Origin: Adhaeribacter rhizoryzae
Lineage (GTDB): Bacteria; Bacteroidota; Bacteroidia; Cytophagales; Hymenobacteraceae
Assembly (NCBI RefSeq): GCF_008629685.1
Contig: NZ_VWSF01000015.1
Span: forward strand, 1-64,000
Reading direction: 5' to 3'
Length of the DNA stretch: 64,000 nt
A model generated the notes under the pieces. It was not told the DNA's origin. It saw only the letters and a program-made list of their open reading frames with translations, and did not search any database. Below, one piece after another: positions 1 through 64,000 of this stretch (position 1 is the stretch's first letter; the number at the start of each line of letters is the position of its first letter). The position numbers were made by a program, and so were the translations under genes.

Positions 1-69
1 TCCGCTAAAAAAGCGGTGGCGAAAATATGGAAGAAAGAACCTTACCAATACAAGCCAGATAGTAAATAA
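1..69 (+). CDS. C-terminal end of an unidentified gene cut by the window edge
   Basis: A frame open from the first base reads 22 codons, Ser-Ala-Lys-Lys to Asp-Ser-Lys, and stops at TAA (67-69). The tail is lysine-rich with no recognisable motif. An open stretch this short can occur by chance, so its status as a gene end is only plausible. The next 100 bases hold no gene on the plus strand. Confidence 0.3.
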   Translation, partial: SAKKAVAKIWKKEPYQYKPDSK

Positions 70-170
70 TTTAAATAGTACTTTAACCGTTTAACCTGTA
101 AAGTATTTTCAGGAACCTTCCAAAAGCTACCCCGCATCTGGGGGTGAGAGCCTCACCGTGGAAATTTTAC

Positions 171-590
171 CTATGACAAGCTACTCAGTTGGTAATTATA
201 TTTGGGCTCCTTTATTGGATGCCTGAATAATATAATTCCAAATAATACCGCAAACCCGGCATAATATATCCCTACTAAATAAATGCTGAGCGGTAAACTG
301 GGATAAGTAATCAGCCCCTTTGTTAAGGCAAGACCTGCTATCAAGAAATGATAAGGATTTGCAATAGCAATTGGACGATCGTAAATTCCACCGATGAGCC
401 TGGACTTAGTCATTCAATTAAGCATCCCAAAGCCCAAATAAAGCGCCCCTAGAATTTGCATTTGCAACAGAGTAATTCTGCTTTCTTTTAAGTTAAAATA
501 ATGCAATATCTCATCAGGAATAAAGGTCAAGACCAATCCCATAATTCCTAAGATAATGGCACTCGTGGTCATTACTATTTTGGTATTCAC
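171..590 (-). pseudogene. Four-helix integral membrane protein split by an in-frame TGA
   Basis: One reading frame of 140 codons runs from a GTG at 590-588 to a TAG at 173-171, interrupted only by TGA at 416-414, which is immediately followed by ATG. The upstream part (58 codons) encodes two hydrophobic segments, around ILGIMGLVLTF and ILGALYLGFGML. The downstream part (80 codons) encodes two more, around YHFLIAGLALTKGL and LVGIYYAGFAVLFGIILF. Together they form a compact four-helix protein without charged motifs. A Trp codon (TGG) at the stop position would restore it, and Asn-Trp there fits my memory of related small Bacteroidota membrane proteins. It is either a recent nonsense mutation or a sequencing error; less likely, two separately translated halves. 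Function unknown. Confidence 0.6.
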
Positions 591-825
591 TTTTACAGTT
601 TATCTTATTTTAAATATTTTATCGATAAGCTAAGCTGATATATCTCTGTTCTCTTACACTTACTACCAATGTGTCGAGTATTGCCAAAGACCGGGTAGTT
701 CAGTACTACTGCTCAATAGGGTAACAAATGTTCAGTTTCTTCGGTCAGCCCAATTGCATTACATCAGCCACGCTTTTGGCCCTACCAATGTTGGCGGTTC
801 GTGCCTTTTCCTCTTTGTTTATACA

Positions 826-2901
826 TTATTTTTTTGTCTTATTGTCTTGTCCGTATTGCACAGGATAACCACGCTGCGCCCATACAAGAATTCCTTCGTC
901 AAGGATTGCTGTATGTTTATAGCCAAAACGCCTCAATGTATTTACAACCTTGTCAGATGCTGCGTGAGGACAGGCGCAATAAGCAACAATCCATGTACTG
1001 TCGTTGGGGATATCCTTAATAAATTTATCCGGCTCTTCATAGAAAGGCACAGAAATAGCACCTGGAATGTGGGTCTGGTACCAAGCTGCTTTCGACCTTG
1101 CGTCAAGTATAATCATACGCGAACTGTTTTTTAATGCTTTACGAAGCTGTTCGGCAGATACGTAACGATTATCACGCAATGAAAACTTCGGTGCTTTGTT
1201 GTGGGGGTTTAATACATAATTCTCCGGAAGCGGTTCTGTTACCGTAACTGCTTCCGGAGCATTCCATCCCGAAGCCCGGCTTCTGAGATAGGCCGTAAGT
1301 GCATCTATTTCAACCTTACTGAGACTGTCTTTGAATGATGGCATTGGCGTATTATCCCTTCCTTCTGAAATGGCATAACGTAAAAATGCATCGCTTGCCG
1401 TGGCTAACAGCATGGGGTTTCCCAATGCAGGGGCACTAACACCTTCTCCTTTTGTACCATGACAGCCTGTACAGTGTTTACCATACAACTCTTTCCCGAG
1501 CGCTACATTCCCGGTGATAGGCTCTGCTGACATTTCAATAGGTTTTTTCACCCCGCTTGACTCTTGAAGCCATTGTAATAATAAATCGATGTCAACGTCC
1601 TCTAACGGACCACCCTGGCTTTTCGCATAAGGAGCCATAGCAGTACCTGAGCGTCCGTATGAAATTGCATGCCTGAGATAATTGTAACTGGATCTGGGCA
1701 ACTGAGTTGTCGCTATCAACGAATGAGAACGTAATGAAGGGGCAAAATCTGCAGCATAGCCTTCGCGATTTTTGCCATGACACAAGGCACAGTATTTTGC
1801 ATACATGCCTGATGCATACCGTATAGAAGCACTTTCGAGTTTCGAACCTTCTTTAAAATTGTATATTTTAGCTAGATCTGCCTGCTCTTTTGATTCTTCT
1901 ATAAATTCAAGCTGAACACCGTAAGCATATTCCTTTGATACGCTCAACTGTTTCAGTAATGTGTCAGCGAGTATAGCCTTGGCTGGTACCTTTTTTTTCA
2001 GGAACGCACGCGTGTCTTTAAGATTTTTCACTTCAAAACGTATGGCATATACACCTGGTCCACGTGTTTTCAAAAAGTTGCTAAGTTCATCGCCGGGTGA
2101 TTTGGGAGCCATTAAGTGCAACTCCTGGTTATGCGCTATTTTAAAACGTACTAATGTGTCGTTTACTTCCAGTTCCTTCAATCCGAGCTTTTTAAATTCT
2201 TTACGCCCAACTTTGAAGTCGCTAACAACAATCCGCAAAGAGGATATTCCCACTACTCCATTAGGATGATTCTCATAGTATTTGCGCCAGGTGTAGGGCT
2301 TCCAGGCTTTTTGCACTTCCTGGTAAGGAAGACCAACTACTTCCTTAAAGCTGGGAAGATATGCTGGCGGGTTATTACTGTTAAATTCTATACTGCGCCA
2401 CTGTGGACCGCCATCATCCCAATCCCATCCCTTAGGCATTTCTGTTGTAACACGGCCAGACTGGGGTGCATCCGTTTTAAATCCCTGTGAATGGAGCCAA
2501 TTTCGGGTTGTGTCAACTGAAGATGTAGATAGTGAATACAATCGCACACCCTCATAATGCTTTAAAAAAGATGGAATAAATGAATGCTTTGCTGTAACTA
2601 GTGCTGTATCCTTAACCGAAAGAAGTTCTAACGATGACCAGTCCGGGAAACTAACAGAAGCGCTAAGAGTTCCGTCATATATTCCTTTTTGAGATTTTTC
2701 AGGCAGAGGCATATTAAATCCGAGAACTTTTGCATAATAATTTCGGGCACTATCTAAGTCTTGTATAATTAATGTTGCACTATTAATGCCAAATCCTGCT
2801 CCAAGCAATAGACTGGTATTAAGTTCTTTGTCCTGCTTTGGGGTGCAGGATGAAATAAATCCCAAGAGGATAAACAAAGCTGTATGGAAGTTGGCTTTCA
2901 T
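826..2901 (-). CDS. Periplasmic lipoprotein: two VOC domains, two cytochrome c domains, rhodanese
   Basis: 691 residues. A lipoprotein signal ends at Cys19 (GFISSC), so the protein should be anchored facing the periplasm. Residues about 36-190 and 215-335 look like two glyoxalase/VOC-fold units (openings INSATLIIQDLDSARNYY and ISSLRIVVSDFKVGRKEF). Two class I cytochrome c domains follow, with haem sites CALCH (371-375) and CTGCH (477-481) and likely axial methionines in MAPY (about 422) and MPSF (about 520). A rhodanese domain (about 583-683) has a cysteine-containing loop YCACPHAAS near 642. Known roles of the parts are small-molecule binding or dioxygenase chemistry, electron transfer, and sulfur transfer. 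A joint role in sulfur or aromatic oxidation is inference. It stands alone, with no operon partner within 500 bases. Confidence 0.8.
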   Translation of the reverse strand: MKANFHTALFILLGFISSCTPKQDKELNTSLLLGAGFGINSATLIIQDLDSARNYYAKVLGFNMPLPEKSQKGIYDGTLSASVSFPDWSSLELLSVKDTALVTAKHSFIPSFLKHYEGVRLYSLSTSSVDTTRNWLHSQGFKTDAPQSGRVTTEMPKGWDWDDGGPQWRSIEFNSNNPPAYLPSFKEVVGLPYQEVQKAWKPYTWRKYYENHPNGVVGISSLRIVVSDFKVGRKEFKKLGLKELEVNDTLVRFKIAHNQELHLMAPKSPGDELSNFLKTRGPGVYAIRFEVKNLKDTRAFLKKKVPAKAILADTLLKQLSVSKEYAYGVQLEFIEESKEQADLAKIYNFKEGSKLESASIRYASGMYAKYCALCHGKNREGYAADFAPSLRSHSLIATTQLPRSSYNYLRHAISYGRSGTAMAPYAKSQGGPLEDVDIDLLLQWLQESSGVKKPIEMSAEPITGNVALGKELYGKHCTGCHGTKGEGVSAPALGNPMLLATASDAFLRYAISEGRDNTPMPSFKDSLSKVEIDALTAYLRSRASGWNAPEAVTVTEPLPENYVLNPHNKAPKFSLRDNRYVSAEQLRKALKNSSRMIILDARSKAAWYQTHIPGAISVPFYEEPDKFIKDIPNDSTWIVAYCACPHAASDKVVNTLRRFGYKHTAILDEGILVWAQRGYPVQYGQDNKTKK

Positions 2902-3130
2902 TGGCGTCAGGTTTTGTTTATAGAAAAAATTACTTTCTAAATCTGAAAGATTGAAAACTTAAAAATGCTGAATTTAACTTTACAGAACTGTAGTTGAAGA
3001 AAGAAAAAGATTGGTACAGTTGACCAACATAAACCTCTATGATGATACAAAAAATTATTTATATTATAAAATGTTTTCGTTTTCAGATTTCTTTCACCGC
3101 ATGACCGTCATCTAGTAGTATAAAGGAGTT

Positions 3131-3170
3131 ATTAGGTTTAGCCGCCAAACGGTAGTTGGCTAAACGTAAT
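3131..3170. repeat. Imperfect 13-bp inverted repeat
   Basis: Arms ATTAGGTTTAGCC (3131-3143) and GGCTAAACGTAAT (3158-3170) pair with one mismatch around a 14-base loop, and a GCGGCCG block follows. There is no T-run, so it is not an obvious terminator. It could be an operator, a recombination-site relic or part of a dispersed repeat. Confidence 0.4.
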
Positions 3171-3365
3171 AGCGGCCGTTAATATAGTATAAAATTTATA
3201 TATTCAAGGTTGGTACCGGCAGGTTTTTAAGAAAGGAGATTCCCTTATAAAGTACCAGAAAAAGCCTCCAAAAAAGCTCCACTCCATTTACTGCAAAAGG
3301 GGTTTAGCTGATAAGTGTGGTTATGTTAACCAGGAGTCTGGATAACATTAATACTGGTATAAGAA

Positions 3366-3391
3366 GAAGTACGCCTGGTGAGGTGTACTTC
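3366..3391 (-). terminator. Stable hairpin, possible terminator of the sigma-factor pair
   Basis: An 11-bp stem (GAAGTACGCCT with AGGTGTACTTC, one G-U pair) closes on a 4-base loop. It lies about 80 bases past the stop of the membrane protein at 3470. The following tract is only moderately T-rich, so terminator function is tentative. Confidence 0.4.
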
Positions 3392-3469
3392 CTGCTATTT
3401 TAACCTGAGTTACTAGAATTAACCGCTGTTATTCCCCGCCTCAGCTGCTTTATAATGGATGAGCTTCAT

Positions 3470-4099
3470 TTAGTCTTTCTGCTCAAATTCATCCAGAATA
3501 GTTTGAAGTTGCTTTATCGGAAGGATAAAGCTCTTTTTGTTTTCCGCATAGATAGCGGCTATGCAGGAGGCAAGTGAAAGAAGGAAGGTGATAATAGCGC
3601 CCCACCAATGCTGGTGAACGCCTCCCGGCACATACAAGGCAAACACGAGGAAAACTCCGATGGCACAGCTGGAGGGTATTAAAAGAAATTCATACAATTT
3701 TTTAAAATGGTAAAAGCTGCGTAACAAAGCCTGCTGGCCAAACACATAATTATACAAAGAGGTGTCGATGTTTGACTGCAGCACCGGTTTTTCTGTAACC
3801 AGCTTTTTAAATTTGCGCAACAGCACTATGGTAAAAGGGATATACAATAAAATGCCCGCTATAGCCAAATAAAGAATCCTGCTGCTTTGCCCGTACTTCA
3901 CCATTACATGACCGAGCAGTGCGTAAACAATCAACTGCAAGGTAAATGAGGCCCAAAAATAGTTCAACGCGCTTTTGGTGTGTTGCTGAACCCGATTACG
4001 AATAATTTTTACAAGAGAAGCCTGCGTAATAGTGCCCTGATTAGCCCCTGCATTTTCTTTTTGCTCCCATATTCTTTTGTATTCTTCAAGTGTTGACAT
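3470..4099 (-). CDS. Membrane protein coupled to an ECF sigma factor (possible anti-sigma)
   Basis: 209 residues. A soluble N-terminal stretch of about 45 residues is followed by two hydrophobic hairpins: segments around 50-70 and 78-98, then 140-160 and 165-185. The C-terminus (KQLQTILDEFEQKD) is charged and probably cytosolic. The start ATG lies inside the last 14 bases of the sigma-factor gene, so the two are translationally coupled. Membrane proteins in this position often restrain the sigma factor, but no zinc-binding anti-sigma motif is visible, so an anti-sigma role rests on context only. The family is not recognised. Confidence 0.6.
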   Translation of the reverse strand: MSTLEEYKRIWEQKENAGANQGTITQASLVKIIRNRVQQHTKSALNYFWASFTLQLIVYALLGHVMVKYGQSSRILYLAIAGILLYIPFTIVLLRKFKKLVTEKPVLQSNIDTSLYNYVFGQQALLRSFYHFKKLYEFLLIPSSCAIGVFLVFALYVPGGVHQHWWGAIITFLLSLASCIAAIYAENKKSFILPIKQLQTILDEFEQKD

Positions 4100-4604
4100 T
4101 ATTAATGGATTTAATTTTTTCTTTTAATTGGGTTTCTAGTTCTTTTTTTATTCTGACTAATCGGACGCTCACATTAGAACGGGAGAGCCCCACGATAGCA
4201 GCTATTTCTTCATAGCTCATACTCTCTAGGTAAAGCAGCACAATGGCTTTGTTCAACGGGGAAAGAAAGGCAATGGCATCCAGCAGCAGGTTTATCGCTT
4301 CTTCTTTATTTTCCGGCATCTCGGCAGCAATTTCATAGTGCGCCCAAGAAAGCGATTCAAACTTTTTTCTTTTTTGGTTGCGCTTCATCGTTAGGGCGGT
4401 GTTCAGGCAGACTTGGTACATCCAGGTAGAAAATTTGCTTCGGCCATCAAAACACGGGTAAGAACGCCAGAGTTGGTACATCATTTCCTGCAAGACATCT
4501 TCCCGGTCGTGAGCATCCTGAAAATATACGCGAAGCACCTTATGCACTATGCCCAGGTTCTCATTAATGGCTTCCAGAAAACGATGGTCTAACTTTTCCG
4601 TCAT
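4086..4604 (-). CDS. ECF-type RNA polymerase sigma-70 factor
   Basis: 172 residues, the usual ECF length. Region 2 spans about 15-85, with the core-binding and -10-melting segment HDREDVLQEMMYQLWRSYP and FSTWMYQVCLNTALT. Region 4 spans about 105-160, with the helix-turn-helix MSYEEIAAIVGLSRSNVSVRL. No region 1 or 3 is present. It would direct RNA polymerase to a small regulon, probably under control of the membrane protein that overlaps its 3' end. The stimulus cannot be told from sequence. Assignment to the sigma-70/ECF family is firm. Confidence 0.92.
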   Translation of the reverse strand: MTEKLDHRFLEAINENLGIVHKVLRVYFQDAHDREDVLQEMMYQLWRSYPCFDGRSKFSTWMYQVCLNTALTMKRNQKRKKFESLSWAHYEIAAEMPENKEEAINLLLDAIAFLSPLNKAIVLLYLESMSYEEIAAIVGLSRSNVSVRLVRIKKELETQLKEKIKSINNVNT

Positions 4605-4751
4605 GGTAAAACTGATTACTCTCTTATTAGTAACCGGTACTTATAAAAAGCTACAAAAATTTGATTTTTTAATTCTGTATCACTTTGTCCATCTAAGTAT
4701 TCATAAATATACCCTGATTTAAAAGATGGTTTAATAAAATGAATAGGCAAT

Positions 4752-4781
4752 AAAAAAGACCTGGTGATGCCAAGTCTTTTT
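4752..4781 (-). terminator. Rho-independent terminator, T-rich on both sides
   Basis: AAAAAGAC...GTCTTTTT arms with an inner TGG/CCA pair and a short loop. On the minus strand it follows the DUF5990 remnant and the fragment at 4814-4960, and it separates them from the sigma-factor gene. Confidence 0.65.
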
Positions 4782-4813
4782 ACTTCTCATTTTTTGGTCC
4801 TTTTTTAAGGCAA

Positions 4814-4960
4814 CTAGTTAACATATTTTAGTCCTACATTATCGCCACCACATTGCAGGTATTGCCTCAGCCAGGGCATTACCGAAGTTGCATAAATATA
4901 TATAGTTCCCTTAGCGTTTGTCACCGCAATAGTATTCTCTCCGCCTTGGTTGCGGCAATA
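4814..4960 (-). pseudogene. Orphan C-terminal coding fragment
   Basis: Downstream of the broken DUF5990 gene, a 48-codon open frame without a start codon reads protein-like sequence (GENTIAVTNAKGTIYIYATS, then LRQYLQCGGDNVGLKYVN) to a TAG at 4816-4814. It is bounded upstream by a TAG. Its composition is plausible for a real protein end, but I recognise no family. It may be the relic of a second gene in the same decayed locus, or chance. Confidence 0.3.
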
Positions 4961-4965
4961 CTATG

Positions 4966-5417
4966 TTATGCGCCCGCTAAGTCGTAAAGCTTGAGCATAG
5001 ACCATCCGCCAAAGGGCTTCACCGTTGCAAAGACAAGCCTGCCGTCCTCCGTTCTGCCAGGCACTATGCAGGACCTGCAATACGCATCTTCATCTAATAA
5101 AGAGTCCTGAAAGTCTGCTTCGAGAAAGGGAACCTTCAGGCGGCTGCTCCAGGGTGCTCCAGTTTGTCCGGCATAGCAGCCAATGTTAATGTAAACAAAG
5201 CGATTCCCGGCCAGGCCTTGGACAAATGGCCCCTAAGAGGAACACCTTGTCCGTTTGCTTGCGTTACCTGAATGGCAAAATCAAAGGTAGAATCCGTTCT
5301 TTTTCCGAGTTGCGCCTGCTCAGTATCGTAATCGGCCCCTTTCCCTTTCTGTAATCCATACATCACACCCTCAACCAGGTTCTGTAGTACTATTCTCAAC
5401 TTAATTTCTTTTGACAT
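4966..5417 (-). pseudogene. DUF5990-family protein, broken by a frameshift
   Basis: From ATG 5417 the frame reads MSKEIKLRIVLQNLVEGV and GLQKGKGADYDTEQAQ, the normal N-terminus of DUF5990 proteins, then drifts out of register near 5230. In another frame the sequence continues with the conserved family core: GPFVQGLAGNRFVYINIG, then YAGQTGAPWSSRLKVPF, ending at TAA 4968-4966. Inserting one base near 5228-5232 (around CTTAGGGG) would join the two into a protein of about 150 residues, the usual family length. The 93-residue product of the uncorrected frame lacks the conserved half. Family function is unknown. This is either a genuine frameshift or a base-calling error. Confidence 0.75.
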
Positions 5418-5913
5418 ATAACAGAATTAGGAATTGAACTTTGGCACATAACGGTCCTCGGCTAGGGGTCCATTTTAATAAGCTTTAATTTGTGTTGGGC
5501 AAAGTTATTTAATTGGTTTAGGTGCTACCTTGTTATACGATGGCAGCCATGGCCTAGTGCTTATATTATTGCCCACCGACAGGATTCGGTCCTTAGATTA
5601 GATGTAGTGAGCCTGAATAATGTCCAGGCACAGGGTAAAAGCGCTGGCTAAATGTAGAAGGGTCGTAATAATCTTAATTTCGGGTGCTAATTAACATAAC
5701 CCGGTATATAAGGCAACTAACAGGAAATTACTTGTTTAAACAGACCCATAAACATTCTTAAGGGAAATCGAAGTTGTCCTGGCTATACATAGCCCATATT
5801 CCGGCAGGGCAAAGTCCAAACTATTTAGCCCACTATCGTATACGAAATTCCATCAACGTAACTGTCTTTTATTTTTAAAGGTAAGTTGGTAGAGGTAATC
5901 TCGGAAATTGTAT
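5418..5913. other. Intergenic region, about 500 bases
   Basis: Divergent region between the broken DUF5990 gene and the HAD gene. I found no coherent reading frame, RNA or repeat. Together with the neighbouring broken genes it gives the impression of decayed DNA. Confidence 0.4.
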
Positions 5914-6843
5914 ATGGCGCTAACGGAAGAACAGAAAAAACTAATTCAGGATTATGTCATTCAACCCGCTTTCAGGCAAAATGGCGGGTTAATAACTGAT
6001 TTAGATGGCACCATTGTGCAGCACCTAGACGGAAATTATTCCGTACCCACCCAGGTGCAGGCCGGCTTAAATAATTTATACCGGGTTAATTGCCCCATCA
6101 TCCTAAATACCATCCGGTTTCCCCTTTCCATCATCAAAACCTTTGCCGCTGTTTTATATCCGATTGCCCAGAATCCAATTCCGGTAATTTCGTTAAACGG
6201 CAGCCAATGGGGTTATATTTCGCCAGGGGAAAACGAAGAGTTTAGTTTCTCAGAAGCCGGAGCGCAACCTTTAAAGCCCGCAGAAATTAAGCGCTTTATG
6301 GATGATATCCGGCTCCTGATACAACAAAAGGTACCCAACATAGCCGCTTTTTATTATCCACGGGATTGGACCAAAGGAGAGATTATCTGGTCGGCAGAGG
6401 AAAGCCGGGTTGCCGAAATGGCGCAAACGTATAAAAGCGCTTCGAGGGTTTACAGCAGTAGCCTCTCAACTTTAGAAAAGAATCTAGCCGCCGAAGAAAT
6501 CAGCATGATTTTTTTACTGGTTAAGAAAGACCTTATTCCAGGTACGCACCTGCAACATAACCTCAAAGATTTTTACACCACCGCCGGTGTAAACAAGCTT
6601 GCCGGTGCCCACGCTTTTGTAAATCAGCTTGGGCGTAACTTAAAAAATTTTATTGGGGCCGGCGATACTCCGATGGATGTGTTTCTAAAAGAAACCGGAG
6701 TCGTTATAAAGGTAGGCGATTTACCCCTGAGTTTCGATTGCCAGGCGACCATTTTGCCGGTAAAAACAGTATCGGAAATAGGTGAGGTCTTTACCCAGAT
6801 AGCGGAGGGCTATAAACTTAAAGACCCCAGCTACCAGTTATAA
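5914..6843 (+). CDS. HAD-superfamily hydrolase (Cof/sugar-phosphatase-like)
   Basis: 309 residues from the ATG at 5914; a TTG two codons upstream (5908) is the only in-frame alternative. HAD motif I is GLITDLDGTIV, containing the nucleophile and acid/base aspartates in DxDxT. The motif IV region is NFIGAGDTPMDVFLKETG. Between them lies a large cap insertion (about 95-225), as in Cof-type and sucrose/trehalose-phosphate phosphatases. The expected activity is Mg-dependent dephosphorylation of a small phosphorylated metabolite; the substrate is unknown. Its stop codon overlaps the 3' end of the convergent kinase-like gene by 6 bases, so the two cannot share a transcript. Confidence 0.8.
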   Translation: MALTEEQKKLIQDYVIQPAFRQNGGLITDLDGTIVQHLDGNYSVPTQVQAGLNNLYRVNCPIILNTIRFPLSIIKTFAAVLYPIAQNPIPVISLNGSQWGYISPGENEEFSFSEAGAQPLKPAEIKRFMDDIRLLIQQKVPNIAAFYYPRDWTKGEIIWSAEESRVAEMAQTYKSASRVYSSSLSTLEKNLAAEEISMIFLLVKKDLIPGTHLQHNLKDFYTTAGVNKLAGAHAFVNQLGRNLKNFIGAGDTPMDVFLKETGVVIKVGDLPLSFDCQATILPVKTVSEIGEVFTQIAEGYKLKDPSYQL

Positions 6844-7629
6844 AACAGGACCCGTTAAAGACGGGTGGGTTTTTATTAAAGGAATAGCCTGGTTCAGATT
6901 TTGAATAATTCTGTTTTTAAAATCCCCCATTGGTAAGCACTGCACCCGGTTCAATAAATCCAAAACCATCTCCATAACCGCTTGCCGGTCAAACCGGATT
7001 TCCCGGCCAAACTCCCGCGGCATGTCTTCTGTAAACCAGTTATCAATTAAGCCGGTATAACCAGCACTCATAGCGTATTCAAAATCAACATGATGGCATG
7101 CACATTCCGGCGTGAATGGATTGGAAACAATCATATTCTTCGGCTTGCGGTCATTGTCTCCGTAACCTAATGTAATTTTAGTGGCATCCCAGGCGGCCTG
7201 GTGCGCCAGTTCTTTCCGGAGGGCTTCGGCAATTGTTTCGTCCTGCAAAATATCTGCCAGTCGGGTACCCGGCACTTCTTGCGTAGCCAGCACCATGTGG
7301 GCAATATTTAATTCAGCATCCTGGTAAAAACTTATGTCCTTAATGCCGGGCAAGTTCAAGCCCAAAAATGGTGCATACCAATAACAATTATATTCCAGTT
7401 CGGCCTGGGCCTGCACTAGTGGGTAGCGTTCATCTAACAGGCAATCCTGCTGATGGATGTAATACGTTTGCTTTATTTCGTAATGAAAAATCTGGCGGCG
7501 CATGCGTTCCGGTTTTTGGCCTGTATCGCGATAAATCGGTTTTAATAGGGCGTTATCCCGGTTTGTTCTGAATTCCTGCCAGGTAATAGTACTATTTTGT
7601 AGTTCCGTAAAGGGTGAATTTATGAGCAT
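6838..7629 (-). CDS. Protein-kinase-like (PKL-fold) phosphotransferase candidate
   Basis: 263 residues, no signal or membrane segment. The C-terminal half resembles the catalytic loop and metal site of aminoglycoside/choline-kinase-like folds: GYGDNDRKPKNMIV (Asp, then Lys-Asn) followed about 15 residues later by HHVDFEYAM, where the Asp would bind metal. An upstream segment MVLATQEVPGTRLADIL resembles the hinge of such kinases. A canonical glycine-rich loop is not obvious. It may phosphorylate a small molecule or be an inactive relative. The tail-to-tail HAD phosphatase is suggestive of opposing activities, but that is inference. Confidence 0.55.
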   Translation of the reverse strand: MLINSPFTELQNSTITWQEFRTNRDNALLKPIYRDTGQKPERMRRQIFHYEIKQTYYIHQQDCLLDERYPLVQAQAELEYNCYWYAPFLGLNLPGIKDISFYQDAELNIAHMVLATQEVPGTRLADILQDETIAEALRKELAHQAAWDATKITLGYGDNDRKPKNMIVSNPFTPECACHHVDFEYAMSAGYTGLIDNWFTEDMPREFGREIRFDRQAVMEMVLDLLNRVQCLPMGDFKNRIIQNLNQAIPLIKTHPSLTGPVL

Positions 7630-7801
7630 GAATTAGTTTATAGGTAGGTAACATTATTTTCAGAAAAAATACTCATAAAGCACCTGGTATTAAGAGGTTA
7701 TTTTCAGCTGATTTGGTTCGGGATGAAGATATAGAAAAAAAAGCATATTTTTGCATATTACTGCCAACCAGCAAAATTTATTTGCATTTTTTTGATTATC
7801 A

Positions 7802-8458
7802 AAAATTCAGAAAGCAATAAGCCGCCATTTTCGCAAATGGCCCTGTGACGGCAGCCTGACCAAGGCCTGGGTGGAGCTTCTTAAAAGCCAGCGCCGGCTA
7901 ATAGACTTGTTCAGCGTGCAACTAGATAGTAGCCAGACTATCTGCAAGAATGGCGGGGAAAGCATTGGTTATCAAACCAGGAAAGTCGCTAACAGTTGCA
8001 ACAGCCTGTTTTTAACTGATAATAAGGGGCAGATGCTGGCATGCAGCCCGCCCGTATCAGGTGCCCATCATGATTTATATGAGATAGAGGCGGTATCTAA
8101 ACAACTCTTTAATTTGTTAAAAGAAGCAGGCATTGAAACAGAAGGCTTATTTTTAAATGCCGACGCCGGCTTTGATTCAGCTAAATTTAGAAGCTTGTGC
8201 GCCAAAATGTAAATAGAGGTTAATATTGCTTTTAATCCCAGGAATGGAAACCCACCGGATGATTATGTATATTTTGATGAACAGCTTTTTAAAAGAAGGG
8301 ACGCTATAGAAAGGGTCAATGCCTGGTTAGACAGCTTTAAAGCTTTACTCGTACGCTTTGAAACTAAAGCCCTGCACTGGTTCAACCTCCAGCTCTTAGC
8401 TTTTATGGTCCTCTTTATCCGAAAAATTAACAAAAAAAACTCTAAACAGCTTCATTGA
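7802..8458 (+). pseudogene. IS5-family DDE transposase remnant
   Basis: One frame runs from about 7802 to TGA 8458. It reads AISRHFRKWPCDGSLTKAW, then a DDE-type core (VQLDSSQTICKNGGESIGYQ; LFLTDNKGQMLACSPPVSG; LFLNADAGFDSAKFRSLC), then the C-terminal YFDEQLFKRRDAIERVNAWL region. It lacks the N-terminal start expected in this family and has a TAA at 8210-8212 where the protein should continue, so it cannot encode an active transposase. I see no clear terminal inverted repeats. It is an old, immobile insertion-sequence relic. Confidence 0.8.
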
Positions 8459-8640
8459 TTTCTAAAATAAACAAATTATAAATAATTGCATTAATTTAAG
8501 TCAACAAAAACCACACTAAGCATAATATTACCTGTAGGGTTGGGTTTAGTTTAAAACAAATGGAGCGTTTTTGATTACGAACTGGGGGCTTTAAATTCCT
8601 AAATACTCATAATAAAAAATATAGGATAAGGGTAAAACAA

Positions 8641-8673
8641 AACACCCAGCTCTTTATCTTAAAGCTGGGTGTT
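8641..8673 (-). terminator. Terminator of the tmRNA gene
   Basis: Arms AACACCCAGCT (8641-8651) and AGCTGGGTGTT (8663-8673). On the minus strand it lies 8 bases past the mature tmRNA 3' end and is followed by a T-rich tract. Confidence 0.85.
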
Positions 8674-8681
8674 AATTTTTG

Positions 8682-9049
8682 TGGAGCTGCAGGGAGTCGA
8701 ACCCTGGTCCAGACAAGGAAACTGTCGCGCTTTCTACATGCTTAGTTGCCGTTGGGTTTTCGAATAAATCAAGGTCGGCACCAGACCTATTGATTTACCT
8801 TAGGTGTTTAGTTTCGCGGTTGCGCCACACCTTCGCAATCGCTATCCAAGCGTTTTCGATGCCCCGTACCCAGCCGCGGTTTGGAGTAGCAGCTGCGGGA
8901 CAATGACTATTGCTTAATACCTAGATTAAGCAGCCATAGCGTAGTTAGACTCGCCGATTGTTGTTCGAATGACTTTTTAACAGGAGATTCATTCAACTCC
9001 CGACATGCTTACACGCAGCCTGCTCAAGCTGTCAATTCCGGTCAGCCCC
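8682..9049 (-). ncRNA. ssrA: Transfer-messenger RNA (tmRNA, ssrA)
   Basis: 368 bases. The 5' end GGGGCTG (9049-9043) pairs with the 3' CAGCTCC next to the discriminator A at 8682 to form the alanine-type acceptor stem, and GGTTCGACTCC upstream forms the T-arm. CCA is not encoded. A tag frame GGC GAG TCT AAC TAC GCT ATG GCT GCT TAA (8955-8926) gives GESNYAMAA, resembling tmRNA tags of Bacteroidota. tmRNA with SmpB rescues stalled ribosomes and marks the incomplete peptide for ClpXP-type proteases. Several paired segments after the tag fit pseudoknots. A convincing promoter box lies upstream at 9121-9128. Confidence 0.95.
8926..8955 (-). other. tmRNA proteolysis-tag reading frame
   Basis: Ten codons including the stop encode GESNYAMAA with resume codon GGC. 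The hydrophobic Ala-Ala end is the ClpXP-type degron. Confidence 0.9.
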
Positions 9050-9120
9050 GGATTGGTACTTGTACTAAATAAACAGCCAATAGTTAAGAAAAATTCATTT
9101 GCTTAACCTGATTGGTAGAG

Positions 9121-9128
9121 CAAAGATA
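9121..9128 (-). promoter_or_regulatory. Bacteroidota-type -7 box upstream of ssrA
   Basis: TATCTTTG on the minus strand matches the Bacteroidota -7 consensus TAnnTTTG. It lies about 72 bases before the mature tmRNA 5' end, implying a leader removed by RNase P. No clear -33 TTG partner is visible. Confidence 0.5.
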
Positions 9129-9252
9129 CTAGTTTCCGTTAACAGTAACCAGTTATCAGGTAGGTTTTCTAAATTAATTAAGTTAACTGTTTAATATTTA
9201 AAAGCTTATACAAACCCAAAATATTTACCTTTTAACCTTTAACGCATTTGCG

Positions 9253-9260
9253 TATCTTTG
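9253..9260 (+). promoter_or_regulatory. Bacteroidota-type -7 box directly upstream of dnaX
   Basis: TATCTTTG ends 7 bases before the dnaX ATG, so transcription would start almost at the start codon and give a very short or leaderless mRNA. A -33 TTG is not evident. Confidence 0.45.
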
Positions 9261-9267
9261 TAATAGG

Positions 9268-11199
9268 ATGGAAAATTTTGTTGTTTCAGCTCGTAAATAC
9301 CGGCCAGCTACTTTTGATAGCGTAGTAGGCCAGCACCATATTACTACTACGCTTAAGAACGCGATTACCAGCAACCATTTGGCCCAGGCTTTTTTGTTCT
9401 GCGGCCCCAGGGGGGTTGGTAAAACCACGTGTGCCCGTATTCTGGCCAAAACCATTAATTGCCAGAACCTAACGCCGCAGACCGAAGCCTGTAATGAATG
9501 TGAATCGTGCCGGAGTTTTAACAACAATGCTTCTTTTAACGTGCACGAACTTGATGCGGCTTCTAACAACTCCGTAGAAGACATCCGGAACCTGGTAGAG
9601 CAGGTACGGTACGCCCCGCAAGCCGGTAAATACAAAATCTATATTATAGATGAGGTGCACATGCTCTCGAACTCGGCGTTTAATGCTTTCCTGAAAACGC
9701 TGGAAGAGCCCCCCTCCTACGCTATTTTTATTTTGGCTACCACCGAGCGGCACAAAATTATTCCCACCATTTTGTCGCGTTGCCAGATATTCGACTTTAA
9801 CCGCATCCAGATTGAGGATATGGTAAAGCACCTGCGCAATATTGCCGGCAAAGAAGAAATTAAAGCCGAAGACGATGCGCTGCATCTGATTTCGCAGAAA
9901 GCCGATGGTGCTTTACGGGATGCGTTGTCTATATTCGACCAGATGGTTACTTTTTCGGGTAATAATATTACCTACAAGGAAACAGTTGCCAACCTGCACA
10001 TTCTGGATTACGATTATTATTTTAAGTTAACCGATTTTCTGCTGAACCAAGATATTGCCGGCACCTTGCTGTTGTTCGATGATATTCTGAAAAACGGTTT
10101 TGATGCCCATAACTTTATAACGGGTATTGGTGAACATTTCCGGAGCCTACTGGTAAGTAAAGACAATGTAACCGTGCAGTTGCTGCAGGTTTCAGATAAT
10201 ATTAAAGCCCGCTATGCCCAACAGGCTAACCAAACTTCGCTATCGTTCCTGCTATCAGGATTAAACGTAGTAAGCGCCTGCGATGCGAACTTTAAAAACA
10301 GCAAAAATCAGCGGCTGCACGTAGAACTTTGCCTCTTAAAACTGGCCCACCTGAATCAGGCCGTTAATTTTGCCAAAGACTTCTCCCTGAACGGAGACGT
10401 CAAAAAAAAAACTAGTGTAAGTCCGGCCGCGGAAAGCAGAACCAGCGAAAACCAAACAGCTACACGGTCAGTGCCGGATTCGATTCCAAGTGGGCCCACC
10501 AATGGCAACGGGCAGTCTTTAGCTGCGGCCCACAATGGCCACACTGTTAAAACACCAGCCCCAGCGGCACCACCCACGGTAGTACCGCCGGAAACTTCGC
10601 CAACGGCCATCAACAAGATGCCGCCGGTGCCAACGGTAAATTTTCCGCCCCCGCCGGTAGTAGAAGAACCAAGTCCGTCGCGGGCACCGGACCGCAACGT
10701 GCCTTTGCCCGGTGCCAAAAAGATGGTAAAAATGCCTAGTCTGAAAGATATTCAGGCCCAGTTAAGCAATCCTGCCGTAAGTCAAAAAACTCACACGGCC
10801 ACATCAACAGAAGAAGAGCCTACTGGTCCAGCCACTGTCGTTAGCCCGGAAGCTTTTCAGGCGGCCTGGCGCGAACTGACGATGCAGAAGCGAGCCGAAA
10901 ACAAAATGCTGGAATATATTATTTTGGATCGCCCGGTTACCCTCGACGAAAAGCAGGAAATATTGCTTCAGGTAGAAAATCCAGTGCAGGTAGACCAGTT
11001 TAATGAGTTCCGGGCCGAGTTCTTATCCGCCTTACGCCAGCGTCTCCGCAACAACCGCCTGAACGTGCGTTTGGAGGTAAAAGAACAACAAGGCGGCCGT
11101 AAGCTCTACACCTCGCAAGATAAGTTTAATTATTTATCGGAGAAGCACCCGATTTTACCCGAACTCAGAAAACGGCTGATGCTGGATACTGATTTCTAA
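9268..11199 (+). CDS. dnaX: DNA polymerase III subunit gamma/tau
   Basis: 643 residues. This is the clamp-loader ATPase: Walker A GPRGVGKT (46-53), the zinc-module cysteines C65, C75, C78 and C81, Walker B IIDEVHML, and the arginine-finger segment ILSRCQIFDF. Domain III ends near residue 370. A proline/threonine-rich linker (about 385-520) and a conserved C-terminal domain (about 530-640) follow; in tau this end binds the polymerase core and DnaB helicase. An A10 run at 10402-10411 (codons 379-382) sits exactly at the domain III/linker boundary and could yield a short gamma form. A -7 box abuts the start, and a terminator lies at 11382-11410. Identity is certain. Confidence 0.97.
   Translation: MENFVVSARKYRPATFDSVVGQHHITTTLKNAITSNHLAQAFLFCGPRGVGKTTCARILAKTINCQNLTPQTEACNECESCRSFNNNASFNVHELDAASNNSVEDIRNLVEQVRYAPQAGKYKIYIIDEVHMLSNSAFNAFLKTLEEPPSYAIFILATTERHKIIPTILSRCQIFDFNRIQIEDMVKHLRNIAGKEEIKAEDDALHLISQKADGALRDALSIFDQMVTFSGNNITYKETVANLHILDYDYYFKLTDFLLNQDIAGTLLLFDDILKNGFDAHNFITGIGEHFRSLLVSKDNVTVQLLQVSDNIKARYAQQANQTSLSFLLSGLNVVSACDANFKNSKNQRLHVELCLLKLAHLNQAVNFAKDFSLNGDVKKKTSVSPAAESRTSENQTATRSVPDSIPSGPTNGNGQSLAAAHNGHTVKTPAPAAPPTVVPPETSPTAINKMPPVPTVNFPPPPVVEEPSPSRAPDRNVPLPGAKKMVKMPSLKDIQAQLSNPAVSQKTHTATSTEEEPTGPATVVSPEAFQAAWRELTMQKRAENKMLEYIILDRPVTLDEKQEILLQVENPVQVDQFNEFRAEFLSALRQRLRNNRLNVRLEVKEQQGGRKLYTSQDKFNYLSEKHPILPELRKRLMLDTDF
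10402..10411 (+). promoter_or_regulatory. A10 slippage site in dnaX
   Basis: Ten consecutive A read AAA AAA AAA A in frame, then CTAGTGTAAG. A -1 slip (or one extra A in the mRNA) gives AAC TAG; a +1 slip gives CTA GTG TAA. Both end a product of about 380 residues, a gamma-like clamp-loader subunit without the tau tail. dnaX slippage of this kind is established in Escherichia coli and Thermus; here it is inferred from sequence. Confidence 0.6.
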
Positions 11200-11381
11200 A
11201 ATACCTGATTAGCTGAAGCGGAAATAAGCTGTTTAGTATTTCTGTTTCGAACAGAATCCGGTACCATTGGTGATATTTTCACCGCCAATTCGAAAGCTTC
11301 TGCCAGACTACTTGCTGGTGCCTCCGCAGCAAGGGAAACGGTTATTACCATTAAATAAAATGGTAAACAGCTTTAAAGCTG

Positions 11382-11410
11382 AAATCCCTGCGCAACTCAG
11401 GGATTTTTAT
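11382..11410 (+). terminator. Rho-independent terminator after dnaX
   Basis: AAATCCCTG (11382-11390) pairs with CAGGGATTT (11398-11406) around a 7-base loop and runs into TTTTT. It separates dnaX from the M16 peptidase gene. Confidence 0.8.
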
Positions 11411-11469
11411 TTTGGTGCCATTCTTGTATATTCGATAGTACTTTCCATAACTTAAAACACCCCAATTCC

Positions 11470-14430
11470 GTGAAAAAAATATTCATGAGTTTAGCGTTGC
11501 TGTCGGGTTTAGCCCTTTCGCAATGTAAAACCCCCAATACCCAATCGGCTTCTACCGCTACCGAAACACCGGCTGCGCCCGAAGAAAAAAAGTACAACTA
11601 TACCACCGTACCCAACGACCCGCTGAAGGCGCGTATTTATACCCTCGATAACGGCTTAACCGTTTACCTCAGCGATTACAAAGATGCGCCGCGCATCCAG
11701 ACCTATATTGCGGTGCGGGCGGGCAGCAAAAACGACCCGGCTACCGCTACGGGTTTAGCGCACTACCTGGAGCACATGGTATTTAAAGGTACCTCCCGCC
11801 TGGGTGCCCGCGATTTCGCTAAAGAACAAGCCGAGCTGGCCAAAATAGAAAACCTCTACAATGTATACCGGACTAAAACCGACCTGGCCGAACGCAAAAA
11901 AATATACTACCAAATAGATAGCATTTCTGGGGTAGCGGCCAGTTATGCCGTTGCCAACGAATACGATAAAATGGTGGGCGCCATTGGTACCAACGGCTCC
12001 AATGCGTATACCTCGGTAGAACAAACCGTTTATACCGGCGATATCCCGGCCAACCAGGTTGAAAAATGGGCCCAGGTAGAAGCCGAACGTTTCGGGGAGC
12101 TGGTGCCGCGCCTTTTCCATACCGAACTGGAAGCTGTTTACGAAGAAAAAAACCGTTCCCTCGACAGTGATGGCAGTAAGGTTTTTGAGGCCTTAATGGC
12201 CGGAATATTTCAGAAACACCAGTACGGAACCCAAACCACCATTGGTACCGTCGAGCACCTGAAAAACCCGTCTATTACCGAGATCAAGAAATATTTCGAG
12301 GCCTATTACGTACCCAATAACATGGCCATTGCCATGAGCGGCGACTTGGATTACGACCAGACTATTCGCACCATCGATAAATATTTTGGTAAACTAAAAA
12401 ACCAGCCGGTTCCGGCTTACAACCCACCCGCCGAAGCACCCATTACCCAACCCATCGTGAAAGAAGTATTTGGCCCGAGTGCCGAAAGCATTCGCTTGGG
12501 TTTCCGGTTTCCGGGTATAAAATCCAAAGAGGCACTGGTTCTGAAAATGATTAGCCAGCTATTATCAAATGGCCAGGCGGGCTTAATCGACCTGAACCTG
12601 AACCAGAAACAAAAAGTACTGGGTGCCTCGGCCGGCGAGTACACCATGAACGATTACAGCGTGCTGCTGCTGGGCGCCACGCCGCGCCAGAGCCAAACCC
12701 TCGACGAAGTAAAGAATATTTTGCTAAGTCAAGTGGAATTGGTAAAGCAAGGCAAGTTTGAAGACTGGCTGATACCGGCCATCGTAAACAACACCAAAAT
12801 TGCCGAAATGAAAGCCTTCGAGAGCAACGAAGCTAGAGCCGATGCTTTTGTGAGCGCCTATATTGCCCATCTGGATTGGAAAGATTACCTGGCGATGCGC
12901 GATGAATTTGCCAAAATAACCAAGCAGGAAGTAGTTGATGTTGCCAATAAATATTTGGGCCCGAATAATTACGTGGTGGTTTACAAACGTACCGGCAAAG
13001 ACCCGAATATTCAGAAAGTAGAAAAGCCCACCATTACGGCGGTACCCGTTAACCGCGATGTGCAGTCGGAGTTTTACAAAACCGTTATGGCTGGCAAAAC
13101 CCCGGAGCTGAAACCGGTATTCCTGGATTACAAAAAAGACGTAGGTGAAACCAAAATCAAAAATAATATTCCGGTTTACTTTACCCGCAACCAGGAAAAC
13201 GGCTTGTTTAACCTGTACTACGTGCTCGAAACCGGCACCAACAACAACCCCAAACTGGGCCTGGCGGTTAATTACCTGAAGTATTTAGGCACCGATAAGT
13301 TCAGCGCCGAGGAATTACAAAAGGAATTTTTCAAACTGGGTTCTTCTTTCGATGTTTTCTCGTCGCAGGAGCAGGTGTATGTAAGCTTAACCGGCCTGGA
13401 TGATAATTTTGAAAAAGGGCTGGCCTTGTTCGAAAGCGTGCTGCAAAACCCACAACCCGATCAGCAAGCTTTACAAGACATGGTAGCCGGCGTGTTAAAA
13501 GAACGGGCCAATGCCAAACTGAACAAAGGCATTATTCATTCCCAGGCCATGGTGAACTACGCCAAATACGGCCCTAAAAACCCGTTTACGAATATTATAC
13601 CGGAAGCAGAACTGCGTAAAGTTAAGCCGCAAGAGTTGGTAAGTTTAATTAAAAGCATCCCGACCTACGAGCACCACATTTTGTACTACGGCCCACGCGC
13701 TACCGAAAACTTAACAGCGGCTTTAAACACCGGTCATATCGTGCCGGCCAACTTAAAACCCGTTCCTCCTTTAAAAGTATTCCCGGAAAAAGACTTTACC
13801 GACCGCCAGGTTTACTGGACTGATTTTAACATGGTACAGGCCGAGCTGCTTTTCCTGACGAAATCCTTTAACTTCAACAAAAACCTGGTACCCACCATTA
13901 CGTTGTACAACGAATATTTCGGCGGCAACATGGGTTCTATTGTATTCCAGGAATTGCGCGAATCGAAGGCCCTCGCCTACTCGGCTAGTTCGCGTTACGC
14001 CAACGCCAGCCGGAAAGACCGGGCCAACTACATTTTATCTTACATTGGTACGCAATCGGATAAATTACCGGAAGCAACAGCCGGCATGCAGGCCCTGCTC
14101 AACGAAATGCCCCAGGCCGAAGCCAATTTTGCCAACGCCAAAGAAAGCATCCTCAACAGCATCTCTACCGAGCGCATCACCAAATCCGATATTTTATTTG
14201 ATTATGAGCGGTCCAAACGCTTAGGCCTGGATTACGACATCCGGCAGGATATTTACCAAAGTGTAAATTCCCTCACCTTTACCGATATGAAGAAATTTCA
14301 GGAGCAATTTGTAAAAGGCCAAAACCAGGTCATCCTGGTTATCGGCTCCAAAGAGCGCTTAAACTTTAAAGAGTTGCAGAAATACGGCAAAGTAAAACAG
14401 CTGAGTTTGAAAGAACTGTTTGGGTATTGA
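11470..14430 (+). CDS. M16-family zinc metallopeptidase, lipoprotein
   Basis: 986 residues from a GTG start. The signal peptide ends in LALSQC, with Cys19 the likely lipidated residue, so it is periplasmic and membrane-anchored. The inverted zinc motif HYLEH (98-102), in HYLEHMVFKGT, is characteristic of pitrilysin/insulinase peptidases, and the downstream glutamate is in ELEAVYEEKNRS. The protein has the duplicated layout of two active-like plus two inactive halves (about 45-530 and 560-980). The second half lacks the zinc motif, as is normal. The role is degradation or processing of peptides in the envelope; the substrate is unknown. It stands alone between two terminator-like structures. 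Confidence 0.9.
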   Translation: MKKIFMSLALLSGLALSQCKTPNTQSASTATETPAAPEEKKYNYTTVPNDPLKARIYTLDNGLTVYLSDYKDAPRIQTYIAVRAGSKNDPATATGLAHYLEHMVFKGTSRLGARDFAKEQAELAKIENLYNVYRTKTDLAERKKIYYQIDSISGVAASYAVANEYDKMVGAIGTNGSNAYTSVEQTVYTGDIPANQVEKWAQVEAERFGELVPRLFHTELEAVYEEKNRSLDSDGSKVFEALMAGIFQKHQYGTQTTIGTVEHLKNPSITEIKKYFEAYYVPNNMAIAMSGDLDYDQTIRTIDKYFGKLKNQPVPAYNPPAEAPITQPIVKEVFGPSAESIRLGFRFPGIKSKEALVLKMISQLLSNGQAGLIDLNLNQKQKVLGASAGEYTMNDYSVLLLGATPRQSQTLDEVKNILLSQVELVKQGKFEDWLIPAIVNNTKIAEMKAFESNEARADAFVSAYIAHLDWKDYLAMRDEFAKITKQEVVDVANKYLGPNNYVVVYKRTGKDPNIQKVEKPTITAVPVNRDVQSEFYKTVMAGKTPELKPVFLDYKKDVGETKIKNNIPVYFTRNQENGLFNLYYVLETGTNNNPKLGLAVNYLKYLGTDKFSAEELQKEFFKLGSSFDVFSSQEQVYVSLTGLDDNFEKGLALFESVLQNPQPDQQALQDMVAGVLKERANAKLNKGIIHSQAMVNYAKYGPKNPFTNIIPEAELRKVKPQELVSLIKSIPTYEHHILYYGPRATENLTAALNTGHIVPANLKPVPPLKVFPEKDFTDRQVYWTDFNMVQAELLFLTKSFNFNKNLVPTITLYNEYFGGNMGSIVFQELRESKALAYSASSRYANASRKDRANYILSYIGTQSDKLPEATAGMQALLNEMPQAEANFANAKESILNSISTERITKSDILFDYERSKRLGLDYDIRQDIYQSVNSLTFTDMKKFQEQFVKGQNQVILVIGSKERLNFKELQKYGKVKQLSLKELFGY

Positions 14431-14493
14431 TAAGCTGTTATATGCAGGAAAACCTTAATAATAAGTTCTTAACTTTAAATATTATCACAGGTA

Positions 14494-14564
14494 CATAATT
14501 GCAAATTCTAAAAGAAAAAGGACAATACAATATTGTCCTTTTTCTTTTAGAATTTGCAATTATG
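14494..14564. repeat. Perfect 71-base palindrome (34-bp arms)
   Basis: CATAATTGCAAATTCTAAAA and onward to 14527 is matched exactly, base for base, by its reverse complement at 14531-14564, with only CAA between. Its position 60 bases after the M16 stop suggests a terminator or a mobile-element relic. Arms this long and perfect are unusual for a simple terminator, and it lies 10 bases from the GIY-YIG element. Confidence 0.9.
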
Positions 14565-14573
14565 TTTTTTCAT

Positions 14574-14956
14574 CTTTGTCATTCAGGAGGAAACTATTTA
14601 GCCTATTCAAAAGCGCTAGCTACAATGCTTAAAGGCAACTATTTCGTTTATATAACCTCCAATCCGAAAAAGACAGTTCTTTATACTGGCGTTACAAATG
14701 ATTTACCAACCAGGCTACAACAACATTTTGAGAACAAAGGAAATTCAAGCACTTTTGCCGGCAAATTTTACTGCTATAAACTACTTTACTACGAAAGGTA
14801 TTCTGATGTAAATATTGCTATTGATAGAGAAAAAGAAATCAAAGATATAAGCCGGGATAAGAAGTTAGAGTTAATCAAATTAATAAATCCTTACCTAGAC
14901 TTCCTTGTAGTCAGCGGCCTTGAATAGGCCAAATAGTTTCCTCCTGAATGACAAAG
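14574..14956 (+). mobile_element. Compact inverted-repeat element carrying a GIY-YIG nuclease gene
   Basis: 383 bases. The left arm 14574-14627 (CTTTGTCATTCAGGAGGAAA, then CTATTTAGCC and so on) is matched by the right arm 14903-14956 in inverted orientation over about 54 bases with roughly eight mismatches. The only gene starts with the final ATG of the left arm and stops inside the right arm, so the arms encode both protein ends. The same TGTCATTCAGGAGGAAAC core recurs as gene-less palindromes at 31431-31497, 42562-42653 and 61301-61371. No target duplication is evident. I interpret it as a small autonomous element with MITE-like derivatives; this is inference. Confidence 0.7.
14625..14927 (+). 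CDS. GIY-YIG family nuclease (UvrC/Slx1-type single domain)
   Basis: 100 residues from ATG 14625. A longer frame from 14499 exists, but its first 42 codons only translate the palindrome and the left arm. The fold signature is visible: YFVYITSNPKKTVLYTGVTN with the tyrosines and glycine of the GIY-YIG pair, Arg in LPTRLQQH, and the catalytic-type Glu in IDREKEIKDISRDKK. It contains only the nuclease domain; such stand-alone proteins cut or nick DNA in homing and mobile settings. Its exact enclosure by inverted repeats suggests it acts on the arms, as an inference. Its base composition is AT-rich relative to the neighbouring M16 gene. Confidence 0.88.
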   Translation: MLKGNYFVYITSNPKKTVLYTGVTNDLPTRLQQHFENKGNSSTFAGKFYCYKLLYYERYSDVNIAIDREKEIKDISRDKKLELIKLINPYLDFLVVSGLE

Positions 14957-15038
14957 TGTATAAATAAGAGTTAAGAGCTATTTTGAGTCGTAAGCAAGTC
15001 GCGAAAGTATTTTCTGCGCCTTAATGTGGAAGATTTAT

Positions 15039-15917
15039 TTAAAAGCTTTCCTGTTCTTTAAGAAGCTTATCCTGATACTTCAATAAATTTGAATTCGAAA
15101 TTTTGTGTTGAATAGGATTATTTGAACCTCCTAATGGATAACACATCCAAACTACATCATTTAAGAACTTTACCTTGTTCGTTTGTATTAACATACACCA
15201 TGTATACCCATCATTAGATAAACCAAAACCTAATTCACTAAAATTATTTATAGACATCACTTTAGTTAAAATCTCAACTTCAATTTTAGCACGATTATCT
15301 TGCCCCTCTTCAACTTCGAATCCATCATTGCCAAAAACAGCTGTTGTATTCACATCGAAAAGTATTGCACCACGATGTACATTAAAATGTGAATTCCTAA
15401 CATAATTAGCAATTTTACCCGCTATTTCATTCCATATAATTCTTGGTTTTGGACTACTTGCCATCTCCTCATTATACATTTTAACAGTTTGCTCCCAATC
15501 AGTCTTTGCCTTTATAATATCATTCCGAGTTAATTTTCGGGTTATATCATCACCTTCTCTATGGGCAATATCATGATCATTTGGACAAAGTACTGCAAGG
15601 TTTTCATATGAGTTATCTTGGGTTTCAGAATACTTTTTAATATGATGTAAAATAAAGCTATCGCTTTTTTTACCTTTGCAAATGCAACATGTAAAATTAC
15701 TATTTCTAAGTAATTTGTAACTGACATCTTCCTCAATAGGCTTCCTTTTAACACATTTCTTGATGAATATAACCTGCTGCTCAGAGAGTGAATATTTTTC
15801 CATTAGCTCTCTTTTAGCCAACTTTCTAAATTCAGTTATGTTTGCACCAGCATTTATCAAGTAAGATGCTAAATCACTATGTACGCCATAACCTGTAAAA
15901 GTATTAATTGTAATCAT
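15039..15917 (-). CDS. HNH endonuclease domain protein
   Basis: 292 residues. The N-terminal 65 residues are uncharacterised. The HNH/zinc region spans about 75-120: C77-x2-C80, FILHHIKK (91-92), Asn106 in YENLAVLC and the closing CPNDHDIAH. The layout CxxC...HH...N...CxxxH is the ordinary metal-dependent HNH nuclease finger. The remaining 150 residues form an unrecognised domain that could bind DNA or ligand (for example RIIWNEIAGKIANYV). The gene is clearly more AT-rich than its neighbours and lies next to the GIY-YIG element, suggesting acquisition. It could be a stand-alone restriction-like nuclease; no methylase is nearby. Confidence 0.8.
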   Translation of the reverse strand: MITINTFTGYGVHSDLASYLINAGANITEFRKLAKRELMEKYSLSEQQVIFIKKCVKRKPIEEDVSYKLLRNSNFTCCICKGKKSDSFILHHIKKYSETQDNSYENLAVLCPNDHDIAHREGDDITRKLTRNDIIKAKTDWEQTVKMYNEEMASSPKPRIIWNEIAGKIANYVRNSHFNVHRGAILFDVNTTAVFGNDGFEVEEGQDNRAKIEVEILTKVMSINNFSELGFGLSNDGYTWCMLIQTNKVKFLNDVVWMCYPLGGSNNPIQHKISNSNLLKYQDKLLKEQESF

Positions 15918-16224
15918 TATGCCTTTACTTACTTTTTGGATAAGATAAATTTACTTTACAATAAACGAATAAACTCTACCTTTTCAATTCTAATTAATAA
16001 ACAAGTAGTATCAGTACTTCATTCATCATTAAAATAGTCGCTTAATACTGATTATACAGAGTTCCTCCGTTTATCCCCAGTTCCCGGCATATATAAGTAA
16101 TAATCTTCAATTATTTGTTGTTTTAATAGCCTTTGATTTACTATTTAAATGAAGATAATTCAAATTTATTTTGAAATAGATGAAGAATATTCAGCTATTT
16201 ATATACAAACTTAAATAAAAAAAA
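15918..16224. other. Intergenic region, about 300 bases
   Basis: AT-rich DNA between the HNH gene start and the isocitrate dehydrogenase terminator. No gene, RNA or clear repeat is seen. Confidence 0.4.
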
Positions 16225-16255
16225 GACTACTGATTTAAATGTCAGTAGCCTTTTT
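16225..16255 (-). terminator. Terminator of isocitrate dehydrogenase
   Basis: On the minus strand GGCTACTGA/TCAGTAGTC arms are flanked by A5 and T8 tracts, starting 18 bases past the stop codon. Confidence 0.85.
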
Positions 16256-16272
16256 AAATTAGTTTATTACAA

Positions 16273-18558
<2,286 letters not shown>

Positions 18559-18754
18559 CTAGTTTATTTTTTAGTATGATGGACTTAACTATTCGAACAA
18601 CAGAACCCAATAGTTACAGCGGCAAATATAATAGTCTTTTGGGAATAGTACAGCTATAGTAGGCAATCCGTAAAGGTTGTTAAAAACTTTTGGAGCAATA
18701 TTTTTGATTAGAAATTTGACTGAATATTAAGTAAGCTATCTATAAATTCCGAAT

Positions 18755-18953
18755 AGCCCCAAAGGGGCGAAAGATATCAGCGATGGGTGCAGCCCATCGT
18801 AATTACACCAATCCCGACAGCAAAGCCCTGAATGGGCGAAATACTTAGAATAAAGATAATTACGCCCATTCAGGGCTTTGGTTTTGGGTGCTTGACAGGC
18901 ACAGGGCTGCACCCTGTGTTGGGGGATTTCGCCCCTTCAGGGCTTTGCCTTAG
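18755..18953. repeat. Multi-hairpin REP-like repeat, copy 1
   Basis: A chain of palindromes: AGCCCC/GGGGCG, CGATGGG-TGCAG-CCCATCG, a perfect 18-bp pair CAAAGCCCTGAATGGGCG (18821-18838) with its complement (18863-18880), CACAGGG-CTGCA-CCCTGTG, and an outer GGGGCGAAA/TTTCGCCCC pair. A second copy with the same order lies at 21169-21390; together they bracket the aldose dehydrogenase gene. The rest of the 475-base gap (18499-18754) shows no gene. Confidence 0.8.
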
Positions 18954-18973
18954 TTTGCGGGCATATTTTAGGA

Positions 18974-20806
18974 TTATATTTCATCCTTAGTTGAGCAGCC
19001 CGTTACTTTATAAAGGCGGCCATCGGATTTGGTAAAAATATAAAGCTCCTGTTTAGGTCCTAAGCCAAAGCGGAGGTCGGTTTTTTTGCCGCCCATTATT
19101 TCCTTTAAAGTAGTGCGCTTGCCGGCAATTTGCAGATCCATTTCCTGAATGGGTGCTTGCTGCCCCAGCTTAAGTTGGCTATTATCCACGAAAAATACGC
19201 GGCCGCTCACAATATCGCCGAAGATATATTTACCCTTTAAAACCGCAATATTGGGATTGGTGTAAACAAAACCACCCGAAATAGCATTGCCTTCGTCGTG
19301 GTCGAACTGCGCGACCGGGTAAGTATAGTTAAATTTATTATCGTCCGGCGGTAAGGCGTATACCCGGTCCATTTTGCCCCGGTAGTCTAGCAGGAAAGTG
19401 CCTTCCCGGGCTGGCCAGCCATAATCGGCCCCGGCCTGGCCTATATTTAGTTCTTCAATATTATTTAAACCAATATCCGAAATCAGCATTTTACCATCCG
19501 GTGACCAGCTAATGCGGTTGGGGTTGCGGAAACCCCGTACATAAACCTCGCCCAGGGTTTGGGGGTCGTTGTCTTGGGCAAAGGGGTTCTGGGCCGGAAT
19601 ACCATATTTGCCGTTTTCGCTGTTTCTGCCTTTTGGGTCGATGCGCAGCACCGAGCTCCAGATGGTTTTGTTGCTGTTACAAATAAAGTAAGCGCCGCCT
19701 TCGGCCGAACCGCCGTCGCCCACCCCAATGTACAATAAGCCATAATCCGGCGAACCTGGTTTGGCCAAAGGATTAAAAATAATTTCCTGCACCCCATGAA
19801 CTTGGGTCATCATGTCAACCCGCAGCATTTCCCGGCCCGTACCGGCAAAAGTTGCCGCATGGGGGCCGTTCATTTTCCACTCAGTCAGTACCCACTGCAG
19901 GGCTATTTTTAGAGAATCGGCAACAGCAAAATCAGCTGGGGCAGCTTTGGCTTTCTCGGTGTGGGTGGTATAAAACAAACCATTTTTGTAAAACTCCGGG
20001 TGAAAAGCAAAACTCCCGAAGCCGGTGGCCAACCCTGGTTGCGGAATAAAACCCGGACGTTCTTTGGTAATATCCATAAATACGTTCAGCTTTTTACCTT
20101 CTATTTCATAAATCAGCCCCCGCAACTCCTGTATAAAATGCCGGTCTTTTTTACCACCGGTTAATACCCGCATTTTGTTTATGCGGGCCAAAGGTATTTT
20201 CTGGGCCGTAGCCGGTGCGGTTAATACTTCGTCCAGTATTAATTTCAGGTTAGACTTCGGAATTTTAGTTGGTATAGGGTCTTTGATGGCTTCGCCATAT
20301 TGGGTGCTACTTACGGTGAGGGGCGCCGTTTTTTTATGGGTGTTTATGAACGATACTAGGGCCTGGATATCAGCATTGCTTAAGCTTGTAAAAGGCGGCA
20401 TGTATTGGTTATATTCTGCAAAAAGGCGTTTTCCCCGAGCATCCCCACTCGCAATAACCGCCGGGGCATTGCGAATAAAGCTGGTGATCCAGGTATGCGA
20501 AACCTCGGCGGTAACACCCGCCAGGTTAGGGCCGATGCTTTTTTGTTTGAAATTATGGCAAGCGGCGCAGTTGTTCTGGAATAAAGCCTCGCCTTGAGCA
20601 ATAACCTGCGGATTAGAGGCGTACGGACTGGTGGCCTGAACCGAATCTGTAGGCTTTTGTCCCGCAACTTTGGCCTGTTCTACCCCGGATATTGCGGACG
20701 GAGCAGGAGCCGAATTGGTAACCGTAGGAGTTTGTTTGGGAGCACAGCCAGCCAGAAAAAGCAACTGCAGACAGGTTAAAACCAGTAAATAAGGATGTTT
20801 ACCCAT
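18974..20806 (-). CDS. Cytochrome c-PQQ-type aldose/sorbosone dehydrogenase lipoprotein
   Basis: 610 residues. A lipoprotein signal ends in LFLAGC (Cys21) and is followed by a low-complexity linker. One cytochrome c domain (about 65-160) has the haem site CAACH (80-84) and a Met candidate in YMPPFTSLS. A six-bladed beta-propeller of the glucose/sorbosone dehydrogenase family fills about 205-600, with typical GLGSFAFHPEF-like, LLYIGVGDGG, GFRNPNRISWSPDGK and ADYGWPAREG segments. The expected reaction is PQQ-dependent oxidation of aldoses in the periplasm, with electrons passing to the fused haem. PQQ synthesis genes are not in the window. Substrate unknown. Confidence 0.88.
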   Translation of the reverse strand: MGKHPYLLVLTCLQLLFLAGCAPKQTPTVTNSAPAPSAISGVEQAKVAGQKPTDSVQATSPYASNPQVIAQGEALFQNNCAACHNFKQKSIGPNLAGVTAEVSHTWITSFIRNAPAVIASGDARGKRLFAEYNQYMPPFTSLSNADIQALVSFINTHKKTAPLTVSSTQYGEAIKDPIPTKIPKSNLKLILDEVLTAPATAQKIPLARINKMRVLTGGKKDRHFIQELRGLIYEIEGKKLNVFMDITKERPGFIPQPGLATGFGSFAFHPEFYKNGLFYTTHTEKAKAAPADFAVADSLKIALQWVLTEWKMNGPHAATFAGTGREMLRVDMMTQVHGVQEIIFNPLAKPGSPDYGLLYIGVGDGGSAEGGAYFICNSNKTIWSSVLRIDPKGRNSENGKYGIPAQNPFAQDNDPQTLGEVYVRGFRNPNRISWSPDGKMLISDIGLNNIEELNIGQAGADYGWPAREGTFLLDYRGKMDRVYALPPDDNKFNYTYPVAQFDHDEGNAISGGFVYTNPNIAVLKGKYIFGDIVSGRVFFVDNSQLKLGQQAPIQEMDLQIAGKRTTLKEIMGGKKTDLRFGLGPKQELYIFTKSDGRLYKVTGCSTKDEI

Positions 20807-21168
20807 TGTTAATGGTATTTGTGGTGGTGCTTAATTAGTGTCTGGAAACGTCTATTACTTAAAAAAATAGCCTTTTAACTTACAGGCAGCATGGGTTGGT
20901 ACTTAAGTAAACCTTTGCGGAATATTTTTCGGTGAACCAATCTCTTAAGGTCTTTTACTATTTTCGCATACCCTGTGTAAACCCAAAATAAATATTAAAA
21001 TTCAGATTACCTACTAATACCAACTTACGGGTTGTTTTCCTGTTTCATCCAGGGATAATCTTGTCCTCTTTTCAATATTTTATTCTACGGACAAAAAAGT
21101 AATAGCTAAGTTGGTATAAAAGGAAGCTGACAATAGCATCAGTTTAAATTGCAAAGTTAAATTCCTAA
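20807..21168. other. Intergenic region, about 360 bases
   Basis: Upstream of the aldose dehydrogenase. It holds an 11-bp inverted pair ATACCAACTTA (21017-21027) and TAAGTTGGTAT (21107-21117), 79 bases apart, of unknown meaning, and no gene. Confidence 0.4.
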
Positions 21169-21390
21169 CAGCCCCGATGGGGCGTAATATCTTAGCGATG
21201 GGTGCAGCCCATCGTCATTAAGACCACCCTACGGCTTAGCCCTGAAAGGCGAAGTACTAGCTCGAAGTACAGTGCAGGACGCAATTTATAACTAGAATAT
21301 TACGCACTTTCAGGGCTTGGAACCTTTAAGAGTTAGCTTGGCACAGGGCTGCACCCCGTGTTAGGATATTTCGCCCCTTTGAGGCTTGGA
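21169..21390. repeat. Multi-hairpin REP-like repeat, copy 2
   Basis: Same module order as copy 1 at 18755-18953: GCCCCGATGGGGCG, CGATGGG-TGCAG-CCCATCG, AGCCCTGAAAGGCG paired with CGCACTTTCAGGGCTT, GGCACAGGG-CTGCA-CCCCGTG and TTTCGCCCC. It is more diverged than copy 1, with a different central spacer (21255-21302). Confidence 0.75.
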
Positions 21391-21456
21391 TCTGGTTTAG
21401 CGTTTTTACAGTTATCAAGCCCTTGTCTTTACTTTACGATTGGGTTTGTCTTTGCT

Positions 21457-22602
21457 TTATAGTTTAGTTTGGGCGTTTACTTTTATATTCTTGAGTTCGG
21501 CCCCATCGCGAATTTCGTCGGTAGCAACGGCCACTAGTTTATCGCCGGGGTTTAATTTGCCGTATATTTCTACTTTGTCATCAGCTTGGCGGCCTTTTTG
21601 TACTTCTACCCACTCGGCTTTGTTATTGGCTACTTTCACCACAAAAACCTTTTCGGTAGAAGCCACTACCGCGCTGGCTGGTACCACAAAAGTGCTGTCT
21701 TTGGCCGGGAGCGGTATATTTACCTCTGCATACATCCCTGGCAACAATTTATGGTCCGGATTCGCGACGTCCATTTCCAGGCGTTCGGCCCGCAATCGCG
21801 TATCCAAGGCACCGGCCATGCGCTTCACGACGGCTTTAAATTCCTGGTTGGGTACCGATTTAACCGTAAAGCTGATGGCGTGCTGGTGGTTTAATAAGCC
21901 CGTGTACATTTCCGGTACCGATACCACCAAACGCAATTTCTTCTGCTCCTGTAACTCCAGCAACGGCAGCTCTGAGCCTTTGCCCGACGGCCCCACATAA
22001 GCGCCCGGACTCACATTTCGGGAGGTAATTACACCATTAAAAGGTGCCCGGATTTCGAGGTAATTGCGGGTAGCCACCACCGCCCGGTAAGCCGCTTTGG
22101 CGGCTTCTAAATTGGCCCTATCCGAATTTTGTTTCGCCAGGGCCTGGTCTAAATCATTGGGTGAAATGGTGCCTGGCGTTTTGCTGGTTTCGTACAGGCG
22201 GTTATAATGGGCTCTGCTGGCGGTATACAGCGCTTCTTGCGATTTTAACCGCGATTGGGTTTCGGCCAAACGGGAATTTAGTTCGGGCGCTTCCAGGCTT
22301 GCCAATATTTGCCCAGCCTTTACTTCCGAGCCAATATCCACGTATAATTTCCGGACGTAGCTGTTTTCTTTCGCGTACAAATCTACTTCCTGGTAAGGTA
22401 ATAATTCGCCGGGAATCTGTAGCGACGAAGATAATTTGCCTTTCTGTAGGGTTATTACTTCCACTTCGGGCTCAGTTACCTGCACCTGCTGCTCCGATTT
22501 AGAATCGGCGGTATGGCAAGCCGACGAACTATGCAGAAGCAAAAAACTACCGGCTACAACCAACTTACCTCCGTGCCGGGTATATTTTATTAAATTCTTC
22601 AT
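21457..22602 (-). CDS. RND efflux periplasmic adaptor (membrane fusion protein)
   Basis: 381 residues, with a lipoprotein-like signal ending near HSSSAC (Cys29). It has the usual adaptor plan: a barrel-sandwich half-motif KENSYVRKLYVDIGSEVKAG, a coiled-coil hairpin (about 105-170, rich in Ala/Leu/Glu/Arg), the second lipoyl half RAPFNGVITSRNVSPGAYV, a beta-barrel (about 225-300) and a membrane-proximal domain. It bridges the inner-membrane pump and the TolC channel. It is the last gene of a three-gene operon, starting 4 bases after the pump stop codon. The exported compound cannot be predicted. Confidence 0.93.
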   Translation of the reverse strand: MKNLIKYTRHGGKLVVAGSFLLLHSSSACHTADSKSEQQVQVTEPEVEVITLQKGKLSSSLQIPGELLPYQEVDLYAKENSYVRKLYVDIGSEVKAGQILASLEAPELNSRLAETQSRLKSQEALYTASRAHYNRLYETSKTPGTISPNDLDQALAKQNSDRANLEAAKAAYRAVVATRNYLEIRAPFNGVITSRNVSPGAYVGPSGKGSELPLLELQEQKKLRLVVSVPEMYTGLLNHQHAISFTVKSVPNQEFKAVVKRMAGALDTRLRAERLEMDVANPDHKLLPGMYAEVNIPLPAKDSTFVVPASAVVASTEKVFVVKVANNKAEWVEVQKGRQADDKVEIYGKLNPGDKLVAVATDEIRDGAELKNIKVNAQTKL

Positions 22603-22606
22603 CTTA

Positions 22607-25600
22607 CTACGCTGGAATATAATATTTACTTTCTTGGTCGGTGGGGTCTAACGACACCGATTGGGTGGTGGCTTTACCTTGTACCCAGGCAAAAGCCAAG
22701 GGCAAAATCAGGAGCGCCGCAAATGTAGAAGCCACCAGGCCACCTATTACTGCCCGCCCCAACGGAGCCGTTTGTTCCCCGGCTTCGCCTAAACCGGCCG
22801 CCATCGGAATCATCCCGGCAATCATGGCCAAACTGGTCATTAAGATAGGTCGTAACCGGATACCGGCGGCTTCGCGTGCCGCTGCAACCGCATTACCGCT
22901 CTGGAGGCGCAATTGCTCGGCATTGGTGATGAGTAATACCGCATTCGATACCGACACCCCTACCGACATAATCATGCCCATGTAGGATTGCAGGTTTAAA
23001 GTAGAGCCGGTTAAAAGCAGCAAAGCCAAAGAACCCAATAATACCGCCGGCACCGTCGACAGCACCACCAGCGATACTTTAAAAGATTGAAAATTAGCCG
23101 CCAGCATCAAAAATATTACCACAATGGCTACCAATAAACCGGATTGCAAACTATCGAGGGTTTCGTTCAGGGTCTGGCTTAAGCCTTTCGATTCGATGGT
23201 TAAGCCGCGGGGCAATTCGCCCAGCGAGGCAATAGCCGCATCTACATCGGTGGAAGCGGTACCTAAGTCGGTTTGGTTTAAATTAGCGGTTACCGAAATC
23301 ACCGGTATGGCTCCCAGGTTGTCGTTTTCGCCGTAGGCAGTAGCGGGTTCTATGTCGGCTACATCGCTTAATACAGGGCGGGCGCGGTTCGCCATTAAGG
23401 GAATTTCGCGAAGGTCGTTAATGCTGGCCATGTTGTATTCCGGTACCGAAACCTGTACGCTGTAGGTTTGGTTCGCTTTTTCATCAATCCAAACGTTTTT
23501 CTCAGTAAACCTGGACGAAGAGGTAGACGCCACCAGCGAACGCGAAATATCCGAAATACTTAATCCTAATTGTGAAGCCCGCGCCCGATCGATATTAATA
23601 TTAATGGTAGGATACCGGATTGCTTGCCCAATTTGTACGTCGCGCAAGTAGGCAATTTCCTTTAATTTCCGGGTAATTTTATGGGCATATTCTTCGTTCT
23701 GCTTTTTGTTTTTACCCGAGACTTTCACCTCAATGGGCGTCGGAGAACCCTGGCTTAATATTTTATCGGTGAGTTCTATGGGTTCAAAAGAAAGCTGCAA
23801 ATCGGGCATAGCGGCTTTAATTTCCCGCCGGAACTTATCTTTCAGTTCGTCCATGTCCACGTGGTAACCTTCGCTCAGGTTTACCTGCAACACGGCTTCC
23901 TGGGGGCCGCTCATAAACAAATAAATGGGGCTGGTAGAATATTGCCCTGGGTGCTGGCCCACAAAAGCCGAAGTAATTTCAATATTTTTTTTGCCCACCA
24001 TATCTTCAAGCACCCGTAAGGTTTTTACCAAACGGGCTTCGGTGCGTTCAATCCTGGTACCGTCCGGAGCCCGCAACCGCACCTGAAACTGGCCACTGTT
24101 TACCTTGGGCAATACATCGCGGCCAATACCCGCCAGCATCAAGCCGGTTATAAAAAGAGCCACCAAAATATAAATACTTACCACTGCCTTGCGGGCCGGC
24201 AGCATTTTGTCAATCCAGGTCAGGAAACGTAACTGGAAACGCTCGAAACGTCCTGGTTTCTTTTGTTCAGCGTGCGCATCGGCCGGGTGATGTTCTTTCA
24301 TCAGCCAGTTCGCCATAATCGGCACAAAGGTTTGGGCGAGTAAATAGGAGGTTACCATCGAAAAACCTATGGCCAGCGACAAGGGCAAAAACAACGCGCC
24401 CGGTATGCCTTTCATGGTTAAAGCCGGGGCAAATACCGCCAGAATACAAAACAAGATTAATAACTTCGGAAAGGCAATTTCCTGACAGGCATCCCAGATA
24501 GCTAAAGCTTTGGTCTTGCCCATAGCCAGATGCTGGTGAATATTTTCAATCGTAACCGTCGATTCATCTACCAGAATACCAATGGCCAGCGACAAACCAC
24601 TTAAGGTCATGATATTAATGGTTTGGTTAAACAGGTGCAGAAATAATACTCCCGAAATAATAGAAGTAGGGATGGTTAAGATTACAATTAAAGCCCCGCG
24701 GCGGTCGCCGAGAAAAAGCAACACCATTAACCCGGTTAATATTGCGCCAATGGCCCCTTCGGTAATTAAGCTTTTCACCGAATTAATCACGTAAACCGAC
24801 TGGTCGAACTCGTAAGAAAGTTTCACGTCGGGCGGTAACATGCTCTGGAAACGGGGCAACGCCTTTTTTAAATTTTTAACGACCTCCCAGGTAGAGGCAT
24901 TCGCAGATTTGGTAATGGCCAGGTAAACCGACCGTTTGCCGTTAACCAGTGCGTAACCACTCGTAACGTCGGCGGCATCTTCTACTTTAGCCACATCGCG
25001 CAAAAACACGTTGTGAATAGCCCCTTTGTACAAAGGAATATTTTCGAAGTCTTTCAGGTTTTTAATGGAGGTGTTGGTTGGGGTAATATAATTAAAATCG
25101 CCAATGCGCACGTTGCCCGAAGGCGAGGTTTGGTTATAATCCCGAAGGGCCAATACCACCTGATCGGGCGTGAGATTATGGGCACGCAATAACTGTGGGT
25201 CTACTTTAATCACAATAGATCGCACATTACCCCCAAAGGGTGGCGGCGTAACCAAGCCTGGAATAGAAGTAAACGAGGAGCGCAAGTAGGTGTTGGCCAT
25301 ATCCTGCAACTCGTTATTCGAGCGGATAGGACTGCTTAGTACCAACTGCCCCACGGGCAGCGTAGAAGCATCGAAGCGCATGATAAACGGCGGCTGGGAC
25401 CCTTGCGGAAAGAGTGCCTGTCCCCGGTTAGTGAAAGCTGTTACTTCGGCGGCAGCCTGCGCCATGTTGGTGCCTTCGTAGAAGGTTAATTTCATGAGCG
25501 TTAAGCCCTGAATATTGCGGGTTTCAATGCTTTTTACCCCAGCCACGTACAGCATCAGGTTTACGTATTGCTTCCCGAAATAAGCTTCCATCTGGGCCGG

Positions 25601-25765
25601 GGCGTACCCGCCGTACGGGTGCGAAATATAAATTACCGGCAGGTTCAGGTCGGGGAAAATATCGATTTTAATAGTGCGGATAGCGTTAATCCCAAAGAAA
25701 AATAAACCAGCTACCAGCACCATAATGGTGATGGGTTTCCGCAGCGCTCCTCTTATTAAATCCAT
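22607..25765 (-). CDS. RND-family efflux pump, inner-membrane permease
   Basis: 1052 residues, full length for an AcrB/HAE1-type pump. Twelve helices are arranged as one N-terminal helix, a periplasmic domain, six helices, a second periplasmic domain and five helices. Helix 4 reads LSLAIGILVDESTVTIENI; the Asp-Glu pair stands where AcrB has the proton-relay Asp-Asp. The N-terminus (LRKPITIMVLVAGLFFFGI) and PHGGY-like loop GGYAPAQMEAYFGKQ are typical. It exports drugs or metabolites with proton motive force. It lies in order tolC-pump-adaptor, which is common in Bacteroidota. Confidence 0.95.
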   Translation of the reverse strand: MDLIRGALRKPITIMVLVAGLFFFGINAIRTIKIDIFPDLNLPVIYISHPYGGYAPAQMEAYFGKQYVNLMLYVAGVKSIETRNIQGLTLMKLTFYEGTNMAQAAAEVTAFTNRGQALFPQGSQPPFIMRFDASTLPVGQLVLSSPIRSNNELQDMANTYLRSSFTSIPGLVTPPPFGGNVRSIVIKVDPQLLRAHNLTPDQVVLALRDYNQTSPSGNVRIGDFNYITPTNTSIKNLKDFENIPLYKGAIHNVFLRDVAKVEDAADVTSGYALVNGKRSVYLAITKSANASTWEVVKNLKKALPRFQSMLPPDVKLSYEFDQSVYVINSVKSLITEGAIGAILTGLMVLLFLGDRRGALIVILTIPTSIISGVLFLHLFNQTINIMTLSGLSLAIGILVDESTVTIENIHQHLAMGKTKALAIWDACQEIAFPKLLILFCILAVFAPALTMKGIPGALFLPLSLAIGFSMVTSYLLAQTFVPIMANWLMKEHHPADAHAEQKKPGRFERFQLRFLTWIDKMLPARKAVVSIYILVALFITGLMLAGIGRDVLPKVNSGQFQVRLRAPDGTRIERTEARLVKTLRVLEDMVGKKNIEITSAFVGQHPGQYSTSPIYLFMSGPQEAVLQVNLSEGYHVDMDELKDKFRREIKAAMPDLQLSFEPIELTDKILSQGSPTPIEVKVSGKNKKQNEEYAHKITRKLKEIAYLRDVQIGQAIRYPTININIDRARASQLGLSISDISRSLVASTSSSRFTEKNVWIDEKANQTYSVQVSVPEYNMASINDLREIPLMANRARPVLSDVADIEPATAYGENDNLGAIPVISVTANLNQTDLGTASTDVDAAIASLGELPRGLTIESKGLSQTLNETLDSLQSGLLVAIVVIFLMLAANFQSFKVSLVVLSTVPAVLLGSLALLLLTGSTLNLQSYMGMIMSVGVSVSNAVLLITNAEQLRLQSGNAVAAAREAAGIRLRPILMTSLAMIAGMIPMAAGLGEAGEQTAPLGRAVIGGLVASTFAALLILPLAFAWVQGKATTQSVSLDPTDQESKYYIPA

Positions 25766-25773
25766 TTAAAAAA

Positions 25774-25801
25774 GTAGTAAGTTTTAAGTAGTAAGTTTTA
25801 A
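25774..25801. repeat. Two tandem 14-mers between outer-membrane and pump genes
   Basis: GTAGTAAGTTTTAA occurs twice in direct succession in the 70-base gap of the efflux operon. It is probably neutral slippage sequence. Confidence 0.7.
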
Positions 25802-25835
25802 GTTTCCGGAGGACTAATTCTGATTATCTGGTGGC

Positions 25836-27239
25836 TTAAAACTCGTTGGTAAATAAGGAAATATCGCCGGCGGCAGCCGCTTTAAACAACAAGGCTTGCC
25901 ACACGTTGCTGTGGGCAATATCGCGGTCAATTTCGGCCCGGTTCAGGGTATAAAGCGCCTGGGTAATATCTACGATAGTAGCCAGGCCATTCCGGTATAA
26001 AGCATTTTTTTGGGTGTAAGCATTCGAAGCTGCCTGAATCTGATTTGGCGCTTCGCGGTAATTACTCAGGGCATTTTGAATTTTTGTTTCGGCTAAAGAT
26101 AGTTGGGCGGTAAGCTGCTGGTTTACCAAATTGTATTCATTTTGCAGGCCTCGCGAGGTATATTGCTGGGCTTGTACCTGCTGCTGCACCCGCAAATTAT
26201 CGGTTAAGTTCCAGACCATGCCCACCCCAAACAAGTAATTGCCCCGGGTAGGCGTAATGCCCTGCCGGAAACTTTTGGTATAAGCCTCCGGATTAATATT
26301 ATAATCGTGGCTAAAACCCGAGCCCCGGGCTTGTAACACGCTGAATACCGAAAAAGTGGGATAGTTAAAGGTCCGGAAATATTTCTCACGTTGCCGGCTT
26401 AGGTTCAGGCGCTGGCGGTAAAAACTTAACACCGGGTGATTGTCGGCGGGGTTGGTGGTTGCCGCCGCAAAAGCTACCGGCACGCGGGTAAAGAACAGGC
26501 TATCCAGCACAAAAGGTTGCGGCGCTACGCCCAATAATTGCGCCAGTTGATTGGCTTGTTCCTGTTCAGTATCTACCGCGCGGGTCAGGGCAATTTTGGC
26601 GTTCGATACTTCGGCAATGGCCAGCGAGGAATCTACACCGGGGTTTAAGCCGTTTTTGGCCCGGGCCACCACCACCCGCTTCAGGGCCACTGCCCGTTCC
26701 AAGTTTCGTTCCTGCGAGCGAGTGAGCCGTTGCGCAGCCTGTAAATTTAAATAAGCCCCGGCTACCCGCACCTGGTGCTGAAATTGTTCCTGTACTAGGT
26801 CAGCTTGGTCCTGGTTATTCACCGCTTTAGCAACTTGTATTTTTTCGCGGGCCTGGCCAAATGAGAAAAAATCCCAGTTTACATTCGCGAGGTACAGCGC
26901 ACCAAAAGCAGCGTTCCAGTTCTGGGTTTCCATGGCCGGCCCCGACGAAGAAGAATTCAACCCCCGGAACCCGTAAAAAGCACCGTTTTGCCCGTTAATG
27001 GTGCCGTAATCATGCTGTCCCGAAACGCTGAAATTCGGAAGATAATCGCGCTGGCTCTGCCGGACCGCCGCCTGTGATGCCTGGGTATAATTGGCTTTGG
27101 CTTTTAGGGTACCATAGTTAGTTAAGGCCGTTTGTAAGGCCTCAGTCATGGTTAAAACCTGATTTTGCCCTTGGGCAAAGTAAGCCAACAATATAAATAT
27201 AAAGGTAAGGCTACTGCGAATACTTAATCTCTTGAACAT
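25836..27239 (-). CDS. TolC-family outer-membrane efflux protein
   Basis: 467 residues with a clear signal peptide (LTFIFILLAYFAQGQ). It shows the internal duplication typical of TolC proteins: two long helical regions (about 35-230 and 270-460), each with alanine/glutamine-rich heptads, for example LNLQAAQRLTRSQERNLERA and LSLAETKIQNALSNYREAP. It forms the outer-membrane channel and periplasmic tunnel for the pump and adaptor encoded downstream. It is the first gene of the operon, so the promoter should lie within 27240-27590. Confidence 0.92.
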   Translation of the reverse strand: MFKRLSIRSSLTFIFILLAYFAQGQNQVLTMTEALQTALTNYGTLKAKANYTQASQAAVRQSQRDYLPNFSVSGQHDYGTINGQNGAFYGFRGLNSSSSGPAMETQNWNAAFGALYLANVNWDFFSFGQAREKIQVAKAVNNQDQADLVQEQFQHQVRVAGAYLNLQAAQRLTRSQERNLERAVALKRVVVARAKNGLNPGVDSSLAIAEVSNAKIALTRAVDTEQEQANQLAQLLGVAPQPFVLDSLFFTRVPVAFAAATTNPADNHPVLSFYRQRLNLSRQREKYFRTFNYPTFSVFSVLQARGSGFSHDYNINPEAYTKSFRQGITPTRGNYLFGVGMVWNLTDNLRVQQQVQAQQYTSRGLQNEYNLVNQQLTAQLSLAETKIQNALSNYREAPNQIQAASNAYTQKNALYRNGLATIVDITQALYTLNRAEIDRDIAHSNVWQALLFKAAAAGDISLFTNEF

Positions 27240-27590
27240 GCAGGATAATATCAGCTTCAGAGATAAAATACAGAATACCCCGGCTGAATATTAAAAATTT
27301 AGCCCTAACGTGTAATCTTTAATAATTTTATCTCAATAGGCCTAAATTATTTAATCCAAAAGAATAAATCTACATGCAAGCCTGAAAATTTAACTAATTA
27401 TTTCTGCGGCGTGAGTTTGTATTAAATAAACCTGGAAGTTAACGCGCTTTTGGACCTGAGGTGCACTCGTAAATCATTATTAGAAAAAGAAATATAATAC
27501 TGATTTCATCCCGGAGAAAGCTTCGGTTTAACTTCATTCTCAATCGATGAAATAAGAGGATAACAGCAAATTATTTAGAACCGACTAGAT
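27240..27590. other. Intergenic region, 351 bases
   Basis: Expected to carry the efflux-operon promoter. A TATCTCTG resembling the -7 consensus with one mismatch lies on the minus strand near 27260-27270. No gene or hairpin of note is seen. Confidence 0.4.
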
Positions 27591-28394
27591 TTATTCGGTA
27601 CAGGCATATTCCCGCAAGATTTCCAGCGTATTGGTGTCGGATTGCCGAATTTGTTTTGTAGGCAGACCTCTCGCGTTGTATTGGTAGGTGTAAGTATAAT
27701 TCTTTGTTAAACCTGAAAGGTGATACGTTTCTTTCTCAGTGGCAATATTATTTCGGGAAATTGTTTCGGCCCCAATGCCCAGGTAAGTAGCGTTCAGGTA
27801 AGGATTATTTTGGTTGTCGTAGGTATATTCCGTGGTTAAGTCGTTAAGTTTAGAAGTGCCATTTACAACAAACTCTTGAACCTTGCTGATATTCTGTTTA
27901 GCATCATAAGTATATTCAGCCACGCGATAATCTGTAGCAGGGTCGTCTGGATTTAAAGATTTTACCTGCTCTATTTTATTAGTGCCGGAATAAATTAAAA
28001 TTTTATCATACTCGTGCTTAAAGCTATTACCGGCTGATTTGGTATAAAAAGCTATTTTTTCGAGCAGGTTTTTGTTGTTATAAGTAAAAGCAAAATAGCT
28101 GAATAAGGTACCATCCGATAATTTAAAACTTTCTTTAATAACCCGGTTGGCGGCGTCGTAGTCGTATTCTTTATAATAATTTTCGTTGCTAACCGCATCT
28201 TTAGCATGATTGGCTTTTTTCAGCCGCTTTTGATTGTCGTATTCGTAAGTAATGGCATCGGTGCCGGCAAACGTTATGTTGGTAAGCAGGCAGATATTTA
28301 AATCTTTATCGGGTTTTACTACGTCCTCATCGTTTTTGCAGGCAATCGCAAATAATAAACAAAGTAAAACGGCACTCAAGTTAAAATTTTTCAT
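27591..28394 (-). CDS. Lipoprotein with YD/RHS-like repeats
   Basis: 267 residues from the ATG at 28394. A frame extends 22 codons upstream, but only this start puts a lipoprotein signal (LLCLLFAIAC, Cys19) at the N-terminus. Residues about 45-265 form successive YD-type beta repeats: YEYDNQKRLKKA, YKEYDYDAANRVIKES, FTYNNKNLLEKI, YTYDAKQNISKVQEF, YQYNARGLPTKQI. Such short-repeat lipoproteins are common and uncharacterised on Bacteroidota cell surfaces. No toxin or secretion domain is attached, so an RHS toxin role is unlikely. Confidence 0.7.
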   Translation of the reverse strand: MKNFNLSAVLLCLLFAIACKNDEDVVKPDKDLNICLLTNITFAGTDAITYEYDNQKRLKKANHAKDAVSNENYYKEYDYDAANRVIKESFKLSDGTLFSYFAFTYNNKNLLEKIAFYTKSAGNSFKHEYDKILIYSGTNKIEQVKSLNPDDPATDYRVAEYTYDAKQNISKVQEFVVNGTSKLNDLTTEYTYDNQNNPYLNATYLGIGAETISRNNIATEKETYHLSGLTKNYTYTYQYNARGLPTKQIRQSDTNTLEILREYACTE

Positions 28395-28591
28395 AGTGTT
28401 TTCAGGGGTAATATTTAGGTCTGTGTGTGAATGATTCCGGTAATAGCTCATTGGTTGCAAGTGGGTTAAATAAATTATTAAAATCAGCCAGTTGCTATTC
28501 CGAAACCGGTAAGTAACTAAAACCCGGAAGCCTACGTGTTACAGAATTAAGGAATATTCTGCTATACTTAAAACCTTCTGTTTATCTGTTT

Positions 28592-29266
28592 ATGTATTAT
28601 CGCCCGCAACCTCCCACCGACCCTGAATTATTGCGCACCCTTACCCAAAAGCAAAAAGAACTTATCCAGCAGGTAATTATTCAGAAGCCTGAGTTTACCT
28701 TGCGTACCCTGGCGGGTTGCGACTCGTCTTTTATCGGCGAGAATATTTTATCGGTGTTTGTGTTGCTGCGTTATCCGGAACTAGATATTTTGGAAATACA
28801 GTATAACTATGCACCAGTAGAAATGCCTTATGTGCCGGGTTTTTTGGCATTCCGGGAAGCGCCTAATTTGCTGAAGGCTTACGAAAAACTACAAACCAAA
28901 CCCGACCTGATTATGGTAGACGGGCACGGTATTTCGCATCCGCGCCGGTTAGGAATTGCCAGTTATTTGGGTGTGTTGCTGCAAAAACCGACCATGGGCG
29001 TAGCCAAAAAAATATTGGTGGGTAAATACGAACTGCCCGCTCCGGAGAAAGGCAATCTTACCCCAATATTTCACCGCGACGAACTGATTGCGAATACCCT
29101 GCGCACGAAAGATAACGTAAAACCAGTTTTTGTCTCGGCCGGACACCTGATGGATTTGGAAACGGCCACACGCATAGCGCTAGAGACGGCGCGTAAACAC
29201 AAACTGCCCGAACCCACCCGGCTGGCTGACCACTACGCCGAGGAACTGAAGAAAGAAGTGCGTTAA
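28592..29266 (+). CDS. nfi: Endonuclease V (deoxyinosine 3'-endonuclease)
   Basis: 224 residues. All three metal-binding acidic residues of the family are present: Asp44 (LAGCDSSF), Glu89 (GFLAFREAP) and Asp110 (MVDGHG), with spacing matching the Thermotoga enzyme. The wedge motif PYVPGFL is also there. It nicks DNA at the second phosphodiester 3' of deoxyinosine, starting repair of deaminated adenine. It is convergent with the CoxE-like gene, with a 31-base gap. It probably has its own promoter. Confidence 0.94.
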   Translation: MYYRPQPPTDPELLRTLTQKQKELIQQVIIQKPEFTLRTLAGCDSSFIGENILSVFVLLRYPELDILEIQYNYAPVEMPYVPGFLAFREAPNLLKAYEKLQTKPDLIMVDGHGISHPRRLGIASYLGVLLQKPTMGVAKKILVGKYELPAPEKGNLTPIFHRDELIANTLRTKDNVKPVFVSAGHLMDLETATRIALETARKHKLPEPTRLADHYAEELKKEVR

Positions 29267-29297
29267 TAAATATTTGATAATATTTATTTCTGCAAAC

Positions 29298-30419
29298 TCA
29301 TAACCACTTAGCCAGCTTTCGTAAACTGGCGACATTATGCACGGGCGCTAATACATTAATATACGGAAGGACAGTTTGCATACCGGCCACCTCGGGCCGG
29401 TAACCGGCATAACCGGCCAACGGATTTAACCAGATAACCTTCTTTGCTTTTTCCTGCAGCACTTTCATACTCTGGTCCAGTAATGGGATATCACCGGTGT
29501 CCCATCCATCGCTTAGTATTAGCACCATGGTGCGTTTGTCCAGTAGCCGGGCGGCATAGTCGGTAACAAAAGTGTGCAGGCTTTCTCCAATTTTAGTACC
29601 CCCTTGTAAGTCGAAATTTTGGACACTCAAAGCTTGTAACGCATTAGCAAAATCGTGATGGCTAAGAAGAGAGGTAATAGAATGCAGCGAGGTGCTGAAA
29701 GCAAAAGTTTCGAGGCGGCGGAATACTTGCCCAAAGGAATAAATAAATTGTAAAAGAAAGGCCGTGTACAATTCCATGGACTTGCTTATATCGCATAGCA
29801 CCACCAGTTTGAGGCGGTTGCACTTTGGCTGCCGGAAGGCAATTTCCATTAACTCGCCCCCTAACCGAATATTTTTTCGTAAGGTTCGGCGCAGGTCGGG
29901 CTGCTTTATCTTAGCTGTTTTTTCATAACGCCGGCTGGCCTGCGCGGCCAACCGCCTGGATAAAGCTTTAATAATTTTCATCATTTCCACTATATCATCG
30001 GCCGGAATCCGGGAAAAATCCTGACGGGATAAATTCTGGTGAATACTGTACGCCGCCGTTTGTTCAATCTCCTGGTGGTTATTGCCGTTCAGCCAGGATT
30101 TTAGCGCCTGGAAAGAAGGTGGGTTGGTAACCGGCTTTGCGCCAGGGGCCGCTTTGGATTTCACTTTAGCGTCTACCGCCTGGTTAATTTCCTGCCAATA
30201 CTCCAAAAATAAAGCGTCAAATTCATCTAGCTGGCTTTTACTTCGGCAAAGAACGGCTTTCAGAGCCTGCTGGAAAATGGGTTGGGATTGATAATCAATA
30301 AAGCTTAAGCTTTTAAGGGCAGTAGCTTCTTCCTCCGCACTAAGGGCAAACCCTTTCTGCCGCAGAAACCGGCAGAATTGCACGATATTACCGGAGAGTG
30401 AGGTTTGGCGCAGAATCAA
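29298..30419 (-). CDS. CoxE-like von Willebrand factor A protein
   Basis: 373 residues. The C-terminal half (about 190-370) is a VWA domain with an intact metal-ion site: VVLCDISKSMELYTAF (DxSxS) and LSDGWDTGD. The N-terminal half is the helical region typical of CoxE proteins. CoxE pairs with the MoxR-type ATPase CoxD, whose stop codon overlaps this gene's start by 4 bases (ATGA). In carboxydotrophs the pair matures the molybdenum site of the Cox hydroxylase; here it probably serves the hydroxylase encoded upstream on the same strand. Confidence 0.85.
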   Translation of the reverse strand: MILRQTSLSGNIVQFCRFLRQKGFALSAEEEATALKSLSFIDYQSQPIFQQALKAVLCRSKSQLDEFDALFLEYWQEINQAVDAKVKSKAAPGAKPVTNPPSFQALKSWLNGNNHQEIEQTAAYSIHQNLSRQDFSRIPADDIVEMMKIIKALSRRLAAQASRRYEKTAKIKQPDLRRTLRKNIRLGGELMEIAFRQPKCNRLKLVVLCDISKSMELYTAFLLQFIYSFGQVFRRLETFAFSTSLHSITSLLSHHDFANALQALSVQNFDLQGGTKIGESLHTFVTDYAARLLDKRTMVLILSDGWDTGDIPLLDQSMKVLQEKAKKVIWLNPLAGYAGYRPEVAGMQTVLPYINVLAPVHNVASLRKLAKWL

Positions 30420-31333
30420 AGATTATCTAATTTGGAGTGTATCCCGGTTTTTTCCAGCAACTGGCTTAAACTCATTTGTACCTGCCTGGTATCGTGCCAG
30501 TCTTTCAGCACTACGCCTAAGGTTTGTTCTACCATGTCTTTATCCAGGTGGTCGATGTGCAAGATGCTTAAAGCCCGGGCCCAATCCAGGGTTTCGGCAA
30601 TGCCGGGAGTTTTTTCTAATTTCAACAGGCGGAGTTGCGCCATAAAACCACATATCTGCTGGCTTAACCTAGCATCTATACCGGGTACTTTCTGGCGAAC
30701 TATATTTAATTCTTTTTCGAAATCCGGGTAATCGATGTACAAGTATAAACAGCGGCGACGGAGGGCTTCGGATAATTCGCGGGTGCGGTTACTGGTTAAT
30801 ATTACCTGCGGAATATGCGTGGCGGTAATGGTGCCAATTTCCGGAATAGTAATCTGCCATTCACTCAGCACTTCGAGTAAAAAGCTTTCAAATTCTTCGT
30901 CCGAACGATCTACTTCGTCTATTAGTAATACAGGTTGCTGGTGGTAAGTGATGGCCTGCAGCAATGGCCTTTTCATTAAAAAAGTATCGCTAAAAATAGT
31001 TTTCTCTTTTTCTTCTACCGATTGCTTTTCCTGTTCCAGCATTTTTAAATGCAGCAGTTGCCGGTGGTAGTTCCATTCGTACAACGCGTGGCTGGCATCC
31101 AAGCCTTCGTAACATTGCAACCGGATAAGATCGGTTTCCAACACCCGGGCCATTACTTTGGCAATTTCGGTTTTACCCACGCCGGCCGGCCCTTCAATTA
31201 ATAAAGGCTTGTTAAGTTGAAACGAAAGAAAAACCGACATCGCCACCGACTGATCAGTGATATAACCTTGCTGCTGCAACAGGTGGCTAATATTGGTTAG
31301 GGTAATTTGATTTTGACTGCTCTGATTATTCAA
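30416..31333 (-). CDS. MoxR/CoxD-like AAA+ ATPase
   Basis: 305 residues. Walker A is LIEGPAGVGKTEIAKVMA, Walker B PVLLIDEVDRSDEEFESFL, sensor 1 QVILTSNRTRELSEALRRR with the arginine finger. The MoxR subfamily is shown by the insertion pattern and the C-terminal lid (about 215-300). CoxD is required for inserting sulfur/copper at the molybdenum centre of CO dehydrogenase. This enzyme likely remodels the hydroxylase with its VWA partner. A palindromic repeat (31431-31497) separates it from the next upstream gene. Confidence 0.88.
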   Translation of the reverse strand: MNNQSSQNQITLTNISHLLQQQGYITDQSVAMSVFLSFQLNKPLLIEGPAGVGKTEIAKVMARVLETDLIRLQCYEGLDASHALYEWNYHRQLLHLKMLEQEKQSVEEKEKTIFSDTFLMKRPLLQAITYHQQPVLLIDEVDRSDEEFESFLLEVLSEWQITIPEIGTITATHIPQVILTSNRTRELSEALRRRCLYLYIDYPDFEKELNIVRQKVPGIDARLSQQICGFMAQLRLLKLEKTPGIAETLDWARALSILHIDHLDKDMVEQTLGVVLKDWHDTRQVQMSLSQLLEKTGIHSKLDNL

Positions 31334-31430
31334 GCTGGAATATTTAAAAAAATATTTGGGAAAGGGGGGGAAACAATTATTAAAATAAAATAGCTTTTAC
31401 CTATTTACTTTCTATAAGTCTTTGAAGCCC

Positions 31431-31497
31431 ACATCTGTCATTCAGGAGGAAACTTGTTAGTAAGTCACGAACAAGTTTCCTCCTGAATGACAGATGT
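31431..31497. repeat. GIY-YIG-type palindrome without gene, copy B
   Basis: Perfect 28-bp arms, ACATCTGTCATTCAGGAGGA (31431-31450) continuing to 31458, and its complement 31470-31497, with an 11-base spacer. It shares the TGTCATTCAGGAGGAAAC core with the GIY-YIG element at 14574. The remainder of the 313-base gap is gene-free. Confidence 0.85.
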
Positions 31498-31646
31498 AAG
31501 TTCCATAAGCTTTTATCCTTTTAAACTCTTGCTAAAAATTAAAGCTTTGCCCGACTACTTGCCGGTGAAAACTCACAGCAAGGGTACTGACTAGCCTATA
31601 ATTATTATGCTATACAGCTTCCATGTAAGGTTATAGTTTAATAAAA

Positions 31647-32114
31647 TTAATCAAAGCAAATTTCTCCGGTTACATCTTCGGTGAAGGAGCCGTTAGTTGG
31701 GTTTACTGCGCCTTCCAGCACCAACGTGCCGGTTGCGCCGGATAACTTTCCAGTACCACTACCTTCTATGGCTACTGCGGTAGCAAAAAATTGGGTTCCG
31801 ATAAACTGCCCGTTGTTAATTTCGAATTCCAGGGTACCTTGCCTGGTAGTAAATACCAGGGTGCCGATAAACGTATCTGGGGTTACAGGAGATGTAAATT
31901 CGGCTCGGGTAGTACCGTGCAACAAACCACCCCCAATAATTTCCGCTTCGGTAACTGTAACAACTTCCGTAGGGGCGCTAAGAATAACGCCGTTGCCTTT
32001 GGCATTTATTTTATGGCAGCCTCTAATGGCGGGTACCCAGGCCGAGGAAATAATTACTAAAACCGCTATCAGTAAAAAAACAGCAACGGGTAAAATTTGA
32101 TTTAACTTTTTCAT
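31647..32114 (-). CDS. Secreted beta-barrel-like protein of unknown function
   Basis: 155 residues with an N-terminal signal or anchor (LPVAVFLLIAVLVIISSAW). The mature part is glycine/threonine-rich and predicted all-beta: GNGVILSAPTEVVTVTEAEI, FIGTLVFTTRQGTLEFEI, then GSGTGKLSGATGTLVLEGAV. The last resembles the closing strands of allene-oxide-cyclase-like or DUF3224-type barrels, a tentative comparison. It sits inside the molybdenum hydroxylase cluster, between the FAD subunit and CoxD, on the same strand. No function can be assigned. Confidence 0.55.
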   Translation of the reverse strand: MKKLNQILPVAVFLLIAVLVIISSAWVPAIRGCHKINAKGNGVILSAPTEVVTVTEAEIIGGGLLHGTTRAEFTSPVTPDTFIGTLVFTTRQGTLEFEINNGQFIGTQFFATAVAIEGSGTGKLSGATGTLVLEGAVNPTNGSFTEDVTGEICFD

Positions 32115-32176
32115 TATTAATATTTTTAAATTTAATAGGCTGTTACTTAAACCACAGCCAGAAACTTTACCGCCGT

Positions 32177-33013
32177 CTACATTACCGCCTGGAGGGCTCT
32201 TTTCAGATACACTTTGGCCAGGTGTTTCCGGTATTCTGCCGAGGCAAAATTATCGCTTAATATATCTACCCCCACTACGGCCGCAGTCTGCGCTTCCTGC
32301 ATAGCAGCATCATCCATGGTTTTGCCCGAAACAGCCTTTTCAGCGCCCGCATCGCGGAAAGCAAAATCTGCTACGCCGGTGAAGGCAATATTTATTCTGC
32401 CATCGGGTAACCGCAACACCGCACAACCCACAATGGCAAACCGGGAGGCAGGATTCTCGAATTTTAAGTAAACCGATTTGGACCCTTCTGCCGGAATAGG
32501 CACCCGGATAGCCGTAATAATTTCGTTTTCCTGCAATTCGGTAGAGAAAAGGCCGGTAAAAAATTCGGTTGCTTTTAGGGTTCTTTTGCCGCTGGTGCCG
32601 GCTAATTCAATGTTAGCATCCGCCGCCAGCACCAGGGCCGGCCAGTCGGCGGCCGGGTCGGCATGGGCCAGGCTGCCGCCCATGGTTCCCCGGTTTCGCA
32701 CCTGTTCATCGCCAATCATTTTGGCCGCTTCGTGAAAAAACGGCAAGTGCTGTTGAATCAGGTCGTTGTGCAGAATATCGTTGTGGGTAGTGCCGGCATT
32801 TATTACTATTTCGCCGTCTTCTTCCCGGATGCCTTTCAGGGCCGGAATATCGCCAATATCAATCAGCAATGCGGGTTGGTTTAAACGTAGTTTCATAGCG
32901 GGTATCAGGCTGTAACCACCGGCTAATAATTTGCCTTCGCCTCCGGATGCCAAAGAAGTCAGAGCTTCTTCCACGCTGGATACTTTTTTATATTCAAATG
33001 CTACAGGTATCAT
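32177..33013 (-). CDS. Molybdenum hydroxylase FAD-binding subunit (CoxM-like)
   Basis: 278 residues. The FAD-binding signatures are AGGYSLIPAMKLRLNQPA (near 32-50) and NRGTMGGSLAHADPAADWPA (near 106-126). The C-terminal CO dehydrogenase flavoprotein domain covers about 170-275. It takes electrons from the iron-sulfur subunit to FAD and then to the quinone pool or another acceptor. It lies 88 bases downstream of the large subunit in an operon ordered small-large-medium. Confidence 0.92.
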   Translation of the reverse strand: MIPVAFEYKKVSSVEEALTSLASGGEGKLLAGGYSLIPAMKLRLNQPALLIDIGDIPALKGIREEDGEIVINAGTTHNDILHNDLIQQHLPFFHEAAKMIGDEQVRNRGTMGGSLAHADPAADWPALVLAADANIELAGTSGKRTLKATEFFTGLFSTELQENEIITAIRVPIPAEGSKSVYLKFENPASRFAIVGCAVLRLPDGRINIAFTGVADFAFRDAGAEKAVSGKTMDDAAMQEAQTAAVVGVDILSDNFASAEYRKHLAKVYLKRALQAVM

Positions 33014-33100
33014 TTTTCAGAATTAAGAGGTTAAAAACAGCGTAAGATGGTGTTAAGGAGGTATTCAGTTATATGCTTTCCACCTTTAAATTCCTGTTGC

Positions 33101-35488
33101 TTATGTATTAACAGGCGTTTGCATGGCGCGCCAAACCCTTTCGGAAGTGAGGGGCATCCGGATATCTTTCACCTGGTGGCCGCCGCTCCATAAGGCATCA
33201 ATTACAGCGTTAACCACCGCAGGCGTAGAACCAATGGTACCGGCTTCGCCGGCTCCTTTTACGCCCAGCGGATTATGCGGACAAGGCGTAACCTGGGTAG
33301 CGGTTTCGAACAACGGGAAGTCGTCGGCCCGGGGCATGCAATAATCCATGTAGGTAGCATTGGTTAGCTGGCCATTGCTGTCGTATTCGGCCCCTTCAAA
33401 CAAAGCTTGCCCTACACCTTGCGCCACACCCCCGTGAATTTGTCCTTCCACGATCATGGGGTTAATAATATTACCAACATCATCCACCGCAATAAACCGC
33501 TGCAGGGCTACTTTGCCAGTGTCTTTTTCTACTTCTACCACCGCAATATGGCAACCAAACGGATAAGTAAAGTTGGCCGGATCGTAAAAGCTGCTGAAGT
33601 CCAGACCCGGTTCTAAATCTTTAGGGTAGATGTGCGGCACGTAAGCGGTTAAGGCCACATCGCCAAAACTAACGGATTTATCGGTACCTTTAACGGTAAA
33701 CTGGCCGTGCTCAAATTCCATGTCATCGGCGTTGGCCTCCAGTCGGTGGGCGGCTATTTTTTTACCTTTTTCAATTATTTTTTCCAGGCTTCTGATAATG
33801 GCCGAACCGCCCACGGCTAAACTCCTGGAACCGTACGTGCCCATACCAAAAGCCACGCTATCGGTATCGCCGTGCACAATATCGATGTCTTCCATAGGGA
33901 TACCCAATTTACTAGCAACCACTTGGGCAAAAGTTGTTTCGTGGCCTTGGCCGTGTGCGTGGGAACCCGTAAATACACTTACCTTTCCGGTAGGTTGCAC
34001 CCGCACCTGGCCTACTTCGAATAACCCGGCCCGGGCACCCAACGAACCAACTACCGCCGAAGGCGCAATGCCGCAGGCTTCGATGTAAGTAGAAAAACCA
34101 ACCCCTAATAATTTACCGTTCTGCGCTGCTTCCTGCTGCTTTTGCCGAAATTCTTTGTAGCCCAACATTTCCAATCCTTTGGTAAGCACGCCTTCGTAAT
34201 TACCACTGTCGTACTGAAGGGCTACCTGGGTCTGGAAACCCGGCTGTTCTACGCCATCGAAAGGCGGAATAAAATTCCGCAACCGCAGTTCGGCCGGGTC
34301 CATTTCCATTTCGTGCGCCGCCAAATCCATTAAGCGCTCCAGCAGGTAAGTTGCTTCGGGCCGACCGGCTCCCCGGTAAGCATCAACCGGCGTGGTGTTA
34401 GTAAATACGCCCGTAACATCTACATTAATTTTAGGCGTGGTATACAATCCCTGCAATAAGGTACCGTGCAGGTAAGTGGGCACACAAGGGCCAAAAGTAG
34501 AAAGGTAAGCCCCCAGGTTGGCGTAGGTTTTTACCCGCAAGCCTAATATTTTTCCGGTGGTATCAAATCCCATTTCGGCTTTGGTAACGTGGTCGCGGCC
34601 GTGGGCATCGGTTAAAAAACTTTCGGTTCTCTCGGCGGTCCATTTAATGGGCCGGTTAATATTTTTGGTAGCCCAGGTCAGCAAGGCTTCTTCGGGGTAA
34701 TGGAATATTTTGCTGCCAAAGCCACCACCTACATCGGGGCCAACTACCCTAACTTTGTGTTCCGGAATACCCAGTACAAAAGCACACATGAGCAAACGGA
34801 TTACATGGGGGTTTTGGGTACTGGTATACAGGGTATATTTTTCACTGACGGCATCGTAAGCGGCGTTATAACTGCGGGGTTCTATGGCATTGGGCACCAC
34901 CCGCTGGTTTACAAACTCCAGGGTAGTTAGGTGGGCGGCATCGGCTAAGGCTTGGTCTACTTCTTCTTTCGGGTTGCCCAATTCCCAATCAAAACATATA
35001 TTATTAGGAGCCAGATCATGTACCAATGGTGCGCCGGGTTTAACGGCTTTGGCGGCATCTACCGTTACCGGTAATTCTTCATAATCTACCAGTACCATTT
35101 GGGCCGCATCTTTAGCCTGTTCGCGGGTTTCGGCAATAACTACCGCCACCGCATCGCCTACATACCGGGCTTTATCCTCAACCAGTAAGGCATGCTTTGG
35201 CTCTTTCATGGTATCGCCGTTTTTAAAGTTTACTTGCCAGCCGCAGGGTACACCGTTAATGGCGGCTACATCAGCACCGGTGTAAATGGCTACTACGCCG
35301 GGCATGGCTTTGGCTACTTCTAAATCTACCCCAACTATTTTGGCGTGGGCGTAAGGGCTTCTTACAAAGCAGGCATAAGTCTGCAAGGGCAGCACAATAT
35401 CATCGGTATACCGGCCTTTGCCGGTAATAAATCTTTTATCTTCTACCCGTTTCACGGATTTTCCGATCATGCCGTTGGTGGTGCTCAT
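33101..35488 (-). CDS. Molybdopterin-binding large subunit (CoxL-like, form II type)
   Basis: 795 residues, typical length. The N-terminal domain starts [18 protein letters not shown]. Cofactor-binding signatures follow: [32 protein letters not shown] and the active-site glutamate in [12 protein letters not shown]. The loop AYRGAGR is that of form II or related hydroxylases, not the AYRCSFR of true aerobic CO dehydrogenase, so CO need not be the substrate; an aldehyde, purine or N-heterocycle is possible. Its start overlaps the iron-sulfur subunit stop by 4 bases. Confidence 0.93.
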
Positions 35489-35967
35489 GCGGGTACCTCC
35501 TCTCTATTAGCTATTTTGGCAGCTGCATATTGCACCGCTTTCACAATATTCTGGTAACCAGTGCAACGGCATAAATGGCCTTTCAGGGCGTGGCGAATGT
35601 CTTCTTCAGATGGGTCGGGGTTGTTCTTCAAAAAATCGGTCATGGTCATCAGAATGCCCGGCGTACAAAAGCCGCATTGCAGGCCATGCATTTCTTTAAA
35701 CCCTTCCTGCAGCACGTGCATTTCTCCGTTAGGCGCTAATCCTTCCACCGTAAGTATTTCGCAACCATCGGCCTGAACGGCAAACATGGTGCAGCTTTTG
35801 GTGGGCTTGCTGTTTACCTGAACCGTGCAGGCACCGCAAATGCTGGTATCGCAGCCGACGTGCGTGCCGGTCAGGTGCAATACCTCGCGCAGGTAATGCA
35901 CCAGCAATAACCGCGGTTCAACTTCGTGGGTATAATCAACGCCGTTGACTTTTACTTTAATTTGCAT
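35485..35967 (-). CDS. [2Fe-2S] iron-sulfur subunit (CoxS-like)
   Basis: 160 residues from ATG 35967. A start 14 codons upstream is possible, but [16 protein letters not shown] is the usual beginning of the family. The N-terminal plant-ferredoxin cluster site is [13 protein letters not shown]...SC; the C-terminal helical cluster site is CGFCTPG and CRCTGYQNI. Both [2Fe-2S] centres are complete. It relays electrons from molybdenum to FAD. It is cytoplasmic and translationally coupled to the large subunit. Confidence 0.94.
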
Positions 35968-36012
35968 AGTGGTGGATTTATGGTTGAAGAAATAGAACCT
36001 TGAATACAACTT

Positions 36013-36063
36013 AGGTTTTCCTTTTCTGCCTTTCAGCTTTAGAAATATTGAAAAGGAAAACCT
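36013..36063 (-). promoter_or_regulatory. 14-bp-arm hairpin between CoxG- and CoxS-like genes
   Basis: AGGTTTTCCTTTTC (36013-36026) and its exact complement (36050-36063) enclose a 23-base loop. It lies 46 bases upstream of the CoxS-like start and could modulate read-through from the CoxG-like gene or protect the downstream mRNA. The remaining gap up to 36296 holds no gene. Confidence 0.55.
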
Positions 36064-36296
36064 GATTAAGCCGGTAATAGACTAATTCAGAACAGAGAAT
36101 AATATTTTAATTAACTACAAGATTTTCGCTAGACCTATATAGCCACCTTTACCCTTCTACTATTAGGATGGAAGCTTTTCTGGCACTACAGCCATTGGAT
36201 AAGTACCTAATCCTTTACCTAAAGAGTTATAAAATCCAGATCAGGTGCTTTGCGTTATATATTAAAATAATGAATATTCTATTGCCCACTATTCTG

Positions 36297-36746
36297 TTAA
36301 GAAGCAGATTGAGCGAGTTCTTTTTCCAGGTTAGTAAAAAATTGCTTGGTTAAGGTATTAGCCACGCCGCCAATAACCCGTTGACCCATACCGGCCAATA
36401 TACCGGAAAGCCGGGCATCCCCATCGAAAGAAACTTCGGTGTGGTTATCATCTACGGGCACTAAATTCACTTTTACGGCCGCGTTAGCATTGCCCACTTT
36501 ACTGCTCTGCTGCACTTTTAAGGTAAAGTTTTTTTCTTCCGTTATGTCTTCCAATTGCATGTTACCGGAGAAGGAGCCATTTACCGGACCCAGTTTAATT
36601 TGGAGCGTAGATACAAAAGAATTTTCACCGATTTGTTCCAGCGAACTTACGCCCGGCATTATTCTGGCAAGCGTATCTATGTCCATTAATTTTTCCCATA
36701 CTTGGGCAGGAGCTGCATTCAGAACTTGTTTGCCGGTTAGCTGCAT
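36297..36746 (-). CDS. SRPBCC-fold CoxG-like protein
   Basis: 149 residues. The opening is characteristic of CoxG/CO dehydrogenase subunit G: LTGKQVLNAAPAQVWEKLMD, followed by ARIMPGVSSLEQIGENSF and the FDGDARLSGILAGMGQRVI segment, ending in an amphipathic helix. The START/SRPBCC fold binds hydrophobic ligands; CoxG recruits the hydroxylase to the membrane in some bacteria. It is first on its strand in the cluster and probably co-transcribed with the S, L and M genes. Confidence 0.88.
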   Translation of the reverse strand: MQLTGKQVLNAAPAQVWEKLMDIDTLARIMPGVSSLEQIGENSFVSTLQIKLGPVNGSFSGNMQLEDITEEKNFTLKVQQSSKVGNANAAVKVNLVPVDDNHTEVSFDGDARLSGILAGMGQRVIGGVANTLTKQFFTNLEKELAQSAS

Positions 36747-37362
36747 AGGCTTAGAAGAAAACCAGGTTAAGTTATCTTAATGGATTTTACTAATCAGCAC
36801 TAATTTTAAAGCGCTGAAAAATAATTTAAACAGATGCGGGAATAGCAGCGAGCGGTGTTCCGGTTTTGAAAAGAAAAAAATGGCTAACCACTGCTTTCCT
36901 CCTTTATAAAGAAGATTATTATAAATTTATAAATTTAAAATTATATAGCTACAAAATTCCTTATTATTTTTCCGGGATTTTTTGCACTGCTCACCTTTGC
37001 TTCCGAACAGAAAGTTTTTGTTCAGGCTTTTAGGTAATAAAAATCAACAAACATTAGGGTAAAATATAGAATTAGCGGCTTCCTATAAGCTGCTACAGTT
37101 TTCGCTTTGTGTTTATTGTTTCCCGGTTTTAACAGCCAGATAAATATCATCAATATTTTTAAGATTTACTACCTGCAGCGTATCTCTTTGGCCGGCTATT
37201 TCGGGTAATATTTAATCGAAACAAGTACGGTAAGAAATATCCTTAACCGGTATTCGAAACCGGTGAGGTGTTTAAAGTCAATAATTTAGAATTAAAAAAT
37301 CCAAAACCATTAACACCGGATTAAGGTAAACTTTAATCACACTAAAACAAAACCTTAAAACT
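36747..37362. other. Divergent intergenic region, 616 bases
   Basis: Lies between the Cox-like cluster (minus) and the SDR pair (plus), so it should hold both promoters. A very AT-rich block at about 36900-36960 (repeats of ATAAATTTA) is the main feature. No gene or RNA recognised. Confidence 0.45.
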
Positions 37363-38163
37363 ATGAATACTTCATCTGGAAAAAATGCTCTGATAACGGG
37401 TGCCTCCAGCGGCATTGGCTACGAACTAACCCGCTGCTTTGCCCAGGATGGCCATAATGTAATAATGGTGGCTAACCACGAAGACAAACTGCAGCAAGCA
37501 GCGCAGCAAATAAGAACCGAATTTCCGCTGGTAACAATCCAAACAGTTTCAATTGATTTAAGCCGCGATGGCGCCGCCGACCGGCTGTATTCCGAAGTGC
37601 AGGACAAAGGCTTTCAGGTAGATTTCCTGGTAAATAATGCCGGTTTCGGCGAAAGAGGACCCTTCCTGGAAAACGAACTAGACAAAGAATTAGCCCTGAT
37701 TCACCTGAACGTAATTACCCTGGTTACCCTAACCAAACGGTATTTAAGAGAAATGGTAAGCCGTGGTTCGGGTAAAATATTGCAGGTTTCGTCGGTAGCA
37801 GCTTTTTTACCGCACCCCCTGCTGGCTGTTTACGCCGCCAGTAAATCATTTGTATTGTCTTTTTCCGAGTCGCTGCAAAACGAAATAAAAGACACGCCGG
37901 TTAGCATTACAATTTTGTGTCCGCCACCCACCGAAACCAACTTTTTTGAGGTGGCTAACATGGAGAATTCTAAAATTGCAAACTCCTCGCAGGTGCAGGA
38001 AGCCGACGAAGTAGCCAAAGCTGGTTATGCCGGATTAATGAAAGGCGATGCCCGCGTGTTGCCAACTTTTGTTGCGAAGCTGTACGCTGCCCAAGGCATT
38101 ACCTTACCCGATTCGGTTAATGCCGCCATTGTGCATAAGCAACTGGAAGACGTAAAAAAATAA
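37363..38163 (+). CDS. Short-chain dehydrogenase/reductase (SDR)
   Basis: 266 residues. The classical SDR cofactor motif TGASSGIG is at 11-18, the NAG motif in NNAGFGERGPF (about 91), the catalytic Ser in QVSSVAAFLP, and the Tyr-x3-Lys pair in YAASK. These are consistent with an NADP-linked oxidoreductase acting on an unknown small substrate. It is followed after 61 bases by a close paralogue and ends in a strong hairpin terminator. It belongs to the DltE/YqjQ-like group by general appearance. Confidence 0.88.
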   Translation: MNTSSGKNALITGASSGIGYELTRCFAQDGHNVIMVANHEDKLQQAAQQIRTEFPLVTIQTVSIDLSRDGAADRLYSEVQDKGFQVDFLVNNAGFGERGPFLENELDKELALIHLNVITLVTLTKRYLREMVSRGSGKILQVSSVAAFLPHPLLAVYAASKSFVLSFSESLQNEIKDTPVSITILCPPPTETNFFEVANMENSKIANSSQVQEADEVAKAGYAGLMKGDARVLPTFVAKLYAAQGITLPDSVNAAIVHKQLEDVKK

Positions 38164-38170
38164 TATTCTA

Positions 38171-38198
38171 AAGCTCCCGGCCACAACCGGGAGCTTTT
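38171..38198 (+). terminator. Strong hairpin between the two SDR genes
   Basis: AAGCTCCCGG (38171-38180) and CCGGGAGCTT (38187-38196), 6-base loop, then TTTT. It ends the first SDR transcript or attenuates expression of the second. Confidence 0.85.
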
Positions 38199-38224
38199 TA
38201 TCTTTTAACCTAAAAATTAAAGCT

Positions 38225-39214
38225 ATGGAAAATAAAACCGGACAAACTGTTTTAATAACCGGGGCTTCGAGTGGTATTGGTTACGAACTGGCCCGTTGTT
38301 TTGCCCGCGACCACTACCAAATTATTATGGTAGCCCACTACGCTAATAAGTTACGCGAAGCCGCCGAACGATTGCAGGAAGAATTCCAGCACGTAAATAT
38401 TCACCACATTGCCGCTGATTTATCTAAAGATAATGCGCCCGAAAAAGTTTTTACCGAAGTGCAACAACAAGGGTGGCAATTAGATGTACTGGTAAATAAT
38501 GCCGGCTTTGGTGAGTACGGCCCTTTTAGCGAATCTGACTTGAAAAAAGAATTGGCCATGATTCACCTGAACGTAATTGCGCTGGTGCACTTAACTAAAT
38601 TATTTTTACCCGATATGCTTAGCCGCAAAACTGGTAAAATATTGCAGGTGGGGTCAGTAGCGTCTTTCATGCCGGCGCCGCTGCAATCGGTTTACGGAGC
38701 AACTAAAGCCTTTATCTTGTCGTTCAGCGAAGCGTTGCAGGAAGAGTTAAAAGATTCGGGCGTTACTTTAACCGTATTGTGTCCGCCGGCTACCGATACA
38801 AATTTCTTTAAAGTGGCTGGCGCTGAAAACAGCAAAATAGCCCAAGGCAACCTGGCCAGCGCCGAAGAAGTGGCGGCTGGTGGTTACGCGGCCCTGCAGA
38901 AAGGCGAAGCCCGCGCCGTACCAACTTTTAAAGCCAAAGCCGAAGTAGCCGCCAGCAATATTCTGCCCGACTCAGTTATGGCCACCGCCATGCACAAGCA
39001 ATCCGAAGAAGTAAAGCCGAAGAAATCAACGGCCAAGAAAGCGAGTACTGCCAAAGCGCCTGAAGAGCCAACATCAACAACATCGGCCGAACCGGTAACC
39101 AGCACCGGAACCCGGAAAAGAAGCAGCACCAAAGCTGCCCCAACGGAACTAGGCTCTAGTGAAGGGGTTACTGAAACTCCTGTTAAAACCAGCAGCCGGA
39201 AGAAAAAGGCATAA
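38225..39214 (+). CDS. SDR paralogue with histone-like C-terminal tail
   Basis: 329 residues. Residues 1-260 repeat the upstream SDR closely (TGASSGIGYELARCFARD; NNAGFGEYGPF; YGATK active-site pair), so the pair arose by tandem duplication. Residues about 262-329 form an extra low-complexity tail of Lys, Ala, Thr, Ser and Pro, e.g. KPKKSTAKKASTAKAP, ending SSRKKKA. It resembles histone H1-like bacterial tails and is probably disordered and able to bind nucleic acid or acidic surfaces. The tail is absent from the upstream copy. Its function is unknown. Confidence 0.87.
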   Translation: MENKTGQTVLITGASSGIGYELARCFARDHYQIIMVAHYANKLREAAERLQEEFQHVNIHHIAADLSKDNAPEKVFTEVQQQGWQLDVLVNNAGFGEYGPFSESDLKKELAMIHLNVIALVHLTKLFLPDMLSRKTGKILQVGSVASFMPAPLQSVYGATKAFILSFSEALQEELKDSGVTLTVLCPPATDTNFFKVAGAENSKIAQGNLASAEEVAAGGYAALQKGEARAVPTFKAKAEVAASNILPDSVMATAMHKQSEEVKPKKSTAKKASTAKAPEEPTSTTSAEPVTSTGTRKRSSTKAAPTELGSSEGVTETPVKTSSRKKKA

Positions 39215-39249
39215 TATAATTGATTAAAGCATTTATTTTTAAGCTGATT

Positions 39250-39293
39250 ATAAAACAGAAAAGGTAGCATCAATACTACCTTTTCTGTTTTAT
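39250..39293 (+). terminator. Terminator after the SDR pair
   Basis: 18-bp arms ATAAAACAGAAAAGGTAG and complement around an 8-base loop, with A-rich and T-rich ends; usable in both directions. Confidence 0.85.
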
Positions 39294-39362
39294 ATTAAAT
39301 ACCATTATTAAATTAAAAATGCACCTAAGCTTCTATATTAATATTCTATAAAGAATATCCTG

Positions 39363-39435
39363 TCCAACGCTGTCAATCCAAAAGAATCTTGCCAGTAGGC
39401 AGCCAATAAGATTCTTTCAGAATGACAGCGTTGGG
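39363..39435. repeat. Related palindrome with a different body, copy E
   Basis: Arms TCCAACGCTGTCAATCCAAA (left, 39363 on) and its near-complement ending GAATGACAGCGTTGGG enclose AGAATCTT/AAGATTCT. The outer CCAACGCTGTCATTC equals that of the copy at 61301, but the body replaces AGGAGGAAACTATTT with TGAAAGAATCTTATTGG. Roughly three mismatches between the arms. Confidence 0.75.
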
Positions 39436-39545
39436 TAGAATGGCCTTTGCTTTATTTTAAAGCGCCGCCATCATTTCGTTTTAATATAAATACCAACTTT
39501 TTAATTCTAAAACCTGCTACGATAACTATCCCTTAACCACCTGGT

Positions 39546-42314
39546 TTAACCTTTATTTTTTACAGGCTGAATTACGAGTTTACCGGGTTGGTTAGTAGCG
39601 GGTAAATTTATTTGCAACAGCCCTTTGTAAGGGGAAGTGATTGCAATACTTTTTCCGTTAAACAAAACCTCGTAGGTAGCTTCGGGATTCATACAAACCA
39701 GCAACGAGCGGGTATGCGCAGGTGTGGCGGTATCAAATTCCAAAGAAGCATTGAAAATAGTCTGGTTGGGGTTAAAGGCTTTTTTTGTCAGCCAGATTTC
39801 CAGCCCTGTGGTAACTGTTCCGGGTTTATAGTAAGCATCAAACCAGGAGAGCACCGGGGTAGATAAACCCGAGAACTGGTGCCAACCGGCTCCCCTGCCC
39901 GATTGCGCTAAAAAATGTTCAAAAGTATAATAAGAGGCATCGGTTTCTTTTTTCCATACTTCCAGGCCTTTTTGCGCAATTTTGTAGGCCAAATCGGCCC
40001 GACCTAAATCCAACATGGTTTTCCACATAAACCACTGGTGGGGCATCCAAACCGAGCCATTCCAGTAACCATCTATGCGGTAATAAGGCGCCGATTGATC
40101 TACTACGCTCATGCCGGCCGGGGTCCAGAGGTGTTTGGGCGAAAACATTTTTTCGAGTAATATTTCCTGTTGGGCAGGGGTACAGATACCTGAGAACAGC
40201 GGGTAAGCGCCATCCAAACCCATATTATAATTTAAGCCACTCTGGGAATGTTTAAAGAAACCGGATGGCTTACCGGCTGCATCATGCACCACGTAGCTAA
40301 AATATCCGGCTTGTTCGTCCCAGGAATATTGCTGCAAACTATTGGTAAAAGCAGCTATGTCTTTATCAAAAGCTTTTGCCTCGTTTTTAAGTCCTAAAGC
40401 CAAAGCCGCTTGCCGCAATATTTTAGCTGTCCGGAGGCAATGAGCGGTAGTAACCACCGGCGTTACCGAACTTTCCAGTTTTTGGGCATGTACCCCTGCC
40501 TGCGGCGGATAATCGTCCCAGCCACCGGAGTTGTAAAAATAATCCCAGGTACGGAGTAGGCCCGATTGTAAATTCCGGGTAGTAGAACTACCGGATTTAC
40601 CCGCCAGAAAATTATAATATTGTTTTAACCGCGGATAAAAGTATGCGAGTAACTCCCGCGATTGCGTTTTATTCCACAGCTCCTGAAACAAATACATTTG
40701 CACCGGTACCGGCGAACCATGGTGAATAAAAGCCGACTGGCTACCAACAGGCGTGGTGTAAGCATTTAAATTACTAATGGCTTTCGGAAGGTCGATGGTG
40801 CTTAAACCTAAACCTAAAAAGCCCGAGTCCCAGGTATACAAACTGTTCCACCATTTGCCGGGCGTAAAATGCCTAATATAATTCCCCTGGGTATAAACCG
40901 GATAGACCACATTGTTTAGCGTAGCGGCTTGCATTAACTGCTGGCTAAAACGAAACGGTTCGCCTTCGGGCAATATTTTTGGTTCCGTTGTTTTATTATT
41001 AGCAAGGCTTTGGATTTGCGCCTGATTTTTAGCTTTAAAAGCTGCGAGCAAATTCTTAACTTGGTTTTGGCTGCCGGTACAAATCAAGCCATAAGTAGTA
41101 AGTTCGCTGTTTGCTGCTAACGCAACGGGGCGCAAAAAAACATCGGTATAATGCCCCTGGTTATTCCCCATAATCCGGGCGCTTACGTGGTTATGCACTT
41201 GTTCCTTAAAGAAAATATCTAATTCATCGTTCAGCAGTTCTCTTACCTGCGAAGGCGAAAAATCCCAGGCTATGCCGTAATAATTATTCAGGTCGGGGTA
41301 TTTTAATATTAATTCAGAGGCAGAATTTCCCTGGGTTAGTTCCGGCTGAAATTCTTTGGGCTGCGGAATAATATTCTGCTCTACGGTATAACCCGGCGAC
41401 GAAATAAAAAAACCGTTTAGCTCAACGCCATTGCCACCTTCCGAGGTTAGGGTTAAACGATATTTTCCGGCTTTATTTACAGCATAAGGAATTTTTAAAC
41501 ATTCGAAATTGCCGGTACCGGTTAGTTCAATGATTTGGTTTATGAAGCCGTTTAAATTAAATCCAAATTTTTTCTCTTCGGGTAAGCGGTAGCGGATAGC
41601 TAATTGCCCCTTTAAATTTTGTTTGGGTATTGTTACTTCGTATTCTACTTTATCGCCTTTATCGCGGCCAAAGTTTTGGGCAACCGCGCTTCCGTCAATA
41701 TAATTATTATTCCGGGCTTCGCCGCGCAGCCAACCGTCATAAACCAGGTTATCCGAAGGGCGGGGTTTGGCAAATGTTAGTGATTTATAGTTAACGGCAT
41801 TCTGCCAGGTTGCTTCGGTTGTATTATTTACTTGCAGCGCCGGATAAACATCTGGGTAAGCCAAATAACCCATCAGGTGCAACGCCAGGTTTTGGGGCAG
41901 GTTGGTATTATTTACGCTCCTTAATTTTACCAGTACTTGGCTGGTATCCAGCACCGTATAAGTTACATCTACAAACACCTGGTCTTTCCATTCCAGTTCG
42001 TAGCGGTAAGTCAAAGAGGTCATTTCGGGGTTTACTTGCCAGGGAAAATAACCCGACTCGAACCGGACATTGGGAATAAGCACCTTGTTGCGGTAATAGC
42101 CCGGCATTACCGAAAAATCAAAACGCAAGCCTTTTTCTAAATGTGGTATGTGCGAAATACCGGCGTATTTTTTTGCGTAAGGTCCCCAGGAAGCTAGCTG
42201 CGGAATATCATGTAGATTTATTAATTGCTTATAATCTATTTTGGGTTGATTTTGCCCAGATACACCACTATAAAAAAACAGCAGCAGCCCAATACACCAA
42301 AAAGTTTTTCTCAT
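39546..42314 (-). CDS. Secreted glycoside hydrolase, GH63/MGH1-like (alpha/alpha)6 catalytic domain
   Basis: 922 residues with a signal peptide (FWCIGLLLFFYSGVSGQ). An N-terminal beta-sandwich region (about 25-330) precedes an (alpha/alpha)6-barrel catalytic domain (about 440-850) with motifs LYTWDSGFLGLG, TWDYFYNSGGWDDYPPQ, GLDGAYPLFSG and YWNGSVWMPHQW. This pattern matches mannosylglycerate-hydrolase-like and GH63 enzymes that cleave alpha-linked glucosides or mannosides by inversion. A small C-terminal beta domain ends the protein. It follows SusC/SusD on the same strand, so it probably processes the glycan they import. Substrate unproven. Confidence 0.82.
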   Translation of the reverse strand: MRKTFWCIGLLLFFYSGVSGQNQPKIDYKQLINLHDIPQLASWGPYAKKYAGISHIPHLEKGLRFDFSVMPGYYRNKVLIPNVRFESGYFPWQVNPEMTSLTYRYELEWKDQVFVDVTYTVLDTSQVLVKLRSVNNTNLPQNLALHLMGYLAYPDVYPALQVNNTTEATWQNAVNYKSLTFAKPRPSDNLVYDGWLRGEARNNNYIDGSAVAQNFGRDKGDKVEYEVTIPKQNLKGQLAIRYRLPEEKKFGFNLNGFINQIIELTGTGNFECLKIPYAVNKAGKYRLTLTSEGGNGVELNGFFISSPGYTVEQNIIPQPKEFQPELTQGNSASELILKYPDLNNYYGIAWDFSPSQVRELLNDELDIFFKEQVHNHVSARIMGNNQGHYTDVFLRPVALAANSELTTYGLICTGSQNQVKNLLAAFKAKNQAQIQSLANNKTTEPKILPEGEPFRFSQQLMQAATLNNVVYPVYTQGNYIRHFTPGKWWNSLYTWDSGFLGLGLSTIDLPKAISNLNAYTTPVGSQSAFIHHGSPVPVQMYLFQELWNKTQSRELLAYFYPRLKQYYNFLAGKSGSSTTRNLQSGLLRTWDYFYNSGGWDDYPPQAGVHAQKLESSVTPVVTTAHCLRTAKILRQAALALGLKNEAKAFDKDIAAFTNSLQQYSWDEQAGYFSYVVHDAAGKPSGFFKHSQSGLNYNMGLDGAYPLFSGICTPAQQEILLEKMFSPKHLWTPAGMSVVDQSAPYYRIDGYWNGSVWMPHQWFMWKTMLDLGRADLAYKIAQKGLEVWKKETDASYYTFEHFLAQSGRGAGWHQFSGLSTPVLSWFDAYYKPGTVTTGLEIWLTKKAFNPNQTIFNASLEFDTATPAHTRSLLVCMNPEATYEVLFNGKSIAITSPYKGLLQINLPATNQPGKLVIQPVKNKG

Positions 42315-42454
42315 GAAAATATTACGCTATAAATTCATTTAGTTGTTTGGCTTTGTAAAATATTATACCATCATTAAGTAGATAATGCACTTAAAGAAAT
42401 GTAGATATATTGGGCTTGTTGAAATAGCTGAATATAACACTCAATAATTGTGTT

Positions 42455-42480
42455 AGATCCTTCGACAAGCTCAGGATGAC
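42455..42480. repeat. Solitary half repeat with TCGACAAGCTCAGGATGAC
   Basis: AGATCCTTCGACAAGCTCAG followed by GATGAC. On the minus strand this begins GTCATCCTGAG, like the outer end of the palindrome family. It occurs here without its partner arm. I recall this string as dispersed in other Bacteroidota genomes. Confidence 0.5.
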
Positions 42481-42561
42481 AAAAACTCATTTTAAAGCGC
42501 CCCTATTATTAACTGATGTTACGCAACAGTAGTGGAAATATTAATTTCTGGTATCTTAAAC

Positions 42562-42653
42562 CCCACACCTGTCATTCAGGAGAATTCATAGAATTCCAGA
42601 GAAAACTATTTGGCTACCTGCTAAATAGTTTCCTCCTGAATAACAGATGTGGG
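42562..42653. repeat. Palindrome copy C, left arm interrupted by about 18 bases
   Basis: The right arm (AAATAGTTTCCTCCTGAATAACAGATGTGGG) pairs with CCCACACCTGTCATTCAGGA plus GAAAACTATTT on the left, but GAATTCATAGAATTCCAGA interrupts the left arm (about 42582-42600). It shares the core of the GIY-YIG element. Confidence 0.75.
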
Positions 42654-42722
42654 TTACTTAAACCTATATAATTTAAACTTTTGCCTAACATAATTCACTT
42701 ATTAACTATTAGTATAAAACAA

Positions 42723-42756
42723 CTCCTTGGACTGAATGCTGTCTCAACCCAAGGAG
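42723..42756 (-). terminator. Probable terminator of susCD
   Basis: CTCCTTGG/CCAAGGAG arms with an 18-base loop; on the minus strand TTGTTTTAT follows. It lies 170 bases past SusD. Confidence 0.5.
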
Positions 42757-42926
42757 CTAAAAGTTTAAATACAAATAAGATAAATAGAACCCGCGCAAAC
42801 GCAATTTTAAACTTGTTTGCGTAAGTCTAGTTCAGTTAAAAAGAAACAGATTCTGTAGAAACCGGTTTATGTTCACTTCATTAGAACTTGCCCGAATTAA
42901 ATACAGAATCTGCTTTCCTGGCTTTA

Positions 42927-44381
42927 TTAATTATACCCCGGATTCTGTTGTATTTTTTCGCGGTTAATATCAATCTGGCTTTGTGGAATTGGGAATATTA
43001 AATCGGTTTCGGTGAGGGTTTTAACCAGCCGGAACTGGTCTTTTTTGCTGTTCATCACCGGTATAGCCCGGCCGGTACGGACCAAATCGAACCAGCGGTG
43101 ACTTTCAAAGGCCAGTTCTACCCGGCGTTCCTGTTCCATGGCTAGCCGGAATGCTCCCTGATTGGGCACTTCATTGGCAGTTAGCGGCCCTAAACCCGCC
43201 CGGGTCCTAACCTGATTCAGGTAATTAAAGGCATCGCCGGTGGGCTGGTAACCTATTTCATTTAAAGCCTCGGCATACATTAATATTACATCGGCGTACC
43301 GGATAACGGGAATATTATTATCATTATCGCCCGAAGTAGCCGGCACATCGCGGTATTTCCGGATAAAATTATAAGGAATGGTGGCCCCGCTGGCGTTTAC
43401 GTAAGAAGTGGCTAAAGAAAAATTCTTGCGTTTATCGTTGGGCTCATAGCTATTAATTAAATCGGTAGTAGGCTGGTTATTACCGCCACCGCCAAACGGA
43501 ATTACCGCATTACCAGAGTTTTCCGGAGAAAAAGCATTTGGCCAGGGGCTACCTTCGCCTACTCCACCGGACCGGAACTGAATATCAAAAACTATCTCGC
43601 GGTGATTTTCATTGTTAGAATCAAAAACATCGGCGTACTCCGGCAAAAGTCCGTAAACGCCCAAATCAATCACCTCTTTTAGTTTAGTTGCTGCCGGCTG
43701 AAATTTTCTTTGGGTTAAGTAAACTTTTCCGAGCAAAGCTTTGGCCGCACCTTTGGTAGCTCGCCCCACGTCAGCGCTGGCGTAAGTAGTTGGCAATACG
43801 GCTTCCGCTTCGGTCAAGTCTTTTTCTATCTGGGTATACACATCTGCTACCGGGCTCCGGCCAAACGCATACCCTTCATCGGGATTGGTAACTTCTTTTA
43901 ATATAATAGGTACATCGCCGAACGAACGCACCAGCTCAAAATAAACCAGCCCCCGAATAAATTTCACTTCGGCGGTGTAGCGGCTTTTCAGGTTTTCATC
44001 CATAGAAATAGCACCTATTCTATCCAGAATAGCGTTACAACGCGCAATGGCCCTATAGGCATTATTCCAGCGGTCGTTTATATACGGGTTAGTGGTCCGG
44101 ATATAAAACCGGTCAAATTCGTCTTGGTCAGTTACCGAACCAGAGGCTACCGGCAAGGTATTATCCGAACGCACTTCGCCGAAAACGTAATTATTCGTAG
44201 AGATACCACCGGCTTGCAGGGAAGCATAAGCCCCGCTAACAGCATTCTTAATATCGTCGGCAGTTTTATAGAAGTTGCCGGTGGTGGCAGAAGAAATGGG
44301 CTGTAAGTCTAGGAAATTATCCTGGCACGAACTTAACAAGGCGCCGGAAATCAGAAATATATAGAGGTTTTTAATTTTCAT
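42927..44381 (-). CDS. SusD/RagB-family outer-membrane glycan-binding lipoprotein
   Basis: 484 residues. A lipoprotein signal ends in ISGALLSSC (Cys19). TPR-rich SusD structure is indicated by DIKNAVSGAYASLQAG, KSRYTAEVKFIRGLVYFELV and the C-terminal VELAFESHRWFDLVRTGRAI and FPIPQSQIDIN, which are the family's hallmarks. It caps the SusC barrel and binds the oligosaccharide. It lies 40 bases downstream of SusC in one operon. Confidence 0.95.
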   Translation of the reverse strand: MKIKNLYIFLISGALLSSCQDNFLDLQPISSATTGNFYKTADDIKNAVSGAYASLQAGGISTNNYVFGEVRSDNTLPVASGSVTDQDEFDRFYIRTTNPYINDRWNNAYRAIARCNAILDRIGAISMDENLKSRYTAEVKFIRGLVYFELVRSFGDVPIILKEVTNPDEGYAFGRSPVADVYTQIEKDLTEAEAVLPTTYASADVGRATKGAAKALLGKVYLTQRKFQPAATKLKEVIDLGVYGLLPEYADVFDSNNENHREIVFDIQFRSGGVGEGSPWPNAFSPENSGNAVIPFGGGGNNQPTTDLINSYEPNDKRKNFSLATSYVNASGATIPYNFIRKYRDVPATSGDNDNNIPVIRYADVILMYAEALNEIGYQPTGDAFNYLNQVRTRAGLGPLTANEVPNQGAFRLAMEQERRVELAFESHRWFDLVRTGRAIPVMNSKKDQFRLVKTLTETDLIFPIPQSQIDINREKIQQNPGYN

Positions 44382-44421
44382 CTTTTTAATATTTAAATTA
44401 TTGTTGAATTACCCACGCTGC

Positions 44422-47400
44422 TTAAAATCCGAGGTTTACGCCTAAGGTAAAGGTTCTGGGAAGTGGGTAAGCGCCATAATCTACCCCGCCGGTAAGCGGA
44501 CCTTCGTAGTTACTCACCTCTGGGTTATAATTTAAATAATTGGTAAAGGTGTGTAAATTTTGCGCCGATACATAAACGCGGGCTTGTACTAAGCGGGCTT
44601 TTTCGATAAACGCTTTTGGCAACTGGTAACCCAGGCTAATATTCTGGATGCGCAAATACGAACCATCTTCTACCCAGCGGGTTGAAATAGCATTGTTATT
44701 ACCGGTTGGCCGGCCATTAGCCCGTGGGGTTATGCCATCGCCTGGGTTGGTGGGCGATTGCCAGCGATTTAAGACGGTGGTTAACTGATTTTGCGCTCCT
44801 TCTAAGTTTTCAATAAAGCGACGGCTCAAATTTAATATTTCGCCTCCTTGAACGCCCTGCAACGAAATATTCAGGTCAATACCTTTAAAAGCAAAAGTGT
44901 TGGTAAAACCGTAAATAAAATCGGGTTGGTTATTACCAATTACGGTGCGGTCATCGGCGTTAATTTTACCATCACCAGTAACATCTTCGTATTTAATGTC
45001 GCCCGGCCGGGAAGTTGGATCGTGCGGGTAGCTATTCAGGTCTTCCTGACTCTGGAAAATACCAATTTGTTTGTACCCGTAAAAACTACCGATGGGCGAG
45101 CCAATTTGGGTAATATTGGTTTCGCCTACTCCACTGCCACTTTTTATCGGGTCGCCGGAGGGCCCTAAGGCCAGCACTTTATTCCGGTTAAAGGAAATAT
45201 TTAAGTTTGTATCCCAGGTAAAGGGGCCGGTAAGGTTATGCGTGTTTAAGGCAAATTCCCAACCTTTGTTTTCCATTTTACCAATATTTTTAACGGCGGT
45301 GCTAAACCCGGTTACAGTAGGCACATTTACCGACAATAATAAATCTTTGGTAATGCGGTTGTAGTAATCGGCACTAAAGTAAATGCGGTCGTTGAAGAAG
45401 CCAAAATCAATACCGGCATCTAATTGCTGACTTTTTTCCCAGCTTAATTGGTTGTTGCCCAGCGATGTAGGAGCTAAGCCCGTGGCCAGGTTGTTGTTAA
45501 AACTGTAGTTATCGCTGCCCACCGAAGCAACATAGGGGTAATAATTACTGAAAGCATTATTGCCGGCTAAACCATAACTTAAACGCAGTTTTGTTTCCGA
45601 TAAAAAGGCTAATCCTTTCATAAACGATTCTTCGGATATCCGCCAGCCAATAGAACCCGCCGGGAAAGTTCCCCAACGGTTTTCGGGGCCGAAAACAGAA
45701 GAACCATCTTGCCGAATAGAAGCATTTAATAAATATTTGCCTTTGTAATTATAGCCTACCCGGCCAAAATAAGAGGTAGTTGCATTTTCGACTTCAGAAG
45801 AATTAACCGCAGTTGGTAATCCGGCCCCGTTTAAGGTTTGCACAATATCGTTGGCAAAGGTTGTTCCGGCGGCATTGCTGGTCTGAAATTGTAATTTATA
45901 TACTTCCATCCCCACCAATACATCCAGGTTGTGCACGTCGCTAAAAGCCTTGTTGTAGTTTAAAGTTTGGTTAAATACCCAGCTTATGCTCTGGTCCGAT
46001 AAGGTGGTAGCCGTAGCCGCATTGGGCGGCAAAAGCTGGTTTAAAGGCATCCGCGAGGTGCGGTAAGTATTACGCCGGTTGCCGCCTAAGTTCACATTGC
46101 CCGAAACGCGGTATTTCAGTTCGTCTAAAAACTGGTATTCGGCGTAAGCGTTGCCCAAAATATTCGTAGATAAATATTCGTTGTTGTTCTCGGTAATATT
46201 GGCAATGGGGTTGGTTACGCCGGGCCAGTTGTAAGGGGCCGCCAAAGCGGTTTGCGAAGAGTAAGTAGTACCATCGGCACCGTAAATCGGGGCCATGGGT
46301 ACGGCTGCCAGTGCCGCATTAATAATACCATTATCAGCCCAATGCCCGTTGGTATTTACATCTTGGGTTATTTTATAAGACGGGTTCAGGTTTAAACCCA
46401 GCTTAAATTTAGAAGTTACATTTACATCTACATTGGCCCGCAAGGTGTACCGGTCTAAGGCCGATTTTTTTACAATACCTTCTTGTTTTAAATACCCGCC
46501 GCTTACCGTGTACTGTACTTTATCGGTACCACCCGAAGCCGAAACCTGGTAGCTGCTCATCTGGGCCCGCCTGAAAATCATATCCTGATAATCGTGGTAG
46601 GGCAAAGCCGCTATCCGGGCCGGATCATCAAAATTTAACCAATCAAAGGCCTCGCCTCTGGGGTAGCGGTAACGCAAAAAATTACTGGGGCGCACGCCAT
46701 TAGGGTCGGTGGCACTGCCCCCCGGCACATTATCTAAATAACCATTATTAGCGGCTTCTTTGGCAAACTCGGCAAATTGCTGCGAATTTAATAGGTCCAG
46801 GGTTTTAGATACTTCCTGAAAACCGGTAAACACATCGAGGTTTACATTATTGCGGCCCGATTTACCTCTTTTGGTGGTTACAATTACTACGCCGTTGGCG
46901 CCCCGGGAACCATAGATGGCGGTAGAAGAAGCATCTTTTAAAACATCAATGCTTTCTATTTCATTGCTGCTGAGTAAACTAAAAACGTTGGGGCTCACAA
47001 TATTGCCATCTACCACAATTAAGGGGTTATTGCCGGCGCTTATAGAACCAAAACCCCTTACTTTAATGGCCGGCGTGCTGCCCGGCGAGCCGCTATTTTG
47101 CTGAATAACCACGCCCGGTACTTTACCCTGAATGGCCGTAGCCACGTTAGATACCGGCATATCCTGAATTTCTTTTAAGGGCACGGAAGCAATGGCCGCG
47201 GTAACATCCTGGCGTTTCTGGGTACCATACCCCACTACTACTACTTCGTCCAACGCTTTGGCATCGGGGCTTAACACAATATTTAGGGTAGTACGGTTAT
47301 TTACCGGCACTTCCTGGGTTAAATAGCCAATAAACGAAACAACCAGTACGGCATTACTATTAGCTACATTTAAGGAAAAACCGCCGTTGGGGTCGGTGGC

Positions 47401-47643
47401 GGTACCATTGTTGGTACCTTTTTCCAAAACCGTAACGCCCGGCAGTCCTTCACCAGTTTCGCCGGTTACCCGGCCGGTAATAGCTGCAGCCGGGTTCACC
47501 ATTATTTTAAAAGCCTTGTTTCCTGTTGTTGTCGCTAAAGGCCCCGCAGACACTAAACCGGGAAAGGAAATAACCAGAAATACCAACCCTACTGGTAAAC
47601 TTCTTACTGCCTGGAAAAACAGACCTGTAAATTTTTTTTTCAT
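44422..47643 (-). CDS. SusC/RagA-family TonB-dependent outer-membrane transporter
   Basis: 1073 residues. After the signal peptide comes a carboxypeptidase-regulatory-like domain (about 52-135, AITGRVTGETGEGLPGVTV). The linker DEVVVVGYGTQKRQDVTAAI leads to the plug (about 145-265, with GSISAGNNPLIVVDG and SRGANGVVIVTTKRG), and a 22-strand barrel fills the rest. The C-terminus RTFTLGVNLGF is the usual outer-membrane end. No STN/anti-sigma signalling domain is present. It imports oligosaccharides using TonB energy. It opens the susCD operon; the downstream hydrolase gives it a polysaccharide-utilisation context. Confidence 0.95.
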   Translation of the reverse strand: MKKKFTGLFFQAVRSLPVGLVFLVISFPGLVSAGPLATTTGNKAFKIMVNPAAAITGRVTGETGEGLPGVTVLEKGTNNGTATDPNGGFSLNVANSNAVLVVSFIGYLTQEVPVNNRTTLNIVLSPDAKALDEVVVVGYGTQKRQDVTAAIASVPLKEIQDMPVSNVATAIQGKVPGVVIQQNSGSPGSTPAIKVRGFGSISAGNNPLIVVDGNIVSPNVFSLLSSNEIESIDVLKDASSTAIYGSRGANGVVIVTTKRGKSGRNNVNLDVFTGFQEVSKTLDLLNSQQFAEFAKEAANNGYLDNVPGGSATDPNGVRPSNFLRYRYPRGEAFDWLNFDDPARIAALPYHDYQDMIFRRAQMSSYQVSASGGTDKVQYTVSGGYLKQEGIVKKSALDRYTLRANVDVNVTSKFKLGLNLNPSYKITQDVNTNGHWADNGIINAALAAVPMAPIYGADGTTYSSQTALAAPYNWPGVTNPIANITENNNEYLSTNILGNAYAEYQFLDELKYRVSGNVNLGGNRRNTYRTSRMPLNQLLPPNAATATTLSDQSISWVFNQTLNYNKAFSDVHNLDVLVGMEVYKLQFQTSNAAGTTFANDIVQTLNGAGLPTAVNSSEVENATTSYFGRVGYNYKGKYLLNASIRQDGSSVFGPENRWGTFPAGSIGWRISEESFMKGLAFLSETKLRLSYGLAGNNAFSNYYPYVASVGSDNYSFNNNLATGLAPTSLGNNQLSWEKSQQLDAGIDFGFFNDRIYFSADYYNRITKDLLLSVNVPTVTGFSTAVKNIGKMENKGWEFALNTHNLTGPFTWDTNLNISFNRNKVLALGPSGDPIKSGSGVGETNITQIGSPIGSFYGYKQIGIFQSQEDLNSYPHDPTSRPGDIKYEDVTGDGKINADDRTVIGNNQPDFIYGFTNTFAFKGIDLNISLQGVQGGEILNLSRRFIENLEGAQNQLTTVLNRWQSPTNPGDGITPRANGRPTGNNNAISTRWVEDGSYLRIQNISLGYQLPKAFIEKARLVQARVYVSAQNLHTFTNYLNYNPEVSNYEGPLTGGVDYGAYPLPRTFTLGVNLGF

Positions 47644-48250
47644 ATAGTTTATTTAAGGATAAATAATAAAAAGAGTATAGCAGGAATTATCGCACACTTA
47701 AAATAGTGCAGCATTCGATTATGCTTAAACTACAAATAGTTTTAAATAATATAATTGCAATTTGTAGGCTGTTAATTTAGGGCGGAGCAGCTTTTTCCAT
47801 AATTACCGGAATATTATATTTTATAAATTATTAGTCTTACAAGCGCAATTCTGGCTAAAGCTACTTTATTCAAAAACTATCCAAAATTTAGTTTAATGCT
47901 AAAATAGCGCGTGGTATTTATTTAGGTAATAAAGTTATAAAATTGCAGACTTATCCGCTATCCCTATTTTCTGACTTATCAAGCCCTTACAATTATAGAT
48001 GAATATCTGCGCATCAGCAAACTACTTTATTCGAACTTCTCTATCAATCATACGAAGCCAATAGAACAGCAATATTTTTATTGTAATAAATTCTTTTAAT
48101 TATGATTAAAGCTGTTGGTTGTTTAACTTTTTCAAGGCAAGGCTTTATGCTACATAGCAACCTTAAATTTATATATAGTTTTATATGAAAATTGTTTTAT
48201 TATTTTATATTTATACGTTATAACAAGACCCTTGATAAAGCTAAAAGCTA
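47644..48250. other. Divergent intergenic region, 607 bases, AT-rich
   Basis: Between susC (minus) and the DUF5362-like gene (plus). Low GC; contains the susC promoter by necessity. I found no gene, RNA or strong hairpin. Confidence 0.45.
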
Positions 48251-48742
48251 ATGGAAACAGAAAATCCTTATTCCCCTGGTGCCTACAATGCTGGCCCTAA
48301 TGCCCTAATAATAAACAGCGAAATGAAAAATCATTTACTCGCCACGGCCCAATGGGGTAGGTTTTTAGCGATTGCGGGTTTTTTGTTGATTGGCTTAATG
48401 GTGGTAGGCGCATTTACCATTGGCAAAATTATGACTACCATGATGACCACCATGGTAAATGCTGACGATTCAGGGCCGTTTAACTATGGCCGGATGGGCA
48501 TTATTCCGACGATTTACTTGCTTTTAATTGCTCTACTTTATTTCTTCCCGACCTTTTATTTATACCAATTTTCTTCCCGCATCAAATCGGCCCTTTATCA
48601 CAACCAAGAAGTAGATTTAGCATTTGCTTTCTCGCGTTTAAAATCTTTCTTCAAGTTCTGGGGAATCTTGTTTATCATCATTTTAGGATTTTATGCCTTC
48701 GGATTTATTGCGATGCTGATTGGCTTTATGGTTGCCCGTTAA
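48251..48742 (+). CDS. DUF5362-like integral membrane protein
   Basis: 163 residues with four hydrophobic segments at about 38-60, 85-108 and 135-160 (the last long enough for two passes with its neighbour). The central YLYQFSSRIKSALYHNQEVD followed by FAFSRLKSFFKFWGILFIII is the conserved pattern I associate with DUF5362. It has no catalytic residues and an unknown role. It is monocistronic; the next gene, clpB, starts 183 bases later. Confidence 0.65.
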   Translation: METENPYSPGAYNAGPNALIINSEMKNHLLATAQWGRFLAIAGFLLIGLMVVGAFTIGKIMTTMMTTMVNADDSGPFNYGRMGIIPTIYLLLIALLYFFPTFYLYQFSSRIKSALYHNQEVDLAFAFSRLKSFFKFWGILFIIILGFYAFGFIAMLIGFMVAR

Positions 48743-48925
48743 GGCAAAACCTAAAATGTGGCATTTTTATTTATTATTAGAGCGCAAAATACCGACAAAA
48801 AGTCTTGAATAAATCCAAATAATTTAGACTTACACGCCATTATTTCCGATTTTAAACCTATTTGCTCCTTGGCTAGTATTTTGATTATAGCAGGATAACA
48901 GATAGGAACAGGAAAATATAAGGCT

Positions 48926-51544
48926 ATGAACTTTAATAATTATACCATCAAATCTCAGGAAGCTATTCAGAAGGCCACTGAGATTGCCGGCGGCAACCAG
49001 CAGCAAGCGGTTGAAACCGGTCATATATTAAAGGGTATTCAGCAAACCGATGAGAACGTGATTAACTTCCTGACAAAGAAGTTAGGCGTTAACCAGAACA
49101 TGCTGAACACCCGCTTAGACGCGCTTGTAACGGCTTACCCTAAAGTAAGCGGTGGCAGTCCGTATTTAAGCAACGAGGCGGCCGCCGCCCTGCAAAAAGC
49201 GACAACTTACCTAAAAGAATTTCACGACGAATTTGTCGCCATTGAACATATATTATTAGGCTTGTTGGCGGGCCGCGACCAGGTAGCTTCTTTAATGAAA
49301 GATGCCGGTTTTACCGAAAAGCATTTAAAAGCCGCTATTAAAGAACTACGCGGCGGCAACAAGGTAACCGACCAGAACGCCGAAGCCAAATACAACTCTT
49401 TGAAGCGTTACGCCAAAGATTTAAACGAACTGGCCCGCGCCGGTAAAATAGACCCGGTAATTGGCCGCGACGAAGAAATACGCCGCGTGCTGCAAATATT
49501 ATCGCGCCGTACCAAAAATAACCCGGTTTTATTAGGTGAGCCCGGGGTAGGTAAAACCGCTATTGTAGAAGGTTTGGCGCAGCGCATTGTTTCCGGCGAC
49601 GTGCCCGAAAACCTGAAATCTAAAACCCTGATGAGTTTGGATATGGGTTTATTGGTGGCTGGCGCCAAGTACAAAGGTGAGTTTGAAGAACGGTTGAAAG
49701 CGGTAATTAAAGAGGTAATTGATGCCGAAGGCGAGATTGTGCTTTTTATTGATGAGATGCACACCTTAATTGGGGCTGGCGGTGGTGGCGAAAGCGCGAT
49801 GGATGCCGCTAACTTATTAAAACCAGCTTTGGCCCGCGGCGAATTACACGCGATTGGTGCTACAACCTTAAAGGAATATCAGAAATATATTGAAAAAGAT
49901 AAAGCATTGGAGCGTCGGTTCCAGGCGGTTACCGTAGATGAACCAACTATTCCGGATGCGATTTCTATCCTGCGCGGTATTAAAGATAAATACGAACTGC
50001 ACCACGGCGTGCGCATTAAAGACGATGCGATTATTGCTTCTGTGGAATTGTCGAGCCGGTATATTTCGGACCGTTTCCTGCCCGATAAAGCCATTGACTT
50101 AATGGACGAAGCCGCCGCTAAATTGCGCATTGAAATTGATTCTTTGCCCGTGGAACTGGATGAAGTACAACGGAAAATAATGCAGCTCGAAATTGAGCGC
50201 GAAGCCATCCGGCGCGAAAACGACAAAGACAAAGAAACTGTCTTATCGAAAGAAATTGCGGAATTGAGTGGCAAACGCGATGACTTGAAAGCCAAATGGC
50301 AAAACGAGAAACAGGTTATTACCAATATTACCACCGAAAAAGAAAATATTGAGCGCTACAAACTGGAAGCCGAACAAGCGGAGCGGGCCGGTGATTATGG
50401 CCGCGTAGCGGAGCTGCGTTACGGTAAAATTCAGGAAAGCGAGCAGAAATTGAAAGACTTGCAAATACAAGTGGAGGAACTGCACGCCGGCGATGCCATG
50501 TTAAAAGAAGAAGTTACCGCCGAAGATATTGCCGAAGTGGTAGCCAAATGGACCGGTATTCCGGTAAGCAAAATGCTGCAAAGCGACCGCGAAAAATTAT
50601 TGAACCTGGAAGAAGAATTGGGTAAACGCGTAGCCGGTCAGGAAGAAGCGATTGCCGCTATTTCGGATGCCGTACGCCGGAGCCGGGCTGGTCTGCAAGA
50701 CCCAAAACGGCCCATTGGTTCGTTTATCTTCCTTGGTACCACGGGTGTAGGTAAAACTGAGTTAGCCAAAGCCCTGGCCGATTTCTTGTTTAACGACGAG
50801 AACGCCATGGTGCGGATTGACATGAGTGAGTACCAGGAACGCCACGCCGTGAGCCGTTTAATTGGAGCGCCTCCGGGATACGTGGGTTACGACGAAGGTG
50901 GCCAGTTAACCGAAGCCGTGCGCCGGAAGCCGTACTCCGTAATATTGCTCGATGAGATTGAGAAAGCGCACCCGGATGTGTTTAATATTTTGTTGCAGGT
51001 GCTGGATGATGGCCGCTTAACCGATAACAAAGGCCGGGTAGCAAACTTTAAGAACACCATCATCATCATGACATCAAATATTGGCGCCCATATCATCCAA
51101 AGCAATTTTGCCGAAATGGAAGATTACAACCGCGAGCAGGTAATTGAGCGGACCAAAGACGAGGTGTTTGAATTGCTGAAGAAAACTGTGCGGCCGGAGT
51201 TTCTGAACCGGATTGACGAACTGATTATGTTCCGTCCGCTGAGCCAGAACGAGTTGCGCCAGATTGTTACCATCCAGTTCCGTCATATTCAGGACCGCTT
51301 ACAGGAAGCCGGTATCCGTCTGGAAGCTAGCGAAGAAGTATTGGATTACCTCGGCGAGCAAGGTTACGATCCGCAATTTGGTGCCCGTCCGCTGAAACGC
51401 GTGCTGCAAACCAGAATCCTGAACGAGTTATCGAAAGAAATTCTAGCGGGTAATATCCGGAAGGATGCCGTGGTAGAAGCGGTGCTGATTGACGATAAAA
51501 TTCACTTTGTGAATATTGATATTGAGATTCCGCTGGACAGATAA
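48926..51544 (+). CDS. clpB: ATP-dependent disaggregase ClpB
   Basis: 872 residues. It has the Clp N-domain (about 1-145), AAA1 with Walker [14 protein letters not shown] and Walker [17 protein letters not shown], the coiled-coil M-domain (about 410-520, rich in Glu/Lys/Arg) that distinguishes ClpB from ClpA/C, AAA2 with [18 protein letters not shown] and [15 protein letters not shown], and the C-terminal domain with [11 protein letters not shown]. The hexamer works with DnaK to resolubilise aggregates after heat stress. It ends at a strong terminator (51562-51597). No CIRCE element is evident upstream. Confidence 0.97.
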
Positions 51545-51561
51545 TTTAGAAATTGAATAAC

Positions 51562-51597
51562 AAAAAAGCCTTCTCAAATTTGGGAAGGCTTTTTTGT
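51562..51597 (+). terminator. Terminator after clpB
   Basis: AAAAAAGCCTTCTC and GGGAAGGCTTTTTT form a stem with one G-U pair around AAATTT. Confidence 0.9.
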
Positions 51598-51691
51598 TAC
51601 AGGCAATTATAAAATATTCTAGTCAATCAGGTTAATTTAAAGCAATAATTGATAAAATAATTTGAAACGAAAGTTTTACCCTTTAATCTTA

Positions 51692-51731
51692 AAAAGAACA
51701 GCCTTACCCGTTTTGGTAAGGCTGTTCTTTT
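51692..51731 (-). terminator. Terminator of the large T9SS protein
   Basis: 17-bp perfect arms AAAAGAACAGCCTTACC and complement with a 6-base loop, starting about 30 bases past the stop. Confidence 0.9.
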
Positions 51732-51763
51732 AATCCAATTAAAAAATAAAAATAACAATAAGC

Positions 51764-54700
51764 TTACCGTTTTACCGAAATACGCTGAATACCTACACCT
51801 TTATCGGTTACAAGTTTGAGCAAATATACCCCTTCAGCTAAATCATTTACCTTTAATTTAACATCAAAAGATTTATTAGCTAAGGCTTGACCCGCAACGA
51901 TTGTTTTAATTTTTGCGCCCCGAATATCAAATAAATCGAGGGTGTAATAACCAGTAGTAGCTAAAGTAAAGTTTACAGTTGTTTGGTCTTTAGCCGGATT
52001 CGGATAAACCAATAAAATATTTTCATTCACCAATATTTCTTCCGAAACATCCGGATTTTTAACAGCGGCTAAGATACCTTGTCCCGGAGATAAAATTTGC
52101 ACAGAGATACTAACTTTCTGACCAAAGGCATCGGTAACCGTAACGGTGTAAGTACCAGCTGCTAATCCGGTTAAATCCTCGGTAGTGGCGCCGTTGCTCC
52201 AGCGGTAAGTAAAAGGAGCAATTCCGCCTACCACACTCAAGTCAATTGAGCCATCTTGGCCACTAGTTGTTGAAACATTTATTTGCGAAGCAGCCAGTCT
52301 TATCGGGTCATTCTTCCGGCCTACTGTTACTATTGTAATAGCTGTGCAGCCTCTGGCATCGGTTACCTTTACGGTGTATGTTCCCGGCGCAGCTATCGCC
52401 ACATCCTGGCTGCTCAGACCGTTGCTCCACTGATAAGTATAAGGGGTAGTTCCCCCACTCACCGTTAAATCAATCGCACCGGCTCCGGTGGATGGTCCCC
52501 ACATGCCAAACCACGGTTCAGCTTGGGTTACTTTGCTTGTATGGGCCAAACTGCAAGTAAAAGGAGGAAAAGGAGTTGGACCGGCACTTTTTACCGTGAA
52601 ACTCTTGTCGGCTGCAGCCGGGTTGTAATTGGTATTGCCGACTTGGGTAGCTCTTACGGTTACGGTACCTACCCCGGTTAAAGTAACAGTATTGTTTGAA
52701 ATAGTTGCTGGCCCGGATACAATGCTGTAGGTAACTGATAAACCGGAAGAAGCAGTCGCACTTAAAGTAAAAGGTGCATCGCCATAGGTTTTATCCGCAA
52801 TAGTAGCCAGCACTACGGTTTGGTTTGCTTTGATTACTGTGAAAGAACGCGGCACGGCATTGGCAGCTAAGTAATTGGTATTGCCTCCCTGTTCGGCTTG
52901 CACCGTAACGGTACCAGCGCCTGTGAGCGTGAGGATATTACCCGTAATACTCGCCGGACCTGAAACGACTCTATAACTAACCGGCAGCCCAGAACTCGCA
53001 TTAGCTACTAAATAAATTGGGCCATCACCATAAGTTTTATCTACTAAGTTCATGAAAGTAATGCTTTGGCTGGCTTTATTTACGGTAAAGCTTTGGTCTA
53101 CTGGAGTAGCCGTGTGATAGGTTCCACTACCCGCCTGGGTGGCCCGCACGGTTATTATTCCGGCTCCGTTAATAGTTAGGGTATTGCCTGTAATAGTGGC
53201 TGGTCCCGAAAGAATATTAAAGCTAACCGGCAACCCGGAGGTGGCCGCAGCGCTCAAAGTAAACGGCGCATCGCCATAGGTTTTGGTCGGTAAAGCCGCA
53301 AAACTGATACTCTGACTCATCTTCGCAGGTCCCCATACCCGGAAGCTGCGGTCTACATTTGGGGCAGCCAAGTAATTAGCATTGCCAGCCTGGGAGGCCC
53401 GAATGGTTACCATACCGGAATCGATTAGCGTTACGGTGTTACCCGAAATTGTAGCGCCTCCGGCCACCACACTAAAACTTACCGGCAGACCAGAAGAAGC
53501 GGTAGCACTTACGGTAAACGGTGCATCGCCGTATTCTTTGTTAACTAACGCTGCGAAACTAATAGTCTGGCTTTGTTTGACAGCAGAAGACCGTACATTA
53601 AAGCTTACATCTACTGGCGTAGCCGCCAGGTAGCGGTCGTTGCCCGGATGGTAGGCCCGTACTGTTACAGTACCCACCCCGGTTATGGTTAAGGTTTTAC
53701 CCGATACAGTAGCCGGCCCTGAAATAATCTTGTAATATAAACTTAAACCAGAACTGGCCGTGGCATTCAAGGTAAATGGCGCATCGCCGTACACTTTATC
53801 TGCAATAGGCGGGAAAGTAATGGTTTGCATTTGTAAGCCGGAAGTATTTACCGTAATGGTAATGCTGGCTGTGCCGGAACAACCATTAACATCGGTACCG
53901 GTAACAGTATACGTGGTAGTGGCCGTAGGTTTAGCCGTAACGGTTGCCCCGGTAGTGCTGCTTAAGCCCGTTACCGGCGACCAGGTATAGGTACTCGCAC
54001 CGGAAGCCGTTAAAGTAGCCGTGCCGCCACTCGTAATAGTAGTGGCATTGGTGGCAACTAATATTTTTGGCAACGGGTTTACCGTAGCAGTAACCGGCAC
54101 GCGGGCACTTTCGCAAGTGCCATTTACCACCGACACATAATAAGTAGTGGTTGTGGAAAGCACCGGCGTGGTAAAAGTTGCGGAGGTTGCATTGGTTATT
54201 GGCGTGCCACCGGTACTGCTGGTAAACCACCGGTAAGAACCTGTTGTAGGTGCGCCTGAAGCTGTAAGAGTAATAGCACCAGGACCACAAATAGTTTTAG
54301 AAGTAACCGTCGGCGCTGCCGGTCCTGAACTGGAGACCGCTAACCTTTGCTCAGGACTTACACCGCATTGATTAAAAATAATAAGCCTAATGAATCCAGA
54401 CCCAGTACCCACTTTAACAGTAATCTTGGTAATATCTTTTTCGTTTAGAATAGTCCACCCAGCTGGCACGGTCCAATTAAATAAGTTCCGGTTTTGAAGA
54501 CTAGGTTCGTACGGAGAGGAGGTACTGTATACCACAGTATCACCCGCACAAACCGAGGTAGCACTAGCTGTAATAATACCCGGCTCTGAAGGCACCACCA
54601 CCGGAAATACTGAAAGTTCACCACGTAACTTTAATCCACAAAAGTTTTGTGCCATTACTGAAACAAGACCATGAGTATTTCCGACTTTGACGGTAATTTT

Positions 54701-56533
54701 ATTGGAGTCTCTACCAATGACCGTCCAGTCGTAAGGAACTGACCAGAACAGATGGCTTAAATCAATAAGGTCCGTAAAAGAATAAGTAACGGTTGTTCCG
54801 GCACAAGGCTCCATTGGTCCTTCAATATTAATCCAGGACAATGTACTCATTTTCGAAATTCCTATATCTGTACCATTATCCGAACTTACAACCGCCGGTG
54901 TTAAGCTCGATACTATGCGGATACGATAACCCTTTCCCGAATTAATATTGGCCGGTATTGTAGCAGCAATCGGGCTGCCTTGGCTAGTACCGATAGTTAT
55001 GGGAGAGGAAAAAGAACCTGTAGCATCGGATAGCTGCGCGATAAATGTTTCTCCCGGATTAAAGGTACCAGTGGTGGTAAAGTAAATAGGGACCAGGGTG
55101 TCAGTGCAATAACCTGAGGAAAAAGCATTATTGATTTTAATACTTCGCTCAGCGGTTGCAGGGGATAATTTAAAAACCCAGTAATCATAGTCTCCTTTAG
55201 AGGCTAAGACAATATTATAGTTAGAAGACCCTCCTATGATATAGCCGCCATCAGCCGTTTGCCTAAAAGAGCCTAATGGCCCTCCTGCAATTACGTATTT
55301 TTCCCATTCTATATTCCTAGATGCATCTAACTTTAAAAGGAAGTAATCGTTTCCTACCCCCGTATAAGCGGGATCTGTTCTTCCCAGAATATAGCCGCCA
55401 TCAGCAGTCTGCTGCAAGTCTCGTAAATATTCATCAGAATACATGCCAATTGTTTTGTCCCATTCTTTTGTGCCGGAGGCATCTAGTTTTACCAACCAAC
55501 AATCTATGCCACCATAAGGGTTTTCACTCTTATCTCCACTGATGGTAGAATTAGATTCCCCCCCCACGATATAGCCCCCATCTTTGGTTTGTATAACTTG
55601 CCGGAAATCATCCAAGCCGTTACCACCTATGGTCTTATCCCATTCTTTAATACCCGATGCATTTATCTTTACTACCCAATAGTCATAAGCTGCCATAGCA
55701 TTGGTAGAACCTGCTGCTTTAGAATTTTGGCTTTTATCACCACTCGCTTCAGAAGTCGAAAGTCCTCCCAAAATATAGCCCCCATCTGTAGTTTGGTCTA
55801 TAGCGCGTAGAATATCATAACTATTTCCACCAATAACTTTATCCCATTCTTTGCTACCAACTGCATTTAATTTAACGACCCAAAAGTCGTAATTACCTCT
55901 TGGTGTACCGGTTTTATCCCCACCCGCTGCTTCTTGTGTTTCTCCACCTAATATATACCCCCCATCGCGTGTTGGCTTTATAGTCCACAGTAAATCATCC
56001 GCAGGACTGCCAATGGTTTTATCCCAAACTTTATTGCCCTGAGCATCCAATTTAATAATCCAAAAATCATTTAAGCCTTTTGAATTCTGAGTCTTATCTC
56101 GACCCGCATTAGACAAAGATGACCCGCCTACAATGTAACCGCCATCAGTTGTTTGGTAAACAGCCGTAAAATTGTTTGTTCCAATTCCCCCTAAAGTATT
56201 GTCCCATTCTTTCTCTCCGGCAGCATTCAGCTTAACTATCCAGAAATCACCATAAAAACTTTCGCCAGAATCCTCGCTCTTATATCCACTCATCTTAGAT
56301 TTGGAGTTTCCACCCAGAATATAGCCGCCGTCGGAGGTTTGCTGAACCGTTTTTAATTCATCATAACCACTGCCGCCAAACGATTTATCCCACTGTTTGG
56401 TAGGCTGGGCTAATAGGTTATTAATAGAAATACCGTACCATAAAACAAAAAGCAATAGTGCAAAGCTGATTCGTTTTATTACCTGTAAAGATTGGCTGGT
56501 TAAAGCCATTTGTTTAGTAAGTGTTTTAATCAT
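51764..56533 (-). CDS. T9SS-secreted multidomain surface protein
   Basis: 1589 residues. A signal peptide ends near NNLLAQP. Seven propeller-type repeats follow (about 45-460), each like KEWDKTIGGNGLDDFRQVIQ then TKDGGYIVGG. Ig-like and PKD-like segments occupy about 465-900. Five tandem 78-80-residue MBG-type Ig domains (about 905-1300) share KTYGDAPFTLSATASSGL. Two SprB-type repeats (about 1325-1480, PYTYQWSNGLSSQDVAIAAP) lead to the Por secretion sorting domain (about 1505-1589: LLVYPNPAKDQTTVNFTLAT, ending RISVKR). It is exported by the type IX system and anchored at or released from the cell surface, perhaps as an adhesin or gliding-related protein. A paralogue lies upstream. Confidence 0.88.
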   Translation of the reverse strand: MIKTLTKQMALTSQSLQVIKRISFALLLFVLWYGISINNLLAQPTKQWDKSFGGSGYDELKTVQQTSDGGYILGGNSKSKMSGYKSEDSGESFYGDFWIVKLNAAGEKEWDNTLGGIGTNNFTAVYQTTDGGYIVGGSSLSNAGRDKTQNSKGLNDFWIIKLDAQGNKVWDKTIGSPADDLLWTIKPTRDGGYILGGETQEAAGGDKTGTPRGNYDFWVVKLNAVGSKEWDKVIGGNSYDILRAIDQTTDGGYILGGLSTSEASGDKSQNSKAAGSTNAMAAYDYWVVKINASGIKEWDKTIGGNGLDDFRQVIQTKDGGYIVGGESNSTISGDKSENPYGGIDCWLVKLDASGTKEWDKTIGMYSDEYLRDLQQTADGGYILGRTDPAYTGVGNDYFLLKLDASRNIEWEKYVIAGGPLGSFRQTADGGYIIGGSSNYNIVLASKGDYDYWVFKLSPATAERSIKINNAFSSGYCTDTLVPIYFTTTGTFNPGETFIAQLSDATGSFSSPITIGTSQGSPIAATIPANINSGKGYRIRIVSSLTPAVVSSDNGTDIGISKMSTLSWINIEGPMEPCAGTTVTYSFTDLIDLSHLFWSVPYDWTVIGRDSNKITVKVGNTHGLVSVMAQNFCGLKLRGELSVFPVVVPSEPGIITASATSVCAGDTVVYSTSSPYEPSLQNRNLFNWTVPAGWTILNEKDITKITVKVGTGSGFIRLIIFNQCGVSPEQRLAVSSSGPAAPTVTSKTICGPGAITLTASGAPTTGSYRWFTSSTGGTPITNATSATFTTPVLSTTTTYYVSVVNGTCESARVPVTATVNPLPKILVATNATTITSGGTATLTASGASTYTWSPVTGLSSTTGATVTAKPTATTTYTVTGTDVNGCSGTASITITVNTSGLQMQTITFPPIADKVYGDAPFTLNATASSGLSLYYKIISGPATVSGKTLTITGVGTVTVRAYHPGNDRYLAATPVDVSFNVRSSAVKQSQTISFAALVNKEYGDAPFTVSATASSGLPVSFSVVAGGATISGNTVTLIDSGMVTIRASQAGNANYLAAPNVDRSFRVWGPAKMSQSISFAALPTKTYGDAPFTLSAAATSGLPVSFNILSGPATITGNTLTINGAGIITVRATQAGSGTYHTATPVDQSFTVNKASQSITFMNLVDKTYGDGPIYLVANASSGLPVSYRVVSGPASITGNILTLTGAGTVTVQAEQGGNTNYLAANAVPRSFTVIKANQTVVLATIADKTYGDAPFTLSATASSGLSVTYSIVSGPATISNNTVTLTGVGTVTVRATQVGNTNYNPAAADKSFTVKSAGPTPFPPFTCSLAHTSKVTQAEPWFGMWGPSTGAGAIDLTVSGGTTPYTYQWSNGLSSQDVAIAAPGTYTVKVTDARGCTAITIVTVGRKNDPIRLAASQINVSTTSGQDGSIDLSVVGGIAPFTYRWSNGATTEDLTGLAAGTYTVTVTDAFGQKVSISVQILSPGQGILAAVKNPDVSEEILVNENILLVYPNPAKDQTTVNFTLATTGYYTLDLFDIRGAKIKTIVAGQALANKSFDVKLKVNDLAEGVYLLKLVTDKGVGIQRISVKR

Positions 56534-56836
56534 AAATTTTTAAAATAAGTAAACTGAGGCAGCCTTTATTATTTGGTATAAACTTAAAGGCTTCTTCAGG
56601 AATAGTAGGTTTTGCAAACTAAAGACAAAATTATTATAGTCAAATATTAGACTGGCAATATATAAAGAAATTTTATTTTTTATAGCTTTATAGTTATATT
56701 TATATGCCAATTAATTTAAATATTAAACTTTATTATATTAATTATTGATTATTCTACTACAAAATAAAACTGCCCCACCTAAAGGGCAGGGCAGTTTTAC
56801 TAATTTTACAATTAGTACTGGCAAGAGACCAGGAAT
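56534..56836. other. Intergenic region, 303 bases
   Basis: AT-rich spacer between the two T9SS cargo genes; it contains the terminator at 56766-56798 and otherwise nothing recognisable. Confidence 0.5.
56766..56798 (-). terminator. Terminator between the two T9SS cargo genes
   Basis: AAAACTGCCC (56766-56775) pairs with GGGCAGTTTT (56789-56798); 13-base loop. It marks the paralogues as separate transcripts. Confidence 0.85.
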
Positions 56837-59434
56837 TTACCGGATAACCGAAATCCGTTTAGTAGCAATACCCTTATCAGTCTGGAGTTTGAGCAGGTAA
56901 ATACCCTCAGCAATGTTACCCAAAGGCACTTCTACGGTTAATGCTTTATTGGCCTGAGCTTGCCCCGCAGTAATAGTTCTTACTTTAGCGCCTCTTATAT
57001 CATAAAGGTCCAGGGTATATCTGCCCGCAGTAGCTAGCGTAAAAGCAACGGTTGTTTGGGCTTTAGCCGGATTGGGGTAAACGGTTAAGCCGCTTTCGTT
57101 TATCAGGAAGGTTTCGGTTTCAGTTGGCTTTTTAGCTGAAGCGAGGGCGGTTGTACCCGCTCCAAGTACTTGCACCGAAATAGTAGCCGTCCGGTTAAAA
57201 GCATCAATTACAGTTACGCTGTAAGTACCCGGTGCTAATCCGGTTAAATCTTCGGTAGTAGCGCCGTTGCTCCAGCGGTATTTAAAAGGACCGGTGCCGC
57301 CTACTACCGTTAAATCAATGGAGCCGTTGTTGGTACCGCCAGCCGTTACGTTGGTGTGGGATTCAACTAAGGAAAGTGGCCCATTTTTGCGGCTGACCGT
57401 AATAGTAGTAGTGGTGGTGCAGGCTTTGGCATCGGTAATGATAAGGGTATACACGCCCGGTGCCGCAACAGCTAAGTCTTCGGTGGTGGCGCCGGTATTC
57501 CATTTGTAAGTATAAGGCGCCGTGCCGCCGCTGGGTGTTACATCAATAGCACCCGCCCCCGAAGTAGGTCCCCACATGCCGTACCACGACTCCGCGGGTG
57601 TAACTTTGCTGGTAGCTACCAGATTACAAACCACTGGGGTTGGATTACCTGGGTTAACAATGGTAACCGAGGTAGATAATTTGCGGCCAAAAGCATCCGT
57701 GACAGTAACAGTGTAAGTACCCGCCGCTAAGTTGGTTAAATCTTCCGAAGTAGCGCCGTTGCTCCACAAATATTTGTAAGGGCCGGTGCCGCCCACCACA
57801 CTTAAATCAATGGAACCCATCGGGTCGCCGTTGGAATTCAAGTCAATTTTAGAAGTATGTAAACGCATAGGGTCGTTCTTTTTACCTATTTCTACCGTAC
57901 CTCTAGCGGTACAGCCTCTGGCATCCGTTACCACTACCGTGTACACGCCAGGCGCGAGAACAGGAGCAGGCGCATCTTCGGGTGAATTGCGAAAATTATT
58001 CCAAGTATAGTTGTAAGGAGGGGTACCGCCGGTTACGGTTAAGTCAATGCCACCGCCGCCACCTGGGTATATACCGTACCAGGGTTCGGCTTGAGTAACT
58101 TTACTGGTAAGCGCTAAATTGCAAAGTTGGTTAGGCGGCGCAGTATTAACATTACTAAGTTTTACCGCCCAATAATCAATACTATAGGAGTTTTCTGATT
58201 TATCGCTAACCGCATCAAAAGCACCTCCTCCCGTCTTGCCAGGAGAATCCGACTGGCCACCTATAATTAAGCCCCCATCAGTGGTCTGCTCTATAGATCG
58301 CAATTCTTCATTAAAAATTGCACCTATGGTTTTATCCCAAACCCGGTTACCGGCTACATCTATTTTTACCAGCCAAAAATCGCGGTAATAACAAAAGGTA
58401 CCATTGCAGGGGCCTTTATTACCCTCCGATTTATCAATACCGGCACCCGAAGAAGTTTCGCCGCCCAGTATATAGCCGCCATCCGAAGTCTGGATTACCG
58501 CCTTTAAAGTAGCTCCCATATTTCCTGTAAAAAATTTGTCCCACTCCTTTGTACCGGCGGCATTTAGCTTTAATATATAATAGCCATTCCGGCTATCAGC
58601 CAAAATATAGCCACCATTGGCAGTTTGTTGCGAAAAATAAAAATTTCCTGTTCCGGACAGCGGTTGTACCCATTGGGTAACCCCGGCAGCATTTAATTTA
58701 GTAGCCGAAGTAGGTTCTACTAATATAAACCCGCCATCGGCGGTTTGTTGTAAATTGCTGGCGTAAGTGGGCACCTTTTCCCATACAATGCCGCCCACGG
58801 TATTCAGCTTCAGAATTCTGGGACCGCCAAATAAAATATATCCGCCATCGGGCGTTTGCTCTATTATAGTGCCCGCGTTCTCTATTGTTTTGTCCCATTC
58901 TTTACCGCCGGCGGCATTCAGCTTCACAATCCAGGTTCCCCCAATATTGTCCGTTTTATCTCCACTGGCAGTAGGACCCGCAGTTCCGGCCGCAATAACG
59001 CCACCATCGGCAGTGGCATCAATAGAACGCAATAAATCTAAATCGTTACTTCCTAGCGTTTTATCCCATATTTTAACTCCAGCCGCATTCAGTTTCACAA
59101 TCCAATAATCGGCCACACCCTTCAAATTTTCTGTTTTATCTAGTCCAGCATTAGAACTAGAAGAGCCTCCCAAAACATAGCCACCATCCGGAGTTTGTTT
59201 TGCCATTACAAAATCTTCGCCATCGCTTCCCTGAATGGTATTTTCCCATTGAATAGTTGGTTGCGCCAAGAGGGTATTTAAAGAGGCAAAAATTAATGCA
59301 AAAACAAAAGCTGCTTTTCTTAGAACAGTTAAAGTACCAGCATAAAACTGGCCCCAGGGGTAGCGCAAAATATTAGCACCCGCAGTACCAGGTGCCGGGG
59401 AATAAGCAAGTAATAGCAGTAAATTCTTTTTCAT
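56837..59434 (-). CDS. T9SS-secreted surface protein, paralogue of the downstream protein
   Basis: 865 residues. A hydrophobic stretch (about 36-57, AFVFALIFASLNTLLAQP) serves as the signal; a start nearer to it is possible, because the first 35 residues look atypical. Seven propeller-type repeats (about 60-430) show WDKTLGSNDLDLLRSIDATA and QTSDGGYILGG patterns. Four SprB-type repeats follow (about 445-770) in two alternating sequence classes (PYNYTWNN; PYKYLWSNGATSEDL). The Por sorting domain (about 785-865) includes LTVYPNPAKAQTTVAFTLAT and ends RISVIR. It lacks the MBG array of the paralogue but is otherwise the same plan. Confidence 0.87.
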   Translation of the reverse strand: MKKNLLLLLAYSPAPGTAGANILRYPWGQFYAGTLTVLRKAAFVFALIFASLNTLLAQPTIQWENTIQGSDGEDFVMAKQTPDGGYVLGGSSSSNAGLDKTENLKGVADYWIVKLNAAGVKIWDKTLGSNDLDLLRSIDATADGGVIAAGTAGPTASGDKTDNIGGTWIVKLNAAGGKEWDKTIENAGTIIEQTPDGGYILFGGPRILKLNTVGGIVWEKVPTYASNLQQTADGGFILVEPTSATKLNAAGVTQWVQPLSGTGNFYFSQQTANGGYILADSRNGYYILKLNAAGTKEWDKFFTGNMGATLKAVIQTSDGGYILGGETSSGAGIDKSEGNKGPCNGTFCYYRDFWLVKIDVAGNRVWDKTIGAIFNEELRSIEQTTDGGLIIGGQSDSPGKTGGGAFDAVSDKSENSYSIDYWAVKLSNVNTAPPNQLCNLALTSKVTQAEPWYGIYPGGGGGIDLTVTGGTPPYNYTWNNFRNSPEDAPAPVLAPGVYTVVVTDARGCTARGTVEIGKKNDPMRLHTSKIDLNSNGDPMGSIDLSVVGGTGPYKYLWSNGATSEDLTNLAAGTYTVTVTDAFGRKLSTSVTIVNPGNPTPVVCNLVATSKVTPAESWYGMWGPTSGAGAIDVTPSGGTAPYTYKWNTGATTEDLAVAAPGVYTLIITDAKACTTTTTITVSRKNGPLSLVESHTNVTAGGTNNGSIDLTVVGGTGPFKYRWSNGATTEDLTGLAPGTYSVTVIDAFNRTATISVQVLGAGTTALASAKKPTETETFLINESGLTVYPNPAKAQTTVAFTLATAGRYTLDLYDIRGAKVRTITAGQAQANKALTVEVPLGNIAEGIYLLKLQTDKGIATKRISVIR

Positions 59435-60492
59435 GGGTAATAGTTTTTTGATTTAGTTGTGGTAGAATAATAAAATTGGTAATCGGGTCAGGACTTTAGA
59501 AAAGAAAAGCAGGCGAATGCAACTAAGCGAAAGCGATTGGCAGGTGTTAGACGTTAGAAAAGGAATAAGCCTTAAAAAAAATCAGGAGCAGGAAAACTGT
59601 AAATTTCGCTTTAAACAAACTTAACCATACCGGATAAGGACACCGGAAAAGCTTACAAGTAGATTGGTATAAAATATAATCATAATAAAAATACAGGTAA
59701 CCGATCCAAATATTAAGAGGGCTCCTCCTGCGAGCAACCGTAAGTATTTAATACACTAAACTTTAAGGCAGGCCTTACACGCTGGCTGACAATTTATACC
59801 ACTACCGTAATAAACAACCTAAACTTTTTTATAGCTATTAACCTGAATCATAAGGTAACATACCCTGCTTTTTTCCCTAACTTGGTGTATTTGAGTTGGA
59901 ACACGATTAGCAAGTATAGCTCATAAAAAGCCCAATAAACCTACAAATTCTATAAATATAATAATATTAAATTAAAATATATTACGTTTTCACAACTATT
60001 TATGTTACGATACAATAAAATGCAGCCTAGAGTTAACTGGCAAGTTATTCTTAATAATTGCTAACCCAATTAATAAGCTGGCAGTAAATTTATACCAGTT
60101 GTGCGCCTACCTGCTACCTTTTTAGCGGCGTACGTTTGCATAAAATACTGAGGTGGTTTAGCCTGTTGTAAATTGAATAAAACTGCTGTTTTACTGCAGA
60201 TGCGCCGGCCAGTAGTTTAGCAGCAGCCTTAATATTGCCAATGAGAATACCAAAGGCAAGCAGGCTAAGCGAACAATTCACTACATGCCCTTTTGATTTT
60301 AATTTGTCCCTGATTTCTGTCGGGAGTATTTTTAAAACCCGGGACTAAAGCAACTTCTTTATTAAAAACATAGTAGCAAAAAGCTTATGGTGTGCCTCAT
60401 AAAAATATTGTTCTTTAACCGGCTGGGCTCCATTTGATTTCTGGCCTAAATGCCGGTAATTTGAAAAATAATCCAGCTTTTTTAACCCCAAC
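59435..60492. other. Long intergenic region, 1058 bases
   Basis: No convincing gene. A 77-codon open stretch without a start codon (60344-60114, minus) is the longest coding-like segment and has no recognised motif. Much of the rest is AT-rich with short non-symmetric motifs. It should contain the promoters of the divergent T9SS protein and DUF92 genes. Confidence 0.45.
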
Positions 60493-61206
60493 ATGCTCCT
60501 GCAATACCTATTTGTAATATTTGTACTAACCTTGGGCATGTACGCTAGCGTAAAAAAAGAGAAACTGACCGAGGGTGGTGCACTTACGGGCGGCTTACTG
60601 GGCCTGGCAATATTTCAGGGAGCGGGTTTTACAGGTTTGGCTATGCTGGCCTTATTTTTTGTAGTGGGTACCGGCGCAACCGCCTGGCAGCATACTTACA
60701 AAGCCCGCTTAGGCTTGGCCGAAGAAAACAAAGGCCGGCGCACCGCCGGTCAGGCCTGGGCCAACGCGGGCGTAGCCGCTATACTGGCTTTATGCGCCTG
60801 GCTATTCCCAACCCAAGCCGAAATATTGCGGGTAATGTTGGCGGCTGCTTTTGCTGCGGCCGCCGCCGATACGGTTTCGTCGGAGTTAGGGAATGTGTAC
60901 GGCAAGCGCTTTTACAACATTACAACGCTTAAACCCGATAGCCGTGGCTTAAACGGCGTAATTAGCCTGGAAGGCACTTTGCTGGGATTGCTGGGCAGTA
61001 CACTAATTAGCCTGGTTTACGCGTTCGGCTTTGGCTGGAGCGGGAATATACTTGTCATAATAATTGCCGGCACCCTTGGCAACTTCACCGATTCTGTGTT
61101 GGGCGCTACTTTAGAACGCGGCCACTTGCTTTCTAATAACGGGGTTAATTTCTTAAACACGGCCGCCGGCGCTTTAGCCGCCTGGCTTATTTACCTGATT
61201 GCGTAG
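60493..61206 (+). CDS. DUF92-family integral membrane protein
   Basis: 237 residues with six or seven hydrophobic segments. Conserved family segments are visible: VKKEKLTEGGALTGGLLGLA near the N-terminus, KGRRTAGQAWANAGVAAIL, AADTVSSELGNVYGKRFYN and GNFTDSVLGATLER. DUF92 is related to the plant VTE6 phytyl-phosphate kinase, suggesting CTP-dependent phosphorylation of an isoprenoid alcohol; that role in this bacterium is inference. It stands alone on the plus strand. Confidence 0.88.
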   Translation: MLLQYLFVIFVLTLGMYASVKKEKLTEGGALTGGLLGLAIFQGAGFTGLAMLALFFVVGTGATAWQHTYKARLGLAEENKGRRTAGQAWANAGVAAILALCAWLFPTQAEILRVMLAAAFAAAAADTVSSELGNVYGKRFYNITTLKPDSRGLNGVISLEGTLLGLLGSTLISLVYAFGFGWSGNILVIIIAGTLGNFTDSVLGATLERGHLLSNNGVNFLNTAAGALAAWLIYLIA

Positions 61207-61300
61207 AAGTAAGCCTTTACCTATTTGCATTTTTACAGCGCAAAATAAATAACGGCTATTCCGCAAAATCTTCGTGTAATAAATTATTAGCCTAAGGAGC

Positions 61301-61371
61301 CCACCCTTGTACTTCAGGAGGAACCTATTTAGTTACCTGCCAAATAGTTTCCTCCTGAATGACAGCGTTGG
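61301..61371. repeat. GIY-YIG-type palindrome without gene, copy D
   Basis: CTTCAGGAGGAACCTATTT on the left pairs imperfectly with AAATAGTTTCCTCCTGAATG on the right; ACGCTGTC flanks the core. The outer end matches the copy at 39363, the body matches the GIY-YIG element. Confidence 0.8.
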
Positions 61372-61763
61372 ATTATTTAAAGCTCTTTCTTCGACAGAGC
61401 CGTAATAGCAATAAATATAGCTTTCTTCATTAAATTTTAGATTAAGGTTCCTACAGGTATAGCTACACTAGCGTTGTGATCCCGTTTGGATTCAAACCAA
61501 AAACCTACCAGCATTCCGAAATTTTTCTACTCCAGGAAAAATTATTTAGTGTTCTCACCACCTAAATACCTAAAACTGGGTATTTTTTAAACATAGGTAT
61601 TAATCTATTTTTGAAGATGCGTAAAATTGTACTCAGCCTCCACTTTGTTTTACTTTATTTTGCGGCTATACATGAACCCGCCGTTAAATATTTTAATTAA
61701 TTCGAAACCGTAATGGCAAGGTCAGGTTGGTTTGATTTTAAAATCACATTATAATCGAAAAAA
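61372..61763. other. Intergenic region, 392 bases, before an AT-rich segment
   Basis: Contains the T-arm-like sequence at 61474-61502. GC content falls sharply from about 61620 onward, suggesting a junction with acquired DNA. No gene found. Confidence 0.45.
61474..61502 (-). other. tRNA T-arm-like segment, possible attachment-site relic
   Basis: On the minus strand TTTTGGTTTGAATCCAAACGG then GATCACAA forms a TTTGG/CCAAA stem with a TTTGAAT loop and an acceptor-like tail. The rest of a tRNA cloverleaf is not evident. A tRNA 3' end left by island integration is possible; so is coincidence. Confidence 0.3.
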
Positions 61764-62783
61764 ATGAAGATTAAGTTTTGGAAAGTTGGATGTGGTGATG
61801 CAATCACGATAAATTTTGAAGATATAGATAAAATAAATAGAAATATTTTTATAGATGGTGGATACTTAGGAACCTATTTGCGAACGATAAAACAGAAATT
61901 ACTTGCTATACAATCTAAAAGTCAGTTTGTTGACATATGGATTATTACCCATACGGACAGAGATCATATAGGCGGAGTTGAAGCTTTCTTAAAAGATCCT
62001 ACCTTGCCAAATAAAGAACATTTAGTAAAGGAATACTGGTTTAATTGGAGTACTTATGACTTTATTCCCTACTCAGATAAAATAAGTGTAAACCAAGGAA
62101 TAACTCTTAGAGATTACTTATTCAAGACAGGAAAACTTAAGCAAATAGATATTTCCTCAGATAGTCAACCTATAATCTGGCATAATTTAAAGTTTACAAT
62201 TCTATCTCCTGATTTAGATAGGCTTACAAATAGTAAAATTGCATGGCAGGAAAAGGAATCAGATAAACTATTAGGTGCTGGTCTGAGTGATTATAACAAT
62301 ACAATTGAATCTTTACTGAAGCTGCCTTACGAGGAAGATACGGACGTATGGAACGGAGGGAGTATCGCTTTTCTTTTGGAGCAAAATGAAAAGAAAATAT
62401 TATTTTTAGCTGATAGTTTTCCATCAGTTATTATTGATGCTTTGAGGCAAATAGGGTATTCGGATACGAATAAACTACACGTTGATTATATTAAGCTATC
62501 ACATCATGGAAGCAAACGTAATTTTAATCCTGCCTTATTAGAAATTGTTAATTGCTCTAGATTTATCATACTTGCTAACGGTGTATCTCATAATCTTCCA
62601 AACAAGTGGACCTTAGCTCAGATCATAACCAATCCAAATCGTTCAAACGATAAAATTGAATTTTATTTCAATGATGACAATGATTCACTAAGGAGTATTT
62701 TCGAGGTGGATAATGATAAAGAACAGTACAATTTTACTTGCTATTATAATAGCTCTCCTTACTTATTGATTGATTTGGGTTAA
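61764..62783 (+). CDS. ComEC-like metallo-beta-lactamase-fold hydrolase
   Basis: 339 residues. The zinc motif is H63-x-D65-x-D67-H68 in IITHTDRDHIGG. Further metal-binding segments are NEKKILFLADSFPS and YIKLSHHGSKRNFNP, the latter typical of the ComEC/Rec2 C-terminal MBL group. There is no membrane domain, so this is a soluble stand-alone MBL. Such proteins hydrolyse phosphodiester or nucleotide substrates and recur as effectors in bacterial conflict gene pairs. Low GC relative to neighbours. The next gene starts one base after its stop, implying a coupled pair. Confidence 0.82.
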   Translation: MKIKFWKVGCGDAITINFEDIDKINRNIFIDGGYLGTYLRTIKQKLLAIQSKSQFVDIWIITHTDRDHIGGVEAFLKDPTLPNKEHLVKEYWFNWSTYDFIPYSDKISVNQGITLRDYLFKTGKLKQIDISSDSQPIIWHNLKFTILSPDLDRLTNSKIAWQEKESDKLLGAGLSDYNNTIESLLKLPYEEDTDVWNGGSIAFLLEQNEKKILFLADSFPSVIIDALRQIGYSDTNKLHVDYIKLSHHGSKRNFNPALLEIVNCSRFIILANGVSHNLPNKWTLAQIITNPNRSNDKIEFYFNDDNDSLRSIFEVDNDKEQYNFTCYYNSSPYLLIDLG

Positions 62784-62784
62784 T

Positions 62785-64000
62785 ATGAATAATTTAAAAT
62801 CGTCAGAATTACAACAAAGAATAACTGTTAGAATCCAGTGCAATGGCGAAACTGGTACTGGCGTACTTGCCATGCCTGAAAATGGAGCATATATTTATAT
62901 ACTAACAGCAAAACATGTACTTTTAGGAAAAGACTTTAAAATTCCATTAATAAAAACGGGAATTGTAATTGATAATATATTATCCGGAGCGCATAAGTTT
63001 TTATCATATCAAGTCCAGGAAACAGATGATGTCTTGATATCTGATAGGAATGAAGATGATTTTGCTATTATAGTGATTAATAACAATACCGTCTTTGATA
63101 TGAACACCATAAAGCAGGCTGTTTATATAAATGATGAACACAGCTTATTAGATTGTTCTGTACGAGGTTTCCCCAAATTAATACACAGTAAGGAAAATAG
63201 GTCTTTTAAAGGTAGATTTGAAGAGTTTATACCTGGTAATCCTAAGCATTTTAGAGTTTTATCTACACAACCTTTAGATACTCCTTTTGCAGATGCACAA
63301 GAGAATGTTCAAGGACTTTCAGGAGGTCCTGTTTTTTTTATAAACGAAGACACTAGCCTTTTACTTGGAATAGTTACAGAATACGTACCTATTAATTGTT
63401 TTTTATGTATTCGTATTGGCTATGTTAACACCTTACTTGAACAAAAAAGATATCCTTTATTAGCTATCAAATCATTTCATGAGGAAGAGAAAGGCTCTCA
63501 AGACTTCCACTATAACCCAAATTTAGGTAATCAGCAAAACTTTAAGGAATTAATAGAAGGGCGTTACCGCCAATTTGCTCGACTTTTAGCACATGGATGC
63601 GGAGGAATAAGTAAGAGTTCTTATGCGGTTTCTCAGGATGGCAAAGTATATGGATGGGGAGAAAATGTAAATGTGCAATCAGAAAGTGACATTTCTTATT
63701 GTGCTACTCCAGTAAATATTTCAGATTATGGTTCACTAGTTGGAAAAACTATTCTAAAAGTAGCAAGTGGTCGTAATCATACGCTGGCTGTAGATTTGGA
63801 TGGGAAGGTATATGCTTGGGGAGGAAATTATGGTGAATTACCTATTGAAGTGGAAGGACTTTCCGGAATTAAGGATATTACCGTAGGCGATTCTCATTTT
63901 ATGGCTCTAAAAATAGATGGTATTATTTACGTTCGGGGAAACGGCGGCTATGGTCAATTAGGCAATGGTCATTTTGATTTAGGACATTATCATATCCCAT
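62785..64000 (+). CDS. Trypsin-like serine protease with RCC1-type repeats (C-terminus beyond the window)
   Basis: At least 405 residues from ATG 62785; it continues past the edge. The chymotrypsin-fold protease part (about 1-225) has a complete-looking triad: His44 (ILTAKHVLLG), Asp92 (RNEDDFAIIV) and Ser179 (VQGLSGGPVFF). No signal peptide is present, so it is probably cytoplasmic. From about 275 come RCC1-like beta-propeller repeats: YAVSQDGKVYGWGENV, HTLAVDLDGKVYAWGGNYG and HFMALKIDGIIYVRGNGGYG. Protease plus repeat sensor beside an MBL hydrolase, all AT-rich, resembles trypsin-containing conflict systems. This is a partial gene and the role is inference. Confidence 0.8.
   Translation, partial: MNNLKSSELQQRITVRIQCNGETGTGVLAMPENGAYIYILTAKHVLLGKDFKIPLIKTGIVIDNILSGAHKFLSYQVQETDDVLISDRNEDDFAIIVINNNTVFDMNTIKQAVYINDEHSLLDCSVRGFPKLIHSKENRSFKGRFEEFIPGNPKHFRVLSTQPLDTPFADAQENVQGLSGGPVFFINEDTSLLLGIVTEYVPINCFLCIRIGYVNTLLEQKRYPLLAIKSFHEEEKGSQDFHYNPNLGNQQNFKELIEGRYRQFARLLAHGCGGISKSSYAVSQDGKVYGWGENVNVQSESDISYCATPVNISDYGSLVGKTILKVASGRNHTLAVDLDGKVYAWGGNYGELPIEVEGLSGIKDITVGDSHFMALKIDGIIYVRGNGGYGQLGNGHFDLGHYHIP

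Follow-up and report, generated by a model that had tools for sequence, protein, structure and literature searches.

Does a nuclease gene enclosed by its own inverted repeats, with gene-less palindromes of the same core elsewhere on the contig, represent a mobile element even though its enzyme is not a transposase? This question is raised by positions 14574 to 14956 of the window, by which we mean the whole 64,000-nt stretch of Adhaeribacter rhizoryzae DNA analysed here. By linking the structure of the locus, the distribution of its repeats, and comparisons with related loci in other genomes, we propose that it may be one member of a widespread pair consisting of a stand-alone UPF0213-like GIY-YIG nuclease and YGTC-tagged palindromic repeats.

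The window element

The features of the window referred to below are as follows.

14574..14625, plus strand: left arm, a TGTC-tagged repeat whose outer 26 nt are perfectly inverted to the right arm
14625..14927, plus strand: GIY-YIG nuclease ORF, 100 residues, UPF0213-like
14905..14956, minus strand: right arm, an inverted copy that contains the stop codon (14925-14927)
31436..31492, no strand: gene-less 57-bp palindrome, REPIN-like, with a degenerate conserved flank of ~20 nt on each side (dG -26.6, z -11.6)
39405..39426, minus strand: single repeat of a second type (GTCATTCTGAAAGAATC), a type that flanks GIY-YIG genes in congeners
42570..42645, no strand: gene-less palindrome of 76 bp, a variant of the same family as the arms
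61308..61364, no strand: gene-less 57-bp palindrome of the same family as the arms, one tag of which reads TGTAC

The earlier note on this DNA had described a GIY-YIG gene that begins at the end of a left arm and stops inside a right arm, the arms being near-perfect inverses of 54 nt. The inverted pair, the position of the gene, and the nature of the enzyme all hold, the last through a PF01541 domain (E 7.7e-14; 52.2 bits against a curated cut-off of 22.6); the arms, however, are 52 nt each and 88% complementary, and only their outer 26 nt are perfect. The ORF is open from 14562, and translation from an ATG at that position would run across the left arm; ATG 14625 is the probable start, since ATGCTTAAAGG and the arm immediately upstream can be recognised in A. 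aerolatus. Pfam matches of the protein are confined to two GIY-YIG families, with no HuH Y1 tyrosine transposase among them, and the only solved relatives returned by profile search are the UPF0213 proteins PDB 1zg2 and 1ywl (E 1.8e-10 and 1.8e-7). Positions Y9, Y20, G22, R30, H34, and E69 are among those invariant across 27 sequences; we take the invariant Tyr, Tyr-x-Gly, Arg, His, and Glu to be the GIY-YIG active-site residues with catalytic roles.

A perfect 35-bp hairpin (14493-14565), possibly a terminator, lies directly upstream of the element, and the equivalent position in A. aerolatus also holds a hairpin, though of another sequence. Downstream, 14957-16217 has no listed long match in congeners. 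The blocks on either side of the element (11500-14431 and 16218-17500) map to separate places in 7/7 congeners, which marks the region as rearranged, and no clean empty site was found for the window copy; its counterpart in A. aerolatus is a truncated remnant.

Gene-less palindromes and the 57-bp repeat

The gene-less palindromes with the arm core that had been claimed for the window were found at the three positions listed above. At up to 3 mismatches, the 18-nt arm core has eight matches in the window, against 0.02 expected from shuffles; at up to 2 mismatches, the 6.5-Mb genome holds 286, where the reversed control gives 1, so that the copies beyond the window that had been set as a check do exist. 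Across 464 kb (the window plus 400 kb of contig C1), 14 of 17 plus/minus core pairs span exactly 57 bp, the remaining three being the gene itself (377), the 76-bp form, and a 152-bp form; five core matches are single. All 37 pairs spanning 50-64 nt measure exactly 57 bp, in a set to which 20 loci had been added for containing such a pair. When folded, two of the 57-bp units gave near-perfect hairpins, at dG -23.5 and -26.6 kcal/mol and with z about -11.5. Variation occurs at stem positions 17, 20, and 21, yet the two arms agree there in 33, 33, and 35 of the 37 copies, where 22.6, 23.2, and 23.8 would be expected. The window repeat carries the tag TGTCAT, which is paired with an opposite tag in the 57-bp unit and has the conserved flank outside it; one window arm folded by itself forms only a 3-bp stem (dG -0.4), with neither an 8-9 bp stem nor a CCA tail.

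The 57-bp palindromes lie predominantly between genes: 35 of 37 are outside ORFs of at least 100 codons, although such ORFs make up ~80% of the window and C1, and two of the 35 are between divergent ORFs. A target-site duplication was looked for and not found, none of the 37 copies being immediately flanked by a direct repeat of at least 3 nt. A degenerate flank of ~20 nt with CCCAC borders the 57 bp on both sides, and might, we suggest, constitute an outer stem or a target preference. Scanned for on its own, the flank motif adjoins palindromes at the best 14 of 44 hits; most of the weaker hits are not beside palindromes and resemble background. Read from outside to inside, for example at 31416-31435 and 31493-31512 of the window, the flank is aAGt.taaG.AacCCAc..c, and it is not obvious on the arms of the gene.

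GIY-YIG genes with arms in other loci and genomes

The genome from which the window derives has 8 GIY-YIG genes. The four small ones possess inverted arms: three of them represent three clearly distinct types, and the arms of the fourth (C16, degraded) belong to the window type. The four others show no exact inverted repeat longer than 11 nt. Beyond this genome, the best 80 of 467 candidate loci from a search with the window protein were taken, mainly from Bacteroidota with some from KSB1, Calditrichota, Chlorobiota, and others, and 74 of them had the 250 bp required on each side of the gene. Strict tags were found on both sides of 53/74 GIY-YIG genes versus 5/861 other ORFs of the same loci, loose tags on both sides of 61/74 versus 37/861, and an inverted-repeat score of at least 20 at 33/74 versus 5/800 sampled ORFs.

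In an order-level survey conducted with no control, GTCA[TC] was present on both sides within 300 bp in 22/30 loci (one, L183, doubtful), where the 30 include the window itself and several that are one gene fetched twice. Three more loci (L189, L192, and L196) have strong arms without this tag, and the other five (L181, which is cut by a contig end, L185, L186, L190, and L197) do not have tags on both sides. The tag in the surveyed loci is YGTC, followed mostly by A and then T or C, and not GTAG.

Homologues were also identified by tblastn in 22 plasmid and 12 phage records, for 15 and 1 of which, respectively, arms were examined. Inverted repeats scoring at least 26, such as CGTCATCCTCGGGCTTGACCCGAGGATCCA, occur in 10 of 11 alphaproteobacterial loci, some of which are from close strains and for which there was no control; the tag has been lost from the right arm in S. 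meliloti, and Sinorhizobium K101 has an inverted-repeat score of 18 without a tag. The two gammaproteobacterial loci differ, with arms in Aeromonas and none in Photobacterium. Tags with weak arms are present at the Spirosoma and Planktothrix loci, and the Rhizobium phage locus, the one examined, has no arms.

Enzyme types and repeat types vary together

Recurrence of arm sequences and distances between arms both link particular enzymes to particular repeats. The 16-nt arm heads recur 0.78 times per own locus versus 0.08 times in other loci (permutation p 2e-4), as calculated from 45 of the 47 clear-arm loci among 80 examined, with L042 alone contributing 16/35 hits. Arm distance correlates with protein distance (Mantel r 0.546, p 0.0005; the largest value in 2000 permutations was 0.170) over 97 loci, drawn from 157 with the gene and 99 with matching arms; 46 of the 4656 pairs, being syntenic, were excluded, and this flank comparison was meant to remove pairs arising from genes that had been fetched twice (L037 and L118, for example), some of which are in this set as well as in the comparison of the G114 loci. 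Enzyme and repeat thus co-vary by both measures, and paralogues within one genome carry different arms.

Counts of repeat types per genome are less uniform. G000, whose genes carry arm types B and D, has the most matches to both within the genus (11 and 17, in each case counting the two arms themselves), the counts elsewhere being at most 3 (B) and 8 (D). The window's genome contains 29 type-C matches but no gene with arms of that type, while G001 and G004, where genes do carry such arms, have only 6 and 5 (two per genome being the arms); these counts agree less well with a reading in which the enzyme spreads the repeat, and move a little weight to the passenger explanation considered below. 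The type A core persists in two genomes without a homologue, G005 (15 matches) and G007 (33). When the gene and a narrow REPIN pattern were compared per genome across the order, the proportions were 16/47 versus 8/99 overall, which is significant, and 5/35 versus 6/97 outside the own family, which is not (p 0.16); this test is weak either way because the pattern used, GTCATNCNG, misses many repeat types. A ~200-bp repeat at L027:15914-16118 (G000 C1:215914-216118), which has about ten further genome copies, may be a larger gene-less derivative, as several type-B matches fall within its copies.

Unit copies, gene-less sites, and persistence

Copies of whole arm-gene-arm units were found in the order-level relative G114, in which all 12 GIY-YIG genes have GTC-tagged sequences, of several types, on both sides within 250 bp. 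Units L228, L229, and L231 resemble one another (89% identity for L228-L229 and 79% for L228-L231) over a stretch that starts some nine bases ahead of CGTC and ends with GACG, and their flanks are unrelated. In a second G114 family (L230, L234, and L235) the likeness extends outward to an additional inverted sequence.

Contrary to the refuting pattern of always-filled loci named in the earlier note, sites without the gene exist in Azospirillum, Adhaeribacter (G005 and G007), and Sphingobium. In Azospirillum lipoferum the gene lies between sufB and sufC with a repeat pair on each side, while four other species lack both the gene and any CGTC repeat at that position, an unrelated hairpin being present in strain B510. 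A second Adhaeribacter GIY-YIG locus is filled in five genomes, is empty in G005, and holds one repeat in G007; no counterpart was found in G002. The two arms of this locus are alike, and the arm type differs between most species, G001 and G004 sharing one. Among close Sphingobium strains, TomTYG46 and TomMM15 carry the gene between two repeats, and among the shorter sites (3 of the 4 records examined) TomTYG64 and TomTYG74 have a short palindrome only; the TomTYG64 palindrome is identical to what a deletion between the 8-nt direct repeats in the arms would leave, and that of TomTYG74 is a variant. TomTYG72 has an unrelated repeat at the site.

In a comparison with the A. aerolatus copy L129, the gene is absent at G000 C1:156.6 kb, but divergence of the intergenic DNA prevents an exact junction from being placed. 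A joined-flank test found no empty site for any of 16 own-genome units. Joined flanks gave one presence/absence case of a gene-less palindrome, in Pedobacter: L073 has a 130-bp palindrome beside the left arm, absent from L076 and L071, which may be a local duplication given that it adjoins another repeat.

The sufB-sufC gap (L147, L146, L152, and L154) is a recurrent landing place, in that it holds a GIY-YIG gene with repeats in Azospirillum lipoferum and Shinella PSBB067, and a DUF559 gene in Sphingomonas. The latter (L154:1070-1555, Sphingomonas parapaucimobilis) has inverted GGGGAGGGG-type repeats on both sides. We take DUF559 to be of nuclease character, and the gene is perhaps a second kind of repeat-associated nuclease.

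In the loci fetched, different species within each of Rufibacter, Pontibacter, Winogradskyella, Pedobacter, and Chryseobacterium have the GIY-YIG gene at one shared site. The 40 most syntenic pairs listed do not, however, include Pedobacter L090, L099, and L104 or Pontibacter L044 and L045. Values of dN/dS are 0.02-0.13 in 5/7 ortholog pairs, the other two being saturated at synonymous sites. Taken with the invariant residues, same-site orthologs and low dN/dS indicate that the enzyme has been kept intact in place over long times; RAYTs, which evolve fast, likewise persist in place over long times. A free-hopping insertion sequence was considered and dropped in view of the same-site genes in different species of several genera. 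Defence was also considered as a function and rejected, the PADLOC matches being weak.

Proposed mechanism and alternative explanations

The bounded structure, copy number, enzyme-repeat pairing, unit copies, gene-less sites, and purifying selection are all computed from sequence, and they suggest that the enzyme family helps to spread palindromic repeats. On balance we favour a REPtron-like pairing in which the nuclease recognises and nicks the tagged repeat and the hairpin is spread by the host. The enzyme would bind its repeat, probably in the form of a folded single strand such as may arise on the lagging-strand template, and would nick it near the YGTC tag; host replication and repair could then copy the hairpin, or move it, to further positions between genes, with no target-site duplication. 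TnpA-REP processes single-stranded REPs, according to the accessible parts of a study of that enzyme (PMC8266576), and the GIY-YIG enzyme may by analogy process its repeats in single-stranded form.

Measured against these results, much of the earlier note stands. An enzyme gene bounded by its own repeats, accompanied by gene-less units with the same core, is borne out by the arms and by the 286 core matches, and the analogy that it drew with REP/RAYT elements gains support from the position of the gene between two inverted repeats and from enzyme-repeat co-variation. Its autonomous element with non-autonomous derivatives survives in part: gene-less palindromes at an otherwise occupied site (Sphingobium) and unit copies (G114) are what such a pair predicts, but same-site orthologs in five genera and low dN/dS speak against an element that hops freely.

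We consider it unlikely that the enzyme is instead a site-specific single-strand nuclease that recognises the repeats in the service of the cell, for instance to limit the uptake of foreign single strands or to handle replication intermediates, with no spreading and with the repeats kept for that purpose or left as relics. Same-site persistence and purifying selection would suit such a role, as would the reported action of the Ssn GIY-YIG enzyme of Neisseria at a sequence with hundreds of copies, and its reported effect on transformation. Nevertheless, the arm-gene-arm copies at unrelated sites look like mobility, gene-less palindromes occur where the gene is otherwise present, and arms follow the enzyme rather than the site; a cellular task is, moreover, compatible with mobility.

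Quite unlikely, in our estimate, is an explanation in which the repeats are older and were spread by a RAYT or other transposase, the GIY-YIG gene being a homing-type passenger that landed on REP palindromes. GIY-YIG enzymes are known as homing nucleases, repeat-bearing genomes without the gene (G005 and G007) and the abundance of type C in a genome without a type-C gene would be expected of such a passenger, and Sphingobium has a palindrome where other strains carry the gene between two such repeats. That palindrome (TomTYG64), however, is equally what a deletion between the direct repeats of the arms would leave, and a passenger does not account for enzyme type and arm type varying together or for the different arms of paralogues in one genome. 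Finally, that intergenic repeats are simply so common that any small gene seems flanked is scarcely credible, for although 37/861 control ORFs have loose tags on both sides, the strict-tag and inverted-repeat counts set the GIY-YIG genes far apart from other ORFs, and other GIY-YIG genes of the same genome are unflanked.

Returning to the pairing of nuclease and hairpin that we favour, the broader proposition that the YGTC-tagged REP superfamily is spread by stand-alone GIY-YIG nucleases could, in our judgement, equally well hold or fail. If true, arm-gene-arm units of ~380 bp would rank among the smallest autonomous mobile elements of cells, without any transposase, and the system, found in Bacteroidota, Alphaproteobacteria, and other phyla, would have converged with REPtrons. 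If the enzyme does drive the spread, dissemination of repeats by a resident single-gene enzyme would have arisen at least twice, from unrelated folds. The present analysis puts forward a candidate enzyme, together with its likely cognate repeat at 99 loci (some duplicates), and the question can thereby be addressed using small purified proteins and short oligonucleotides.

Comparison with known systems

Among known systems, small GIY-YIG enzymes with repeats of their own have reportedly been described as Ssn nucleases (Nat Commun 2025): the Neisseria enzyme is said to be single-strand specific, to have a cognate sequence (NTS) in hundreds of genomic copies, and to act on transformation. The likeness, a small GIY-YIG nuclease together with a cognate sequence in hundreds of copies, is close, and that paper probably covers part of the enzyme-repeat link. 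Should NTS be the same as dRS3, the cleavage step would be supported and part of the novelty removed. In the sections available of a study of CGTC-tagged REPs, dRS3 is equated with CGTC-1 (PMC3733652). The UPF0213 proteins of solved structure (PDB 1zg2 and 1ywl), of unknown function, resemble the window protein in size and domain. MITEs with a parent insertion sequence are comparable in having gene-bearing and gene-less units with common ends, but differ from the system considered here, which has no transposase, no target-site duplication that we could find, and palindromic arms.

A link between GIY-YIG nucleases and REPs was not found in the openly licensed full texts searched, which is weak evidence of novelty, nor in the accessible portions of PMC9465073 and PMC10928387. 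Likewise, the portion available of a survey of GIY-YIG proteins (PMC1564403) does not mention UPF0213, YhbQ, or COG2827.

REPtrons, which comprise RAYT/TnpA-REP and GTAG-tagged REPs, provide the nearest parallel in the parts of the literature available to us: their enzyme gene is flanked by two inverted REPs (PMC2817692, PMC8266576), enzyme and REP co-vary, and gene-less REPs and REP pairs lie between genes. A strong link of enzyme and REP abundance has been described for RAYTs (PMC2817692, as available in part). The two systems differ in that REPtrons employ a HuH Y1 transposase and a GTAG tag, whereas a GIY-YIG enzyme and a YGTC tag are used here.

For the CGTC-tagged REP superfamily, no dedicated transposase was known as of 2013, as stated in the sections available of the study by Di Nocera and colleagues (PMC3733652). 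There the tag is given as CGTC or TGTC followed by AT, the repeats form head-to-head pairs, and the hosts include Alphaproteobacteria, Bacteroidetes, and Chlorobi. The window repeats depart from this description in their weak single-arm stem and in having no CCA tail, whereas the arms of Rhizobiaceae, with a tag, AT first in the stem, a 9-bp stem, a 5-nt loop, and a CCA tail, match the CGTC-tagged REPs when compared by that written description.
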